Shown: positions 1-64,000 of the stretch, in pieces
How positions within the stretch are numbered: position 1 is the first letter of the stretch
Layout of the letters: every line of letters starts with the position of its first letter
Origin: an uncultured Carboxylicivirga sp.
GTDB lineage: Bacteria; Bacteroidota; Bacteroidia; Bacteroidales; Marinilabiliaceae
Reading direction: 5' to 3'
Length of the DNA: 64,000 nucleotides
NCBI GenBank assembly: GCA_947491945.1
Contig: CANLLN010000018.1
Span: forward strand, 1-64,000
Translations under genes and position numbers: made by a program
Notes under the pieces: model-generated
The model's database searches: none
Told to the model about the DNA's origin: nothing
Seen by the model: only the letters and a program-made list of their open reading frames with translations

Positions 1-111
1 GTTGGTGATAAACTGAATAATACCGATAAAATGGCCGCATAACTTAACTGAATGTCCGAAAAACTATTGCAAGTTCAGGATTAGGTGTTAGTTCTTAGGT
101 ATTAGTTAGGA

Positions 112-202
112 AGCGCAAAGAGTGAAAGAGGTTGATGTAGCGGGACGCTACACCGAACGAGGGGGCAAGCTCAGGGGCCGGAGTGGATAACGGTGGATGA
201 GG
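112..202 (+). repeat. GC-rich dispersed repeat, divergent copy R1
   Basis: This stretch shares the core words aagcgcaa, gagt, caagctcagg, gccgga and acggtggatgag with the longer GC-rich element at 32557-33050. The middle is replaced by an insert with a perfect 7-bp hairpin (TGTAGCG, loop GGA, CGCTACA; 136-152). It follows short TTAG-rich repeats at 81-115. Other partial copies lie at 3457-3517 and 6032-6080. Function is unknown; it is far richer in GC than the flanking sequence and has no plausible reading frame. Confidence 0.5.
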
Positions 203-280
203 GAGTTGTATTTATATTAGGCTTACAAAAAAGCATAAGCATATTTGTAATGTTAGTGTTCAAAAGCTTATAGTATTCAT

Positions 281-288
281 TAACTTTG
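281..288 (+). promoter_or_regulatory. Possible Bacteroidota -7 promoter element
   Basis: TAACTTTG fits the Bacteroidota primary-sigma -7 consensus TAnnTTTG and lies about 25 nt upstream of the ATG at 313. The -33 TTTG partner is only partly matched (GTTC at 258-261, with 19-nt spacing). It would drive the antitoxin/ParE pair. This is a motif match only. Confidence 0.35.
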
Positions 289-312
289 TTACACTGATTA
301 AAATTAGACGTT

Positions 313-516
313 ATGAATATTGCCGAGAAGAGAGATTTTATACACAGCCATTTACATCAGGTGAATGAGCCTGTATTGAATGATATCTATGAAAAAATGC
401 TGGCTTTATTTAAAGAAGCGATGCTTGACGAATCAGAAGATGATATCAAGAAAGGAAATGTAATATCTCATCAATCGTTAAAGCAGGAGGTGCAAAATTG
501 GAGACCTACCAAATAG
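313..516 (+). CDS. Small antitoxin-like protein (partner of a ParE/RelE-type toxin)
   Basis: A 67-residue acidic protein, mostly predicted helix, with no recognisable DNA-binding motif. It resembles short Bacteroidota addiction-module components encoded just upstream of ParE/RelE toxins: an N-terminal helix beginning MNIAEKR and a helical stretch around residues 14-45. The next reading frame begins at TTG 498, inside the last codons of this gene, after a strong Shine-Dalgarno AGGAGG at 485-490. That translational coupling is typical of antitoxin-toxin pairs. The toxin carries an in-frame stop, so this antitoxin may have no active partner. The assignment rests on context and size, not on a recognised family signature. 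Confidence 0.6.
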   Translation: MNIAEKRDFIHSHLHQVNEPVLNDIYEKMLALFKEAMLDESEDDIKKGNVISHQSLKQEVQNWRPTK

Positions 517-815
517 TCTGGACAAACCGAGCGGTCAAAGATTTGCGCAAGGTTTATGATTTTTATACTGAGTAAATTGGAGAAGGTAAAGCTTATGAAA
601 TAATCGAAGAGTTATTGAGTAAAGTTGATGTTTTATCTGATGCTCGATTTGCTGAAATTGGTGTCACTGATGATGAGTTTAAACACCTTAAGAGATCTTA
701 TAAGAAATTGATTAAGAGGAATATTAAGATCACATATAGACTCAGTATCAGCAAATCGGTAGTTTATATTAATCGCTTATTTGATACTCGTCAGCATCCT
801 CGCAAAAACAAATAG
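498..815 (+). pseudogene. ParE/RelE-type toxin, interrupted by an in-frame TAA
   Basis: From TTG 498 the frame reads as a ParE/RelE-superfamily toxin of about 105 codons. The N-terminus has a QIVWTNRAVKDL-like beta/alpha start, the middle a KAYEIIEELL helix, and the C-terminus the typical RNIKITYRL and VVYINRLFDTRQHP strands (the R..F..R pattern seen in ParE toxins). A TAA at 573-575 (codon 26) interrupts it. The frame is unchanged on both sides, so a single substitution explains the lesion. An ATG-less restart at TTG 615 would omit the first strands and helix. Most likely an inactivated toxin beside a retained antitoxin; a sequencing error is possible. Confidence 0.72.
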
Positions 816-1742
816 CACTGTCTAAGTATTTGACCAGGGTTGGGTATTGGTAGTTTTTGGTGTCATGGGTTGGTTCTTAGGTGTTAGGCAGGAGGCTGTA
901 GGGAGATGATGCAAGGTGAGTAATGAGTGGCATGATGGTTCCCCCTCTGCCTTCGGCATCTCCCCAAGGGGAGAATAGGTTTACAGCTGTGCCTTCGGCA
1001 TTTTCATCTCGGCTGCGCTCGATGACCGGCCGTGGGAGAATGGATTTAAATGATGCTGTCTTATCAGATGGGTTTGCTCAAGCCGCAAGGGCTCCAACTT
1101 TTTTCTACAGTCAAAAAAGGTTGGCAAAAAGTCCGCTGATTACACCATTCGATGACCCACTAAGCAAAGTTCCAGGAAAAATTTAAAGGATTACAAGTAG
1201 TGGAATTACTGTTTCTCTTGTTCATCATTCAAAGACAGGATTTTCTTCATTAACATGGAATCATCAAATAGAATGAGCCTTAAACCCTTAAACCACCCTT
1301 TTTTACAGCCTGGCAAAAGAAGTCAAGGTTGAGGGGCTAAAGGCAGATCTTAGTTTCGAATTAAAGGAATTGAAAACGCGAATTGAGCAAATATGGGTGT
1401 TAAGAGTAAGAGGTGAGTGATGAGTTGTGAGCGGTTAGAATGACAACGAAAATTAGAAAGATTAAGAGCCCCGAACCCGCAGGGCTTGACCTTTACTATT
1501 TGCCAGGCTGTGAGATTTTTGTTTAAGGATTTGAGGGTGGGGTAGTACTTAGCTCTTAGGAGTTAGGGTTTAGCTATTAGGGTGTAGGAGATAGGTATTT
1601 TAGGTTTGATAAGTGCAATGAAATGCACTTTTATATTAGAAAGCACATCCGGTAAAGTAAAATAGGGTGTAAAGTGCAGTTTGTTGCTCTTTTTGTGGTA
1701 TTTGTTTGAAGTATTCTTTATTTTTGATACAAATAGAGCGGT
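816..1742. other. Gene-free stretch with TTAG-rich short repeats and debris
   Basis: No convincing gene is present in these 927 bases. Short GT/TTAG-rich repeats (ttaggtgttag-like) occur at about 868-890 and 1548-1600, matching those after both hipT copies. A plus-strand open frame at 923-1186 has the low-complexity PPLPSASPQGENR-type translation common to spurious ORFs. Between about 1320 and 1395 there is a short lysine/glutamate-rich readable piece that I cannot assign. The segment appears to be eroded accessory DNA. Confidence 0.6.
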
Positions 1743-1964
1743 ATGTTGCACTTTTCAGAATTAATAAAAACCATTAAAGTCCGTAGAGAAATGCTGCAGG
1801 TGAATCAGGAAATGTTGGCTGATCTATCGGGTGTAAGCTTACGAACCATCAAGCAGTTTGAAAGTGGGAAAGGCAACCCCACCTTGCAGACGATGAGTAA
1901 AGTGGCTGATGCATTGGGTTTAGAACTTACATTGAAAGTAAAAACGTTAAATCCAGATGAATGA
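1743..1964 (+). CDS. hipB: HipB-like XRE-family antitoxin/repressor
   Basis: A 73-residue protein that is almost entirely one XRE/Cro helix-turn-helix domain (residues about 6-65). The motif is clear: a QEMLADLSGVS helix, then the RTIKQFESGKGNPTL recognition region and the VADALGLEL end. It is the DNA-binding component of a HipA-type toxin-antitoxin operon. The next gene starts at ATG 1961 and overlaps its stop codon (ATGA), and the third gene overlaps the second the same way, so the three are translationally coupled. Family members bind operators upstream of their own gene and repress it; no clear operator pair was found by eye. It has no C-terminal extension beyond the HTH. Confidence 0.87.
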   Translation: MLHFSELIKTIKVRREMLQVNQEMLADLSGVSLRTIKQFESGKGNPTLQTMSKVADALGLELTLKVKTLNPDE

Positions 1965-2290
1965 GACAAGCTAAAGTTATCTACAAAAACGAGGAGGCAG
2001 GTCTGCTTACTCAATTAGATAGTGGAGCATTTGTGTTTCGCTACAGTGATGCATGGTTTAATGCCACAGATAAACCACCTATTAGTCTTACATTACCTAA
2101 AAATCAGCAGGAATACCAGTCTGAATATTTGTTCCCGTTTTTTTACAATATGTTGCCGGAAGGGACGAATAAACAGGTTGTTTGTCATGCTATGCGTATT
2201 GATAAAGACGATCATTTTGGTTTATTGCTAACTACAGCAAGTTATGACACTATTGGCGCAGTTAGAATTATAAAAACGGATAATGTATGA
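1961..2290 (+). CDS. hipS: HipS-like protein: stand-alone HipA N-terminal subdomain
   Basis: A 109-residue protein equivalent to the N-terminal subdomain of HipA, encoded separately. It has the features of that domain: a first strand AKVIYKNEEAGLL, then FVFRYSDAWF, PISLTLP, and the LFPFFYNMLPEG stretch. In E. coli O127 HipBST the corresponding small protein (HipS) neutralises the HipT kinase, while HipB contributes repression; the gene order here (B, S, T) is the same. ATGA overlaps with both neighbours imply coupled translation and fixed stoichiometry. Bacteroidota genomes often split HipA this way, so antitoxin activity is inferred from architecture, not shown. No second intact copy is present near the duplicated hipT at 28530. 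Confidence 0.82.
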   Translation: MRQAKVIYKNEEAGLLTQLDSGAFVFRYSDAWFNATDKPPISLTLPKNQQEYQSEYLFPFFYNMLPEGTNKQVVCHAMRIDKDDHFGLLLTTASYDTIGAVRIIKTDNV

Positions 2291-3273
2291 GTTTACCTGA
2301 TATACACTATTGCCCCGGAACATTAAAAGAAGGAAATAGAACCTATTCAGCAACAGCTCTAAAGCGTGTATTCAAGGGGAAGAAGGTAAGTCATATTCTT
2401 CCTTACGAGTCGCCGGCAACGAACGCGTTAACTGATGAACTGTTTAAGGATAACCGAAAAAGGATGTCTATTTCCGGTGTACAAGAAAAATTCTCTGTTT
2501 TGCTTGACAAAAATAAATTGCGTTTAATTACCGAAGGCGAACACGGGCAATACATTCTTAAACCTCAACCAAGTGCAGGTAAGCATCCTGAAATGATGCC
2601 AGCCAACGAGCATTTAACGATGCAAATAGCACGGCAGGTTTTTAATATCGAAACGGCCGAAAATGCACTTATTTTTTTTCGTAATGGCGAACCGGCCTAT
2701 ATTACTAAGCGATTTGATGTTCAAGATGACAACACGAAGGTGGCACAGGAAGATTTTGCTGCTTTAGCGCTAAGAACGCCTCAAACACACGGTGCAAACT
2801 ATAAATACCTGGGTAACTATTATGATTTATTTGTGATAATGAAAAAGTTTGTTCCTGCCTATAATATTGAAGCTCCCAAGCTTTTGAAGCTTATCCTGTT
2901 TAATTATTTATTTTCTAACGGCGATGCACATTTTAAAAACTTTTCACTCATACAAACTGACTTTGGAGATTATAAATTGAGTCCGGCTTACGACTTGTTG
3001 AATAGCCGCATTCATATTGAAGATAAGGATTTTGCACTGGATGATGGTTTGTTACCTCCAGCTCTGGCAAAGGGAAAAGTACATGAACAGTTTTATCAAC
3101 TTGGTGAGTTGGCAGGCATCAGTATCAAACTGATTGATAATATTTTTGCTCTGCTCAGTTCCGGTAAGGATGATGTTTTAAGGTTAATTAGTCATTCTTA
3201 TCTTTCTGAAAAGTTGAAGCGTAACTACGAACAGGCCTATTTAACCCGCTTAAAAAAACTGAACAGGAAATAA
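2287..3273 (+). CDS. hipT: HipT-like serine/threonine kinase toxin (HipA core)
   Basis: A 328-residue HipA-family kinase lacking the N-terminal subdomain. The glycine-rich loop SISGVQEK (residues 61-68) carries the serines that HipA/HipT kinases autophosphorylate. The catalytic loop NGDAHFKN has D213 and N218, and the metal-binding segment is SPAYDLL (D236). YITKRFD near residue 140 forms part of the nucleotide site. HipA and HipT phosphorylate glutamyl- or tryptophanyl-tRNA synthetase in E. coli; the target here is unknown. It starts by ATGA overlap with hipS. A copy differing at six residues lies at 28554-29537. TTAG-rich repeats follow the stop. Confidence 0.85.
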   Translation: MSLPDIHYCPGTLKEGNRTYSATALKRVFKGKKVSHILPYESPATNALTDELFKDNRKRMSISGVQEKFSVLLDKNKLRLITEGEHGQYILKPQPSAGKHPEMMPANEHLTMQIARQVFNIETAENALIFFRNGEPAYITKRFDVQDDNTKVAQEDFAALALRTPQTHGANYKYLGNYYDLFVIMKKFVPAYNIEAPKLLKLILFNYLFSNGDAHFKNFSLIQTDFGDYKLSPAYDLLNSRIHIEDKDFALDDGLLPPALAKGKVHEQFYQLGELAGISIKLIDNIFALLSSGKDDVLRLISHSYLSEKLKRNYEQAYLTRLKKLNRK

Positions 3274-3584
3274 GGGGTAGCTCTTAGGTGTTAGGTTCTA
3301 GCTATTAGTGTCTATCAATTGAAATTCGTGTATTTTTTGGCAGAAAATATAAGCAAACTGCCAATAGTTTTGATACTAAAATTTCGATAATCAGTGCTTT
3401 TACGGCTCGTCTAGGTTAGGGGTTAGCTAGGAGATGCAATGAAAAAGTATCAAGGGTCAAGCGCCTGCGGCTAGTGGAGGATGGAAGCGCAATGAGTCCT
3501 TCGGGAAGCTCAGGGCATTGTACTCAGCAATCAAGCATTGATTTGGTTATGTGAGATTTATGATGTTTGGATGTAGGAGTGTGC
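3274..3584. other. Intergenic spacer after hipT with GC-rich repeat copy R2
   Basis: No gene. It contains the TTAG-rich tail shared with copy B (3280-3460) and one GC-rich dispersed repeat (3457-3517; core words gcgcctgcggctag, ggatggaagcgcaatgagt, ccttcggg, agctcaggg). The repeat begins exactly where similarity to copy B ends, suggesting it inserted in, or was lost from, only one of the two blocks. Confidence 0.6.
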
Positions 3585-4403
3585 TTAGTGATTTATAGAG
3601 GATGAAAAAAAGCGAAGGATAACATGTAAGCTTTGTTGTTGCCATAATTTATCAGTTGTTATTAAGTTATGCCCATGGGCAGGTACAATCCATAGGCTTG
3701 AATTATCAATGGCATGGTGCATATCAACAGCTTCAGCAACAGAGAATAGGGGGTCGCTGTCGCCCAGAATTATTAGTGTTTTGGCTGTTATGGTAGATAA
3801 ATAAGGGGGTGTGAAATTTATATCGTTATAGGTGTTGGAAAAGTTATTTAGTTGCTGGTATATTTTTCTGATTTGTTCATCCCCTCCAAGGTGTATGGAG
3901 CGGAGATATGATAAGTGGCTATCATTTAAATTATCAAATGTAAATGAGCTTAATACTTTTCTTGCCTGCTCTGAATAGTAGGACGATGTTCCAATTAGGA
4001 CCATATTTGAGATTCTATCCGGTTGTTGCGTTGCCATGTGTAAAAGAGTCAGGCCACCAGAACTGTAACCTATTGCATTGAATTTGTTAATATTCAACTT
4101 ATCGAGTAGGGCAAAGATATCAAGTGCTGACTCATTGTGTTTGAATTCATTAGTAGGATTGGTTGATTTACCATGTCCTCTCATGTCAGGGATGATTAAT
4201 TTGTATTTTAATGATAAGGAATCTAGCAGATTATACCAGATAGTATGATTTTGTGTGAAACCATGCAGTAACACTAATGGGTATCCATCGCCAAAAGTCT
4301 CATAATAGATACTAACTCCATTAACTTCGGCAGTTTGCTTTGTTTGGGCGGCAGTTGAAGTTAATGTGATTAAAAAAATGGAAATTAGCAGGGCGTTTTT
4401 CAT
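3585..4403 (-). CDS. Secreted alpha/beta-fold hydrolase (copy A)
   Basis: A 272-residue alpha/beta hydrolase with an N-terminal signal peptide (residues 1-19, ending STAAQ). The oxyanion-side motif is HGFTQ (about 48-52). The nucleophile elbow is GYSSGG (serine near residue 114), the acid lies in GDSDPLF, and the catalytic histidine in HGHNL, so the triad is complete. The substrate cannot be read from sequence; family members include esterases, lipases and epoxide or haloalkane hydrolases. It lies 8 nt downstream of the S10 peptidase on the same strand, so the two are probably cotranscribed. Its paralogue at 29731-30543 is clearly diverged although flanking blocks are almost identical. Confidence 0.85.
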   Translation of the reverse strand: MKNALLISIFLITLTSTAAQTKQTAEVNGVSIYYETFGDGYPLVLLHGFTQNHTIWYNLLDSLSLKYKLIIPDMRGHGKSTNPTNEFKHNESALDIFALLDKLNINKFNAIGYSSGGLTLLHMATQQPDRISNMVLIGTSSYYSEQARKVLSSFTFDNLNDSHLSYLRSIHLGGDEQIRKIYQQLNNFSNTYNDINFTPPYLSTITAKTLIILGDSDPLFSVAEAVDMHHAIDNSSLWIVPAHGHNLITTDKLWQQQSLHVILRFFSSSINH

Positions 4404-4411
4404 GACACAAA

Positions 4412-5907
4412 TTAATAAGATGACTTAATAAACTGGTTTAAATCTTCACTGAGCTTTTGGAGTTGAAGCTGGTCGATGTACATCATGTGACCGGCTTCGT
4501 AGTATTTAATGGTGACGTTGTTTTTAGTATTCTCTTCAAAATGGATATGGTCAAAACAATAGGTGGTTACAGAGAAGGGGGTGGCACCATCATAGTAACC
4601 TGCTGCTACAAATATCTTAAGAAAAGGATTCTTAATCAACGCTCTACTAATGTCTTCACCCAAGTAGATTGGCCGACCTTTAAATTTGCCTAGTTTCCAA
4701 CGATTAACTATAGAGCTGTTAAAGGTAATGTACTGACGATCATCCGGGTAGTTAAGATCTGTTTTTAGGTATTGGAAAAATGTGGATGAATATGAACCGT
4801 CCATAAATGTGGTACTTGGGTCATATATGGCATAATTAGACCAACTGTCAGTTGGATTAATCCGTCTTGTTAAACGGGAGTCGTACCGACCTATCATCAG
4901 ACCTTCCTTTTCAAGTAGTTTGCCATAGAACATTTTAGTGCTAATGCGCAACTTCTTGCTTTTTAGATATTCCACATCTAAACCTGTGAATTCAGAGAGG
5001 TTTAATGCTAGACTGTTCAACTCTGATTCTGATAGGTTATTTCCTTTTATTATTGCCAGAGCAAGTTCATTCTGGGCAAATGTCTCTGATTTTTTGATGG
5101 TTGAAAACAGGTCTGGCATTAAATCATCATTTAATTTATTATGGAACCAGGCCGTTGCCGTGTAAAATGGTAAGGTGGTCATATATGGTAGCTCATTACC
5201 CGGGGAGTCCCAGGTGAGTATATCATTTGTAAATGGAGAAATAAGCATGATACCATTGATATACAAGCCGTATTCGTTCTGCAAAAAGGATGTTACTCCA
5301 CAAGCTCTAAAGCCGCCATAGCTTTCTCCAATGATTAGTTTTGGAGAATTAAAGCGATTATTTTTAGATAGATATATCTAATGAATTCAGCAATGGATTG
5401 AATGTCATCGTCAATGCCATAGAATGTTTCTTCAGGTATTGTGTCTGCAGAAACACTAAATCCTGTCCCAACAGGGTCGATGAAGACTAAATCTGTATTT
5501 GGTAATACGGAGTAGATATTATCAACCAATTGATAAGGAGGTGGTAATAATTCTCCTTTTTCACCCATTTTGACTCTCTGAGGCCCCAGTATGCCAAGGT
5601 GTAACCAGACAGAGGAGGAACCTGGTCCACCATTAAATGAGAAAGTAATCGGACGAATAGAATCTGAGTTACCTAAGGTATAGGCCACGTAAAAGATGGA
5701 TGCTGTTGGGTTTTGTTTTTTATCTCTGAGCAGTATTGTGCCAGCCGTGGCGGTATAGCGGAGAGCTGTATTGTTTATTAATAGTTCGTGTTGTGTAGTA
5801 ACAGCTTCTTCTGTTAAATCTTTGGAGGTTTTTCCCTCTTGTGCTAATACGAGTGAAGTAAAGAGTGAAATAGTAATGACAATAGTTAACCTTTTAGCTG
5901 ATTTCAT
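4412..5907 (-). pseudogene. S10 serine carboxypeptidase (copy A), frameshifted
   Basis: Secreted serine carboxypeptidase of family S10 (carboxypeptidase C / cathepsin A type). The upstream frame carries a signal peptide ending LVLAQ and the oxyanion motif NGGPGSSS. The downstream frame carries the catalytic Asp region (AAGYYDGATPF) and His region (YEAGHMMY). The frames are joined by a 1-nt loss near 5371-5382; the nucleophile motif GESYGG (about 5285-5334) lies beyond the shift and is not read from the start codon. Copy B (30898-32394) is intact. The lesion sits exactly where the near-identical tract shared with copy B ends. Start 5907 (MKSAK) is preferred over the longer frame because it begins a normal signal peptide. 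Confidence 0.85.
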
Positions 5908-6031
5908 AACAGGTTGTTTTGGTAAGTAACAAAGTATTGTCAGGGTGAAGTGTACAAAATTATGGTTGCAATTAAGAGATGTCAATACTTAATTAAAGGG
6001 AGTTGTTCGATTTGTAGCTAGAATTAGGGGA

Positions 6032-6080
6032 CAAGCGCCTGCGGCTAGCGAGGGATGGAAGCGCAATGAGCCCTGAGGTA
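6032..6080 (+). repeat. GC-rich dispersed repeat copy R3
   Basis: It shares acaagcgcctgcggctag and gggatggaagcgcaatgag with the copies at 3457 and 32557. It abuts, and supplies the apparent ATG of, the 5'-truncated M3 peptidase gene, so repeat-linked deletion of the gene's true 5' end is likely. Confidence 0.6.
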
Positions 6081-7961
6081 TCGGGGGAGCCGACTTTTCA
6101 GAACACCTTGGAAGCCATGGAAGTGGCCGGACGTCAGTTAGGGGTAGTGAGTAATATTTTCTTTAACCTGAATCATGCCGAAACTAACGAAACCATTCAG
6201 ACTATTGCACGGGAGGTTTCGCCTTTACTTACAGAATATTCCAATGATATATGGTTGAACGAGCAATTGTTTGAGAAGGTAAAAAAGGTTTATGACAGCC
6301 GTGAAGAAGCAAGTTATACGGCTGAAGAGGCCAAATTGCTGGAAGATACGTATACGGCATTTGTACGACGCGGTGCATTGTTAAGCGGGGAGAAAAGAGC
6401 TCGTTACCGGGAAATTACCAAGGAGCTTTCGAAATTAGGGTTGCAGTTTGGAGAGAATCTGCTGGCCGAAACCAACGGATATCAATTGCATATCACGGAT
6501 AAAAAGGAATTGGAAGGCCTTCCTGAAGGCGTGATCAGTGCCGCTGCCGAAGTAGCAAAAGCACAGGCAAAGGAGGGATGGATATTTACTTTGCATTTTC
6601 CAAGTTATATGCCCTTCATGAAGTATTCGTCCAGGCGTGAGCTTCGGCAGCAAATGTACATGGCCTATTCAACCCGTGGTCATAATAACAACAAGCACGA
6701 TAACAAGGAGATCATTACAAAACTCGTGTCGTTGAGGGTTGAAAAAGCAAAGCTTTTAGGATTTGAAACGCATGCTCATTATGTGCTTGAGGAGCGAATG
6801 GCTTTGGCCCCCGATAAAGTTAATGCATTCTTGCACGAGTTGTTGGATGCCTCATATAATGTAGGTAAGGAGGATGTTAAGGCCGTTGAGGATTACGCTC
6901 ACCGTATTGGTCTTGAAGGACCTTTGCAACGCTGGGATTACCCTTATTATGCTGAGAAGCTGAAGTCTGAAAAATATGGATTGGACGATGAGGCGACTCG
7001 ACCTTATTTCAGACTCGAAAAAGTGGAAGAAGGTGTATTTGGGTTGGCTGAAAAGCTGTATGGCTTAAGCTTCAAAGATAATAACGAGATAGCCAAATAC
7101 CACGATGAGGTTAAGGTGTTCGAAGTTTTTGACGAAGACGGCAGTTTCCTGAGTGTGTTTTACGTTGATTATTTTCCGCGCAAGAGTAAGCAGGGTGGGG
7201 CCTGGATGACTTCGTTCAGGGATCAGTATGGAGAGGTGCGTCCGCATATTTCCATCGTGTGCAATTTTACGCGTCCTACGGGAGATAAACCATCGTTGCT
7301 GACCTTTAACGAGGTGCAGACATTTCTGCATGAATTTGGGCATGCCTTGCATGGTATGTTGAGCAAAGTAAAATATCAAAGTCTGGCCGGCACGAATGTA
7401 TATCGCGATTTCGTGGAGCTGCCATCGCAGATCATGGAGAATTGGGCCACGTAAAAAGAATGGCTCAGGGAAGTGGGGATGCATTACAAAACCGGTGAAG
7501 TGATCCCCGATGATCTGATTCAAAAGATTATTGACAGTGATAAATACCAGAGTGGTTATGCCACGGTTCGCCAGTTGAGTTTTGGATTGAATGATATGGC
7601 TTGGCATTCGCTTAAGGATGCATTTAGCGGCGATGTAGTTGAGTTTGAAAAGGAGGCCATGAAAGCCACCGAGTTGTTTCCTGGAGTGGAAGGAACAGCC
7701 TTTTCCACAGGCTTCTCACATATTTTCGATGGAGGATATGCAGCCGGGTATTATGGCTACAAATGGGCCGAGGTGCTGGATGCCGATGCTTTTGACTCGT
7801 TCTTGGAGAATGGCATTTACGATAAAGCAACGGCTACTCGCTTCCGAAAAGAGATACTTGAAAAAGGAGGTACGCAGCATCCCATGACCTTGTATAAGAA
7901 CTTTAAAGGACAGGAACCTTCGATTGAACCGTTGTTAAAACGTAGTGGCTTGATAAAATAA
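6066..7961 (+). pseudogene. dcp: M3-family peptidase (dipeptidyl carboxypeptidase type), 5'-truncated with in-frame TAA
   Basis: A zinc metallopeptidase of family M3 (oligopeptidase A / Dcp group), which cuts short peptides. The zinc site is HEFGH (7329-7343), with FVELPSQIMENW supplying the downstream glutamate. Homology starts only at EPTFQNTLEAME; the usual 40-60 N-terminal residues are missing, and the ATG at 6066 lies inside dispersed repeat R3. A TAA at 7452-7454 splits the frame between NWAT and KEWLREVG, where family members usually have glutamate (GAA to TAA). The frame resumes unchanged to 7961 with the normal C-terminus. Two independent lesions make this a pseudogene. A terminator follows. 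Confidence 0.85.
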
Positions 7962-7968
7962 ATTTTAG

Positions 7969-7995
7969 GGATGGCTTTTGAGTCATCCTTTTTTT
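7969..7995 (+). terminator. Rho-independent terminator after the M3 peptidase
   Basis: An 8-bp stem (GGATGGCT / AGTCATCC, one wobble pair) with loop TTTG is followed by seven T residues. It insulates the ECF sigma gene from the pseudogene. Confidence 0.75.
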
Positions 7996-8174
7996 AAAAA
8001 TGCAAACTTTTTTATGTGTTTGTAATTTATGAAATATTGGTTATTAGTCAATTTAATGGTTCCTATCTATAATGCTTTTGTTAGTTCATATGGAAGGGCG
8101 TTGTCTATGGATTGTAAAATTTGACTTGTAAAAAATGTTTATTTTTGTAAGTTCGCAGTTAACTAATGTGTTTT

Positions 8175-8735
8175 ATGAATTTCTCAAAGGATCTTGTAGA
8201 TAAGCTAAACAATAGAAATGCAAAAGCATTAAAAGAATTTTTTGTAGGGTTTTATCCTTCGCTTTGTGTTTTTGCAAAAAAATATATTCCGGAATCTAAT
8301 ATTGTGGAAGATATTGTGCAGGATTCATTCATTGTTTTTTGGGAAGGGCAAAAACTATTTGATGATATAGATATATTGAAAGGTTTCTTATATAAAACAG
8401 CTAAATACAAATGTCTAAACCATTTAAAATTAAAAGGTTTACGAAACGAAATATTAGAAGGTGGTTTTGATAAAGATGATCTGTTATATGAGCTTGTTTT
8501 AGAGGAAGAAACATATAGAATTATTCATAAGGCTATTGAAGGCTTATCACCCCGAAGCCGACGTATTATTGAATTAAGTATGAAGGGGTATAAAAATCCT
8601 GAAATAGCCGAAGAATTAGATATTTCTATTAATACAGTTAAGACATTAAAGGGAAATGCCTATAAGTTATTAAGGAAAAACCTAAAAGATCATGTTTTTG
8701 TATTGTTTCTGCTTAACCAGGTGCTGAATATGTAG
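8175..8735 (+). CDS. ECF RNA polymerase sigma-70 factor (FecI-like)
   Basis: An ECF sigma factor of about 186 residues. Sigma region 2 spans about 20-85 (core-binding helix with VEDIVQDSFIVFWE) and region 4 spans about 125-175 (LSPRSRRIIELSMKGYKNPEIAEELDIS, a typical helix-turn-helix), with the usual linker between. It would direct RNA polymerase to the SusC-led operon downstream. The neighbours, a FecR anti-sigma and a SusC with an STN domain, form the standard Bacteroidota trans-envelope signalling set. Start 8175 is preferred because homologues begin a few residues before the first helix; ATG 8166 adds three residues and neither has a good ribosome site. A TATTTTTG promoter-like element lies at 8140-8147. 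Confidence 0.88.
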   Translation: MNFSKDLVDKLNNRNAKALKEFFVGFYPSLCVFAKKYIPESNIVEDIVQDSFIVFWEGQKLFDDIDILKGFLYKTAKYKCLNHLKLKGLRNEILEGGFDKDDLLYELVLEEETYRIIHKAIEGLSPRSRRIIELSMKGYKNPEIAEELDISINTVKTLKGNAYKLLRKNLKDHVFVLFLLNQVLNM

Positions 8736-8890
8736 ATTTTAATTTTTTTTCCTTTCATTATTGATTATCATTCTTTTCCTTCTTGCTGAGTTTTGCCATT
8801 TTTCGTGAAATATCGGAAATTGCAAAAAAATATTGTGTTTCATTCACCCTGTTTTAAATCTCATTACAATATTAAGTAGAAGGTGATAAG

Positions 8891-10069
8891 ATGAATAAAA
8901 TTCAGCATATAGTTAAGGTCGCAGAATTGATTGCAAAAAATATTTGCAACCAAAATGACTCTGTTGAAAAAGAAAAGCTTGATTCATGGAAAAATGAGTC
9001 GCTTCGGCATGAGAGACTGTACGATAAGATTGTTGACTGGGATAATTTTCAGGCGCGAAATAAAACATATAAAAGTTTTGATGCAGATAAAGCATGGGAT
9101 GTATTTTATTATAATCTCAGTAAGAAAAAAACTAAGGTTAGGATATTGTCTATATTAAAATATGCAGCTGCAATTACGCTCCCTCTGTTGGTTGGAGGAC
9201 TCATTTTTTATTTTCAGTCTGGAAGACAGCAAACTGTTTCGGAACAAATGGTATCAATTACCCCCGGAACACAAAGTGCAATAATAGTTTTGGATAATGG
9301 CAACAGAATCAATCTGGAAGAAAAGGAATTAAGTGAGCTGGTTGAAAACGATGGTTCAGTTATTCAGAATAAAAATGGAGAACTCAGTTATACTGCTATA
9401 AAAGAAAAAACATTAGGACAAAAACATCTGAAAAACACTTTAATTATACCAAGAGGTAGGGAATATAGTCTTGTTTTATCCGATGGTTCACGGGTGGTTC
9501 TTAATTCCGTAAGCAAGTTTACTTATCCGGTTGCATTTGACATGAATAAGCGCGAGGTGAGCTTGGAAGGAGAGGCGTATTTTGAAATTGAAAGAGATGA
9601 AACCCGGCCATTTTATGTCAATATCAACGGCTTGCGGATCGAAGTTCTTGGGACATCCTTCAATATAAAGGCCTATGGCGATGAAGAAGAAATATACACT
9701 ACTTTGGTTGAGGGGCAAATTAAACTGAATACGGCAGTCAATGATAAGGAATGGATACTAAAACCTGATCAACAGGCTGTTTTGGAAAGAAGTAGTAATC
9801 AAGTCGTTGTTAATGATGTTGATGCCAAGCAGTTTATTGGATGGATCAGGGGTGTTTATTCATTCGATAACCAGCCTATTGAAGAAATAGTAAAGACACT
9901 TTCAAGGTGGTATGATTTCGATTATGAATTTAACAGTGAGAATGTTAAGAAGGTGAGATTTGAAGGTGGCTTGAATAAATATGATGATATCTATCCGATT
10001 CTGGATATAATGCAGAGTACTGGAAAAATAAAATATAAAGTGGAAGGAAAGAAAATAATCTTTATGTAG
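8891..10069 (+). CDS. FecR-family anti-sigma factor
   Basis: A 392-residue inner-membrane anti-sigma factor. The cytoplasmic N-terminal part (1-85) would bind the sigma factor. A single transmembrane helix lies at about 88-109 (AAAITLPLLVGGLIFYF). The periplasmic part has a FecR domain (about 183-285, with LVLSDGSRVVLNSVSKFTYP and GTSFNIKAY) and a C-terminal DUF4974-type domain (about 320-392, ending EGKKIIFM). It receives the signal from the STN domain of the downstream SusC and releases the sigma factor. It is 155 nt after the sigma gene, separated from SusC by a hairpin at 10078-10104. Length and domain order are normal. Confidence 0.9.
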   Translation: MNKIQHIVKVAELIAKNICNQNDSVEKEKLDSWKNESLRHERLYDKIVDWDNFQARNKTYKSFDADKAWDVFYYNLSKKKTKVRILSILKYAAAITLPLLVGGLIFYFQSGRQQTVSEQMVSITPGTQSAIIVLDNGNRINLEEKELSELVENDGSVIQNKNGELSYTAIKEKTLGQKHLKNTLIIPRGREYSLVLSDGSRVVLNSVSKFTYPVAFDMNKREVSLEGEAYFEIERDETRPFYVNINGLRIEVLGTSFNIKAYGDEEEIYTTLVEGQIKLNTAVNDKEWILKPDQQAVLERSSNQVVVNDVDAKQFIGWIRGVYSFDNQPIEEIVKTLSRWYDFDYEFNSENVKKVRFEGGLNKYDDIYPILDIMQSTGKIKYKVEGKKIIFM

Positions 10070-10077
10070 AAACGAAA

Positions 10078-10104
10078 ACAGGAGATGTTTGCGCCATCTC
10101 CTGT
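10078..10104 (+). promoter_or_regulatory. Perfect 10-bp hairpin between fecR and susC
   Basis: ACAGGAGATG and CATCTCCTGT form a perfect stem around a 7-nt loop. No T-tract follows, so it is not a standard terminator. Position just after fecR and before susC suggests attenuation, processing or mRNA stabilisation at the regulator/transporter boundary. Confidence 0.55.
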
Positions 10105-10162
10105 CTAAACAATTTCTGCATGAAATACAGTAAAATAATTGTTTAATAAATCATTCAAAAGT

Positions 10163-13100
10163 ATGAAAAAATTCTTGAATGCGTACTTTCTATATGCTGA
10201 AAGTAGGGCGAGGAAATTTAGGATTATGAAATTGGCAGTATTTTTTATGCTCATCGGATTGGTTCACGCATCAGCGAATTCGTATTCGCAGAGTGCCAAA
10301 ATTAGTATTGATTTGAATAATGCGGAGCTAAAGGAAGTAATTAAAGAGATTCAGAAACAAACAGAATTCACCTTTTTTTACAGTCCCGAAGATGTAAAAG
10401 AAATTAAGAGTATTGATGTTAAGGTCATAGATGGCAAATTACAGGATATACTGAACGAGTGCATTAAAAACACTGGTTTGGAATATGAAATCAAACACAA
10501 AGCCATCATTTTAAAGAAATCCATTAACAATAGTAGCTCGGCAGAAATTGGTAATAACACGGAGGTGCAACGCAGAATCATAACCGGAAAAGTTACTGAC
10601 ATTCAAGGTGAACCGTTGCCTGGGGTTTCTATTGTTATTAAAGGAACAACATCCGGTAGTATTACGGATATTGATGGTAACTATACACTGGAAGTTCCAG
10701 ATAATGCCGAGGTGCTGGTGTTCTCTTTTATTGGTATGAAAACACAGGAGATAGTAATTGGGGCGCAAACACTAATCAATATTTTAATGGAAGACGAGGC
10801 CTTTGGACTTGGTGAAGTTGTAGCAGTGGGGTATGGTTTTCAAAAAAAAGTAAACCTAACTGGTGCAGTAGCTACCATTACGGCAGAGGATATTAATAAC
10901 CGTCCTGTGGTATCGGCAGCTGGTGCTTTGCAAGGCGCTGATCCATCTCTCAACCTGACTTTTGGTTCGGGAGTTTTAGATACTGATTATAATATTAATA
11001 TCAGAGGTGTAACTTCAATTAACGGTGGTTCACCATTGATCCTTGCTGATGGTATGGAAGTTAACTTAAATCAGATCAATCCAAATGATATTGAATCAGT
11101 GTCTGTTCTTAAGGATGCTTCAAGTGCAGCAATATATGGAGCAAAGGCTTCTTCAGGAGTGATTTTGATTACTACCAAAAAGGGTAAAGATACCGGTGGG
11201 GTGAGTAAAATAAGTTATAATGGACGTATGGGTTGGTCGAAAAATACCACCTCTACCGATTTCATCAATACTGGTTATGATCATGTAAATATTGTTAATT
11301 CATTTTATCGTGTTTACAAGGGGCAAGACATGGCTTTATATTCTGACCAGGAAATGCAAATGCTATACGACCGGCGTAATGATGTAACCGAAAATCCGGA
11401 TCGTCCATGGGTTACAGTAGGAGAGGGTGGAAAATACAATTATTACGGTAATTTTGACTGGCATAAATATTTCTTTCGGGATACACGGCCACAACAAGAG
11501 CATAACGTTAGTGCATCAGGTGGTAATGAAAAAATCAATTACTTTGTAAGTGGACGTTATCTAAACCAGGATGGTATTTTCAATATTTACGAAGATAATT
11601 ACAATAACCTTTCGTTTCGTAGTAAGATTGAAGCCAAGTTAAAGCCATGGCTGAAGTATTCCAATAATATTAACTATAATGCCTCTATGTATAAGTACGC
11701 GGGGTTTTACGACGAACAATATACCTTTCGTGCACTGCAGTCAAATACAATGTCTTCCTTTTTACCGCGTAATCCCGATGGTTCTATTGTGCAGTATACG
11801 AATCAATTAAGTGCGAACTCTCCACTGGCAGCTGGACATGCCGGGTTTTTAACGGCTAATCAGGCACGCAACTCTCGTGGTAATAAGTACTTAATAATAT
11901 CAAATCAGTTTGATGTTGATATTACAAAGGATTTGGTTTTGACAGCATCTTATGCTTATAAGTACCGAAATAGACTGTATAAATACCGGAATATGCCATT
12001 TGAGTATTCACGTCGTTTAGGTGAATATGAGAGTTTTGTGTCTGGTTCAGTGTATAATTTTTACCAGGAAAGCCACTATTATATCAATAATCATAATGCT
12101 AATGTTTATGCTACGTATGATCATAGCTGGGACAAGCATAACTTGAAGGCCGTATTTGGTTCTCAATACGAGGATTACCGGCAGACTTTCCTGAGGGCCA
12201 AACAAACGGATTTATTAAGTGATGACTTGGAATCATTTGCTGTAGCTACCGGGGAAATGACCTTGTCGCAAAGTATTAATGCCTTTCGCACTCTTGGTTA
12301 TTTTAGCCGGATTAACTATGATTTTGAAGGTCGATATCTCGTTGAGTTGAGTGGACGTTGGGATGGTACGTCAAGATTTTCCAACGAGGATCGATGGGGA
12401 TTTTTTCCATCAGCATCGGCCGGTTGGCGAGTTAGTGAAGAAGGTTTTTTTAATTCGTTGAAAGAGGTTGTAGGTAACTTAAAAGTTAGAGCGTCGGTTG
12501 GAAGTCTTGGTAATCAGCAGGTAGACTATTATTCATATATCGATCAAATTTATACTGATAGGGAAATGTCCTATACCTTTGATGGTGATAGCAAAGAAAA
12601 TTATGCGACAGTATCAGCGCCTATTTCTTCATCGTTAACCTGGGAGACGGTTACTACCTATGATATAGGATTGGATGTGTCTTTGTTGAATAATCGTTTG
12701 TCTTTTACCGGTGATTATTACATCAGAGATACGAAAGACATGTTAACTGAGTCATTGACTCCTCCTAGTGTCTATGGAGCCAGTACTCCTAGGGCTAATT
12801 GTGCCGATTTGCGCACCAAAGGTTGGGAAATTTACCTGACATGGAACGATAGATTGACAGTTGCCAACAAACCTTTAACTTATAATATTGGTGTTACAGT
12901 TGGCGATTACCAATCAACGATTACCAAATATAATAATCCAGAGAAGTTAATCTCTGATTATTATGTTGGTAAAACATTAGGTGAAATTTGGGGATACTCA
13001 GTAGCTGGGTTATTTGCTACCGATGAAGAGGCTGCAGCTTATCAGGCTGAAATTGATGACAGGGCTGTGAATAATCGTGTGTATAATGGGAAGATTGATC

Positions 13101-13738
13101 GTTTTTTACTGGCAGGAGATGTACAATTTATAGATCTTAACGGAGACTATGAAATTAATGAAGGCTCAGGAACGGTAAGCGATCCGGGTGATAAGAGAAT
13201 TATTGGTAATATGTTGCCACGTTATTCATATTCTGTTAATATGGGCGGCAATTGGAATGGTTTTGATTTATCTGTATTATTTCAAGGGGTAGGAAAGCAA
13301 GATTGGTATCCAACGCAAAACGCTTATAATTTTTGGGGGCCTTATTCTTTCCCTTCACTATCGTTTATCCATAAAGACTTCATGGATAATGTGTGGAGTG
13401 AGGATAATCCGAATGCATATTTTCCTCGCGCACGGGGGTATCAATCCTATAGCTCAGGTTCCTTAGGTGTGTATAACGATCGTTATCTGCAAGATGCATC
13501 CTATTTGCGATTGAAAAATCTGACTCTGGGATATACCTTACCGTTAAACAAGAAAATATTCGATAAGGTTAGAGTTTATGCTACCGGAGAAAACTTGTTT
13601 TACTGGTCGAAGCTTAAAAAGTATACCAAAACAGTTGATCCTGAATTAGCCAACTCTACTGATACTTATGACTCGAGAAGTGGAGTGGGGTATGCCTATT
13701 CAAAATCCTTTTCCGTTGGAGTTGATATTACTTTCTAA
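10163..13738 (+). CDS. SusC/RagA-family TonB-dependent outer-membrane transporter with STN domain
   Basis: A TonB-dependent transporter of about 1191 residues. From start 10163: an extended signal sequence (membrane part 22-40, cleaved near NSYSQ), an STN signalling domain (about 46-118), a carboxypeptidase-regulatory-like domain (about 138-212, TGKVTDIQGEPLPGVSI), a plug (from about 216, with VLKDASSAAIYGAKASSGVILITTK), and a C-terminal 22-strand barrel ending VGVDITF. It imports a ligand captured with SusD and signals occupancy to FecR through STN. Start 10163 is preferred over the non-ATG frame opening at 10139. STN domains are typical of SusC proteins paired with ECF sigma/FecR. The ligand cannot be read from sequence; neighbours suggest phosphodiester-containing glycans or headgroups. 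Confidence 0.93.
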   Translation: MKKFLNAYFLYAESRARKFRIMKLAVFFMLIGLVHASANSYSQSAKISIDLNNAELKEVIKEIQKQTEFTFFYSPEDVKEIKSIDVKVIDGKLQDILNECIKNTGLEYEIKHKAIILKKSINNSSSAEIGNNTEVQRRIITGKVTDIQGEPLPGVSIVIKGTTSGSITDIDGNYTLEVPDNAEVLVFSFIGMKTQEIVIGAQTLINILMEDEAFGLGEVVAVGYGFQKKVNLTGAVATITAEDINNRPVVSAAGALQGADPSLNLTFGSGVLDTDYNINIRGVTSINGGSPLILADGMEVNLNQINPNDIESVSVLKDASSAAIYGAKASSGVILITTKKGKDTGGVSKISYNGRMGWSKNTTSTDFINTGYDHVNIVNSFYRVYKGQDMALYSDQEMQMLYDRRNDVTENPDRPWVTVGEGGKYNYYGNFDWHKYFFRDTRPQQEHNVSASGGNEKINYFVSGRYLNQDGIFNIYEDNYNNLSFRSKIEAKLKPWLKYSNNINYNASMYKYAGFYDEQYTFRALQSNTMSSFLPRNPDGSIVQYTNQLSANSPLAAGHAGFLTANQARNSRGNKYLIISNQFDVDITKDLVLTASYAYKYRNRLYKYRNMPFEYSRRLGEYESFVSGSVYNFYQESHYYINNHNANVYATYDHSWDKHNLKAVFGSQYEDYRQTFLRAKQTDLLSDDLESFAVATGEMTLSQSINAFRTLGYFSRINYDFEGRYLVELSGRWDGTSRFSNEDRWGFFPSASAGWRVSEEGFFNSLKEVVGNLKVRASVGSLGNQQVDYYSYIDQIYTDREMSYTFDGDSKENYATVSAPISSSLTWETVTTYDIGLDVSLLNNRLSFTGDYYIRDTKDMLTESLTPPSVYGASTPRANCADLRTKGWEIYLTWNDRLTVANKPLTYNIGVTVGDYQSTITKYNNPEKLISDYYVGKTLGEIWGYSVAGLFATDEEAAAYQAEIDDRAVNNRVYNGKIDRFLLAGDVQFIDLNGDYEINEGSGTVSDPGDKRIIGNMLPRYSYSVNMGGNWNGFDLSVLFQGVGKQDWYPTQNAYNFWGPYSFPSLSFIHKDFMDNVWSEDNPNAYFPRARGYQSYSSGSLGVYNDRYLQDASYLRLKNLTLGYTLPLNKKIFDKVRVYATGENLFYWSKLKKYTKTVDPELANSTDTYDSRSGVGYAYSKSFSVGVDITF

Positions 13739-13757
13739 TCACATGAACTGATACATT

Positions 13758-15488
13758 ATGAAATTATTATATATATCAATTATTGCAATATTAGCCTTTG
13801 GGTTATCGGCCTGTGACGATTTCTTAACTTTGAACCCCGAAGATACTTTAAGCCCCGATACCTACTTTTCATCAGAAAATGAGTTGCGGCTTTGGACTAA
13901 CTCATTCTATGCTCAAATGGATGAGGCTGATGGTCAGGCGGGGCAAAATGCCGATGATAATATCGACAATGCATTGGGTGCAATAATGGAAGGACAGCGC
14001 GATCCATCAAGTGAGAATGGGTGGAATTGGAGTATGCTGCGAAAGATTAACTACTATTTGCAAAACTCCCATAATTGCACCGATCTGGAGGCTCGGAATC
14101 ATTATGATGGAGTGGCGTATTTCATGCGGGCTTATTTCTATTTTAAAAAGGTGCAACGTTATGGTGACGTGCCATGGTATAACCAGGTGATTGGATCAGC
14201 CGACGAGGAGTTGCTCTATAAACCGCGCGATAGCCGTGAGCTTGTTATGGATTCAGTAATGGCCGATTTAGATAATGCAATTAGTATGTTACGTACATCT
14301 AAAAGTGTATCAACTGTCACCAAGTGGACCGCTTTAGCATTAAAAACCCGTGCAGCTCTTTACGAAGGGACTTATCGTAAATACCACAATTTAGGAAATG
14401 CCGATAAATACCTTAAGCAGGTTGTGGATGCAGGGAAAGATTTCATAGCAAATAGTGGATATGGTCTCTACAATGAAGGGGACAAATCCTATCGTGATCT
14501 TTTTATCAGTGATGATGCAAAAGAAACTGAAGTGATCTTAACGCGTATTTATAGTATAGAATCAAATTTACGACATGGTATACCCTTTAATATTAGTAAT
14601 ATGCGGCAGGGGTTTACTAAAGATTTTATGAATCATTACCTGATGGCTAATGGTACCCGTATTAGCGATAATGCCGGATGGGAAACGATACAGTACCCTG
14701 CCGAGACGGTAAATCGTGATCCGCGTATGGCACAAACGGTGCTGTGTCCTGGATATATTCAGCCTGGTACTTCGGGGAAGGTAACCAACGATATCAGTGC
14801 TTTAACTGGGTATAAGTGTGTGAAGTTTATGGGTGAGCCTGAGTTTGATGGAGCCGCAAAAGCTATTTCTGATTGGCCACTTTTTCGAACAGCAGAGGTT
14901 TACTTAAATTATGCCGAAGCAAAAGCTGAATTAAACGAATTATCTCAGGCCGATCTGGATATAAGCATTAATAAAATCAGACAAAGGGCCAATATGCCTG
15001 GCTTAAACTTAGTTGCAGCTAACGGTAATCCTGATCCTTTTCTGGTGGACTATTATTCAAATGTGACTCAAAATTCAAATACAGGTGTTCTTCTGGAGAT
15101 CCGAAGAGAAAGGACTATAGAGTTGGCTCTGGAAGGATTTCGTCAATGGGATCTTCTACGTTGGAAAGAAGGTCAGCGTTTCGTAGGTCCATATTATGGA
15201 TGTTATTTTCCGGGTGAGGGAACCTATGATATGGATAATGACGGAAAAGACGATCTTGCGTTATGGGTAACAAATGAAATTACCATTCCCGGTGGAACAA
15301 GCAAACAAATTGGTGTTGATATTAAATTGTCTGATGGGAGTTCAGGTTATGTCACTGCTTTTGAGAGCTTCGATTTGGATTGGAATGAAGAACGGGATTA
15401 TTTATGGCCCATACCAACAGACGAACGCGTTCTTTCCGGTGGAGTGCTGTCGCAAAATCCGGGATGGAAGGATAGTAGTGGTTATTAA
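13758..15488 (+). CDS. SusD/RagB-family surface lipoprotein
   Basis: A 576-residue SusD-like substrate-binding lipoprotein that caps the preceding SusC. It has a lipoprotein signal (lipobox LSAC, cysteine 19), an N-terminal SusD-like segment (DDFLTLNPEDTLSPDTYFSS), tetratricopeptide-like helices (AYFYFKKVQRYGDVPWYN, about 125-145) and the RagB/SusD C-terminal core with RTAEVYLNYAEAKAELNE and IRRERTIELALEGFRQWDLLRW (about 375-470). It starts 19 nt after the susC stop and is surely cotranscribed. It ends with the usual ILSQNPGW-type tail. Binding specificity is unknown. A strong hairpin follows (15513-15550), before the enzyme genes. Confidence 0.93.
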   Translation: MKLLYISIIAILAFGLSACDDFLTLNPEDTLSPDTYFSSENELRLWTNSFYAQMDEADGQAGQNADDNIDNALGAIMEGQRDPSSENGWNWSMLRKINYYLQNSHNCTDLEARNHYDGVAYFMRAYFYFKKVQRYGDVPWYNQVIGSADEELLYKPRDSRELVMDSVMADLDNAISMLRTSKSVSTVTKWTALALKTRAALYEGTYRKYHNLGNADKYLKQVVDAGKDFIANSGYGLYNEGDKSYRDLFISDDAKETEVILTRIYSIESNLRHGIPFNISNMRQGFTKDFMNHYLMANGTRISDNAGWETIQYPAETVNRDPRMAQTVLCPGYIQPGTSGKVTNDISALTGYKCVKFMGEPEFDGAAKAISDWPLFRTAEVYLNYAEAKAELNELSQADLDISINKIRQRANMPGLNLVAANGNPDPFLVDYYSNVTQNSNTGVLLEIRRERTIELALEGFRQWDLLRWKEGQRFVGPYYGCYFPGEGTYDMDNDGKDDLALWVTNEITIPGGTSKQIGVDIKLSDGSSGYVTAFESFDLDWNEERDYLWPIPTDERVLSGGVLSQNPGWKDSSGY

Positions 15489-15512
15489 TCCTGCTAATAT
15501 TGATGTAATGAA

Positions 15513-15550
15513 TGCACTCCTGTTATGCTAATAATGTAAACAGGAGTGCA
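15513..15550 (+). promoter_or_regulatory. Perfect 12-bp hairpin after susD
   Basis: TGCACTCCTGTT and AACAGGAGTGCA form a perfect 12-bp stem with a 14-nt loop. It lacks a T-tract, so it probably protects or processes the mRNA, or only partly terminates. That would give high susCD and lower enzyme expression from one operon. Confidence 0.6.
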
Positions 15551-15587
15551 AATTATCGACGAATATAAATTTTGAAGATTGCGATTG

Positions 15588-16565
15588 ATGAAGAGGTATT
15601 ATTCTAGTGTTTTAATTATTTGCTTGTTGGCAGCTGCCGTAACAGCAGTTTCGTGTGATGATAACAATCTGGATGACGGCAGTAATAGTCAAGTCACGAA
15701 AAGTTCTAAAACGTATACAGATGCTCTCAATACGAGTGGTGCATTGAATGTGATGACGTTCAATATTCTGTGGGATAAAGTGACAACTGGTGATAAACAA
15801 TGGTCGTATCGTCGACCAAGTTTGGTAAATCTTTTAAATCGACATAATCCTGATATTATTGGTGTGCAAGAAGCTTTTTTTAATCAAGCCAGGTACATTG
15901 CCAATGAAATTGATTATAAATATTTTGGATTTGGGATGAACGATGGTTTAAGCGAGACCGAATACCCGGATAGATACCAAAGTTTAAATCCTATTTTTTA
16001 CAATCCCAATAGAGTTATTTTGCTTGATAAAGGGGTGTTTTGGTATTCGAGTGAATCGTCGTATCCAAATATTGGTTTTAGTAAAGGAACCACTGATCCG
16101 TATAATCGAATGTGCGTTTGGGGTAAGTTCAAAGAAAATGATGAAAGCGGGCAAACGTTTTATGTATTCAATACTCATTGGTCGACAGCAGAAGAAAGCC
16201 GAAAAAAGGGTGCTGTACTTTTGCTATCAAAAATTCAGGAGATTGCCGGAGAGAATGCTTTAGTAATCTGTACCGGAGATTTTAATTCTGATCCGGAGCG
16301 AGATGAATCTTACTCGATCATTACGGATGCTAATACACCTTTGCATTTAGTTAACACGAAAACAATATGCTCCCAAAAACCGGTTGGTCCTGATTTTACG
16401 GCTTCTGGTTTTGTTGTTGATTCCCGAACTGATGGTTGGGAAGTGGATCACATATTTGTCAGAAATATTGAAACCTGTACGGCACATAAGGTAATAACGG
16501 ATTACGAGGGTGATAATTACCCTTCTGATCATTGGCCGGTTTTATCCATAATAGAGTTTAAGTAG
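15588..16565 (+). CDS. Secreted EEP-fold phosphodiesterase lipoprotein (endonuclease/exonuclease/phosphatase family), first copy
   Basis: A 325-residue member of the endonuclease/exonuclease/phosphatase superfamily, which includes DNase I, sphingomyelinases and inositol phosphatases; all cleave phosphate esters with a divalent metal. Signature motifs are in order: MTFNILWD (N-terminal Asn), IIGVQE (metal-binding Glu), NTHW (His), CTGDFNSDP (Asp/Asn), DGWEVDHIFV, and SDHWPV (catalytic Asp/His) near the C-terminus. The lipoprotein signal with lipobox AVSC (cysteine 23) places it at the outer membrane, not with intracellular DNA. Start 15588 is the ATG; an upstream TTG at 15579 is less likely. 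It is the first enzyme gene after susCD, and a paralogue follows at 17603. Substrate is inferred to be a phosphodiester or phosphomonoester. Confidence 0.87.
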   Translation: MKRYYSSVLIICLLAAAVTAVSCDDNNLDDGSNSQVTKSSKTYTDALNTSGALNVMTFNILWDKVTTGDKQWSYRRPSLVNLLNRHNPDIIGVQEAFFNQARYIANEIDYKYFGFGMNDGLSETEYPDRYQSLNPIFYNPNRVILLDKGVFWYSSESSYPNIGFSKGTTDPYNRMCVWGKFKENDESGQTFYVFNTHWSTAEESRKKGAVLLLSKIQEIAGENALVICTGDFNSDPERDESYSIITDANTPLHLVNTKTICSQKPVGPDFTASGFVVDSRTDGWEVDHIFVRNIETCTAHKVITDYEGDNYPSDHWPVLSIIEFK

Positions 16566-16616
16566 AATTTATGAACGGGCAGGTATCCTGCTGTAACATA
16601 CATTAATTTAACGAAA

Positions 16617-17540
16617 ATGAAACTTTTAAATATATTACTGATTGGGTTTCTTCTGGTTGGTTGTCAGCTAGGAAATAAGCGAGAAACCAATCAGAAAGCA
16701 CAGAACACAGTGGAAGCTATTCGGGAAAAGTTAACCAATCGGGTGTCCAGTTCTGTGATTGTAGTGGCGCATAGAGGCGATTGGCGAAATTTTCCGGAGA
16801 ACTCCCTGGCGGCAATTGATAATGCTATTAAAATGGGCGTTGATATTGTTGAAATTGATGTTCAGCGCACAAAAGATAGTGTTTTAATTCTGATGCATGA
16901 TAAGACGCTGGAAAGGACTACTACAGGGAAAGGTATTGTTTCGGAAACGTCCTATGAGAAGATTCAATCATTAAAACTGAAAAACGGTTGTGGTATCCGT
17001 ACAAAACACCCTGTGCCTACGTTGGAAGAAGCGTTTATGCATGCCAAAGGAAAAATAATGCTCAACCTGGATAAGGCGGATCGGTATTTTGATCAGGTAT
17101 TTGACCTGATGGAAAAAACAGGTGTGACAGACCAGATTATAATGAAAGGAACTAAAGAGGTTGAGAAAGTAAAGGCTTTTTATGGCGATTATTTAAATAA
17201 GGTTATTTATATGCCTGTTATTAATCTTGATAAGCCAAATGCACGCGAACAGATCCTTCTCTTCAAGGAGGCGCTTGATCCTGTTGCTTTTGAACTGCTC
17301 TATAAGAATGATTCCAATGTTTTAGCTAAAGAGGCTGGTTTGCTTTTAAAAGGTCAATCACTGATATGGTATAATACATTATGGGATACCATGGCCGGAG
17401 GCCATGATGACGATATGTCATTGGAGGATCTTAATGGTGGTTATGGATATTTGATTGATAGCCTGGGCGCGGGTATTATTCAAACCGATCGACCTCAGAT
17501 GCTATTGGATTATCTGCGGGATAGAAAGTTACATCGGTAA
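16617..17540 (+). CDS. Glycerophosphodiester phosphodiesterase family lipoprotein
   Basis: A 307-residue GDPD-family enzyme. The family's TIM-barrel signature is intact: VVAHRGDWRNFPENSLAAI (catalytic His and Arg near residues 50-51), then GVDIVEIDVQRTKDSVLILMHD (metal ligands Glu/Asp and second catalytic His), LERTTTGKG and PTLEEAF. Known members hydrolyse glycerophosphodiesters to glycerol-3-phosphate and an alcohol. A lipobox LVGC (cysteine 16) makes it a surface or periplasmic lipoprotein. It lies between two EEP-fold enzymes in the SusCD locus; the permease at 24054 belongs to the family that imports glycerol-3-phosphate. The C-terminal QTDRPQMLLDYL is the usual barrel end. Confidence 0.92.
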   Translation: MKLLNILLIGFLLVGCQLGNKRETNQKAQNTVEAIREKLTNRVSSSVIVVAHRGDWRNFPENSLAAIDNAIKMGVDIVEIDVQRTKDSVLILMHDKTLERTTTGKGIVSETSYEKIQSLKLKNGCGIRTKHPVPTLEEAFMHAKGKIMLNLDKADRYFDQVFDLMEKTGVTDQIIMKGTKEVEKVKAFYGDYLNKVIYMPVINLDKPNAREQILLFKEALDPVAFELLYKNDSNVLAKEAGLLLKGQSLIWYNTLWDTMAGGHDDDMSLEDLNGGYGYLIDSLGAGIIQTDRPQMLLDYLRDRKLHR

Positions 17541-17602
17541 GGTGGTAATATGAAATTATACATAGTAAAATGTATAGTTATACTCATTCAATTTAAATAC
17601 GT

Positions 17603-18505
17603 ATGATGAAATATTTAGTAGTACCATTGTGCTTTTTTATTGTAGTTGCCTGCAGTAAAGACACATCAACTCAAATAATGGAAACGACTGATTCTGTAGT
17701 GTATATTTCGAACGACGAAAGCCTCAATGTTGGGACACTAAATATCCGCTATAGTAATGACAATGATGGTGTCAACAACTGGGAATATCGTAAACAATGG
17801 GTTGTGGATTATATGAATTTTTTCGAGCTGGATGTCATTGGTTTTCAGGAGGAGAAACACGACCAGACAACTCAGCTGAAAATGTTAACATCCGATAATT
17901 ATCGAATGATTGGGAAGGCCAGTAGCGCACAGCCCGGGTATGAATACAACGGGATTTATTACAATATAAATCGAGTTGAACTGCTTAAAGATGGCAGGTT
18001 TTGGTTGTCGGAAACGCCCGATGTAGAGAGTATTGGTTGGGATGCTAAATATCATCGACAGGTTACCTGGGCCAAGTTTAAACATAAGCTTACGCAAACA
18101 GAATTTTATGTTTTTAACACACACTTCTCTCATGTTAGTGATATAGCACGACAACATAGTGCCAAACTTCTAAAGAAAAAGATGCAGAGTATTGCTCTGG
18201 GATCTCCTGTTATAGCGACAGGCGATTTTAATTTTTGGCCAGATACAGCACCCTACAAAATCTTAACTCAAAATGCCGATGAAGGAGTGGTTCTGACTGA
18301 AGGGCGTCAATTGGTTGAACGACCCTATAATTCAAATTATACCGGGCATTGCTTCGGTAAGTGTTTCGAGGATGGCAAAATAGTCGACTACATCTTTGTT
18401 AATGATCAGGTATCCGTTTTAAAATACGGGGTTTTAACCGAACAAAGACAAGATGTCTTTCTATCTGATCACTACCCGGTGATTGCCAAAATATTATTTA
18501 ACTAA
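17603..18505 (+). CDS. Secreted EEP-fold phosphodiesterase lipoprotein, second copy
   Basis: A 300-residue EEP-superfamily enzyme, diverged from the one at 15588. Motifs: LNVGTLNIRY, DVIGFQEEKHDQ (metal Glu), FNTHFSH (His), ATGDFNFWPDT, KIVDYIFV and FLSDHYPVIA. The sequence around GRFWLSETPDVESIGWDAKYHRQVTWAKF resembles bacterial endonuclease/exonuclease/phosphatase lipoproteins often annotated as metal-dependent hydrolases. A lipobox VVAC (cysteine about 15) indicates lipidation. Two EEP enzymes plus a GDPD beside one SusCD suggest sequential removal of phosphate-linked groups. ATG 17606 is an equally possible start. Confidence 0.86.
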   Translation: MMKYLVVPLCFFIVVACSKDTSTQIMETTDSVVYISNDESLNVGTLNIRYSNDNDGVNNWEYRKQWVVDYMNFFELDVIGFQEEKHDQTTQLKMLTSDNYRMIGKASSAQPGYEYNGIYYNINRVELLKDGRFWLSETPDVESIGWDAKYHRQVTWAKFKHKLTQTEFYVFNTHFSHVSDIARQHSAKLLKKKMQSIALGSPVIATGDFNFWPDTAPYKILTQNADEGVVLTEGRQLVERPYNSNYTGHCFGKCFEDGKIVDYIFVNDQVSVLKYGVLTEQRQDVFLSDHYPVIAKILFN

Positions 18506-18520
18506 CTAAAATATGAAAAA

Positions 18521-19630
18521 ATGAGATTAAAAAAATACGTTTTGCCAAAGCTCATAATATTGATGCTTGTATTCATAAGCTGTGAGGAGGAAAAAACAGA
18601 AGTGATCGATACAACACCTCCTACTGAAGTACTTAATTTAGTGGCTACGCCTGGTCAAGGAAAGGTGGCTTTGCAATGGGATCTTCCGGAAAAAAGCGAT
18701 GCAGCTCAAATACGAATTACTTTTGTGCCTGTTAATGATGTTTCACAGCCTATTTTATTAACTCCTGAGTTTACTTCGTATGAAATTGTAGGGTTAGACG
18801 ATGAAACTGAATATACGTTTACGTTGCAAACGGTGGATATTTATGTTAATAAATCAGTTGGTACTACAGTTACCGCTTTGACGGAAGCACCTGTGATAGT
18901 TGAGCCTGATGTATTAATTGATGAACGTGACGGCAGAACTTATAAAATAACCACTATTGGTGACCAGGTATGGATGGCTGAAAACCTGGCATATTTACCT
19001 GCAGGTCATTCTTTCTCAGGTAATACAACTGGTAGTGAAAGTCAGCCTTTTACCAGTCATTATTATGTATATGACTTTGATGAAGGCGGGGATATGACGG
19101 TTCTTAATGCTAACACAAATGCAAAAACTAACTATGAACAGTTGGGTGTACTATACAATTGGTATGCTGCAATTGGTATCCCGGAAAATGTGGCTGATGC
19201 TTCGAGTCTGGATGCTTACATGCAAACTTACACTGTTTGCCAGGGTGTCTGTCCGGATGGATGGCACTTGCCAAGCAATGAGGAATATGATGAGTTACTG
19301 GTAGCGATTGGTAAAGATGTTAATACCGGAGGAGATCCTTTGAAAGCTCGGTCGGGTTGGGATGTTAATCAAGGTACTGATGAATATGGATACGGATTGC
19401 TACCAACAGGACGAAGAAAAAGTGATAGTGCATTAGATTTTGAAGGTTCACCAAGCTATGGCTATTTATGGACATCTACTTTCTCAAAGTACGAGACCGG
19501 TACAACCGAAACAGGAACTGCCAGGGCTTATAACAGATACTTCAAAGGCGCTGACGATTATTTTAAACACAATACCTACCGAAGCAGCTATGGACTTGCT
19601 GTTCGATGTGTTAAGGATAGTGAAGAATAG
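18521..19630 (+). CDS. Lipoprotein with FN3-like domain and FISUMP domain
   Basis: A 369-residue lipoprotein (lipobox FISC, cysteine about 21). Residues about 30-120 form a fibronectin type III-like domain (TTPPTEVLNLVATPGQGKVAL, then the TEYTFTLQTVD strand). Residues about 130-366 form a FISUMP domain (Fibrobacter succinogenes major paralogous domain), with DGRTYKITTIGDQVWMAENL, VCPDGWHLPSNEEYDELL, GYGLLPTGRR and SYGLAVRCVKD. FISUMP proteins are surface-exposed and have no established enzymatic role; adhesion or ligand binding is usually assumed. It starts 15 nt after the second EEP gene and is followed by a hairpin, so it may close a transcription unit. FISUMP proteins are unusual as PUL members. 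Confidence 0.87.
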   Translation: MRLKKYVLPKLIILMLVFISCEEEKTEVIDTTPPTEVLNLVATPGQGKVALQWDLPEKSDAAQIRITFVPVNDVSQPILLTPEFTSYEIVGLDDETEYTFTLQTVDIYVNKSVGTTVTALTEAPVIVEPDVLIDERDGRTYKITTIGDQVWMAENLAYLPAGHSFSGNTTGSESQPFTSHYYVYDFDEGGDMTVLNANTNAKTNYEQLGVLYNWYAAIGIPENVADASSLDAYMQTYTVCQGVCPDGWHLPSNEEYDELLVAIGKDVNTGGDPLKARSGWDVNQGTDEYGYGLLPTGRRKSDSALDFEGSPSYGYLWTSTFSKYETGTTETGTARAYNRYFKGADDYFKHNTYRSSYGLAVRCVKDSEE

Positions 19631-19641
19631 ATTCTAGAATG

Positions 19642-19673
19642 TACCCTCACAACGAATATGAGTTGTGGGGGTA
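19642..19673 (+). terminator. Hairpin after the FISUMP gene, probable terminator or processing site
   Basis: A 12-bp stem (TACCCTCACAAC / GTTGTGGGGGTA, one wobble) with an 8-nt loop, followed by an AT-rich but not T-tract sequence. It divides the susCD/phosphodiesterase block from the beta-helix/esterase pair. Confidence 0.5.
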
Positions 19674-19784
19674 TAATCGACATATTTCTTATAGGTTAAA
19701 TATTAGAAACCTAACTGCAAGGTGTCAGTTGGACAGGGTATTGTATGTCCGAAAATTAAATCAATTTCTAAATTTATATGAATA

Positions 19785-22511
19785 ATGAAACTTAATATTT
19801 TGTTAATAATGCTATTGGCCCTGCTACATACAGGGATTACCAATGCTCAGACAAATCTGATAAAGGATCCGTTTTTTCAACACGATTATCTTACTAATTC
19901 AACAGATGAAACTGATAAGTGGATTCATAAGTTGAATCAGGAAGTGGTAAATGGCGAAATTAGCCGGGAAACTCAAAGTGGTTTTACGAATGCCTTTGTG
20001 CATTGTAATGTAGCCTATAAGTCATCTTCTGCCCGTTCTAATTGTTTTGTAGGCCAGCGTATTAGTGGCTTAGAGGCTAAGAGGTACAGGCTTGAATTTT
20101 GGATATGGTTCTCGACCAGGGATATGTATTATACAGCTGAAGTCACTCACTTGAATGAAAACTATACTAATGATAATGGTTCCAGGGTTGCTCAAGTTAT
20201 CATGCAATCGGTAACAACCAGTGGAGGTAATTATCATACTCCGGGTAACTGGCAGAAAATATCAATGGATGTTGATCTGAGGGACGTAGAGGATTTAGGA
20301 CGTTTAAAAGTAGTAAAGCTAGCTATCTACCCTAATTGTAATAATGTTACCACGCTTACCAAAGAATGTGATTATTATATTAGCGAGCCTCGTGTATATG
20401 AAGTGTCGGATGCGCATACCGATTATTTTACTGACAGTGGTTTTGATGCATGGCTGATTGAGGGCGAATCGCCTTTGCCCAGCGATTGGAATGTTAATTT
20501 GGGAAGTGATGCCTGTACCAAGCGTGCCCCTGGACATCTGGATACTGATTATGCTTGTTTGGTCGAAACCCATACAAATGGAGATGGCAGTTTTATTGAA
20601 ACGATGCCTGGTAAGGTAATGATTCCCCGTAAAGAAGTAGCATTATCATTTTATGCGCGTTCTGCCGAGGATGGCGGACAAATGAACGTATTACTTGGAG
20701 TAACTAAAATTGGTGCTGTTGCCTTAACAAAAGACTGGAGCAGGTATGAATTGACTTATGATTATAGTAATGTCTCGGAGAGTGAAGAAGATAAGGTGCG
20801 GTTTGAGTTGCTGAATGCCAATGTTTATTATGTAGATGAAGTATGGTTGGCCCGTACTGATGGATTGATTGAGAAGAATAATGTGTTTGATCCAGGTAAA
20901 ACCATAGAAGTAACCACTAATGCTGATAGTGGTGAAGGCTCATTAAGGCAAGCTGTTGCCAATGCAGTGGATGGTGACAGTATTGTTATTCCGGGCAATT
21001 TTACTATTACTTTGGCATCATCGTTGATAATCGATAAGGATGTTAAAATAAATGGTCAGGGTGCTGTTATTCAAGTTGCTGATCCAGGAATTACAAAACA
21101 GAAACTTATCGAGATAGGAAAAGCAAGTGATACCGGAGCATCCGCTTCAGATGTAGTGCTATACAATTTAAATTTGTATCCTGGGAACATTACGGGCACA
21201 CACTCTACTGCCAGTAATGTGGCCAATTGTGGAGCAGGAATAACCATGTTTGACTACAATGTGCTTAAAGCTTATAATGTTACTATTGATGGAGGTAAAG
21301 GTAATTATTCCGGTGCAATCCATTTAGTTGGCTATAATGGAATTGCAAAGCTAATTAACTGTACATTTATTAATAATCAGGCAACCACAGCTAATGGAGG
21401 AGCTTTGATATTAAAGGGTACGAGTGTTTTGGAAGGCTGTTTTTTCGAAAACAACATAGCGAAAGGAAATGGTAGTGCTATTGCAACCTATGATGCGACA
21501 AAGATCTCTGATTGTGTCTTTAAATCTAACGAATCTCAGAATAGCACAGGAGGTGCTATTGTTAATTATGCGCAGGATAAGGGAGTTGTAGAAATAGATA
21601 GATGTTTATTTGATAGTAATAAGTCGACACATGCTACTGCAGGAGGTGGTGCTATTGCTGCCAACCATAATCACTGTTCCACTAAAGTTATTAACTCCAC
21701 TTTTGTAAATAATCAGGGACCATTAGCCGGAGCGGTTTATTTTTGCACTAATTCAACCAAAACAACACGTGGGCAATGGACCTTTATTAATAATACATTT
21801 ACCGGAAATACTTCTGCAGCTAATGGTGCTGGTGCTATGATTATTGATAATACAAAGGGTGATAGTTATGCATTTTCAGTAACACTGATTAACAATATTT
21901 TTGCCTACAATTACGATGCTTCTGGATTGCAAGATGTTATTGCCCAACATACCTTTGCGTATGTTTTAGAGGGGCGTAATAATATTTTTGGAACCTCCGT
22001 CGGTGTGGAAACTTGTACAAATACGGTAGCGTTTTCATACTCACCGGAGTCAGCTTTGTTTGCCGACTATTCGGTTACTACTAACAAAGTTCCCGTGTTG
22101 GATAAGAGTGGTGTAGTATTGCTTTCTGGTACTAATAGTGTGGCTTATCAGGCTGGTGTGGGGTATGCTGTCCATGATCCTGAAATTATTCCGGCGATTG
22201 ATCAAAATGCTAATGTTCGGGCTGAAATTCCTTGTGTTGGAGCTGCAGAATATTCTTCACCAACAAGTATTGAGGATGCTTTTAAACGTAATGAAAGCAT
22301 TATCTATCCAAATCCGGCAAATCAGCAAATCCGATTGAAAAGCAGTGCTGAAATACAGCATCTGGTGATTTATGATTTGGCTGGTGTAAAGCGTTTCGAG
22401 ACATCAGACCTTGGGTCGGTTATTTGTTTGAATGGACTGTCTGCAGGTATTTATATTGTGAATATGAAAATTGAAAACAAAACGATTGTAGAACGCTTGG
22501 TTGTTAAGTGA
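19785..22511 (+). CDS. Secreted right-handed beta-helix protein with N-terminal jelly-roll modules and T9SS tail
   Basis: A 908-residue exported protein. The signal peptide ends near TNAQ (residue 22). Residues about 25-205 and 210-365 look like two carbohydrate-binding-type beta-sandwich modules (GNWQKISMDVDLRDV; LSFYARSAEDGGQMNVLLG). From about 380 a parallel beta-helix begins (TTNADSGEGSLRQAVANA, then repeated NNQATTANGGALILKG-like rungs to about 690), of the Chlamydia-polymorphic-outer-membrane style repeats. The last 80 residues (SIIYPNPANQQIRL to ERLVVK) are a type IX secretion C-terminal domain, so it is probably surface-anchored or released. No catalytic residues can be assigned; binding or polysaccharide lyase-like activity are both possible. 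Nine nt separate it from the next gene. Confidence 0.82.
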   Translation: MKLNILLIMLLALLHTGITNAQTNLIKDPFFQHDYLTNSTDETDKWIHKLNQEVVNGEISRETQSGFTNAFVHCNVAYKSSSARSNCFVGQRISGLEAKRYRLEFWIWFSTRDMYYTAEVTHLNENYTNDNGSRVAQVIMQSVTTSGGNYHTPGNWQKISMDVDLRDVEDLGRLKVVKLAIYPNCNNVTTLTKECDYYISEPRVYEVSDAHTDYFTDSGFDAWLIEGESPLPSDWNVNLGSDACTKRAPGHLDTDYACLVETHTNGDGSFIETMPGKVMIPRKEVALSFYARSAEDGGQMNVLLGVTKIGAVALTKDWSRYELTYDYSNVSESEEDKVRFELLNANVYYVDEVWLARTDGLIEKNNVFDPGKTIEVTTNADSGEGSLRQAVANAVDGDSIVIPGNFTITLASSLIIDKDVKINGQGAVIQVADPGITKQKLIEIGKASDTGASASDVVLYNLNLYPGNITGTHSTASNVANCGAGITMFDYNVLKAYNVTIDGGKGNYSGAIHLVGYNGIAKLINCTFINNQATTANGGALILKGTSVLEGCFFENNIAKGNGSAIATYDATKISDCVFKSNESQNSTGGAIVNYAQDKGVVEIDRCLFDSNKSTHATAGGGAIAANHNHCSTKVINSTFVNNQGPLAGAVYFCTNSTKTTRGQWTFINNTFTGNTSAANGAGAMIIDNTKGDSYAFSVTLINNIFAYNYDASGLQDVIAQHTFAYVLEGRNNIFGTSVGVETCTNTVAFSYSPESALFADYSVTTNKVPVLDKSGVVLLSGTNSVAYQAGVGYAVHDPEIIPAIDQNANVRAEIPCVGAAEYSSPTSIEDAFKRNESIIYPNPANQQIRLKSSAEIQHLVIYDLAGVKRFETSDLGSVICLNGLSAGIYIVNMKIENKTIVERLVVK

Positions 22512-22537
22512 ACGATTAATTGATAATTACGAATATT

Positions 22538-23893
22538 ATGAAATTGAAAATAGTATTGCCAGTATTAATGGGATTGTTGCTTTCAGGGGCTACATATGCT
22601 CAAAACGTTCAATTGGTTTCCAGACCTGTTGTGGAAAAAGAGCAGGTAAAAGCGTTGAAGAGTGTTAATGCATTTACGCTTTCAGATATTAATCATATCA
22701 TTGGGTATGGTCAATCACTCTCATTAGGTTCAGTTGATCAATGTGTTATTTCACAGGCTCAAAAGTATAATTCATTGATGTTTAGTAAAGAGTTGCGCAC
22801 ATTGGACTATGCGGCCACAGATTTTACCAACGTAACATTTGTTCCTTTGATTGAAAAAGTATGGGCTAACCATGTCAATTATGCAGAGACGCCCTATAGT
22901 GGTATGTCGGAAATGTTGATAGAAACTATCTCAAAGCAAGACGGAACTTTTACAAAGCAATTGGTTTTTCAAGCTGCAGGTAAAGGAGGCACTTCCATTA
23001 CAGGTTTAATTAAAGGTAATGAAAATACATATGGTTATATTCTTAAAGGTGTTGAACGAGCCAAGCAATTAGCCGATATGGATAGCAAGAGCTATAAAGT
23101 GCCATGTTTTACTTTTATTCATGGCGAAGCGGATACCTATGCCTACATGGATCCGGCACTTTATAAGAGTCATGTTATTCAAATGCAGGCAAGTATTGAA
23201 GCTGATATCAAGGCCATAAGCGGGCAAACCGAAGGAGTTCCATGTGTTCTTTCACAAACGGCTGCCTTCAATAGGTATTGGATGGTACGGCACAGCTCGA
23301 ATATAGATAAGGAGGTATATCCGGAAATTTCGATAGCACAATATCAACTGGCGCTTGAGCACCCTGATCAATTTATTTTCTCTACTGCCATGTATCCAAT
23401 TATTTATGGTTTGGATAATGTGCATTTAACCGCTGGGTCATCTAAGTTGGTAGGGGCTTATTTTGGTTATGCTATTAAAAAGGCCGTGGTTGATGGTGAA
23501 TCAATGTTACCTATACACCCAACTAGTTATGTTTCGAATGGTAATGAATTGACTGTGACTTTTCATGTGCCTGTTGCGCCTTTAGCTTTGGATACCAAGC
23601 AAGTGCGTTTTATTGATAACTATGGATTTAACATCTATAGGGGTGATCGTGAAATCAAAATTGAATCGGTTGTGTTATCTGGAGAAGATGCCGTTAGGTT
23701 TGTTTGTTCAGAGCCTGTTCAATCAGGAGATGTGATTACTTATGCAATTAATGGTAAAACTACCGGTGCTCTGAATGGAGCTCGCGGTAACTTGCGCGAT
23801 AGTCGTGGAGAAACAGTAACATTCCAAATTAATTGCACCACACATAAATTGCATAATTGGTGTCCAATCTTTAGAGAGATCATACAATTTTAA
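22538..23893 (+). CDS. Secreted SGNH-type esterase (sialate O-acetylesterase-like)
   Basis: A protein of about 451 residues with a signal peptide ending ATYAQ. SGNH-hydrolase blocks are visible: IIGYGQSLSLG (block I, nucleophile serine in GQS), AAGKGGTSI (block II-like glycine), FIHGEADT (block III, where GD/GE-A-D/N is typical of SASA-family carbohydrate esterases) and LDNVHLT (block V Asp/His). Members remove acetyl or other ester groups from sugars. The C-terminal 120 residues form an additional beta-sandwich (NGNELTVTFHVPVAPL). Start 22538 gives a proper signal peptide; the longer frame from 22520 adds six residues. It is coupled to the preceding beta-helix gene. The exact ester substrate is unknown. 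Confidence 0.78.
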   Translation: MKLKIVLPVLMGLLLSGATYAQNVQLVSRPVVEKEQVKALKSVNAFTLSDINHIIGYGQSLSLGSVDQCVISQAQKYNSLMFSKELRTLDYAATDFTNVTFVPLIEKVWANHVNYAETPYSGMSEMLIETISKQDGTFTKQLVFQAAGKGGTSITGLIKGNENTYGYILKGVERAKQLADMDSKSYKVPCFTFIHGEADTYAYMDPALYKSHVIQMQASIEADIKAISGQTEGVPCVLSQTAAFNRYWMVRHSSNIDKEVYPEISIAQYQLALEHPDQFIFSTAMYPIIYGLDNVHLTAGSSKLVGAYFGYAIKKAVVDGESMLPIHPTSYVSNGNELTVTFHVPVAPLALDTKQVRFIDNYGFNIYRGDREIKIESVVLSGEDAVRFVCSEPVQSGDVITYAINGKTTGALNGARGNLRDSRGETVTFQINCTTHKLHNWCPIFREIIQF

Positions 23894-24053
23894 TGATCTA
23901 TATCTCATGACTAAAAGAAGCCTGTTGTGACTGTGCTTTTTTTAGTTTAAAATTTATCCATTTTATTTAGATAATGATACGGATCGTGAATACGACGTTC
24001 AGGATCCTATACTACATTGGCTTTATTAAAGCTTTTATAATATTGATTATTAA

Positions 24054-25442
24054 ATGAATTTGAACTTTTATAAGAAGAAACCGGCTTTAGAAGTAAATCC
24101 TTCGGAGTCGGAATTTCAACAACGTAAGCGATACAAACGTCTGCGTTGGCAGACATTCTTGGCAGCGACAATTGGTTATAGTTTCTATTATGTTAGTAGA
24201 ACAGGGTTGAATGTTGTTAAGAAGCCTATATTAGAAAGTGGCATTCTTGATACGAAGCAACTTGGTTATATTGGATCGGCTTTGCTTTTTACATATGCGA
24301 TTGGGAAATTTGTGAATAGTTTTTTAGCTGATCATTCCAATATCAGGCGGTTTATGGCTACCGGATTGATTGTATCCGCTTGTGCCAATTTAATTGTTGG
24401 CATATTAGGGTTAATGAATAGCAATATTGGTTCAACAACTAACTTGTTTTTAATGTCATTTATTCTATTGTGGGGGATTAACGGATGGAGTCAATCAATG
24501 GGTGCCGGACCAAGTATCGTTTCATTGTCACGGTGGTTTCCTAAAAAAGAACGGGGTACATATTATGGCTTTTTTAGTGCAAGTCATAACTTTGGAGAGT
24601 TTTTGTCGTTCATTTTTGTAGGACTTATAGTAAGTCTTGTAGGATGGCAATGGGGATTTGTAAGTGCAGCATTGGCAGGTGCAGTGGGAGTGATAGTAAT
24701 AGTGTTTTTTATGCACGACTCGCCTGAGAGTAAAGCGTTGCCATCGCTGGAAAAGCTTTCTAATGAAAGAGAAGAGAAAAAAACAGAGGTGAGTAAAACA
24801 CAAATTGAAGTGTTAAAGAATCCTTATGTTTGGGTATTAGCTTTTTCAAGTGCGTTTATGTATATAAGCCGTTATGCAATAAACGGATGGGGAGTGCTTT
24901 TTTTGCAGGAACATAAGGGCTTTTCTCTTGAAATGGCAACGCGGATAATTTCCATTAATGCTTTGTTGGGGATTATTGGTACTATAGTATCAGGTTGGTT
25001 TTCCGATAAATTATTTAAAGGAAGTAGAAATGTTCCGGCTCTGATTTTTGGTGTTTTAAATACGGTATCTTTAAGTTTGTTTCTATTGTCGGGCGATAGT
25101 TTGTGGATAAATGTATTAAGTATGGTGTTGTTTGGTATTGCCATAGGTGTGCTAATTTGTTTCTTGGGTGGATTAATGGCTATTGATATAGTCCCCAGAA
25201 ATGCCAGTGGAGCAGCTCTTGGTATTGTTGGTATAGCAAGTTACATAGGTGCAGGTATACAGGATGTAATAAGCGGTTACTTGATTGATAAGCATAAAAC
25301 ATATTCGGGGATGCTTAATGGAGTTGAACAATATGACTATAATTTTACAACAGTTGGTATGTTTTGGATTGGGGCGTCTATAGTATCTTTTGTTTTGGCG
25401 GTTTTGGTATGGAATGCAAAACAGAAGGTAAAAGAACAGTAG
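24054..25442 (+). CDS. MFS permease of the organophosphate:phosphate antiporter (GlpT/UhpT) type
   Basis: A 462-residue inner-membrane MFS transporter with 12 predicted transmembrane helices and a charged cytoplasmic loop at about residues 225-250. The N-terminal region (RWQTFLAATIGYSFYYVSRTGLNVVKKPIL, given in full only here as a landmark region at residues 31-60) and the LLWGINGWSQSMGAGPSIVSLSRWF segment match the OPA family: GlpT for glycerol-3-phosphate, UhpT for hexose-phosphate, and the UhpC sensor. The arginine after YYVS corresponds to the conserved TM1 phosphate-binding Arg. Imported organophosphates are exchanged for phosphate. Downstream of secreted GDPD and EEP enzymes, glycerol-3-phosphate or a sugar phosphate is the natural cargo. 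Specificity is inferred from context. Confidence 0.88.
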   Translation: MNLNFYKKKPALEVNPSESEFQQRKRYKRLRWQTFLAATIGYSFYYVSRTGLNVVKKPILESGILDTKQLGYIGSALLFTYAIGKFVNSFLADHSNIRRFMATGLIVSACANLIVGILGLMNSNIGSTTNLFLMSFILLWGINGWSQSMGAGPSIVSLSRWFPKKERGTYYGFFSASHNFGEFLSFIFVGLIVSLVGWQWGFVSAALAGAVGVIVIVFFMHDSPESKALPSLEKLSNEREEKKTEVSKTQIEVLKNPYVWVLAFSSAFMYISRYAINGWGVLFLQEHKGFSLEMATRIISINALLGIIGTIVSGWFSDKLFKGSRNVPALIFGVLNTVSLSLFLLSGDSLWINVLSMVLFGIAIGVLICFLGGLMAIDIVPRNASGAALGIVGIASYIGAGIQDVISGYLIDKHKTYSGMLNGVEQYDYNFTTVGMFWIGASIVSFVLAVLVWNAKQKVKEQ

Positions 25443-25584
25443 CTTTTATTCCACTGTATCAATAAAATTTTCATTAAACATGATATTAAGATTGTTTGAC
25501 GTCAAAACTTATTGGACAAATTGATGCTTAAAATTAAGAGATACTTTTAGTTCTCCAAACAGCTAAATCATGATGATAATGATG

Positions 25585-25635
25585 AGCTATTGGAACCATT
25601 GAAAACTCAAAGAGTTTTCAATGGTTCCAATAGCT
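25585..25635. repeat. Perfect 24-bp inverted repeat with 3-nt spacer
   Basis: Arms 25585-25608 and 25612-25635 are exact reverse complements around AAA. The right arm ends one base before the stop of the transposase fragment at 25637. IS3-type circle junctions consist of abutted inverted repeats with 3-4 bp between them, so this may be a fossil IS end junction; a plain hairpin is the alternative. No T-tract follows. Confidence 0.7.
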
Positions 25636-25636
25636 G

Positions 25637-25939
25637 CTACGATGCAGCTTTCCGGTTTTTCCTTCCCCTTTCTTTCATGGTTGATTTTTTAATTTGCATT
25701 CGTTGTTGTAAACGCTGTTCTGCATTGCCAAAATAGACATCAGATGGCGTTAAGTTATCTAACGATTCATGGTAACGCTCATAATTGTAATAATTGACAA
25801 ATGCTTCTAAGCTGGCTCTTAAATCATCTGGATAGTAATAGTTATCCAGTTTAACGATATTCTTCATTGTCCTGTGATAGCGCTCAATCTTGCCCTGAGT
25901 CTGCGGATGATATGGTGCGCCCCTGACTGGAAATAACGG
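25637..25939 (-). pseudogene. C-terminal fragment of a DDE (integrase-core) transposase
   Basis: The minus strand reads from the IS21 boundary as PVRGAPYHPQTQGKIERYHR, then FVNYYNYERYHESLDNLTPSDVYFG to the stop at 25637. This is the C-terminal third of an IS3/IS481-type integrase-core transposase, containing the third catalytic acidic residue (E in GKIERYH). The N-terminal two thirds are missing: the frame is cut at about 25939, where the IS21 element begins. The fragment cannot be functional. It ends beside a perfect 24-bp inverted repeat that may be its terminal repeat. Confidence 0.82.
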
Positions 25940-26054
25940 TCATATTGACCACCCTAAAACGATTTAATGTGACCACCTTGTAACGATACAAAGTGACCAC
26001 CCTCGTTTTTCAGTAAAAAAAGAACTTTTTTCTGCTATTGGGATTCAAACAAAT

Positions 26055-26802
26055 TTAATCATTTTCCTTTTTAAATGAAGAACGTTTTCTTCTCATGGAT
26101 TCTCCTGTAAGTTCAATACGATGTGCTTGGTGTATTAACCGATCCAGGATTGCATCAGCAATGGTTTTCTCACCAATAATTTCATACCAGCCTTTGATAG
26201 GTATTTGCGATGTAACAATCATCGAGCCTTTACTGTGTCTGTCTTCCATAATTTCCAGCAGTGCAATTCTATTTTTGACTATCCAGTGGTTGCAATCCAA
26301 AATCATCTAGGATAATCAAATGCTGCCGTTCTTTTTTAGCCAGTTCCTTCAGGTAAGAACTATCAGCCTTGGCCATTTTTAGTTTAGAAAACAGTTTAGT
26401 GGTGTTATGGTACATCACACGGTAACCTGAGATACAAGCCTGATAACCCAGAGATGTAGCCAGGTAACTTTTTCCAGCTCCTGTACTGCCAGTGATAAGC
26501 ACGTTTTCATTCTTACCTATAAAACTACATTCCGCTAAGCGCATCAACTTAGTCTGGTCAATGTTGCGACCTTCATCGTAGATGATGTTTTCCATTGACG
26601 CTTTGTAATGAAAGCGAGCATTTTTAATAGCCCTTTCTATCTTACGATTATTCCGATCATCCCATTCTGAATCAATCAGCATGGATACAAACTGGTCAAG
26701 CGTATAGTGGTCTGTTTTGCCTGTCTCTATAGCCGTCATAAAAGCGCTGTACATACCGTAGAACTTCATCTGTCGCATTTTAGATAGTGTTGTCTCGTTC
26801 AT
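26055..26802 (-). pseudogene. istB: IstB helper ATPase of IS21, frameshifted
   Basis: IstB is the AAA+ ATPase that assists the IS21 transposase. The first frame (MNETTLSKMRQMKFYGM to LIILDDFGLQPLDSQK) holds Walker A GSTGAGKS and Walker B LIILDDFG. The second frame continues NRIALLEIMEDRHSKGSM (sensor region) to the C-terminus. They are joined across an A-run: CAAAAATAG is present where CAAAATAGA would keep the frame, so one extra A is the lesion. The normal protein would be about 248 residues. A homopolymer read error or +1 slippage is possible, but istA is also broken. Confidence 0.85.
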
Positions 26803-26818
26803 ATCTGATAAGCTTTAG

Positions 26819-28378
26819 TTATTCGTAATATTTATCACCCCGTATGTTATTATGAAAGGGGATTGATTGTTGGTCATCAGACTCTTCATCTATCTTATCA
26901 AGGCCTCGTTTTAAGATATTATGGACAATCTTGTAGTTGAAAACATGATGTTCCAAGGCACGTTTACAAGCATTGCTCAAACGTTGGTTGCCTACTTTCT
27001 TGGCCATAGAAAGTACACCCATGCAGCTGCGATAAGCTTGTTCCGGATGCTGCTTGTGCTCGAGAAGTTGCACAATAAATTCTTTAACTGGTTCATCAAT
27101 GGAAGCTGCCCAGTTGATAAAACGTTGTGGTGTCTAATCGGTGATAAAGCGATGCGTGGTTGCCAGATGCTCACTGTTTGTAGTGTAGTTGTATGGCCTT
27201 AACTCACGCTTGTGGGTAGCAATGCGATTGTATTTATAATAAACTTCGACGGAGGATGATGTATAAAGCAACTTAACGCGTTTGCGGATATACTGGTAAG
27301 GCACGTTGTAATAGTGTTTGTCTTCACCAAGGAGCACATGGCCGTTGAGCATAACTGTAGCCATAGCCTGCTTTTTAATCTCGTAGCGCTCCACAGGTAA
27401 GGGTTTTAAATGTGCTTTTTCATCCTCGATATAGAGCTGATAACGTGATGTTGGTCGTCCGGTAAGCTTAGCGTTATTATGCGTCTCCAACTCCTTCCAG
27501 ATGGCTTTATTCAAGTCTCTGAGATTATGAAACACCTGTCGATTAATAACTGGGTATATGCGCTGATACAGGATTTTTACAGCTCCTTCGGCTAATGATT
27601 TATCCCTTGGCTTATAAGCTCTGGCTGGTAGAATGGTTGTGTCATAATGCTCTGCAAAGTCCTGGAACGTTTCATTGAGCTTCGGTTCATAACGATGGCT
27701 CTTGGTTACGGCTGACTTTAAGTTATCAGGTACAATGGCAGCCGGAACACCATTAAAGAAGTGCAAAGCGTTTTCTACTGATGCAACAAAATCCTCTTTC
27801 TTCTGACTCATCGATGCTTCAGCGTAAGTGTATTGGCTGGCACCCAAAATAGCCACAAAAAACTGCACCTGCTTGACTTCACCACTGTTAAGGTTGACTA
27901 TCTCCAGTGTTTTACCAGCATAGTCAATAAACATCTTGTCGCCCGACTTGTGGTTCATGTGCATCACCGGATTGACCTTCTGGCTCCAACGGCGATAATA
28001 CATCCCAAATTGGCTCGATTTAAAGCCGTCGGGGTGTTTAGCGATGTATTCTCTCCACATGTGCTGCCGGGTAATACCAGTCTTCTTTAATTGCCGTTCA
28101 ACGTATGGGAAGAACTTGTAAAGCGCCTGTTGTTTCGGTGTTAAAACCTCTTGTTGATTATGGCTAAATAACTGCTCAAGTTCGCTGTCACTCTTTTCTT
28201 TAAGGTCATTGATGCTCATTTTGAGCACCGAATACAGGGCGATGTACTTCTTAACCGTATTGCGTGACAACGTCAAGTAGCGACTGATAAACGACTTGCT
28301 TTTACCCTGATGATGTAGATTTAATACTTTTCTTACTTTACTCATGTCTGTTAGTTTATTAGCCATAGATTTTAGCAT
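26819..28378 (-). pseudogene. istA: IstA transposase of IS21, interrupted by an in-frame TAG
   Basis: IstA is the DDE transposase of IS21. Frame 27134-28378 carries an N-terminal helix-turn-helix (KVLNLHHQGKSKSFISRYL), the integrase core (MFIDYAGKTLEIV with first Asp, IVPDNLKSAV with second Asp, KSLAEGAVKILYQRI with Glu) and part of the C-terminal beta-barrel. A TAG follows HRFITD, after which the same frame continues TPQRFINWAASIDEPVKEF to 26819. Family members usually have tryptophan (TGG) at this position, so a TGG to TAG change is likely. The full length would be about 519 codons. Confidence 0.85.
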
Positions 28379-28529
28379 TTGGTTAAATGCAACAATTTAC
28401 AGCTTCAGCAGCATGAAAAAGTCTTTGATTTTACCTGGTCAATTTGCTCCGTTAGAGCCTGGTCACTTTGGAGCGTCAGAGAGTGGTCACTTTCATTCGT
28501 TAGACCTGGTCAATTTAAATCGTTAAGAG

Positions 28530-29537
28530 GTGGTCAACTTCAGCGTTTTTTCCAGTTTACCTGATATACACTATTGCCCCGGTACATTAAAAGAAGGAAA
28601 TAAAACCTATTCAGCAACAGCTCTAAAGCGTGTATTCAAGGGGAAGAAGGTAAGTCATATTCTTCCTTACGAGTCGCCGGCAACGAACGCGTTAACTGAT
28701 GAACTGTTTGCGGATAACCGAAAAAGGATGTCTATTTCCGGGGTACAAGAAAAATTCTCTGTTTTGCTGGATAAAAATAAATTGCGTTTAATTACCGAAG
28801 GCGAACAAGGGCAATACATTCTTAAACCTCAACCAAGTGCTGGTAAACATCCTGAAATGATGCCAGCCAACGAGCATTTAACGATGCAAATAGCAAGGCA
28901 GGTTTTTAATATCGAAACGGCCGAAAATGCGCTTATTTTTTTTCGTAACGGCGAACCGGCCTATATTACTAAGCGATTTGATGTTCAAGATGACAACACG
29001 AAGGTGGCACAGGAAGATTTTGCTGCTTTAGCGCTAAGAACGCCTCAAACACATGGCACAAACTATAAATACCTGGGTAACTATTATGATTTATTTGTGA
29101 TAATGAAAAAGTTTGTTCCTGCCTATAATATTGAAGCTCCCAAGCTTTTGAAGCTTATCCTGTTTAATTATTTATTTTCTAACGGCGATGCACATTTTAA
29201 AAACTTTTCACTCATACAAACTGACTTTGGAGATTATAAATTGAGTCCGGCTTACGATTTGTTGAATAGCCGCATTCACATTGAAGATAGGGATTTTGCA
29301 CTGGATGATGGTTTGTTACCTCCAGCTCTGGCAAAGGGAAAAGTGCATGAGCAGTTTTATCAACTTGGTGAGTTGGCAGGCATCAATATCAAACTGATTG
29401 ATAATATTTTTGCTCTGCTCAGTTCCGGGAAGGATGATGTTTTAAGGTTAATTAGTCACTCCTATCTGTCTGAAAAGTTGAAGCGTAACTACGAACAGGC
29501 CTATTTAACACGGTTAAAAAAACTGAACAGGAAATAA
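28530..29537 (+). pseudogene. hipT: Orphan hipT copy fused to the IS21 end, lacking its own start and hipB/hipS
   Basis: Identical to the HipT kinase at 2287 except at six residues, and retaining SISGVQEK, NGDAHFKN and SPAYDLL. Identity begins at serine 2 (28554); the original ATG and all of hipS and hipB are absent. The open frame continues upstream to a GTG at 28530 inside the IS21 terminal repeats, so a protein with about eight foreign N-terminal residues is possible if transcribed. All catalytic residues are intact, yet no cognate antitoxin lies here; the intact operon 26 kb away could neutralise it. Treated as a probable 5'-truncated gene; a functional orphan kinase is the alternative. 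Confidence 0.7.
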
Positions 29538-29730
29538 GGGGTAGCTCTTAGGTGTTAGGTTCTGGCTATTAGTGTCTATCAATTGAAATTCGTGTATTTT
29601 TTGGCAGAAAATATAAGCAAGCTGCCAATAGTGTTGATACTAAAATATTGATAATTAGTACTTTTGTGACTCGTCCAGGTTGGGGTTAGTTAGGAGATGC
29701 AATGAAAAAGTATCAAGGGTCAAGATTCGT

Positions 29731-30543
29731 CTAGTGCGGTTTATAGAAGAAGTTGTTAAGTATATTGATAAAAGGAGTATGCCACACCGGGCTAGCAGAG
29801 ATCAGGTCATGTCCGTAGTTAGGTGCGATCCATAAATATGCGTTAGGTATAGAGCGGTATAACTCAAGGGCTGTTTCAACCGGAAAAAGGATATCCCGGT
29901 CGCCTTGAATGATTAGCGTTTTAGTACGGATGGTTGAAAGCATCGGCGCAGTGAAATTTATGTCGTTGTAGGATTCGGAAAAGCCATTGAGTTGATGAAG
30001 AAGTTCCCTGACTTGCTTTTCCCCCCGTGGGTGTATTTTTAAGTAATAATCCCTTGTTGCTTTGTTAAGTGTTTCATAGGTATAATCCTTAAGAACATTA
30101 CGACTAGACTTGGGGAAGTAAGGCGCTGTGCCAATCAAAACCATGGCTTCCAGTCTGGAGGTATCCATAAGGGCCATGTGTAAAAGCGTGAGGCCTCCGG
30201 CACTATAGCCAATAGCTTTGAATTTATTAATATCAAGATGATCTAATAGGCTGTAGATGTCAATGGCGGATTGTTTACATGTGAATTTATGCGCCGGGTT
30301 GGTAGACTGTCCATGCCCTCGCAAATCAGGGATTATAAGTTGATAATGAGATGAAAGAGAATCAATCAGATGATACCAGTCAGCATGTGTTTGTGTAAAG
30401 CCATGCAAAAGAACAAGTGGGGATCCTTCTCCATAGCTCTCGTAATAAATATCCACGTCTTTTAAATGGACGATTTCGTTGGTTTGGCTACAACATAAAA
30501 TGACATTATAGATAAATAGAAAGAATACTATGTGAGTCTTCAT
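29731..30543 (-). CDS. Secreted alpha/beta-fold hydrolase (copy B)
   Basis: A 270-residue alpha/beta hydrolase, diverged paralogue of the gene at 3585. Signal peptide about 1-19 (ends CCSQ). Triad motifs are complete: HGFTQ, GYSAGG (nucleophile serine), GDRDILF (acid) and YGHDL (histidine). About half of its residues match copy A by eye, in contrast to the almost identical flanking blocks. That makes it an older paralogue, not a recent duplicate. It lies downstream of the S10 gene on the same strand with an esterase remnant between. Substrate unknown. Confidence 0.85.
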   Translation of the reverse strand: MKTHIVFFLFIYNVILCCSQTNEIVHLKDVDIYYESYGEGSPLVLLHGFTQTHADWYHLIDSLSSHYQLIIPDLRGHGQSTNPAHKFTCKQSAIDIYSLLDHLDINKFKAIGYSAGGLTLLHMALMDTSRLEAMVLIGTAPYFPKSSRNVLKDYTYETLNKATRDYYLKIHPRGEKQVRELLHQLNGFSESYNDINFTAPMLSTIRTKTLIIQGDRDILFPVETALELYRSIPNAYLWIAPNYGHDLISASPVWHTPFINILNNFFYKPH

Positions 30544-30555
30544 AAGATATTGATT

Positions 30556-30882
30556 TTAATGATTGAGTACGAATTTTATTCCTTTAGTTAATGCGGCCGG
30601 GAACATCGAGTAGTGGGTTTCATTTCCAATAATAGCTGTTTGGTAGACGAAGCCTGTATAGTTACGCTCCTCGATGATCTTATTAAAGTCATGCCATGGT
30701 TCCACCATTGTAAACTGCCTATTGAAAAAAATACAATACCAATTATCCTACGATTAGGATCAGAAAGTTTATATTCATTCTCAATAAAAGGCAGTAATTC
30801 TTATCTGCACATTGCTTTTTTGCCCAAAGCCGAAGGTGCAAAACAGGGTTATCACGAGGCATGCTAGAAGGGAAAGTTTCAT
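30556..30882 (-). pseudogene. Remnant of a third secreted esterase (internal deletion, frameshifts)
   Basis: On the minus strand an ATG at 30882 opens a good signal peptide (MKLSLLACLVITLFCTFGFGQ region) and about a dozen mature residues, then a stop. Further down, other frames read FIENEYKLSDPNRRIIG and then EERNYTGFVYQTAIIGNETHYSMFPAALTKGIKFVL. That tail resembles the C-terminus of Fes/IroE-like alpha/beta esterases (histidine in GNETHYS). The N- and C-terminal parts of one gene remain, with the middle lost and at least two frameshifts. It has no equivalent in copy A. Confidence 0.6.
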
Positions 30883-30897
30883 GGCTTGATAGAAAAA

Positions 30898-32394
30898 TTA
30901 ATAAGCGGATTTAATAAATTGGTTTAGATCTTCGCTCAACTTTTGTAACTGGGTTTGGTCATTGTATATCATGTGACCGGCTTCGTAGTATTTAATGGTG
31001 ACGTTGTCTTTAGTATTCTCTTCAAAATGGATATGGTCAAAACAATAGTTGGTTACAGAGAAGGGGGTGGCACCATCATAGTAACCTGCTGCTACAAATA
31101 TCTTAAGAAAAGGATTCTTAATCAACGCTCTACTAATGTCTTCACCCAAGTAGATTGGCCGACCTTTAAATTTGCCTAGTTTCCAACGATTAGCTATAGA
31201 GCTGTTAAAGGTAATGTACTGACGATCATCCGGGTAGTTAAGATCTGTTTTTAGGTATTGGAAAAATGTGGATGAATATGAACCGTCCATAAATGTGGTA
31301 CTTGGGTCATATATGGCATAATTAGACCAACTGTCAGTTGGATTAATCCGTCTTGTTAAACGGGAGTCGTACCGACCTATCATCAGACCTTCCTTTTCAA
31401 GTAGTTTGTCATAGAACATTTTAGTGCTAATGCGCAACTTCTTGCTTTTTAGATATTCCACATCTAAACCTGTGAATTCAGAGAGGTTTAATGCAAGACT
31501 GTTTAACTCTGATTCTGATAGGTTATTTCCTTTTATTATTGCCAGAGCAAGTTCATTATGGGCAAATGTCTCTGATTTTTTGATGGTTGAAAACAGGTCT
31601 GGCATTAAATCATCATTTAATTTATTATGGAACCAGGCCGTTGCCGTGTAAAATGGTAAGGTGGTCATATATGGTAGCTCATTACCCGGGGAGTCCCAGG
31701 TGAGTATATCATTTGTAAATGGAGAAATAAGCATGATACCATTGATATACAAGCCGTATTCGTTCTGCAAAAAGGATGTTACTCCACAAGCTCTAAAGCC
31801 GCCATAGCTTTCTCCAATGATTAGTTTTGGAGAATTAAAGCGATTATTTTTAGATAAGTATAGGCGAATGAATTCGGCAGTCGCCTGAATATCTTCATCA
31901 ATCCCATAGAAGAAGTCTTGAGAAGTTGGATCAAGAGCAATGCTAAAGCCAGTACCCACAGGATCGATGAAGACCAGGTCGGTATTTGGCAGCACCGAAT
32001 AGATGTTATCAATCAGATGATAAGGGGGAGGTGTTGATCGACCATTGTCACTCATTTTTACTCTTTTGGGACCAAGAATCCCCAGATTCAACCAAAATGA
32101 AGAAGAGCCAGGACCTCCGTTGAAAGAAAAGGTAACCGGCCGGTTAGTTATGTTATCATCTAAAGAATAAGCTACATAAAAGATAGAGGCTGCTGGCTTT
32201 TGGTCTTTATTCTTGAGGATGATGGTGCCAGCTGTTGCTGTGTAGTTGAGTGTAGAATTATTAATTACCAGTTTGTGTTTGGTTTTAACTGTTTGCTCCT
32301 TTAGCTCCAGACTCTTTTTTTCCTCTTGTGCTAATATAAATGAGAAGCAAAATGAAATTGTAAGAGCAAGTAATGTAGTGGTTATGGATTTCAT
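30898..32394 (-). CDS. Secreted S10 serine carboxypeptidase (copy B), intact
   Basis: A protein of about 498 residues of peptidase family S10, which removes C-terminal residues from peptides at acidic pH. Signal peptide 1-23 (ends FILAQ). Oxyanion motif NGGPGSSS (92-99), nucleophile motif IGESYGG (serine 196), Asp region AAGYYDGATPF and His region YEAGHMIY complete the triad. Start 32394 (MKSIT) gives a normal signal peptide; the frame is open 19 codons further upstream without a better start. The 3' two thirds are nearly identical to the frameshifted copy at 4412-5907, while the first 175 codons are much more diverged. Probably cotranscribed with the downstream hydrolase. Confidence 0.88.
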   Translation of the reverse strand: MKSITTTLLALTISFCFSFILAQEEKKSLELKEQTVKTKHKLVINNSTLNYTATAGTIILKNKDQKPAASIFYVAYSLDDNITNRPVTFSFNGGPGSSSFWLNLGILGPKRVKMSDNGRSTPPPYHLIDNIYSVLPNTDLVFIDPVGTGFSIALDPTSQDFFYGIDEDIQATAEFIRLYLSKNNRFNSPKLIIGESYGGFRACGVTSFLQNEYGLYINGIMLISPFTNDILTWDSPGNELPYMTTLPFYTATAWFHNKLNDDLMPDLFSTIKKSETFAHNELALAIIKGNNLSESELNSLALNLSEFTGLDVEYLKSKKLRISTKMFYDKLLEKEGLMIGRYDSRLTRRINPTDSWSNYAIYDPSTTFMDGSYSSTFFQYLKTDLNYPDDRQYITFNSSIANRWKLGKFKGRPIYLGEDISRALIKNPFLKIFVAAGYYDGATPFSVTNYCFDHIHFEENTKDNVTIKYYEAGHMIYNDQTQLQKLSEDLNQFIKSAY

Positions 32395-32556
32395 GACAGT
32401 GTAATTTAGATTGTATTCGAACGAGAACAAGACTATCAGGGAGGTGTCCATAAAATTACCGGGTTAAATAAGATTTGTCAATACTGAAATTAAACATTTA
32501 AGTTATACAGATATAAATATCACATGGTAGTGGCAGTATGAAGCATAAAATGAGGC

Positions 32557-33050
32557 TCAAGCGCCTGCGGCTAGCGTAGGATGGAAGCGCAATGAGTCCT
32601 TCGGCAAGCTCAGGAGCCGGAACGGAGGACGGTGGATGAGGTGGCGGAGGCGGTTTGCGGTGGAATAGCGGGTCGAGCCGACTGCGAGTGGAGCAAGGGT
32701 GGCAGGTTGAGAGCGATGAAATAGCGGAAACTGCCATAGCTTGGTAGTGGAGGTACGGAACGGACAAGCCGAGGGATGGCAGATTTTTGTACTGGCTGGA
32801 GTGAATACGGAGGCCAGTGCAAAAATGTGACCCCGTAAGGGCTTTGCCCACGGGGCGCAGCAGCCCGATGCCCGCAGCGACTAGCAGGCGAGCCAAACAC
32901 AGGCAGCGCTTGGGGTGAGGGCTTATTGGCCGAACAGGCGCAGCGTAGCAAGGCGGTGATGACAATGTGCCCGAGGCACAAAGAGAGCTGCCGTGAGGAA
33001 GACCGTGGGAGTTGCAAAGGGCGTGACGGATTGGCGAATATTAAAGTGGT
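32557..33050 (+). repeat. Long GC-rich, hairpin-dense element (R4); candidate structured RNA
   Basis: About 490 bases much richer in GC than its surroundings. They contain the longest copy of the family also seen at 112, 3457 and 6032. Hairpins by eye: CTGCCA/TGGTAG; ATTTTTGTACTGGC pairing with GCCAGTGCAAAAAT; CCCCGT/ACGGGG enclosing GGGC/GCCC. Two long minus-strand open frames cross it, but their translation is proline/serine/leucine-rich with no domain, as expected from open GC-rich DNA. A second small GC-rich piece follows at about 33177-33300. Function unknown; a structured noncoding RNA or a mobile-element part are the best guesses. Confidence 0.5.
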
Positions 33051-33503
33051 GAGTACTGAGTAATGAGTAGTGAGATGATTTGCCGCTTGACTAATTAAAG
33101 ACGAATTGGTGAACTGTGAAATTGATGAATTGATGAGGTTTGGGATTAATGATTGTTAGCTATGAAATAGGGAATGAGCCACCCGGAGGGCGAGACAGCG
33201 GATGCCGAGACTTTAAAAATTGACACGGAGGCATTGGCTGGCACGATACGGCATGCGCTTTTGCCGACAAGGGATGACGAACACCGATGGACCTGGTCAA
33301 GTATGTTGGGATGTTCGATTAATGATGAGGGGAATAGTTGAAGGGTTGAATTGATAAACTGGTTGAGGAGTTTATTAGTTGAAGGGTTGAGGTGAATAAC
33401 TGGGGAACTGAGAATTTGGTGAACTATTTAACTGAGGGATTGGGGATGTTGGGATTGTCATTTATCAGGATTTATTTATATTTAAGCTTTATCTGTCAGT
33501 ATT
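33051..33503. other. Gene-free spacer with stop-rich GT-biased repeats
   Basis: No gene. Degenerate units of the type gttgaagggttga and gaactgaggaattggtg run at about 33105-33140 and 33325-33440. They are purine/GT-rich on the plus strand and full of TGA and TAG in all plus frames. A GC-rich patch at 33177-33300 (cacccggagggcgagac; tggctggcacgatacgg) interrupts them. Similar arrays occur at 35430-35580 and 36363-36485. Confidence 0.6.
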
Positions 33504-34567
33504 ATGAACGAATTAATTGTAACCCCTCAATCTAAGCTTCCTCCGGTATTTGCCAATATGAGTGCCAGCTATAAGGCTTATTGGTTTATTGGTATACTTG
33601 AATGCTTGGTTGAAGAAGGGTTGGAGGAGATTCCGATACGGCGTATTTGTGCGCGTATGCTGGTAAATGCCTGGTATCCGGTTCATTTTTTTAAGCTGCA
33701 TTTTGGGGGGCTCAGGATTTAATTAGTCAGCATAATGACTTTGTGAAGGAATATCGGGGATTAGCAGCTGATATTAGGAAGAACAATCTATTAGAGATAT
33801 TAACAGAAACAGCAGATAAAGAGATTGTTGAGAAGGTAATGCATTTTAGAAAGCATGTGCCCTTCCGCTTCTTATCGCCCTGGATCGGTTATAAGAGTGA
33901 TACTCAGGTAGAGAAAGATTCTCAGGATTATAAAAATGAAGCTCCCTATGCAATCTTTCGTGACCGTAATACCATTGTCATAAATTCTACATGGATATCC
34001 TTTTTGAAATCGAATTATAAGCTTTTGATTGATTATGGTTATTGGTGTTTATCGCAATATGTTCAGTCAAAAAATCCAGGGGTACCTGATATTGCGGGTA
34101 AGTTAATAAAACCGGCCGTAAGAGGAAGTTTAGTGGCGCAGCGTATGTACTGGCAAATTGTTTTTGACCAAGTCGAACAGTTACAGTGCATTTATACCCA
34201 TAAACAGCTTACGCCCCAAAAGTTTGACGTTGAACATTACATACCATGGAGTTTTACTGCTCATAACTTGATTTGGAATCTGGTACCAGCTGATTCAAGT
34301 ATCAATTCATCAAAAAATAATAAGTTGCCGAATAAAAGTTTTTTGAAGGATTTTGTTGATTTACAAAGAATGGGTTTGCAAATTGTATTCGATAAAAGTC
34401 CGAAGAACAAGTTATTAGATGACTTTGCTGTATTTGGTGTTTCTGTCAAAGAATTGCTTAATTTACCCTCACATCGGTTCTTCGAGCTTTATGACAATCA
34501 AATATCACCCCAGTTGCAGTTGGCTCATCAACTGGGATTTGCTTATTGGAACTACCCAAATCATTAA
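33504..34567 (+). pseudogene. HNH endonuclease-domain protein, frameshifted at a G-run
   Basis: Two frames form one gene. The first (33504-33722) begins MNELIVTP and ends VHFFKLHFG. The second continues AQDLISQHNDFVKEYRG to 34567. The shift lies at six G residues (33704-33709); seven or four G would restore the frame. The C-terminal half has an HNH-type nuclease motif: CIYTHKQL, FDVEHYIPW (first His) and HNLIWNLVPADSSINSSKNN (Asn/His region). The first 170 residues are helical and unassigned. It lies 3 nt before the methyltransferase-HIT gene, so the two form an operon. The G-run could be a read error, a decay mutation or a phase-variable switch. Confidence 0.75.
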
Positions 34568-34570
34568 AGT

Positions 34571-35419
34571 ATGACAAAGAATCATTCCCACCTGACGGCC
34601 AAAGAACGCGATAAAATTTCTTTTCCAACAAATTGGCTCTTGCGCAATGGCTTACTTCGCGGACGCATATTGGATTTTGGTTGCGGCTTAGGGGCTGATA
34701 CGAAGGGACTGCAAGCGGCAGGGTTTGATGTGGAAGCTTATGATCCGTATTACAAGCCTAAGCTACTTGATGGTTATTTTGATACCATTATTTGTCAGTA
34801 TGTGATAAATGTGCTTGAAGAGAAATATCAGGAGCAAATAATTCTGGAGATGAGCTCCAAGCTGGCGCCCGGCGGCAGTGTATTTATCACAGTAAGACGT
34901 GATGTTAGATATCAAGGCTATCGAACGCATAAAATCCATCAGAAAACCACTTATCAACGTAATGTTCTTCTTAATTTCCCATCAGTATATGTGAATGATT
35001 TTTGTGAAATATACCAGATCAAGCGCAAAGTAGATCATCCTGTTAAATCAGCTTGTATTTTCTGCAGGCCATCTAATAAACTAAAGTATATCGCCGAATC
35101 ATCAAACGCATTTGCGGTGTATGATGGCTATCCGGTAAGCAAAGGGCATGCCTTGGTAATACCCAAGATGCATGAAGCAGATTATTTTAGCTTATCCAGC
35201 TCTTTGCAGCATGAGCTTGTTGATGTTGTGGCTTTTGTCAAGAATTATCTGAGGCATAAATATATGCCTGATGGTTTTAATGTGGGCATTAATGTGGGGC
35301 AGGCAGCCGGCCAGACGGTTTTTCATGTACATATTCATATTATACCCCGTTATAAGGGCGATACACCTAATCCCAAAGGCGGTGTACGACACGTTATAAA
35401 AGGTAAAGGGTTTTATTAG
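34571..35419 (+). CDS. Class I SAM-dependent methyltransferase fused to a HIT domain
   Basis: A 282-residue two-domain protein. Residues about 10-150 form a Rossmann methyltransferase domain with SAM-binding motif ILDFGCGLGADT (33-44) and the DTIICQYVINVLEE segment after strand 4. Residues about 160-282 form a HIT (histidine triad) domain with zinc-type CIFC (162-165), NVGINVGQAAGQTV and the triad HVHIHI (H252, H254, H256). HIT proteins hydrolyse or transfer nucleotide-phosphate bonds. The two activities fused suggest successive steps on a nucleic acid or nucleotide. It lies 3 nt after an HNH nuclease gene, and the pair is flanked by repeat arrays in a mobile region. The biological role is unknown to me. 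Confidence 0.87.
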   Translation: MTKNHSHLTAKERDKISFPTNWLLRNGLLRGRILDFGCGLGADTKGLQAAGFDVEAYDPYYKPKLLDGYFDTIICQYVINVLEEKYQEQIILEMSSKLAPGGSVFITVRRDVRYQGYRTHKIHQKTTYQRNVLLNFPSVYVNDFCEIYQIKRKVDHPVKSACIFCRPSNKLKYIAESSNAFAVYDGYPVSKGHALVIPKMHEADYFSLSSSLQHELVDVVAFVKNYLRHKYMPDGFNVGINVGQAAGQTVFHVHIHIIPRYKGDTPNPKGGVRHVIKGKGFY

Positions 35420-35429
35420 GTGGGATTTA

Positions 35430-35580
35430 TGATGTGAGGGATAGTTGAAGAGTTTATGCGTTGAAGTGAATAACTGGTGAGCTGGTTAGTTGGTGAACTG
35501 AGAAACTGGTGATCCGGTGAGTTGAAAAAATGGTTTAAGAGTAGAATAGTTGAACTGAGGAATTGGAGAAGGTGAGTAAT
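35430..35580 (+). repeat. Stop-rich GT-biased repeat array
   Basis: Degenerate units such as gttgaagag, gaataactggtgag, ttggtgaactgag and aactggtgatccggtgag follow the methyltransferase-HIT stop. All plus-strand frames are closed by TGA and TAG. The minus-strand frame at 35416-35661 is a by-product of this composition. It overlaps a short readable minus-strand stretch (about 35570-35735, KEDDIQQVSLLIETTWILLE) that has no start codon. Confidence 0.6.
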
Positions 35581-35705
35581 ATACGGATGCGATCTTGATG
35601 AGCAGCTTGTGGATAGAGAACGCATCCGGGGGAATCTTAGATTGTATTTTTTGCTTTTCAAGCAAAATCCAGGTTGTTTCGATTAATAGGCTGACCTGTT
35701 GAATA

Positions 35706-36356
35706 TCATCTTCTTTTATCCAGCGAATCCTTTGGCCAAATAATCACATTCATCATTTCCCGCAGGCGGCTGCGTACCCGTTGGCCGTAGAGTTTTTCAA
35801 TGTCCTTGGCATTGAGGTTAGTGGTGGCGTGGGTTATGAGCCTATCAGAGATAAATAAGTCGTAGCGGCTGAGAATGACTTCTGCCATGACGTTGCACTC
35901 GGATCCAAAGTGTTTGATATTGGATTCAGCCCCAAGGTCGTCGAGGCAGATGGTCTTGGGTGTTTTGTGTCCCGGCGTGATGTGGAAGCTATGTTTGCTG
36001 TAGCGGTGAATCACCTCGTAGCCATCTTTCTGAAATTCAAAACTGATATCGCGGCAAGCCTTAATGGCAAAGCGCTGATATGCCGGCAGAATGGAAGGCA
36101 GCAGCTTCATGAGGGCGGTCTTTCCACAACCAACGGGGCCTATCATCAGGATGCCTTTGCGGAGGTTTATGCCTTCTTGGCCGGCCACCTGTTGGTCTTG
36201 AATGAAGTAGGCAAAAAGCTTTTTGATGATGGGCATGTCTTCCTCATAGAGGTGAAAATGTGAACCGTATAGGGTCTGGCCATTGCGCGTGATGAGGTCG
36301 AGCGATCTTTTAAAATCGTAGTAGATGGTGTTGTCCTGGATGTGGTAGTGGGGCAT
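35706..36356 (-). CDS. DnaC/IstB-like AAA+ ATPase of a mobile element
   Basis: A 216-residue P-loop ATPase. Walker A is GPVGCGKTA (73-81) and Walker B is TICLDDLGAES (about 134-144). A sensor-like THATTNLNAKDIEKLYG and arginine finger region GQRVRSRLREMMNVI follow, as in DnaC-type helicase loaders. The N-terminal 60 residues are a helical domain. Such proteins are commonly encoded on Bacteroidota mobilizable elements next to an HTH/replication-type gene, as here (genes at 36560 and 37509, same strand). Role inferred: loading a helicase at an element or phage origin. It is shorter than chromosomal DnaC/DnaI proteins but complete for this group. Confidence 0.8.
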   Translation of the reverse strand: MPHYHIQDNTIYYDFKRSLDLITRNGQTLYGSHFHLYEEDMPIIKKLFAYFIQDQQVAGQEGINLRKGILMIGPVGCGKTALMKLLPSILPAYQRFAIKACRDISFEFQKDGYEVIHRYSKHSFHITPGHKTPKTICLDDLGAESNIKHFGSECNVMAEVILSRYDLFISDRLITHATTNLNAKDIEKLYGQRVRSRLREMMNVIIWPKDSLDKRR

Positions 36357-36362
36357 AATGGG

Positions 36363-36485
36363 TAGTTGTTAGTTGGTGAACTGGTGAGTTGAAGAATTGG
36401 TTTAAGAGTTTATGAGTTGAACTGAAAAACTGGGCAACTGGGGAATAGTTTAAGAGTTGAGGAGTTGAAGGGTTGAATTGGGAGG
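36363..36485 (+). repeat. Stop-rich GT-biased repeat array
   Basis: Units like gttggtgaactggtgag, gttgaagaattgg, tttaagagtttatgag and gaactgaaaaactggg fill the space between the ATPase gene and the replication-type gene. Composition and style match 33325-33440 and 35430-35580. A small minus-strand frame here is spurious. Confidence 0.6.
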
Positions 36486-36559
36486 TGAGCCGTGAGATGA
36501 TTTGCAGTCTGGTACTGTTGTCCACGAATTTCACTAATTAGCACGAATGGTTCGAAGCG

Positions 36560-37360
36560 CTAAAGGGGCTCATCGTAGTTAGAGGATGAAGGTGGTGAAG
36601 AGATGGGGCGTAGCGGCCCACTGCGTCTATCGGGTTTAGGGGCATCATCTGTGCCATATTTTTCCCGGAATTGCTTTTTTCGCGCCTCGTGGGCTTGCTT
36701 CTCAAATTTTTTGATGTTAAGCATCCAGTTGCGGGCGGCAGCTTTCCAGTCTTTCATGGGCGTTTTGCCGCCAACGAGCCAGCCGTTTGACTCGTAGTAG
36801 TTGAAGAAGCGCTGGGCTTCGGCTTCAGGGTGGCCTTTTTCGTGAAAGTAGATTTGAATGTGCCGGAGCGGTGGATTTTTCCCCTTAGTCTGTTGGGCAG
36901 CTCTCCCAGGGGAGCATTGGGTTGATTTATGATGTTTGATGTGAGATGTATTTTTCATGGTGCTATCATTTTTAGGTATCGACGTTGAATATTTTTCTTC
37001 TTCATAGAGTGTGTTGTTTTTATCGTTTATAGAAGGGCTCACTTTTGATACTGAAGGTGTACAGGATATCGTATCAAAACTGTACAGGATAACAAGGCTG
37101 CCCTTGGTTTTGTCGAAGGATGGATCATAGCGTATGAATTTGTGATGATGCAGGTCTTTCAAGGCTTGTACATAGGTGTTTGGTGAGCCGATACGCGCTA
37201 GTTTCATGGTTTCTTTTCTGGTGATACTGACAGGGTTTTCAAAGCGGTTGCTGTTCCACATCCTGAACAAGACCAGGTAGAGACTGATGTGATAGGCCTT
37301 CAGGACTGTTAGCTGATCCATCAGGGCTAATGTGTTGTTAAGGTGCCTGATGTAGTTCAT
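36560..37360 (-). CDS. Mobile-element replication-type protein (winged-helix N-terminus)
   Basis: A 266-residue basic protein. The first about 100 residues (LTVLKAYHISLYLVLFRMWNSNRF, then SITRKETMKLARIGSPNTYVQALKDLHHHKFIRYDPS) look like a winged-helix DNA-binding domain of the DnaD/RepA-like type common in Bacteroidota integrated elements. A polar serine/lysine-rich linker follows (about 120-165). The C-terminal segment AQRFFNYYESNGWLVGGKTPMKDWKAAARNWMLN (about 178-212) matches the conserved tail of phage and element replication-initiation proteins. It lies upstream of the DnaC-like gene on the same strand, an initiator/loader pairing. The final 30 residues are proline/serine-rich and probably disordered. 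Confidence 0.72.
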   Translation of the reverse strand: MNYIRHLNNTLALMDQLTVLKAYHISLYLVLFRMWNSNRFENPVSITRKETMKLARIGSPNTYVQALKDLHHHKFIRYDPSFDKTKGSLVILYSFDTISCTPSVSKVSPSINDKNNTLYEEEKYSTSIPKNDSTMKNTSHIKHHKSTQCSPGRAAQQTKGKNPPLRHIQIYFHEKGHPEAEAQRFFNYYESNGWLVGGKTPMKDWKAAARNWMLNIKKFEKQAHEARKKQFREKYGTDDAPKPDRRSGPLRPISSPPSSSNYDEPL

Positions 37361-37508
37361 GGTGTTATTAGTATGCAGTTGTTAGTCAGTAGTCAGTAGT
37401 TAGAAGGCAGAAGGCGGAAGACAGAAATGATTGACAGCTTGCCTGACATCGCTTTAGCTGTTAAAACGAAGCTTCGTTTATTATAGACCGGCTTTGCCTT
37501 GTTGGGTG

Positions 37509-37802
37509 CTAGTATGACTGCTTGTTTTCTAGGAGCATCTTTTGGATATCGTCGCGGTTGTAGTAGATGACACCGCCTACCTTGGTGAAGGGCAGGGTGC
37601 CGTTATTGCGCAGGTTTTGCAGGGTACCGTTGGATACTTCCAGCAGGGCTTTGGCTTCGTTGGACTTTAGCCAGGTCTTGGTTTTTGGCTTGATGTTCTC
37701 TTTGAGTATTTGTTCGATATCACTGAGTAGTGATTTGCGGAATTGCCTCAAGTCATCGGTGGTGATGAGGTCGAGTAGTAATTTCTTGTTCTCGGTATTC
37801 AT
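37509..37802 (-). CDS. Helix-turn-helix DNA-binding protein (excisionase-like)
   Basis: A 97-residue protein with a C-terminal MerR/excisionase-type winged helix (WLKSNEAKALLEVSNGTLQNLRNNGTLPFTKVGGVIYYNRDDIQKML, described as residues about 44-92). The N-terminal half is helical. Small HTH_17 proteins like this sit beside the replication genes of Bacteroidota mobilizable and conjugative elements, where they act as excision or regulation factors. Upstream (37803-37973) is a short spacer with no other gene. No integrase is found within the window. Confidence 0.8.
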   Translation of the reverse strand: MNTENKKLLLDLITTDDLRQFRKSLLSDIEQILKENIKPKTKTWLKSNEAKALLEVSNGTLQNLRNNGTLPFTKVGGVIYYNRDDIQKMLLENKQSY

Positions 37803-37973
37803 TTTTTTAGATGTTAGATCGCAACAAAAGTTGCTGTTAGAAATCAGATTATAGATGATTGATTTTGAACAAGAACAAAGGAAGGTAAATCGTCAATGCA
37901 AAAACAGTTGCAGGGGTTGTGCAACCTGTCAACAACCCCCCAAGAATAAAGGCTTATAGCCGTGTGAAAAAAA

Positions 37974-38744
37974 TTAAATTTTATTGGATTGTATCAGTTT
38001 GAGCTGTTCCAGTATTTTTGTTTTCACGGCATCTACGGCTCCTCTTTCGGGTGAGTAGAATTTATTATACAGGCTCTCGAAGGATATGTTGTCGGTTTGC
38101 TTGGTGGCACAGTGTTGAGAAAAATGTTTAATGAGTTTTCTGATTTCAGCCTTTGAGAATATGTCTGATTCAACACAAAGGCGTAGGTAACACGCCAGTT
38201 GTGAAACAGATAATCCAGTGTTCAGCTTATGATCATTTGTTGGGGGTGTTTCATGCTGTGAAAATTTATCATTAATGTGGCAGGTGTTGGTCATGTAGTT
38301 AATCTCCTGGATCAGCCAGTTACTTAAGGTTTGCTGTAAAGCCGGTTGATCGGGTTGATAGCTCCAGCCATTGATTGGCGTAGTTTGCTTGACGAATTTA
38401 TGATAATAATGAAGCAAGCGAAGCTGGTCGGCTTTGCTTTCCCTGGCACTACATTGGAGTTGGGTGTATTGGCTAAGGTGATTAATGCATTTCTCGGAGT
38501 TCAGGTTAAAGGCAATCACTTGTTTGTATAAAAATTCGGGTCTTCTTGTTAGCCCACTATTCATGACTGTTGGTGATTGTAGTCGATCGAGCCAGGCATT
38601 TAAAAAATGAATTTTGCTGTAGCTGTTATGTTCATCAGGCAGGCTAATAAAATCGTTTATGGGATGCAGAACGAGTTGTATCAGCTCTTCGGGTACCTGG
38701 TAGATATAAAACGCTTTGCTTAGTTCAGCCAGGCGTACCTTCAT
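37974..38744 (-). CDS. Conserved mobile-element protein of unknown function
   Basis: A 256-residue, mostly helical protein with no recognised catalytic motif. Its C-terminal part (SVSQLACYLRLCVESDIFSK, then NISFESLYNKFYSPERGAV and a VKTKILEQLKLI helix) resembles the tail of proteins linked to Bacteroidota element regulation (RteC-like context), but I cannot assign it to that family with confidence. The frame remains open upstream of ATG 38744 to about 38893, with plausible sequence (YFNFELKQPIAWINYNRDT). The true N-terminus may therefore be longer, from a non-ATG start, or a 5' end may have been lost. It is the first gene of the minus-strand island block. Confidence 0.55.
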   Translation of the reverse strand: MKVRLAELSKAFYIYQVPEELIQLVLHPINDFISLPDEHNSYSKIHFLNAWLDRLQSPTVMNSGLTRRPEFLYKQVIAFNLNSEKCINHLSQYTQLQCSARESKADQLRLLHYYHKFVKQTTPINGWSYQPDQPALQQTLSNWLIQEINYMTNTCHINDKFSQHETPPTNDHKLNTGLSVSQLACYLRLCVESDIFSKAEIRKLIKHFSQHCATKQTDNISFESLYNKFYSPERGAVDAVKTKILEQLKLIQSNKI

Positions 38745-39092
38745 GGTATCGCGATTGTAGTTGATCCAGGCGATGGGCTGCTTTAGTTCAAAGTTAAAAT
38801 ACTTGTGGAATTCCTTACTGATCTGTAGTAGTGTTTTACTAAGCCTATAATGAGGGGTTTGATATTTACCACATTGACAATAAGAAAGTATTAAATCAAT
38901 TATTAATAAGTAAAAATTAGAATTATGGAAACATTACAAAAGTTATAAAATGACTAAATATCATCATGTAAAACATGTCATTCAGACAGAAGAAAACTAT
39001 TTTATGAAGAACTACCTATTAAGGTGCAGAATGAGTTTAAGGAATTTATCTATTAAAATAACAATCTCAATGTAAGTAAAATCTTTAATTGG

Positions 39093-39104
39093 GGTAAATT
39101 TACC
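39093..39104. promoter_or_regulatory. Operator-like palindrome O1
   Basis: GGTAAATTTACC, a perfect 12-bp palindrome, lies just upstream of the -33 element. An identical palindrome lies exactly 52 bp downstream, about five helical turns, so both face the same side of the DNA. Likely bound by the XRE-domain protein encoded next. Confidence 0.7.
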
Positions 39105-39112
39105 TCGATAAT

Positions 39113-39143
39113 TTTGCAGTAAGCGATATAAGTAGTATATTTG
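39113..39143 (+). promoter_or_regulatory. Consensus Bacteroidota promoter of the ImmA/IrrE module
   Basis: TTTG at 39113-39116, a 19-nt spacer and TATATTTG at 39136-39143 match the Bacteroidota -33 TTTG / -7 TAnnTTTG consensus perfectly, including spacing. The start codon is 18 nt downstream, so the leader is very short. Confidence 0.75.
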
Positions 39144-39144
39144 A

Positions 39145-39156
39145 GGTAAATTTACC
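39145..39156. promoter_or_regulatory. Operator-like palindrome O2
   Basis: A second GGTAAATTTACC (14 bp, AGGTAAATTTACCT, counting flanks) begins two bases after the -7 element and covers the expected transcription start. Repressor bound here would block initiation. Paired with O1, it brackets the promoter. Confidence 0.7.
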
Positions 39157-39160
39157 TTTT

Positions 39161-40339
39161 ATGATATCGGAGATACTAAAACATAGCATCAAACACTCAG
39201 GTGACAGATCAATTAAGAAGCTCTTCGCTGAAAAGCTTGAATTAACAGGTTTAAGTAAAACTCAATTTGAAAAGTTAGCAAATATACAAAGAAGAAGTTT
39301 GGATGGTATACTTGATAAAACTTCTAAGCAAACGGATATTATCAATCTGCTCAAAGTAGGTGAATTTCTTGAGTTAGAAATTGTGGAGTTAATGATTTTA
39401 CACTTTGCAGATAGGCCTATAGAAGAAATTAAAGAGTTGCAGAATTCAATGGAAACTACTTTTATAAATAAGTATTTTGACCTTAAAGCACTGTCTAGTA
39501 ATGGTTTTATCAAGAAAAACACCACGGTAGATGAATTGAAGGGAAGGATCTGTAATTTTTTTCAAATAGAATCAATCTATGAATATGAAAACCAGTTAAA
39601 TGAGGTTTTGTATAGTAGGTCAAAAAGAAACTTTAGCGACAAAATGAAAGACTTTTGGATTAAGTCTTCCTATAAATATTTTGAGCTTGTTAATAATCCA
39701 AATCATTACTCTAGGCATGAACTTGTTGATTTAATTCCTAAAATAAAACCTTATACACAAAATGTAGAGAAGGGTCTTATAACAGTATTTAGGGCGCTGT
39801 ACAATGTTGGAGTAACAGTTGTATTTCAACCGAGTTTACCAAAAACACAAGTGCGTGGAGCTACTTTCCTTATTAAAGACAAGCCTTGTATTGTAATTAC
39901 TGATTTATTCAAAAGCTATCCAACCATTTGGTTTGCATTATTGCATGAATTGCATCATGTGCTTTACGATTTAGAACACCTTAAAAAGACACAATATCAT
40001 TTAACAGGAGAGCCGGATTTGTTCTTGCTTCAAGAAGATAAGGCAAATAAATTCGCTTCGGATTACTTAATATCTGAAGATAAAATGAGGTTTATTGAGC
40101 CATTAATTAATAATCCATTAATGGTATCTAGATTTGCGAAAGAGATTCAGGTGCACCCATCAATTATTTATTCGCAATATCAATTTAGGCAAAAAGAAAA
40201 AGGGAAAAACTACTGGGGAGCATTTAGAGAGCATTTCCCAAATGTAGAATTAGCAAAAAAACAATTAAATGTTAGTAACTGGGATGTTGAGTCTTTGTTG
40301 GAAGCAGCAAATAAAGTAAGAGAACTTTTAACTGTATAA
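39161..40339 (+). CDS. XRE-HTH / ImmA-IrrE family metallopeptidase
   Basis: A 392-residue protein. The first about 90 residues form a helix-turn-helix region (KLFAEKLELTGLSKTQFEKLANIQRRSLDGIL). A long helical middle follows. From about 200 an ImmA/IrrE (COG2856-type) zinc peptidase domain carries HELHH (262-266) and a downstream glutamate-rich segment LLQEDKANKFASDYLIS with the third ligand. Such proteins cleave repressors on a cellular signal in phage, ICE and stress regulons, or act as antitoxins of HTH/COG2856 modules. Palindromes around its promoter suggest autoregulation. The next gene begins after one spacer base. It lies just beyond a mobile island. Confidence 0.85.
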   Translation: MISEILKHSIKHSGDRSIKKLFAEKLELTGLSKTQFEKLANIQRRSLDGILDKTSKQTDIINLLKVGEFLELEIVELMILHFADRPIEEIKELQNSMETTFINKYFDLKALSSNGFIKKNTTVDELKGRICNFFQIESIYEYENQLNEVLYSRSKRNFSDKMKDFWIKSSYKYFELVNNPNHYSRHELVDLIPKIKPYTQNVEKGLITVFRALYNVGVTVVFQPSLPKTQVRGATFLIKDKPCIVITDLFKSYPTIWFALLHELHHVLYDLEHLKKTQYHLTGEPDLFLLQEDKANKFASDYLISEDKMRFIEPLINNPLMVSRFAKEIQVHPSIIYSQYQFRQKEKGKNYWGAFREHFPNVELAKKQLNVSNWDVESLLEAANKVRELLTV

Positions 40340-40340
40340 T

Positions 40341-40823
40341 ATGGAAAATAAGAGCATTAAGAAAGAGTCTGGATTATCATTAGAGGAGCAGGAGCGACTT
40401 GTGATTTTAATGAAAGCAGAAGACGTAAAAGGTGAGCAATTGTCAATTAACTTAGAAGCTGAACTAGTTGTCGAAAATGAGGCCGAAGAGTTGATTGGAA
40501 AAAATATTGATGACCCAATGGAGAAGTTTCAATTGTATTATAATGGTCTAACGAAACTTCTTAAGGATAATCTGCCGAAGGGTAAAAGAAATGAAGAAGC
40601 AAGGCGTATTATTTATGATGAAAAGAATATCTTAATTAATCGTGGGGCAAAAAAAGATGAAAAAGGCATAAGAGGCAGTGATGGTCGAATGGCTTATATT
40701 GAAGATTTGGAAGATGCAATTAAGATTGTTGCTGGATGGATTTCTAATAAAGGAACATATTTTGACCTTTATAAGGCATTTTGGGATAAAAATGAAGAGC
40801 TTGGATATGGTCATCAAAATTAA
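40341..40823 (+). CDS. Acidic protein of unknown function, partner of the ImmA/IrrE gene
   Basis: A 160-residue protein without a recognised family. The N-terminal 60 residues are very acidic and possibly disordered (SGLSLEEQERLVILMKAEDVKG, as residues about 10-31). The C-terminal 90 residues look like a compact helical domain (EKFQLYYNGLTKLL; EDLEDAIKIVAGWISNKGTYFDLYKAFW). One base separates it from the preceding stop, so they are coupled. In comparable loci the partner of an ImmA/IrrE protein is either its proteolysis substrate or a toxin; either fits. A strong terminator closes the unit. Confidence 0.7.
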   Translation: MENKSIKKESGLSLEEQERLVILMKAEDVKGEQLSINLEAELVVENEAEELIGKNIDDPMEKFQLYYNGLTKLLKDNLPKGKRNEEARRIIYDEKNILINRGAKKDEKGIRGSDGRMAYIEDLEDAIKIVAGWISNKGTYFDLYKAFWDKNEELGYGHQN

Positions 40824-40851
40824 CAAACATTGACACTGCTAAAATGAAAAA

Positions 40852-40891
40852 GCCTGTAAATCAAACGATTTACAGGCCTTTGTGTTTTTTT
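40852..40891 (+). terminator. Rho-independent terminator of the ImmA/IrrE module
   Basis: GCCTGTAAATC and GATTTACAGGC form a perfect 11-bp stem with loop AAAC, followed by CTTTGTG and seven T residues. Confidence 0.88.
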
Positions 40892-41186
40892 GATAGTGTT
40901 GAATGTGATCCCGGCGGGATCGTATCTTAATTGATATAATATTCTAAATCAGTCTTTTATAAAGCACTTAAAAATAAGGGTCTCGATATCGTCTCTTCTG
41001 ATATTTATTAAATTAAAAACAAATGTCAATAATTATAGTGAGTAATGCAAATAGCTGATTTATTTAATAGGTTTAGTCGTAATAAGGTAATAAGACCACA
41101 TACTTAATACATTTGAATATATTCATATTAATGGCACACTGCTTACTTAACCTTCTAAACGAAATTAACTACTACCGAAAGAAAAT
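40892..41186. other. AT-rich spacer, nothing recognised
   Basis: No gene, repeat or clear promoter seen. It precedes the truncated sensor-gene remnant. Confidence 0.5.
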
Positions 41187-41345
41187 ATGATGTTAAAGAT
41201 AAGGGTACTACTCTTTGGAATCATCTTGTTTCATTATTTGTTAATTTATTCCATATCTGATAAGTATCAGTTAAGCTTATTATTTGTTGAAGATGGTTTA
41301 TCGCACAATCAAGTATCCTTGATTGTGCAGGAACAATATGATTTT
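41187..41345 (+). pseudogene. N-terminal remnant of a hybrid two-component (HTCS) sensor
   Basis: About 50 codons read as the start of a Bacteroidota hybrid two-component regulator: a hydrophobic signal anchor (LLFGIILFHYLLIYSI) followed by the first two-component propeller repeat (LLFVEDGLSHNQVSLIVQEQ). HTCS proteins of more than 1300 residues control many polysaccharide loci. The rest is missing: from about 41345 another frame reads an unrelated tail. The remnant lies directly upstream of the AraC-controlled galactan locus, suggesting loss or replacement of an ancestral regulator. Confidence 0.65.
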
Positions 41346-41473
41346 TGTTTAATAAAGTTGAAATCTATCCAAAACATGCCCAAACGTTAACTGCTGACTA
41401 TCGCGTAAAAATAGATATTGATACTTTAAATAAATGGCTATTCTGTCTAGTTTCTGATGCGATGAAGTCTTGA
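41345..41473 (+). pseudogene. C-terminal tail of an unidentified gene
   Basis: Reads LFNKVEIYPKHAQTLTADYR and VKIDIDTLNKWLFCLVSDAMKS to TGA at 41473. It is joined to the HTCS remnant out of frame, so two truncated genes were fused by deletion. The family is not recognised. Confidence 0.4.
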
Positions 41474-41792
41474 GTTTCCTATTTATAAGTTTAAGTAATT
41501 TAGTAGTATATCAGTGTTAATTCATCTCAGGTAATCTAAAGGTTGTGTGAGGCAGAAATAACTAATAATTCAGTATTAATAAGATTTATAAGATTGTTTT
41601 AATAAAAAAGTTAATGCTAATAGAATGAAGTTATCGTCTTACCCATCCAATAAAAAAAGAATGAACAGAAAATTAACAAACGATAGCACAAATTGAATTT
41701 GTATGTTTTGTGTTATATTCTAATGTAAATTTAACATTGATTGGTTATAGGAAGAGGTAATTTTATTAGCAATTCTTTTTAATCAATTCAAC
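41474..41792. other. Promoter-proximal spacer upstream of the AraC gene
   Basis: AT-rich, no gene. The words TTTGTATGTTTTGTG at about 41698-41712 resemble -33 type elements, but no clean TAnnTTTG at correct spacing was found. Regulatory sites for the AraC gene are expected here. Confidence 0.4.
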
Positions 41793-42677
41793 ATGAAGCT
41801 AAAATATAAATCGACTAATTGTGTTATCAATCAATCAGTTTCTATTGAGCGTATCAAACTGCCTCATAGTGAACAAAACTGGCATTTTCATGCAGAATTT
41901 GAGTTGATTTATCATTTAAAAGGGAAAGGAATCCGAATGGTTGGTGACCATTTGGAAAAATTTAATGATGGCGATTTGGTTCTTGTTGGTTCTGGTCTTC
42001 CTCATCTGTGGAAAATGCAGGATGATTCTGATGATGTGGATGTCGTTGTTCTTAAATTTGGTGAAGAATTCAGTAAAGGTGCATATTTATCGATACCAGA
42101 ATTTAACAATATAAGGCGGCTCTTGGATTTAGCTCAACGAGGAATCAGCTTTGGAAATGTGACGCTTTCCAAAGTACGTGAATTGCTGGTTGCAATTTCT
42201 TCATGCGGTGGAGCCATACGTATCATAACCTTGTTAAAGATTTTATCGATACTGGCCGATGGGATTGATAAAGAATTATTGGCATCTACTCACTTTATAA
42301 TATCGGATTCAAAATCTGATGACCAACGTCTCAGTAAAGTAATTGATTATGTTGTAAATAACTATTTACAGCAGGTGTCATTAGATGAAATTTCCAGAGA
42401 AGCTGCCATGACACCAAATTCGTTATGTCGGTTTTTTAAGGATCGGACAAATAAAACGATTTTTCAGTTTATCAATGAATTTAGAGTTGGAAAGGCATGT
42501 GAATTACTTATAAATGGAAACATGTCAATCTCAGAGGTTTGTTACGAATCAGGTTTTCATTCGTTAACCAGCTTTAACCGTGTTTTTAAGGAAATCAAGA
42601 AAACTACGCCAAGGGATTTTCGAAGCAGATACTATCCGATCTATAAGGAATGTCATACGAATGCCTGTTCTGCTTGA
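41793..42677 (+). CDS. AraC-family transcriptional regulator
   Basis: A 294-residue regulator. The N-terminal cupin sugar-sensing domain (about 10-110) has WHFHAEFELIYHLKGKG and DLVLVGSGLPHLW. The C-terminal about 100 residues form the double helix-turn-helix of AraC proteins (VSLDEISREAAMTPNSLCRFFK; then MSISEVCYESGFHSLTSFNRVFK and the TPRDFRSRY end). It stands alone on the plus strand, 205 nt before the dehydrogenase gene, and probably activates the galactan genes in response to a released sugar such as 3,6-anhydrogalactose. AraC regulators also accompany carrageenan-utilisation genes in marine Flavobacteriia. The inducer is inferred. Confidence 0.9.
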   Translation: MKLKYKSTNCVINQSVSIERIKLPHSEQNWHFHAEFELIYHLKGKGIRMVGDHLEKFNDGDLVLVGSGLPHLWKMQDDSDDVDVVVLKFGEEFSKGAYLSIPEFNNIRRLLDLAQRGISFGNVTLSKVRELLVAISSCGGAIRIITLLKILSILADGIDKELLASTHFIISDSKSDDQRLSKVIDYVVNNYLQQVSLDEISREAAMTPNSLCRFFKDRTNKTIFQFINEFRVGKACELLINGNMSISEVCYESGFHSLTSFNRVFKEIKKTTPRDFRSRYYPIYKECHTNACSA

Positions 42678-42882
42678 TAAACAGGATGTTTTTTTAGAAG
42701 AGTTGTTTTGTTTGGATTGCAAATTAGATTTTTTGTGGGTTCTAATGAATCTGCCAGTCTGATTTATTTTATCTGGTTAATAACTGGTTATTGTTGGATA
42801 AAAAATGCAAAGTATCTACCTGGACTACAGTGTACATTTGCTTCGTGGTAAAAACGGAGAAAACATATAAAAGTTAGGGATA

Positions 42883-44319
42883 ATGAATTTTGGATACCAG
42901 AAATTATACATAGGAGGCGAGCTAATTGACTCCAGTAAACAATTTAAAACTGATGTAATTTGTCCGGCTACAGGAGAATCGGTTGCGGTAATCGCAGAAG
43001 CAGCTAAAGAAGATACCGAAAGAGCTATTGAAGCTGCCCGTAGAGGCTTTTCTTACTGGTCAAAGTTACCATTGACAGAGCGCACCGAATGGATGATGAA
43101 GTTACGTCAGGCCGTATTGGACAATGAGGATTTGCTGCGTCAGGCTATGGTTCACGAAATGGGAAAAACCTATGAAGGTGCCTGGGAGGATATTGAGGCA
43201 GTGGTTAATGGATTAGAATGGTATCCAAACGCCATGAAAAACTTGCGGGATGAGCAGATTCCGGATTACGAAGGGACACATACGCATAAGATGGTGCATC
43301 AGCCAGCCGGTGTGGCGGTGGCCTATCTGGCATGGAATTTCCCATTACTTAATGTAGGTTTTAAGTTGGGGCCGGCTTTAGCTGCCGGATGTAGTTTAAT
43401 TATCAAGCCTTCCTCCTTGTCACCATTGTCGGCTTATTTATTAGGCAAGATTATGCATGACATCAACTTCCCGGCTGGGGTTGTAAATATTATTGGCGGA
43501 AGCATTGATAACGTCGCAGATATATTAACAAAAAGTAAACAAACGAATGTGTTGACTATGATTGGTTCAACACAAACCGGTTTAAGAGTGATTGCCGATA
43601 GCACTACATCCATCAAGAAGTTAAGCATGGAATTGGGTGGTAATTCACCATTTATTGTTTTTGAAGATGCTGACTTTGATAAAGCATTGGATTTGGCGAT
43701 AGGGCTAAAATTTGGTAATAGCGGACAAATATGTGTGGCAGCCAATCGCATATTTGTGCATGAAGACATTTACGATAAGTTTCTATCTGCTTATGTTGAA
43801 CGGGCAAAAGCACTAAAACTTGGTTTTGGAAAAGATGAGAAACCAGATATGGGACCTGTAGTAACGCTCAATGATCGTGACAGGATGTTCGACTTGATTC
43901 ATGAGGCTGTTTCGAAAGGAGCTGTGGTTGAAACAGGTGCTAAAATACCGGAAGGTAAAGAGAAAGGGAACTGGATTGAGCCAACGGTTCTATCAAATGT
44001 GAACACAAAGATGCGTGTGGCGAAGGAAGAGATTTTTGGTCCGGTAGCAGCTCTGTATAAATTCTCTACAGACGATGAAGTGCTTGAAATGGCTAACGAT
44101 ACAGAATACGGTTTGGCATCATACATTTTCACCAATAACCATGCACGTATTGAACGATTCAGTGCAGAATTGGAATTTGGAGAGGTACAGGTTAACGGTG
44201 TTAAATACTCTATTTATCTGCCACATGGAGGTATTAAAAATAGTGGAATTGGTCATGATTGCTCTCACCTGGCATTGGATGATTACCTCGTGAAAAAACG
44301 AGTGTCTGTTGCCAAATAA
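42883..44319 (+). CDS. NAD(P)-dependent aldehyde dehydrogenase, probable 3,6-anhydrogalactose dehydrogenase
   Basis: A 478-residue aldehyde dehydrogenase. Rossmann and catalytic landmarks are present: AYLAWNFPLLN (with the conserved Asn), IIKPSSLSPLSA, GSTQTGLRVIAD, catalytic base in SMELGGNSPFIV and nucleophile cysteine in NSGQICVAANRI. EEIFGPVAALYKF and the SGIGHDCSHLALDDYL tail complete the family pattern. In this setting (RhaT-like permease, cycloisomerase, KDG-type kinase, KDPG-type aldolase) the best fit is oxidation of 3,6-anhydrogalactose to 3,6-anhydrogalactonate, a known ALDH-family step. Lactaldehyde or succinate-semialdehyde dehydrogenase are alternatives from sequence alone. First gene of the operon. 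Confidence 0.83.
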   Translation: MNFGYQKLYIGGELIDSSKQFKTDVICPATGESVAVIAEAAKEDTERAIEAARRGFSYWSKLPLTERTEWMMKLRQAVLDNEDLLRQAMVHEMGKTYEGAWEDIEAVVNGLEWYPNAMKNLRDEQIPDYEGTHTHKMVHQPAGVAVAYLAWNFPLLNVGFKLGPALAAGCSLIIKPSSLSPLSAYLLGKIMHDINFPAGVVNIIGGSIDNVADILTKSKQTNVLTMIGSTQTGLRVIADSTTSIKKLSMELGGNSPFIVFEDADFDKALDLAIGLKFGNSGQICVAANRIFVHEDIYDKFLSAYVERAKALKLGFGKDEKPDMGPVVTLNDRDRMFDLIHEAVSKGAVVETGAKIPEGKEKGNWIEPTVLSNVNTKMRVAKEEIFGPVAALYKFSTDDEVLEMANDTEYGLASYIFTNNHARIERFSAELEFGEVQVNGVKYSIYLPHGGIKNSGIGHDCSHLALDDYLVKKRVSVAK

Positions 44320-44360
44320 AACTTATTCAACTCATAAATCTGCCGTTAAAGAATTACCTT

Positions 44361-45383
44361 ATGGAAGCAATGTTCTTACCTTTTTTATTAATCGTATTTG
44401 CCAGTATTTTGCAGGGATCATTTGGTTTGGGGATGAAATATATGGCTCCCTTAAAATGGGAGTCGTGGTGGCTGGTGCATGTACTTATAGCCATGATTAT
44501 TTTACCATTAGGTTGGGCCTACGTCGCTGTGCCGGATTTATTTGATGTTTTAGGTAACTCATTTTCAAATCCTGATATGCAAAGTGTTGTTTTTATTGCC
44601 ATGTTGTTTGGTTTTCTGTGGGGAATTGGCGGAATCTTATTCGGTGTTAGTGTGCCATACATTGGGTTATCATTAACCATGGGTATCGTGATGGGTTTAG
44701 CCGGTTCTGTTGGAGCCTTAATTCCATTGTTACGAATGGAAAACTCCACTTCTTTACCTCAATTCCCTTATGTTATAGCCGGATTGCTTATTACCCTCGT
44801 AGGCGTAACTATTACCGCCAAAGCCGGTATTGATAAAGATAAGTTGACTTCGGAAGCATCGGGTGATAAATCCAATATTCTGAAAGGAATACTGATTGCT
44901 GTTAGCTGTGGTGTTCTATCGGCCTTATTAAATGTCGGTTTCGTTGAAGCTGCTCCAATAGCAAAGCTTGCAGAAAGCATGGGGGCCATCGACAGAAATG
45001 CCAGTTTGGCAGCATGGGTAGTTGTATTAATGGGGGCCTTTATTATGAACGCGGGATATGCCATCTTTTTGCTGGTCAAAAATAAATCATGGAGTTCTTT
45101 CAAGGTTGAGGGTTCAGGCAAAGCCTATCGCTGGGCCATATTAGCAAGTGTTTTTTGGTTTGGAGCGCTGGGGGTATATGGCCAGGGAGCCGCATTAATC
45201 GGCCCGATTGGTAGTGTAATCGGATGGCCCATGTTACTAGGATTGTCCTTAATTGTAAGTAATTTCTGGGCCTATAGAGCCGGAGAATGGAATGGTGCGG
45301 CTAAGCCATTCCGATTATTATTAATAGGACTTGCAGTACTAATTATTGCAAGTATAATCCTGGGATATGCCAATATGGTATAA
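44361..45383 (+). CDS. RhaT-like sugar:proton symporter (DMT superfamily)
   Basis: A 340-residue inner-membrane protein with about ten predicted transmembrane helices. It resembles the L-rhamnose:proton symporter RhaT: N-terminal LQGSFGLGMKYMAPLKWESWW, the GFLWGIGGILFGVSVPYIGLSLTMGI segment, then APIAKLAESMG and the C-terminal GWPMLLGLSLIVSNFWAYRAGEW. RhaT-like permeases also occur in marine loci with no rhamnose metabolism. No rhamnose isomerase, kinase or rhamnulose-phosphate aldolase is encoded here, so anhydrogalactose or another monosaccharide is the likelier cargo. It starts 41 nt after the dehydrogenase. Confidence 0.85.
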   Translation: MEAMFLPFLLIVFASILQGSFGLGMKYMAPLKWESWWLVHVLIAMIILPLGWAYVAVPDLFDVLGNSFSNPDMQSVVFIAMLFGFLWGIGGILFGVSVPYIGLSLTMGIVMGLAGSVGALIPLLRMENSTSLPQFPYVIAGLLITLVGVTITAKAGIDKDKLTSEASGDKSNILKGILIAVSCGVLSALLNVGFVEAAPIAKLAESMGAIDRNASLAAWVVVLMGAFIMNAGYAIFLLVKNKSWSSFKVEGSGKAYRWAILASVFWFGALGVYGQGAALIGPIGSVIGWPMLLGLSLIVSNFWAYRAGEWNGAAKPFRLLLIGLAVLIIASIILGYANMV

Positions 45384-45420
45384 GGAGGAACCCACCTGAA
45401 AATAACAAGAAAATAAGTTG

Positions 45421-46551
45421 ATGAAGATAGTTAAAATAGAACCCTATGTCGTTAGTCAGGAACTAAAAAAACCGTTTTACTTCTCTCAATGGGAATACAA
45501 AACACGCACTATCTGTTTGGTTAAAGTAACTGCCGAAGATGGTACCTATGGCTGGGGCGAAGGGTATGGTCCTGCTCATTTGGTGAAAGCCGGAATAGAG
45601 TTCTTTAAACCGTTTATAACAGGAATGAATGCAATGGAACATGAAACAGTGTGGCAAACGATGTACCGTCGATCACTTGATTATGCGCGACGTGGTGTAA
45701 TACTTGCGGCCCTAAGTGCAATAGATATTGCGTTATGGGATATTAAAGGAAAGCATTATAAGATGCCGGTTTCAAGCCTGCTAGGGGGTAGAAAGCGCGA
45801 AAAGATAAAGCCTTATGCCACAGGTCTGTATTTTACACAATGTCAAAATCAGAAGCAGGAATTAGTTGATGAGGCAATTGACTACAAGCAGCAAGGTTTT
45901 AAAGGATTAAAGATGAAGGTTGGTTTGGGTATTTCCAGGGATGTTGAATATATAAAGGCCATTCGTCAAGCCATTGGAGAGGATATGGAGCTGATGATTG
46001 ATTCCAATCATGCCTATTCATTGAAAGAAGCCATGTTATTGGCACGAAAAATTGAGCATCTGGATATTGCCTGGTTTGAGGAACCGGTTTCTCCGGAGCA
46101 CTATAACTGTTATAAACTATTACGGGATAAAACCCATATTCCCATTGCAGGTGGTGAATGTGAATACTTACGATACGGTTTTTTACAGTTATTTCAGAAT
46201 GATTCTGTGGACATCGCACAGCCTGATATTGCAGCGGCCGGAGGGTTGACAGAGGTTAAAAAAATAGCCGCCATGGCCAATACTTTTGGTATTGAGGTAG
46301 TGCCGCACAGCTGGGGCACTGGTATTGCTTTGCATGCCGCGATGCATTTAATTGCCAATCTGGATGTAATTCCTGGTCGTATGTTCGATTCAACTCCATG
46401 GATGGAATTGGACAGAACAGAAAATGAGTTGCGCGATGTATTGATTGAACCCTTGATTGTGCCTGAAAATGGCTATCTGCAGGTGCCTGAGCGGCCTGGT
46501 TTAGGAGTAGATGTGAATATGGATGTATTGGCCAAATACGTAGTTGATTAA
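45421..46551 (+). CDS. Enolase-superfamily cycloisomerase, probable 3,6-anhydrogalactonate cycloisomerase
   Basis: A 376-residue mandelate racemase/muconate-lactonising family enzyme. The capping domain holds WGEGYGPAHLV; the barrel has GLKMKVGLG (catalytic Lys pair), MIDSNHAYSL (metal Asp), AWFEEPVSPEH (metal Glu), IAGGECEYLRYGF (metal Glu) and VVPHSWGTGIALHAAMH (catalytic His). Overall it reads most like the D-galactarolactone cycloisomerase group. Anhydrogalactonate cycloisomerases of red-algal galactan degraders are also in this superfamily and yield 2-keto-3-deoxygalactonate. A sugar-acid dehydratase is an alternative. Start 45421 is the ATG after AAGGAGG at 45382-45388; a TTG lies three bases earlier. 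Confidence 0.83.
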   Translation: MKIVKIEPYVVSQELKKPFYFSQWEYKTRTICLVKVTAEDGTYGWGEGYGPAHLVKAGIEFFKPFITGMNAMEHETVWQTMYRRSLDYARRGVILAALSAIDIALWDIKGKHYKMPVSSLLGGRKREKIKPYATGLYFTQCQNQKQELVDEAIDYKQQGFKGLKMKVGLGISRDVEYIKAIRQAIGEDMELMIDSNHAYSLKEAMLLARKIEHLDIAWFEEPVSPEHYNCYKLLRDKTHIPIAGGECEYLRYGFLQLFQNDSVDIAQPDIAAAGGLTEVKKIAAMANTFGIEVVPHSWGTGIALHAAMHLIANLDVIPGRMFDSTPWMELDRTENELRDVLIEPLIVPENGYLQVPERPGLGVDVNMDVLAKYVVD

Positions 46552-46562
46552 TTAAATGACTG

Positions 46563-49496
46563 ATGATAAAGTACTTTACAAACATTGTTGCCTTGCTGTT
46601 ATTAATTTCATCAGCGGCATGCGCTCAAAACAACAGCAATACCATTTCCTTAAATGGAACCTGGAACATCGTTTTTGATGATGCAAATGAAGGAGTAGTG
46701 AAGAAGTGGTTTCTGAATGAAGAATTCAGCAAGCTGGAAAGTAAGCACATTGAGGTTCCCTCTTGTTGGGAGGAGACAGAGGAAAACTACGAAGGAGTTG
46801 GGTTTTATACCAGAAACTTTACTATTCCGGCCAACTGGGAAGGTAAAATTGTGGAGATTGATTTCGATGCTGTGAATTATTATTCAGAAGTATGGATAAA
46901 CGAACAGGTGGTAGGTTTTCACGAAGGTGGTTACACGCCTTTCAGCTTCCGTATTGATAAACTCCTCAAGTTCGGTGAGGAAAATACAATTATGGTCAGG
47001 GTGGTGAGTCCTATCATACTTACCGATAAGCGCATTGATGGAATGGGGCGCCAGGAAGTACCCATGTGGCGTGGTGCCATCACTGGTGGAATCTGGCAAG
47101 GCGTAAACCTAAGCGCCAAGGGACATACCCATTTGGCCGATGTGTTTATTGAGCCGCGTATTGCATCTAATGAGGCAGTATTGAATATGACCGTTAATAA
47201 TGCGGATGCCTTTACAAACAACAAATTAGTTGAGGTTAGCATAGAAGATGCAAAAGGAAACGTTGTTGCTTACAGGAAAGAGAGCATCGTGGCTTTACCC
47301 GGTAAAAACAAATTGAGCTGGTCAATGAAAATTGAGGATGTCAAATATTGGTCAATGGATAATCCTTACTTATATAAGGCCAATGTTAGCGTATTGGATG
47401 ACAAAGTACTTGAAGATAAGTGGTCGCACAAATTTGGGATGCGTGAGTTTTCTGTCAAAGATGATCAGTTCACTTTAAACGGTAATCCACTATATCTGAA
47501 AGCCACCTTTTTTGAGGGGCTTTATCCCGTTAAACTGGCTTATCCGGATAGCCGCGAGATGGCCATTAAGGAAATTACTCTCGCCAAAGAAGCTGGGTTT
47601 AATATGATTCGTCCCTGGCGAAAGCCGGCCCCACCGATGTGGTTGGATTTATGTGATTCATTGGGCGTGTTAACAGTTGGAAGTCTTGTGATGGAATGTA
47701 TGTTACGACCTATTTCAACGCCTCGACTGTCGTATGTGGTAGAAAATGAATTGAGAGAAACCATTCTCAATAATCGTAATCGTACCTGTGTCGTACAATG
47801 GGAGTTGTTCAATGAGATTAATCGCCCTATTTTAACGCAGATGCTCAATTCCATGTCGGTTTTAGCGCGTGAATTGGACCCTACCCGTATGATTCTCGAT
47901 GAGTCAGGAGGTTGGGGCGAAGGTGCCAATATTTACCTGCCTTATGAGCAAACCCCTATGAAATTTAATGACATTCACCATTACAGTGGCTCGCAGGTTT
48001 GTGAAGCAGAATTTAATGGATACCTGGCTACCGCTAAAACAAAAGAGGAGAAGGAAAATTCTGGAATAATTGATGCTAAAGGCTACGGGAAACATGTGGT
48101 ACCTGGTATGATGACTTATCTGTCGGAGGTAGGTTATGGCAGTACACCGGATTTGATTAGCAATAATGAGGAGTTTAAGAAGAAAGGTAATCCCATTGTT
48201 GCACCACCGGTCTATCATAAAGCTCTGAATGACGGCTATGTGGCAGCATTAAAGAAGGTTGGATTTGATAAGATTTATTCAAATGTACAAGACCTTTATT
48301 TTGAAGAGCAAAAAATACATGGTATCGCTAATAAGCGCATGTTAGAAGCTATCCGCTTAAATTCAACCGTTAAGGGCTATTGTGTTCATGCATTAGTGGG
48401 AGGTGACTGGGTATTAGGTGCCGGTTTACTTGATTTATGGCGAAATCCAAAGACTCTGGTTTATGATATGACCAAAGCAGCTAATCAGCCACAGATAGCT
48501 CCAATACGCATTTTACCCCGTAATGTTTATGCACAAAAAGGAGCACTGTTGCAGGTATTTGGAGTAAGTGAGTTAGCAGATGAAAAGGCTGTTGTTGACG
48601 TGCAGATTAAGGATGGCAGTAAAAAGGTGGTGTGGTCAGAAAAGCTGAACACCAATTTCACATCCGGTATTTCGACTTTTATAGATGTCAAACTGGATAC
48701 CAAAGACTACTCAGGTTCCTATACGGTAGAGGTAAGCGTAAGTAATGAAAGTGGTGAGATGATTACCAAAAATGAACAGCCTTTCGATGTTTTTACCACA
48801 GCACAGCTAGCTTCGCCTAAAGCCAAAGTTGCAGTAGTGGATGATGAGGGAAGCCTGAAAGCATTTCTGGATGCTAAAGGAGTTCAATACCTAGAGTTTA
48901 CAAAAGAGTTGGATAAATCCATTCCGGTCTTAGTAGGTAAAGGTCAAAAAAAGGATAAGCGCTATCAACAGACTGCTATGGATGTAAAAGCCTTTGTTGA
49001 ACAAGGGGGGTATGCTGTTTTTTTAGAAACCGTTGGCAATAAAATACCTGGGTTCGACCGGGTACTGCACGAAGTGGATGAGGATGCTTTACCACTTAAT
49101 GCTGAACTGCATGCCAAGTGGGCCACACGTGGCGGTTGGGCGGCCAAATCACATATCGTAACAGAGCATTCGGTATTTGATGGATTGCCAACAAACCAGA
49201 TAATGCATGGCGTATATGAAAATGTGCACCCAGTTGAATCCATGTCAAAAATTAAGGGACAGTACATTGCAGGTATGATTGGTTACGACCATTTTCCCAA
49301 CAACGATGTAATGGTCCGTCATTATAACGGGCCGGGTGAAGTATGGTGGGCAGCAGATGTATTGGAGGCCAACATTGGAAAAGGACAAATGCTGATGTCA
49401 ACCTTACGCATTATCGATTTTCTGGACAAAGACCCGGTGGCCGAAAAGCTGCTGTTTAATATTATGAACTATGCCACTTCTCAGGCACAGCAATAA
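46563..49496 (+). CDS. Secreted GH2-family glycoside hydrolase with C-terminal GATase-like domain
   Basis: A 977-residue enzyme. Signal peptide 1-22 (ends ACAQ). Jelly-roll sugar-binding domain about 30-180, immunoglobulin-like domain about 190-300, TIM barrel about 310-640. The acid/base is E418 in WELFNEIN and the probable nucleophile E522 in TYLSEVGYGS. A further beta domain and a glutamine-amidotransferase-like flavodoxin fold (about 745-965, AKVAVVDDEGSLKAFLDAKG; FVEQGGYAVFLE) follow, as in some long GH2 members. Beta-galactosidase activity on desulfated galactan oligosaccharides fits the locus; beta-glucuronidase or mannosidase cannot be excluded. Eleven nt separate it from the cycloisomerase, and a terminator follows. 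Confidence 0.83.
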   Translation: MIKYFTNIVALLLLISSAACAQNNSNTISLNGTWNIVFDDANEGVVKKWFLNEEFSKLESKHIEVPSCWEETEENYEGVGFYTRNFTIPANWEGKIVEIDFDAVNYYSEVWINEQVVGFHEGGYTPFSFRIDKLLKFGEENTIMVRVVSPIILTDKRIDGMGRQEVPMWRGAITGGIWQGVNLSAKGHTHLADVFIEPRIASNEAVLNMTVNNADAFTNNKLVEVSIEDAKGNVVAYRKESIVALPGKNKLSWSMKIEDVKYWSMDNPYLYKANVSVLDDKVLEDKWSHKFGMREFSVKDDQFTLNGNPLYLKATFFEGLYPVKLAYPDSREMAIKEITLAKEAGFNMIRPWRKPAPPMWLDLCDSLGVLTVGSLVMECMLRPISTPRLSYVVENELRETILNNRNRTCVVQWELFNEINRPILTQMLNSMSVLARELDPTRMILDESGGWGEGANIYLPYEQTPMKFNDIHHYSGSQVCEAEFNGYLATAKTKEEKENSGIIDAKGYGKHVVPGMMTYLSEVGYGSTPDLISNNEEFKKKGNPIVAPPVYHKALNDGYVAALKKVGFDKIYSNVQDLYFEEQKIHGIANKRMLEAIRLNSTVKGYCVHALVGGDWVLGAGLLDLWRNPKTLVYDMTKAANQPQIAPIRILPRNVYAQKGALLQVFGVSELADEKAVVDVQIKDGSKKVVWSEKLNTNFTSGISTFIDVKLDTKDYSGSYTVEVSVSNESGEMITKNEQPFDVFTTAQLASPKAKVAVVDDEGSLKAFLDAKGVQYLEFTKELDKSIPVLVGKGQKKDKRYQQTAMDVKAFVEQGGYAVFLETVGNKIPGFDRVLHEVDEDALPLNAELHAKWATRGGWAAKSHIVTEHSVFDGLPTNQIMHGVYENVHPVESMSKIKGQYIAGMIGYDHFPNNDVMVRHYNGPGEVWWAADVLEANIGKGQMLMSTLRIIDFLDKDPVAEKLLFNIMNYATSQAQQ

Positions 49497-49511
49497 GAAT
49501 AAACGAGTCAT

Positions 49512-49555
49512 ACAATGCTGCCAATAGCTGTTGCTATCGAGCAGCATTGTTTTTT
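49512..49555 (+). terminator. Rho-independent terminator after the GH2 gene
   Basis: ACAATGCTGC and GCAGCATTGT form a perfect 10-bp outer stem, with an inner AATAGCT/GCTAT pairing, followed by TTTTT. It ends seven bases before the next start codon, so partial read-through or leader control of the GH78-like gene is likely. Confidence 0.8.
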
Positions 49556-49561
49556 ATAAAG

Positions 49562-52054
49562 ATGAATAGTGTTATGAGACCTTTTTTTGTATTCCTCCTT
49601 TTAAGCTTTGGCCTTATTCAGGTTTTTGCCACTGACAAGCAGTGGAAGGCCAGATGGATATGGGCTGATGAAGATTTGAAAGCAGAAGCAGTGTTGGCCC
49701 GAAAGACCTTTGACATAAACACTTTACCGGATGAGGCAACGCTCAAAATAACCGCATCTGATTTTTACCAGCTGTACATCAATGGGCAATACATCAATAG
49801 AGGCCCTGCCCGAAGTGCAGCAAATCACCAGGCATATGATCACATCGATATTCGCCCCTATCTGAATAAAGGAACGAATGTAATAGCGGTTAGAGCGGTG
49901 TTTGAACCTGGGGCTCAATCCTATCAGTTTGAAGCACGTGCCGGCTTATTGGTGCAGATGGAGGTGGACAATCAGGTGATTGTTTCCGATGATTCATGGC
50001 GATTGATGGTAGATAGTAGCTGGGATAAGGAGTCTCCTGTCATCAGCCGTTTTCAGCGTGATGTATGTGATAATGTGGATATGCGATCCTACAGCCATGC
50101 TTGGTTTACTGGAGACTTTGATGATTCTTCTTGGTCTTTCGCCCATGAACTGATGCGTAATGCAGGTTGGCCAGCGCATCAGAAAGGTGTACGAGCTACT
50201 GCTTCAATAAATCCATGGATTAAGTTGGTCAAGCGCGATATTCCTATGTTAAAGGAAGAGTTGCTGTTGAAGCCAACACTTATTCTTACAAAAAACTACT
50301 TAGAATATCCTCAAGGATTGGTTAGTGAAAAAATCCTTTTGGATGGAACAATTGATAAAGCCATTAGCAAAAAAGAACGATTTGAATTGGTTTTTCAGGA
50401 AGGTGAGAAAGGCCGCCTGCTACTCTTTGATTTTGGGAAAGTAATGAATGGCTTTCCCTTAATTAACATTGAGGGGATATCCGGAACACAAATACGTGTA
50501 TTATGTGCACCATATGTGCTGAATAACCATTTTTGTGCCAGTCTGGTGGATGCAAAATACGAAGACCGCATCACACTATCAGGGAAGAGGGACTTATGGG
50601 AGGCGTCTTATTTCAAACCATGCCGTTATATGGCCGTCTGGGTAGAGAATTCCGGATATCCGGTTACAATAAATCAAATAGCATTGCGACATATTTCATA
50701 CCCTTTTGAACAGAAAGGACTTATGGAATCGGCAGATGCCCCATGGGTAAAAGATTTCTTTACAGCTTCTGCTAAAACAATAGAGGTTTGCACCACGGAT
50801 GCAATCACCGATAATTACCGCGAGCGTCGCCAGTATGCCCAAACAGGGTATTATGGTGCTCTGGGCAATTATTACATCTTTGGTGACATGGCTTTGCAGC
50901 GCCGTTATTTGATACAGATTGCTCAGGAGCAAATGGCCGATGGTATTATGCCGGCGTATGCCCCACTGGCAACAAGCGACTATATGGTAATATTGGATTC
51001 TAATTGTTTTTGGCTAAAAAGCTTATGGAACTATTATTTGTATAGTGGTGATGAAAAAACTGTTAGGCAGTTACTGCCAGCAGCAGAACGTATTTTAGAA
51101 CTCTTACATGGTTTTACGAATGAACATGGTTTGATTGACAATCCACCCTATGCCTATTGGCTCGATCATGCCGTAAATGATCGAAGTGGTGCTAATTTTA
51201 CCTTAAATGCTCATTATTTGGAGGCTTTAGAGAATTATTCTGAATTGTTGACTAGGTTAAATGATACTAATTCAGAACGCTATGCTGCTAAAGCATCAAG
51301 CTTGCGAAACAGTCTTCAAAGTCAATTTTGGGACGAAGCGTCAGGCTTATTTGTGGATGCAGTAGTTGATGGGAAGCAATCAGAAAAGTATAGTGAGCAC
51401 GCCAATGCTATGGTTTTAGCCTTGAATATTGCTACAGAAGAACAAGGCGAACGAATTGCTCAAAAGCTATTGGAAGATGATGACAATGATTTCGCCATGA
51501 GAGCATCCGGTATGACGATGGTGACGCCTGCCATGTCCTATTATCTGCATAAAGGATTATGCGAATATGGATATGTAAAAGAATCCTTCCAATTGTTTAA
51601 TGATCGTTTTGGTCATATGCTGGCAGACAACACCAATAAAACCCTTTGGGAAGAGTGGTGGTTGCATGGTACCGGGCGAACGGGGAAGTTTATGCCTGGC
51701 AAAACACGTAGCGATGCCCAGACAGAGAGTGCTTTCCCGCCGGCTTTATTTGCGGAGTATTTATTCGGTTTAAAGCCTGTTGAACCGGGACTAAAGAGAT
51801 GGGCATTAAATTACATCGATTCGGGTGTCGAAAATCTGAAGGGGGTTATTCCGGTTGGAAATGCTCAAATGCAAATTGAGTGGAAGGCTGGCAAGAAGCA
51901 AAGTCTCAAGTTGGTCATTCCTCAGGGTATTCAAATTGATGTGGATATAAAAAGCTTGGATGCAAAGGGAACTGTTTGGGTAAATAAGCAGGAGTTAGGA
52001 GGAGATGCAACAACATTGAACCTGATAGAAGGAGAGTATAACATTATATTTTAA
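49562..52054 (+). CDS. GH78-like (alpha-L-rhamnosidase-type) glycoside hydrolase, divergent
   Basis: An exported protein of about 830 residues with a signal peptide ending QVFA. The N-terminal jelly roll (WKARWIWADEDLKAEAVLARK; LKITASDFYQLYINGQYINRGPARS) is typical of GH78 accessory domains. The (alpha/alpha)6 barrel spans about 400-740, followed by a C-terminal beta domain (GNAQMQIEWKAGKKQSLKLVIP). The usual GH78 motif with DCPxRxERxGWxGD is replaced by DAITDNYRERRQYAQTGYYG (about residues 410-430), so specificity may not be rhamnose. In this locus it could act on an anhydrogalactosidic or galactosidic bond. Start 49562 follows the terminator; ATG 49574 is an alternative. Confidence 0.8.
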   Translation: MNSVMRPFFVFLLLSFGLIQVFATDKQWKARWIWADEDLKAEAVLARKTFDINTLPDEATLKITASDFYQLYINGQYINRGPARSAANHQAYDHIDIRPYLNKGTNVIAVRAVFEPGAQSYQFEARAGLLVQMEVDNQVIVSDDSWRLMVDSSWDKESPVISRFQRDVCDNVDMRSYSHAWFTGDFDDSSWSFAHELMRNAGWPAHQKGVRATASINPWIKLVKRDIPMLKEELLLKPTLILTKNYLEYPQGLVSEKILLDGTIDKAISKKERFELVFQEGEKGRLLLFDFGKVMNGFPLINIEGISGTQIRVLCAPYVLNNHFCASLVDAKYEDRITLSGKRDLWEASYFKPCRYMAVWVENSGYPVTINQIALRHISYPFEQKGLMESADAPWVKDFFTASAKTIEVCTTDAITDNYRERRQYAQTGYYGALGNYYIFGDMALQRRYLIQIAQEQMADGIMPAYAPLATSDYMVILDSNCFWLKSLWNYYLYSGDEKTVRQLLPAAERILELLHGFTNEHGLIDNPPYAYWLDHAVNDRSGANFTLNAHYLEALENYSELLTRLNDTNSERYAAKASSLRNSLQSQFWDEASGLFVDAVVDGKQSEKYSEHANAMVLALNIATEEQGERIAQKLLEDDDNDFAMRASGMTMVTPAMSYYLHKGLCEYGYVKESFQLFNDRFGHMLADNTNKTLWEEWWLHGTGRTGKFMPGKTRSDAQTESAFPPALFAEYLFGLKPVEPGLKRWALNYIDSGVENLKGVIPVGNAQMQIEWKAGKKQSLKLVIPQGIQIDVDIKSLDAKGTVWVNKQELGGDATTLNLIEGEYNIIF

Positions 52055-52071
52055 TCATTACAATTACAAAG

Positions 52072-52755
52072 ATGCAGCCAATTGCACAAAAGGCCATGGC
52101 GCCTGATATCATAAAAAAAGTAGACGATGCCGGCGTTATTGCCGTACTGGTAATTGATGAAGTGAAGCATGCGATGCCTGTGGCCAAAGCCTTATTGGCA
52201 GGTGGGGTGTCAGCCATTGAACTAACGCTTCGTACACCTGTAGCCTGGGAGGCTGCCAAGGCTATTAAAGACGATCTGCCTGAGATAACCCTTGGTTTTG
52301 GTACGGTACTAACTGTTGAACAAGTGTTTAACGCGGCAAAAGTAGGGGCTGATTTTGCGGTGGCGCCAGGTTGCAATCCCAGAGTAATTGCTGCAGCTCA
52401 GGATTGCGGTTTGTCCTTTGCTCCAGGCGTAGTAACACCAACTGACATAGAAATGGCGTTGGAACAAGGCTGTCGTGTTATGAAATACTTCCCGGCAGAA
52501 ACATCCGGGGGCATGATGCACCTCACCAATATGGTGGCGCCCTATAACTATTTAAATCTGAAGTTTATACCGCTTGGTGGTTTAAACATCAATAACGCTG
52601 CCAACTATATAAAGTCGCCATTGATTACGGCTATTGGCGGTTCATGGATTGCCAAGCAGGAGTTTATTAAAGGTGAACAATGGACAACCATTACACAGAA
52701 TGCAAAAGAGATCAGTCAGTTGATCAGGAATATTAGAAGTAATAAAAAAGATTAA
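52072..52755 (+). CDS. eda: KDPG/KDPGal-type 2-keto-3-deoxy-6-phosphate aldolase
   Basis: A 227-residue class I aldolase of the Eda family, which splits 2-keto-3-deoxy-6-phosphogluconate or its galacto epimer into pyruvate and glyceraldehyde-3-phosphate. Motifs: GGVSAIELTLRTP (catalytic Glu50), GFGTVLTVEQ, FAVAPGCNP, SFAPGVVTPTDIE, Schiff-base lysine K138 in CRVMKYFPAE and phosphate-binding PLGGLN / AIGGSW. It starts 17 nt after the GH78-like gene and precedes the KDG-type kinase, completing the lower part of the anhydrogalactose route. Sequence does not distinguish gluconate from galactonate substrates. Confidence 0.92.
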   Translation: MQPIAQKAMAPDIIKKVDDAGVIAVLVIDEVKHAMPVAKALLAGGVSAIELTLRTPVAWEAAKAIKDDLPEITLGFGTVLTVEQVFNAAKVGADFAVAPGCNPRVIAAAQDCGLSFAPGVVTPTDIEMALEQGCRVMKYFPAETSGGMMHLTNMVAPYNYLNLKFIPLGGLNINNAANYIKSPLITAIGGSWIAKQEFIKGEQWTTITQNAKEISQLIRNIRSNKKD

Positions 52756-52838
52756 AGACAAATGTATCAGGACACAAGAAGAAATTGCTTGGATTTGTAA
52801 TTAAATCATCTTGATACTAATATCTTGAAACTAAATAA

Positions 52839-53927
52839 ATGAAAACAATAGTAACTTTTGGAGAGATTATGGGGCGAATGGCCTCACCAGCAAATTTGCG
52901 ATTAAGACAAACACGCGAATTTGAAATCACTTATGCCGGGGCAGAAGCCAGTGTGGCTGCTTCTATCTGTAATTTTGGTGGAAAAGCACGTTATGTGACG
53001 GCTTTACCTAAGCATGCATTAGCTGAAGCAACAATGGATTCAGTTAGAGCCGTTGGTGTTGACGTAAGCTATGTGTTGCGTACCGACAATGGACGTTTAG
53101 GACTCTATTTTTTGGAAACCGGTGCCAATCAGCGTCCAAGCAATGTTATATACGATCGAGAGGATTCAGCGTTGGCTATTACAGCAGCTGACCAATATGA
53201 CTGGGACGGTATTTTCGATGGTGCGCAGTGGTTACATTTGAGTGGCATTACGCCTGCGCTTTCAAAGAATGCAGCGGAAGCCACCTTGGTGGCAGCGCAA
53301 AAGGCCAAAGCAGCCGGTGCATTGGTTTCTATTGACTTAAATTTCCGTGGTAAACTATGGAAGTGGGATGCTTCCAAATCAGCGCATGAACTGGCTCAGC
53401 TCACCTTGCGTAAAATCTTGCCTTTTATCGATGTGGTAATTGCCAATGAAGAAGATTGCCACGATGTGTTAGGAATTCAGGCTGGTGATACGAATGTGCA
53501 TTCAGGGGCCATAGATACGGCTCGCTATCCCGATGTGGCACGTCAGGTAGTGAAGCAATTTCCCAATGTGAGTAAGGTAGCCATTACCTTACGAGAGAGC
53601 TTATCAGCTTCTCATAACAACTGGGGAGCTATGCTCTACGATGCCAAATCAGATACCTCGTTTTTTGCACCTTTGGATGCAGAGGGGAATTATCAGTCAT
53701 ATAAAATCAAAAATATTGTTGATCGCGTAGGGGGTGGGGATTCTTTTGCAGGCGGTTTAATCTATGCGCTAACAACCTCAGAATTGTCAGAACCTCAGGT
53801 TGCTATACTATATGCGGTGGCGGCATCGTGTTTGAAACATTCTATTAAAGGAGATTTTAATTTTTCTACACGAGCTGAGGTTGAAGCGTTAATGGGAGGA
53901 AGTACATCTGGTCGTGTCGTGCGGTAA
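52839..53927 (+). CDS. kdgK: PfkB-family 2-keto-3-deoxygluconate/galactonate kinase
   Basis: A 362-residue sugar kinase of the ribokinase/PfkB family. N-terminal FGEIMGRMASPANLRLRQ and AGAEASVAASICNFGG form the sugar site. The C-terminal signature VDRVGGGDSFAGGLIYAL includes the catalytic Asp, and the ATP side includes VAITLRESLSASHNNWGA. The NMR-like insertion GRLGLYFLETGANQRPSNVIYD is typical of KDG kinases. The substrate is 2-keto-3-deoxygluconate or -galactonate, giving the 6-phosphate split by the aldolase encoded upstream. A gap of 83 nt separates the two genes. The stop is followed by a 115-nt spacer before the first sulfatase. Confidence 0.9.
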   Translation: MKTIVTFGEIMGRMASPANLRLRQTREFEITYAGAEASVAASICNFGGKARYVTALPKHALAEATMDSVRAVGVDVSYVLRTDNGRLGLYFLETGANQRPSNVIYDREDSALAITAADQYDWDGIFDGAQWLHLSGITPALSKNAAEATLVAAQKAKAAGALVSIDLNFRGKLWKWDASKSAHELAQLTLRKILPFIDVVIANEEDCHDVLGIQAGDTNVHSGAIDTARYPDVARQVVKQFPNVSKVAITLRESLSASHNNWGAMLYDAKSDTSFFAPLDAEGNYQSYKIKNIVDRVGGGDSFAGGLIYALTTSELSEPQVAILYAVAASCLKHSIKGDFNFSTRAEVEALMGGSTSGRVVR

Positions 53928-54042
53928 TCAATATAGGGAGTAAAATAACTTTGTGTTATTAATTGAATGATTTCTGTCACTTATAAAACAGTTGTGTTAA
54001 CATCTTTGGGAGATCGTAATTATTGACTACAATTCAGGACAA

Positions 54043-55578
54043 ATGAAATATCTTTTATTCTTTATTTTATATACAGCAGTTATTCCAACCTGCTTAAGTC
54101 AGGTTGAGAAGCCCAATGTGATCCTTATTATGTGCGATGATCTGAACGACTACCAGGGTGTTTTTGGCGGTCATCCACAGGCACAAACACCTCATATTGA
54201 CGCCATGGCAGCTGCTGGTGTACAGTTTATCAATGCGCAATCCAATGTGCCGGTTTGCCAGCCATCACGCAATAGTCTCTTCACTGGCGTATATCCGCAT
54301 GATTCCAACGATTTTGGCTGGACAGGCCGTACCAAGCAAATGGTGTTGAAGCACAACAAAACCTTGATGCAGCTTTTTCAGGAAAATGGTTATTACACCC
54401 TTGGAACAGGTAAATTGCTACACGGTAATAACGAAACAAAATCATGGGATGAGTGGGGAATGAATACCAAGCACAATTATGGACCGTTTCCTTTTGATGG
54501 TGAGAAAATGGTGGCCCACCCGAAAGTGCCACAGCCCTATCAGTCAATTGGACCTGTCGATGGCTCATATGGCCGTTTATCAACCTGTGATTCATGGGTA
54601 TATGGAAGGGATAAGAAGCCATTTAATTATGAGAGTGATGATAAGCGTGACCTGATGCAGGATGAGTTGCATGCGCAATGGGCGAGTAATAAGCTGAAAG
54701 AACTGGAGGCGAAAGATAGTTCTCAGCCTTTTTTTATGGGTGTTGGATTTGTCAATCCGCATACCCCCTTACATGCACCTGATCGTTTTTTTGATATGTT
54801 CCCAATTGAGGAACTGGAGCTGGCTCCCTGGTTAGAAAATGATGCTGAAGATACCTTCCTGAAGTATAATATCAATCCTAATAACAAAGGCTTTAGATAC
54901 TATCGTACAATACTTGAGTCTTATAATGGCGATCGTGAGTTAGCATTAAAGCATTTCTTACAGGCTTACCTGGCTTGTGTGGCTTTTGTTGATGAACAGA
55001 TTGGAAAGGTGTTGGATACCTTGGAAAAAACCAAATTTAAGGATAACACTATTGTGATTCTGACAGCCGACCATGGTTGGCAGATGGGAGAGAAAAATTA
55101 CCTGTTTAAGAATTCGCCATGGGATGAAAGTTCCCGTGTGCCAATGGTGATAATGGCACCTGATGCCCATGTTGGAGCAAAGGTTGAGCAGCCTGTTTCT
55201 TTGATAGATATATATCCAACCTTATTAGATTACTGTAATTTATCAGGAAGTAACACAATTAATGAAGAAGGTGGGAAATTAGGAGGCTATAGCATGTTGC
55301 CATTGTTAGATAATGATGAGGAAACAATTTGGCGTGGACCGAGGGGAGCATTAACTATTGTTGGAAATATCGGGTCTTCGACTGCTATTGAAGAACAACA
55401 TTATTCGTACCGTACAAAAGATTGGCGATATATTCGTTATGCAGATGGTACGGAAGAGTTGTACCACCATAAAAATGATCCTCATGAGTGGAAGAACTTA
55501 GTTGATGATAATAAGTACAAGATGGTAAAACTTAGCTTGTATAAAGAGGTTTGCGAAATATTAGGTGTAAAACTATAG
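54043..55578 (+). CDS. Secreted S1-family sulfatase, iduronate-2-sulfatase-like (first)
   Basis: A 511-residue type I sulfatase. Signal peptide ends TCLSQ (residue 20). NVILIMCDDLND provides metal-binding D32 and D33. The formylglycine site is CQPSRNSLFTG (C72), which needs an anaerobic or FGE-type maturase not encoded in this window. TADHGWQMGEKNYLFKNSPWDESSRVP holds further metal and sulfate ligands. It groups by eye with iduronate-2-sulfatase-like enzymes, as does the paralogue at 59730; such S1 enzymes act on carrageenan, ulvan and glycosaminoglycans. Galactose-sulfate removal fits the locus. Its 3' end is 11 nt before the start codon of the next sulfatase. Confidence 0.9.
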   Translation: MKYLLFFILYTAVIPTCLSQVEKPNVILIMCDDLNDYQGVFGGHPQAQTPHIDAMAAAGVQFINAQSNVPVCQPSRNSLFTGVYPHDSNDFGWTGRTKQMVLKHNKTLMQLFQENGYYTLGTGKLLHGNNETKSWDEWGMNTKHNYGPFPFDGEKMVAHPKVPQPYQSIGPVDGSYGRLSTCDSWVYGRDKKPFNYESDDKRDLMQDELHAQWASNKLKELEAKDSSQPFFMGVGFVNPHTPLHAPDRFFDMFPIEELELAPWLENDAEDTFLKYNINPNNKGFRYYRTILESYNGDRELALKHFLQAYLACVAFVDEQIGKVLDTLEKTKFKDNTIVILTADHGWQMGEKNYLFKNSPWDESSRVPMVIMAPDAHVGAKVEQPVSLIDIYPTLLDYCNLSGSNTINEEGGKLGGYSMLPLLDNDEETIWRGPRGALTIVGNIGSSTAIEEQHYSYRTKDWRYIRYADGTEELYHHKNDPHEWKNLVDDNKYKMVKLSLYKEVCEILGVKL

Positions 55579-55589
55579 AAACAGAGATT

Positions 55590-56996
55590 ATGAAAATTAT
55601 TAATATTGTAGCCATTGTTCTTGCTGTAGTTTGTTCATCAGCCATAGATACTTACGCAAAAGTAAAAAAGCTTAAACCCAATTTAATTGTAATCATGGCC
55701 GATGACCTTGGCTATGCTGATGTGGGCTTTAATGGTTGTAAAGATATTCCAACACCTAACATTGACCGAATAGCCAGCGAAGGCGTGAAGTTCACTAATG
55801 GTTATACCTCCTATTCGGTATGTAGTCCTAGTCGTGCTGGTTTTTTAACAGGTCGTTACCAGCAGCGTTTTGGTTTTGAACGTAACCCGCAATATCGTCC
55901 TGATGATCCTGATATGGGACTGACCACCGATGAAATGATCATAGCGGAATCATTGGCTCAGGTAGGTTATCAATCTACTGTCATTGGAAAATGGCACATG
56001 GGAGCTCATAAGGCAACACATCATCCCCTTAACAGAGGTTTTGCCGAATTCTTCGGGCACCTGGGCGGAGGACACCGTTATTTTCCTGAGGAATTAACCA
56101 TCAAAGATAGTTATGCCATATCAGGTGAACATGATAGCTATCGCACCTGGATAATGCGAAATCATACGCCTGTAAAAACAAGTAAATACCTGACGGATGA
56201 GTTTTCTGATGAAGCGGTCAGCTTTATTAAACGTCATGCTAATGAGCCTTTCTTCCTGTTTCTATCTTACAATGCACCCCACGGACCATTACAAGCTACG
56301 GATGAATACCTTCAGCGCTTTCCTGATATTAAAGATACCAAGCGTAAAACCTATGCCGCCATGGTAAGTGCTCTGGACGATGGTGTTGGTCGCGTGCTTG
56401 AAACATTAGAAGATTTAGCCATTGATGATAATACAATCATCTTTTTCTTATCGGATAATGGAGGCCCGGAGACAAAGAATGCATCTGATAATGGGCCTCT
56501 GCGTGAAGGAAAAAGCTCACATTATGAGGGTGGATACCGTGTGCCATTTGCTATGCGCTGGAAAAGTCAGGTTGATGCAACGGTTTATGATTTTCCAATA
56601 TCATCACTCGATATTTTTGCTACTATCTCGGCATTGGCTAAATCGCCCATTAATAAGGATAAACCCTTGGATGGCGTTAACCTCATTCCGTATGTTACTG
56701 GAAATAGCAATAAAGCACCACATCAAAATATCTATTTAAGAAAGTTTGATCAGCAACGTTATTGTGTACGAGATGGTGATTACAAATTAGTTATGCATAA
56801 TAATGGGAAAACAAAGGAATTGTATAACCTCAGTGAGGATATTGGAGAGCAAAATAATTTAGCTGACCAAATGCCTGAGAAAGTGAAAGAATTGGAATTA
56901 ATACTAAATGAGTGGACCTCTGAATTGATAGATCCTACTTTTCTTGGCCTGATACATTCTGAAGCCTGGAAGAAGGAAGGGCGTAAGGCTAAGTGA
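55590..56996 (+). CDS. Secreted S1-family sulfatase, arylsulfatase / N-acetylgalactosamine-6-sulfatase-like (second)
   Basis: A 468-residue type I sulfatase with a signal peptide ending DTYAK. NLIVIMADDLGYADVGFNG gives metal-site aspartates (D38, D39). The formylglycine motif is CSPSRAGFLTGRYQ (C78). GKWHMGAHK carries the lysine and histidine sulfate ligands, and FFLSDNGGPE the C-terminal metal Asp/Asn. The family resembles arylsulfatase A and GalNAc-6-sulfatase and differs from the two iduronate-2-sulfatase-like neighbours, so it likely attacks a different sulfate position. Start 55590 is preferred; the frame is open earlier, but that part overlaps the preceding gene and lacks a signal peptide. 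Confidence 0.9.
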   Translation: MKIINIVAIVLAVVCSSAIDTYAKVKKLKPNLIVIMADDLGYADVGFNGCKDIPTPNIDRIASEGVKFTNGYTSYSVCSPSRAGFLTGRYQQRFGFERNPQYRPDDPDMGLTTDEMIIAESLAQVGYQSTVIGKWHMGAHKATHHPLNRGFAEFFGHLGGGHRYFPEELTIKDSYAISGEHDSYRTWIMRNHTPVKTSKYLTDEFSDEAVSFIKRHANEPFFLFLSYNAPHGPLQATDEYLQRFPDIKDTKRKTYAAMVSALDDGVGRVLETLEDLAIDDNTIIFFLSDNGGPETKNASDNGPLREGKSSHYEGGYRVPFAMRWKSQVDATVYDFPISSLDIFATISALAKSPINKDKPLDGVNLIPYVTGNSNKAPHQNIYLRKFDQQRYCVRDGDYKLVMHNNGKTKELYNLSEDIGEQNNLADQMPEKVKELELILNEWTSELIDPTFLGLIHSEAWKKEGRKAK

Positions 56997-57157
56997 AATT
57001 AAACTAGGAATTGACAAATTCTCCTGAAGAATCAATAAGAAGTTTGGTTAAAACCTGGTTGTCTTTGGATAATAAACGCTCAAACCAATCATCAGTAAAC
57101 CAGTACTTTTGAATATTGCTCAAACCGGGCTTTTAACCGTTAAAAAAGTAATTTAAT

Positions 57158-59521
57158 ATGAGGCGAGTTGTTTTGTTAATATACATGGCTGTAATGACTA
57201 GCGGCGTTATGGCACAGACAGTTGTTTTTTCTGATGATTTTGAATCATATGCTCTTAATGATGAGTTAGCAACACTTGGATATGTCTTTATTAAAAAGGC
57301 AGATTATCCAGGAACTATTAGCACCTCTGTTCAGAGCAACAATGGCAATCATTACGCTGCCTGTGTAGCCAGCGAAAACGGTCAGACCCTCATGCAGCTG
57401 CGTAAGGAAGTTGATGTTACTGCAGGCAAACAATACAAGCTGAGCATTAAAACAACCAGTCCATTTAAACGTCATTTACGCGTTTATCAATCCGATGGTA
57501 TCACATTATTAAATCAAGGTGAAGATTTTACGCCATCAGAAGAGCAGAAGACGCGATGGATAGATCATGAGATGACTTTTACAGCAGGAGCCGGTATGAA
57601 TACGGTGTACGTCGGTGTCTTCCACAATTGGTCGGGCACGCTGTTAGTGGATGAAATAAAAGTGGAGGAAGTCGCATTTACCGAGATAAGCGATTATTAC
57701 ATCAGTAGTTCAGAAGGTGACGATGCCAACGATGGCACCATAGATGCACCTTTCCAATCTTTAGAAAGAATTAGTCAGGCACCACTAAAGCCCGGTAATA
57801 CCGTTAATTTTAAATGTGGGGATCGTTTCGATGGTCATTTTGTTGTAAATGGTTCAGGTACATTGGAAAATCCCATTACCATAACTTCATACGGAGAAGG
57901 TAATAAACCAATTATTACCGGGGAAGTAGGATCTGCAGCCGGTGGCGATTATCAGGAAGCTATTTTAGTGGAGAATCACGATAACCTTATTTTTGATGGT
58001 TTGGAGATTAATAATGAACGAACAGTCAACCGAGCAGGCGTGGATGAAACCGATGCCTATGGTATTTATGTCTTAAATACCGGAGCAGAAATCATGCGTA
58101 ATTTTGTCTTCCGAAATATGACTTTTCAGAATGTATATGCACCAAAGCCCATTTTACAAGGTGAGGGGGAAGATGCTTTTAATGGATTAGAGGTGGCTGC
58201 TGTTCGATTCTATACAGCCAAAAACACCGTTGCTGGTCAGGAAAAGAATATCCAGGATGTTCTGATGGAAGACTGTTATTTCACCGACTTACAACGCTTA
58301 GGTGTTCATATGAAGCATGCTGGTGGAGCCGACGGAATTGGTGATGAAATAATTAATCGAAATATGAACCTGGTCTTTCGTAATAATGAATTTCATTATA
58401 CAGGTGGAACATGCATATTACCTACAAAAACATACAATTGCTTAATTGAGGACAACCTGTTTAATCACCCAGGTTCCGATGTTGATCCGCGTATGCCTAA
58501 CCGTGGCAGCTCGGTTTGGACCTGGCGTTGTTACAATACTGTTATTCAGCGTAACCGTTGCATTAGCACCAGAGGTTACCTTGATTCACATGGTATTCAT
58601 ATCGATCACGAAAACCACAACACCTTTGTACAGTACAACTATATGGAAGATTGTGAAGGTGGTTTTGTTGAGATTCTAGGCGGAAACGTTAATGCTGTCT
58701 ATCGTTTTAATGTGAGTGTGAACGATGGGTGGCGCGATAACCCCAATTGGAAGAACAGCAATCATACCATTTGGATTAATCAAAATGCACCATCGGGCAC
58801 ACACTATTGCGACTATAGCTACATTTACAATAATACGGTTGTTATCGACCAACCATACGCAACTGCAATTGATGTGAATGCAAAAAACACGCACATCTTT
58901 AATAATATATTCTACTCAAGTAATGGTTCGGGCATTGGCACCAAACAGATGGTCATGAATAATAATGGCACAGAGCTGTTTATGGCGAACAATCTGTTCT
59001 TTGGAGGTGTGGCGCAAAACTTTATGAGTTTGGATGCTGCCCCAGTTACAGGTGACCCTTTATTCACAACGGAAGAAGACGAAGCTTCTGACAAATACCA
59101 GGTAAAATCTAATAGTCCTGCCATTAATGCCGGGGTCGCTAAACTAGGCCCGCCAATTCCCGGAGCTGGTGAAGGTATTTTTAAGGATATACCAGAATAT
59201 CCTACAGTAGATTTTTATGGTAATCCTATCGATTTTAATAACGAAACACCAAACATAGGAGCCTGTAATGTAAAGGAAACAATATCGGATATTGGCGACT
59301 ATGCCCATTTACCCAAATTAAATATCTCACCTAACCCATCTACTGGATTGGTGTTCATAAACGGGATTGAAAAGGAAAGTTGTGCAAGGGTATTCGACTT
59401 AAGAGGAAGGAAAGTGTTGGAACAAAATGTGATAAAACAAATGAATGTCGGACACATTGATTCTGGCTTGTATGTGCTATTGCTTGACGGTTATCAACCA
59501 ATGAAATTAATGATTAAATAA
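57158..59521 (+). CDS. Secreted parallel beta-helix protein with N-terminal beta-sandwich and T9SS tail
   Basis: A 787-residue exported protein. Signal peptide ends GVMAQ. Residues about 22-175 form a jelly-roll module (VVFSDDFESYALNDELATLG; LLVDEIKVEE). From about 180, DYYISSSEGDDANDGTIDAPF opens a right-handed beta-helix that runs to about 650 (GLEINNE, NMTFQNVYAP, LIEDNLFNHPG, GIHIDHENHNTFVQYNYMED rungs). The C-terminal 75 residues (LNISPNPSTGLVFING to LMIK) are a type IX secretion signal. Beta-helix folds include iota-carrageenases, pectinases and other lyases; a glycosidase or lyase of the galactan is plausible, with catalytic residues not identifiable by eye. It lies between sulfatases and is followed by a terminator. 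Confidence 0.82.
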   Translation: MRRVVLLIYMAVMTSGVMAQTVVFSDDFESYALNDELATLGYVFIKKADYPGTISTSVQSNNGNHYAACVASENGQTLMQLRKEVDVTAGKQYKLSIKTTSPFKRHLRVYQSDGITLLNQGEDFTPSEEQKTRWIDHEMTFTAGAGMNTVYVGVFHNWSGTLLVDEIKVEEVAFTEISDYYISSSEGDDANDGTIDAPFQSLERISQAPLKPGNTVNFKCGDRFDGHFVVNGSGTLENPITITSYGEGNKPIITGEVGSAAGGDYQEAILVENHDNLIFDGLEINNERTVNRAGVDETDAYGIYVLNTGAEIMRNFVFRNMTFQNVYAPKPILQGEGEDAFNGLEVAAVRFYTAKNTVAGQEKNIQDVLMEDCYFTDLQRLGVHMKHAGGADGIGDEIINRNMNLVFRNNEFHYTGGTCILPTKTYNCLIEDNLFNHPGSDVDPRMPNRGSSVWTWRCYNTVIQRNRCISTRGYLDSHGIHIDHENHNTFVQYNYMEDCEGGFVEILGGNVNAVYRFNVSVNDGWRDNPNWKNSNHTIWINQNAPSGTHYCDYSYIYNNTVVIDQPYATAIDVNAKNTHIFNNIFYSSNGSGIGTKQMVMNNNGTELFMANNLFFGGVAQNFMSLDAAPVTGDPLFTTEEDEASDKYQVKSNSPAINAGVAKLGPPIPGAGEGIFKDIPEYPTVDFYGNPIDFNNETPNIGACNVKETISDIGDYAHLPKLNISPNPSTGLVFINGIEKESCARVFDLRGRKVLEQNVIKQMNVGHIDSGLYVLLLDGYQPMKLMIK

Positions 59522-59546
59522 ATACTACACTACACCAATTTTTATG

Positions 59547-59572
59547 GGGAGGTCTAATGACTTCCCTTTTTT
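59547..59572 (+). terminator. Rho-independent terminator after the beta-helix gene
   Basis: GGGAGGTC and GACTTCCC form an 8-bp stem (one G-T pair) around TAAT, followed by six T residues. Confidence 0.85.
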
Positions 59573-59729
59573 ACACCCAAGGCTTATGAATTTCCAAGTA
59601 AATGCATCCTGAGTTAATATGCGTTGGAGCTGGACCTGATAATTATTGCCCATTATCAGATAATATTAGCGCTTTATTGCATTTGTTAATCATGTATTTT
59701 TACTTTTCATGTAAAGTGTAAAATTACAA

Positions 59730-61358
59730 ATGGATATGAATTTATTTCAAAGGTGTTTCTCCATAATAATATTAGCCTTGTTAATCGTTACATGTAAACA
59801 GGCAGATACGGTATCATTAACAAAGCATCCAAATGTTATCCTAATCATGTGTGACGACCTGAACGACTACCAGGGTGCTTTTGGTGGTCATCCGCAAGCC
59901 CACACCCCCAATATTGATAAACTGGCAGCATCGGGTGTACGCTTTATCAATGCTCAAACCAATATTGGCTTGTGTAACCCTTCACGCAATAGCTTATTTA
60001 CAGGTGTCTATCCACATCAATCACGTAATTTTGGCTTAGATACTAAATCGACCAAACAGCTATTTAAGAATAATAAAACCATCATGGAGCAATTCTCAGA
60101 AAAGGGCTATTACGTCATGGGGAGCGGTAAACTATTGCATTCCAATCAAAAACATCTTTGGGATGAGTGGGGTGTTCAAATTAATAATTATGGCCCTTTC
60201 GCTTATGATGGCGAGAAACAGGTCGGTCATCCATCGGTTCCGCAACCATTCCGCAGCATTGGTGATATCGATGGTTCTTATGCACCGTTATCTGATATAC
60301 CCAAGTTTAAAGACGATGAAGTAAAAGGGGAGAACGTAGGATGGACTTATTCCGGTAAAGACGGAAAAGTGTTTAACTACATTGATGAAACAAACCGTGA
60401 CTTATTGCCTGATGAACTGCATGCACAATGGGCGGCCAAACGAATCAAAGAAATGGATGTGCAAGAAAATGATCAGCCTTTTTTCATGGGAATTGGTTTT
60501 GTTCGTCCACACACACCCCTGTATGCACCTAAACGATTCTTTGATATGTTTCCCGTCGATGAACTTGAACTGCCGGTGATAAAAGCGAATGATGTTGATG
60601 ATACCTATTACAAGGACAACTATCCGGTTGAACGGACCAAGGATGATAAGTGGTATACCAACACTTCAAAAGGGCAGATGTACTCAAAGATGCTTACTCA
60701 GTCGTACGGTAATAATGAGGAGGAAGGCTTAAAACACTTTCTGCAGGCTTACCTGGCATGTGTTGCCTTTGTTGATGAGCAGGTAGGCGTTGTTCTGGAT
60801 GCTTTGAACGATAGTCAGTTTGCTAAAAATACGATTGTAGTTTTAACCAGTGATCATGGCTGGCAGATGGGGCAAAAGCAATACTTGTTTAAGAACTCAC
60901 CATGGGAAAACAGCACCCGTATTCCTCTGGTTGTGAATATGCCAGGAGTTAAACCAGGAACCTTAGTGGAACAACCTGTTTCATTGGTCGATATTTACCC
61001 GAGCTTGATTGATATTTGTAATCTGGGCAATCACAATAGAAAGAATGAAGAGGGTCTGCCATTGGGTGGATATAGTTTTAAGGCTTTGTTAAAAGATCCA
61101 ACTTTTGATGATTGGAATGGACCGAAAGGTGCACTCACGGCCATTGCTACCGATGTTGTTGATTACAACATAGAGGCACAAACATTTACTTATCGTACCC
61201 AAGAGTTTCGGTATATTACTTATCCTGATGGTTCAGAGGAATTGTATGATTTAAATAATGATCCGTTTGAATGGCATAATCTGGCAAACGATCCAGCATA
61301 TGCACCATCATTGAGCGAACTAAAAAAGCAAGTGAATGAGATTATCAATGGCCGATAG
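59730..61358 (+). CDS. S1-family sulfatase lipoprotein, iduronate-2-sulfatase-like (third)
   Basis: A 542-residue type I sulfatase paralogous to that at 54043. NVILIMCDDLNDYQGAFGGH gives D42 and D43. The formylglycine site is CNPSRNSLFTG (C82), and TSDHGWQMGQKQYLFKNSPWENSTRIP is near-identical in pattern to the first. The N-terminus has a lipobox-like LIVTC (C22), indicating a lipoprotein instead of a freely secreted enzyme. It has an insertion around residues 195-215 (FKDDEVKGENVGWTYSG). The pair of close paralogues suggests two sulfate positions or different chain contexts. It is preceded by a terminator and 157 nt of spacer, so it has its own promoter. Confidence 0.9.
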   Translation: MDMNLFQRCFSIIILALLIVTCKQADTVSLTKHPNVILIMCDDLNDYQGAFGGHPQAHTPNIDKLAASGVRFINAQTNIGLCNPSRNSLFTGVYPHQSRNFGLDTKSTKQLFKNNKTIMEQFSEKGYYVMGSGKLLHSNQKHLWDEWGVQINNYGPFAYDGEKQVGHPSVPQPFRSIGDIDGSYAPLSDIPKFKDDEVKGENVGWTYSGKDGKVFNYIDETNRDLLPDELHAQWAAKRIKEMDVQENDQPFFMGIGFVRPHTPLYAPKRFFDMFPVDELELPVIKANDVDDTYYKDNYPVERTKDDKWYTNTSKGQMYSKMLTQSYGNNEEEGLKHFLQAYLACVAFVDEQVGVVLDALNDSQFAKNTIVVLTSDHGWQMGQKQYLFKNSPWENSTRIPLVVNMPGVKPGTLVEQPVSLVDIYPSLIDICNLGNHNRKNEEGLPLGGYSFKALLKDPTFDDWNGPKGALTAIATDVVDYNIEAQTFTYRTQEFRYITYPDGSEELYDLNNDPFEWHNLANDPAYAPSLSELKKQVNEIINGR

Positions 61359-61781
61359 ATAAATCAACCATCATGTACGAGTGTATTGTTCTTTGGGAAA
61401 CACGAAGATGAAGCACATGGAATGACCAACTAACAAAAAAAGTATTGGATAAAAAACTACCATCCTTTATTTCTAAATCAAAACCTATTAGGTAGCTAAT
61501 GATAAAAGTAATATACCGTCATTGCTTGTTGATGAGCAAATTATTGACTATTTCCTGTAGACTTTTAACTCTCTCTATGTGTCGTGTAATCAGCACTCTG
61601 GACTTTATGAGTGCATGAGAATGCATTCATTGGTAAAAATAAAAAAACACAGAATTAAGCAAAAATGTGCTATTATTTGGATAAAATAGGCACCTCTTTT
61701 TTCTATAAAAACTACATCTTGCCATTGCATATTTACGCGTGCATAAAGCATTTAATACTCATTGAAAAATCAATCATATAG
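61359..61781. other. Spacer between the third sulfatase and the LacZ-type gene
   Basis: No gene. A hairpin at 61607-61630 (ATGAGTGCAT / ATGCATTCAT, loop GAGA) has no T-tract. The sequence is AT-rich; a promoter for the GH2 gene is expected within the last 150 bases but no full consensus was found. Confidence 0.5.

Positions 61782-64000
<2,219 letters not shown>

Follow-up and report, generated by a model that had tools for sequence, protein, structure and literature searches.

The locus lies on contig C18, one of the 216 contigs of a draft genome, within a window (the whole stretch of DNA analysed) of 64,000 nucleotides. It contains two genes, both on the forward strand: one for an HNH nuclease and, 3 nucleotides downstream, one for a protein in which a class I methyltransferase is joined to a HIT domain (below, 'the fusion'). 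The nuclease gene occupies two frames. Its N-terminal piece (33504-33722) contains two conserved motifs, S/T-Y-K and WYP, and aligns with the first approximately 70 residues of intact relatives (loci L004, L005, L013, L014, L043, L060 and L069). The remainder (33743-34567) is 37 to 44% identical to the intact relatives. A run of six G residues (33705-33710) lies at or beside the frame break. Placed end to end, the two pieces align with single unbroken proteins of approximately 350 amino acids in relatives, which confirms that this sequence carries a frameshift. It may represent a sequencing error, decay or switching. A genome search identified the pair as a single copy. The frameshift in its nuclease gene has probably left it non-functional, either dead or silenced. 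The interest of the pair rests in its family, not in the copy in the window.

The second piece of the nuclease includes an HNH_4 (Cas9-type) domain (34187-34330, residues 149-196 of that piece; Pfam HNH_4, E = 2.2e-10, 40.8 bits against a cut-off of 22) with invariant H, N and K residues, which places it in the HNH_4 family. A structure model of the nuclease (pLDDT 93.4) shows a helical part of approximately 220 residues followed by the HNH domain. With this model Foldseek returns essentially matches to the HNH domain alone, the best being the HNH domains of Cas9, and no solved relatives of the helical part. The nuclease motif with its conserved His, Asn and Lys is common to Cas9 and the pair's nuclease but the latter has a different helical N-terminal domain, no RuvC and no guide RNA. 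An Rfam search of the locus found no RNA.

The fusion gene (34571-35419) encodes 282 amino acids. It includes a SAM-binding motif, ILDFGCG (34667-34687), in a region matching Pfam Methyltransf_23 (E = 8e-11), and a HIT domain (35078-35356; Pfam HIT, E = 1.2e-20, 74.4 bits against a cut-off of 21.5) with the triad H252-x-H254-x-H256 (HVHIHI). A C162xxC165 motif sits just before the HIT domain. The structure model (pLDDT 85.1) matches HIT hydrolases (structures 3imi and 1y23) and, together with the invariant HxHxH triad, assigns the protein to the HIT superfamily. It has the HIT fold and complete catalytic triad of the HIT hydrolases (Fhit, HINT, Ap4A phosphorylase) but differs from them in its attached methyltransferase and its nuclease partner. 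The gene pair, its spacing, both fusion motifs and the frameshift had all been recognised in a preliminary description of this DNA and are borne out here.

That description also placed the pair in a mobile, repeat-flanked island. The neighbouring genes agree with a mobile setting but the repeats bracket another stretch. Direct repeats of approximately 4 kb (about 2290-5660 and 28554-32147; copies approximately 26.3-26.5 kb apart, with 70 to 97% identity in matched stretches) enclose 26 kb to the left of the pair, which lies approximately 1 kb outside the second copy and adjoins mobile-element-like genes. To its right are an HTH_17 protein, an ATPase (45% identical to an ATPase in the L095 flank) and an IrrE-like peptidase, neighbours that are consistent with a mobile element. 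The repeats themselves contain a HipA-like kinase, an alpha/beta hydrolase and an S10 carboxypeptidase, with a Sus-like operon region and an IS21-type element between them.

Conservation and genomic setting of the pair

The fusion occurs in 15 of 296 sampled genomes of the phylum, including that of the window (E below 1e-67), and the 14 other carriers show 42 to 53% identity. A scan of GTDB genomes, from which the best 80 loci were listed, gave loci nearly all in Bacteroidota, with two in Chloroflexota. The fusion is full length in these 80 loci, an HNH nuclease gene lies directly upstream on the same strand in all 80, and the two genes in most cases overlap, by 10 bp. Since the fusion is found in 14 other sampled genomes and the HNH gene precedes it in 80/80 listed loci, the pair is real and conserved far beyond chance; loss of the fusion from relatives, which would have counted against the initial idea of a functional module, is not what is seen. 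The active-site residues are intact across the family. An alignment of 41 diverse fusions shows that the SAM motif (D35, G37, G39, G41 and D43), the three HIT histidines and the CxxC are invariant, and the nuclease alignment retains the HNH His, Asn and Lys as well as a Tyr-Lys near the N-terminus.

The neighbourhood of the pair is rich in defence genes. When 125 neighbour proteins from diverse loci were compared with PADLOC, they matched 359 models (E of 1e-6 or better), including Abi, Wadjet, Cas1, PbeA, MADS and candidate systems. As a control, 124 genes were taken from related genomes, in 18 regions chosen arbitrarily; they gave 11 matches, mostly MotB-like or TPR. PADLOC holds many models per family, and 359 against 11 is therefore a count of models rather than of genes, but the contrast is clear. 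The defence setting, proposed at the outset and to be checked by just such an enrichment, is strongly supported, and the pair is not one that lies mostly outside mobile or defence islands in a housekeeping pathway.

The methyltransferase is not always present. The nearest single-domain HIT relatives, which have no methyltransferase, adjoin an HNH gene (L016-L018 and L021). Such pairs of a HIT-only and an HNH gene are carried by a Hymenobacter plasmid and, with the gene order reversed, by an Aromatoleum plasmid; on a Persicobacter plasmid the neighbour of the HIT-only gene is an HNH_4 protein. In L019 (925-1920) HNH (PF01844) and HIT are combined in one chain of 331 amino acids, again with no methyltransferase. 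Since HIT-only pairs and this one-chain form exist, HNH plus HIT forms the core, with the methyltransferase as an extra part that is frequent in Bacteroidota. Among the phage matches listed, none is the full fusion; they are HIT-only, with one weak HNH match, and the IMG/VR matches listed are methyltransferase-only. In three further loci (L015, L160 and L162) a type B-like HNH protein (see below for nuclease types) is preceded in the same chain by a class I methyltransferase of another kind, with no methyltransferase-HIT partner in view in L160 and L162.

Exchange of the nuclease gene

Three kinds of HNH protein occupy the nuclease position: type A (that of the window), type B, which is only 22 to 26% identical to type A in protein, and a third kind, seen in L008 and L090, made up of sulphur-binding-domain (SBD) HNH relatives of the enzymes that restrict phosphorothioated DNA. 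The last two match the SBD-HNH endonuclease family NF045808 (ScoMcrA-like; E = 3.5e-25 and 9.1e-30, 88.7 and 103.7 bits, both below the curated cut-off of 180 bits), with a further match to structure 8h0l (E = 2.3e-7). Window-type HNH proteins give no NF045808 match and fall outside this family. The nucleases of 93 of 95 fusions belong to the other HNH types, with an N-terminal domain that is at best a distant relative.

On well supported branches of the fusion tree the nuclease type changes at least 8 times for type A and at least 10 times for type B. Two pairs of Algoriphagus loci show the exchange directly. L068 (A. marincola HL-49) and L076 (A. formosus) are 94.6% identical in nucleotide sequence until 17 nucleotides before the nuclease start and 94.9% identical from the nuclease end through the fusion, while their nucleases are 22% identical in protein. 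For L089 and G111 (L132) the flanks are 96.7% and 93.4% identical in nucleotide sequence and the nucleases 26% in protein. Across such in-place exchanges the fusion is 93 to 94% identical in protein. Clearly, the nuclease has been swapped in place repeatedly and the fusion kept. A swap beside a near-constant partner amounts to a clean experiment, done by nature, that bears on which of the two halves determines specificity.

This has consequences for the parallel with restriction-modification drawn in the preliminary description. In a classical system the methyltransferase would mark host DNA and the HNH enzyme would cut unmarked DNA. A methyltransferase does adjoin a nuclease here, in defence islands, and the nuclease family is also found with another DNA-modification system (see below). 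In-place exchange nevertheless argues against this reading, since protection matched to the cut sequence should make a swap lethal or useless. The shared specificity and joint inheritance of type II systems are not seen: the fusion is nearly unchanged where the nuclease is replaced, over at least 8 to 10 type changes (specificity is judged here from sequence exchange). In addition, the catalytic motif expected of a DNA base methyltransferase ([DNS]PP[FYW] or PC) is absent from the fusion and from its alignment (the strand-4 region is FDTIICQYVINVL), and HIT-only pairs do without a methyltransferase altogether. We consider classical restriction-modification very unlikely, and the parallel is not supported in that sense.

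Association with DNA phosphorothioation genes

Homologues of SspB, SspC or SspD lie within 10 kb of the pair in 9 of the best 80 GTDB loci listed (L028, L029, L033, L038, L042, L048, L060, L061 and L095); SspB is equated with DUF4007 in PMC12839542. PADLOC analysis of representatives identifies SspB (2e-90) and SspC (E = 0) in L042 and SspD (1e-86 to 1e-88) in L033 and L048. Ssp genes and the pair form contiguous operons in L033, L131, L038 and L028/L048, and in G267 SspB is followed by an ATPase, the HNH gene and the fusion in that order, with overlaps or gaps of a few bases. Since SspB is present in 10 of 198 genomes of the phylum, chance alone would be expected to bring the genes together in well under one of these loci. 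Defence genes tend to cluster in general, which adds to the closeness, and the link may in part be of this kind; the shared operons are the stronger evidence. The preliminary description had neither this link nor the exchange of the nuclease.

In several loci the pair is flanked by, or forms an operon with, homologues of SspB, SspC and SspD, known from Ssp systems (SspABCD with SspE) and type 4 BREX, but most copies are in genomes with no Ssp/Dnd genes, the nuclease is of the HNH_4 type and the fusion is no known Ssp component. SspE, like the HNH protein in the role proposed below, acts as a nuclease effector in a phosphorothioate system (PMC9646914 and PMC13251355). A genome-wide search shows that DUF4007 and DndC are absent from the genome of the window, which thus carries no Ssp/Dnd system by these markers. 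Among 59 fusion-carrying genomes, 52 have no DUF4007 match over the cut-off and none has a DndC match over the cut-off. A requirement for phosphorothioation supplied in trans was considered and rejected, most of the 59 carriers having neither DUF4007 nor DndC. Because most copies, including that of the window, are without Ssp/Dnd genes, the pair does not require phosphorothioation, and its link to it is either ancestral or optional.

The N-terminal part of the fusion (residues 6-98) resembles TIGR04096, a DNA phosphorothioation-associated putative methyltransferase (E = 1.6e-15), and is 28 to 39% identical over approximately 100 residues to a member on a Synechocystis plasmid. It is not itself a member: the match reaches 56.9 bits against a cut-off of 150 and concerns the N-terminal part only. 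The two also differ in length (478 in TIGR04096, 282 in the fusion), and no HIT domain is noted in TIGR04096.

These associations raise the question of type IV, phosphorothioate-dependent restriction, in which the nuclease N-terminus would be a divergent SBD reading phosphorothioate DNA and the fusion would process sulphur-bearing nucleotides. The two swapped-in SBD-HNH nucleases (NF045808; 8h0l) point in this direction. The S/T-Y-K motif also falls in register with the H-K of the SBD sulphur pocket (described in PMC6224610). When the N-terminal domain was compared with SBDs using hhalign and 200 column shuffles, 2 of the 200 type A shuffles scored as high as the real comparison, which is suggestive, and 10 of 200 did so for type B, which is not convincing; the statistics are weak. 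The HIT enzyme HINT1 converts dGMPS to dGMP and H2S (PMC8775712), which makes a thio-nucleotide substrate conceivable. However, hhalign gives the profile match a probability below 2%, which is weak, Foldseek of the whole nuclease model found no SBD, and hosts with Ssp loci would have phosphorothioate in their own DNA. Such type IV restriction is in our opinion distinctly unlikely. We give still less credence to an extension of it, a portable module that would sense and erase phosphorothioate using a very divergent SBD at the nuclease N-terminus, HIT de-thiolation and methyl capping on nucleotides or DNA ends, with the reader-nuclease swapped like a cartridge.

HNH_4 nucleases with an N-terminal Tyr-Lys and no fusion partner were observed in or beside Ssp/Dnd genes in L022, L023, L025, L120, L121, L122, L148 and L155. 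These relatives are carried by cyanobacterial and Hymenobacter plasmids and by two sampled genomes, near cysteine desulfurase, SspD or DndC. They may constitute a restriction component of phosphorothioate systems that has so far gone undescribed.

The fusion-less nucleases also bear on a form of toxin-antitoxin or self-control, in which the HNH protein would be toxic to its host, the fusion would disarm it through modification at a conserved site, the invariant Tyr-Lys of S/T-Y-K being one candidate, and infection would free the nuclease. The tight two-gene operon with overlapping genes would suit such a system, as would the invariant Y-K in all of the diverse nucleases served by the one partner; HIT enzymes cleave nucleotidyl-lysine and related bonds. 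Set against this, relatives exist beside phosphorothioate genes with no fusion to disarm them, and a nuclease-first order is uncommon for toxin-antitoxin pairs. We regard this explanation as unlikely.

Proposed role of the pair

The reading that we prefer, with a probability of roughly 0.6, is a two-gene anti-invader module composed of an HNH effector and a constant, nuclease-agnostic fusion that processes nucleotides. The HNH protein would be the DNA-cutting effector, with its Cas9-type HNH domain behind the helical domain. We infer that the fusion would chemically alter a nucleotide, a nucleic-acid end or the backbone, its first domain by methyl transfer and its second by using the HIT histidine to hydrolyse or transfer a nucleotidyl group, and would so govern or complement the nuclease. 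Alternatively, its target may be a feature common to all three kinds of nuclease. The module would have arisen in Ssp/Dnd phosphorothioate islands, into which it still plugs, but it mostly travels alone.

A full-text search of open-licence papers, which is no proof of novelty, found no case of HIT together with HNH in defence and no description of the methyltransferase and HIT combination. In two phosphorothioate/BREX surveys (PMC10853773 and PMC12839542), HIT proteins were not found under the terms looked for. The pair is apparently an undescribed anti-virus gene pair. If this is correct, it would add a two-gene defence module, widespread in Bacteroidota and absent as a unit from PADLOC and Pfam, and would tie a HIT enzyme and the orphan methyltransferase family TIGR04096 to phosphorothioate defence, with defined partners to test.

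Shortened SspB/DUF4007 genes were also observed before the pair in four loci (L048:5295-5741, L061:7279-7614, L095:2981-3400 and L165:811-1146). They cover about the initial third of the domain and lie directly upstream in two of the four loci. They may be remnants that recur, or else a short form that still functions.
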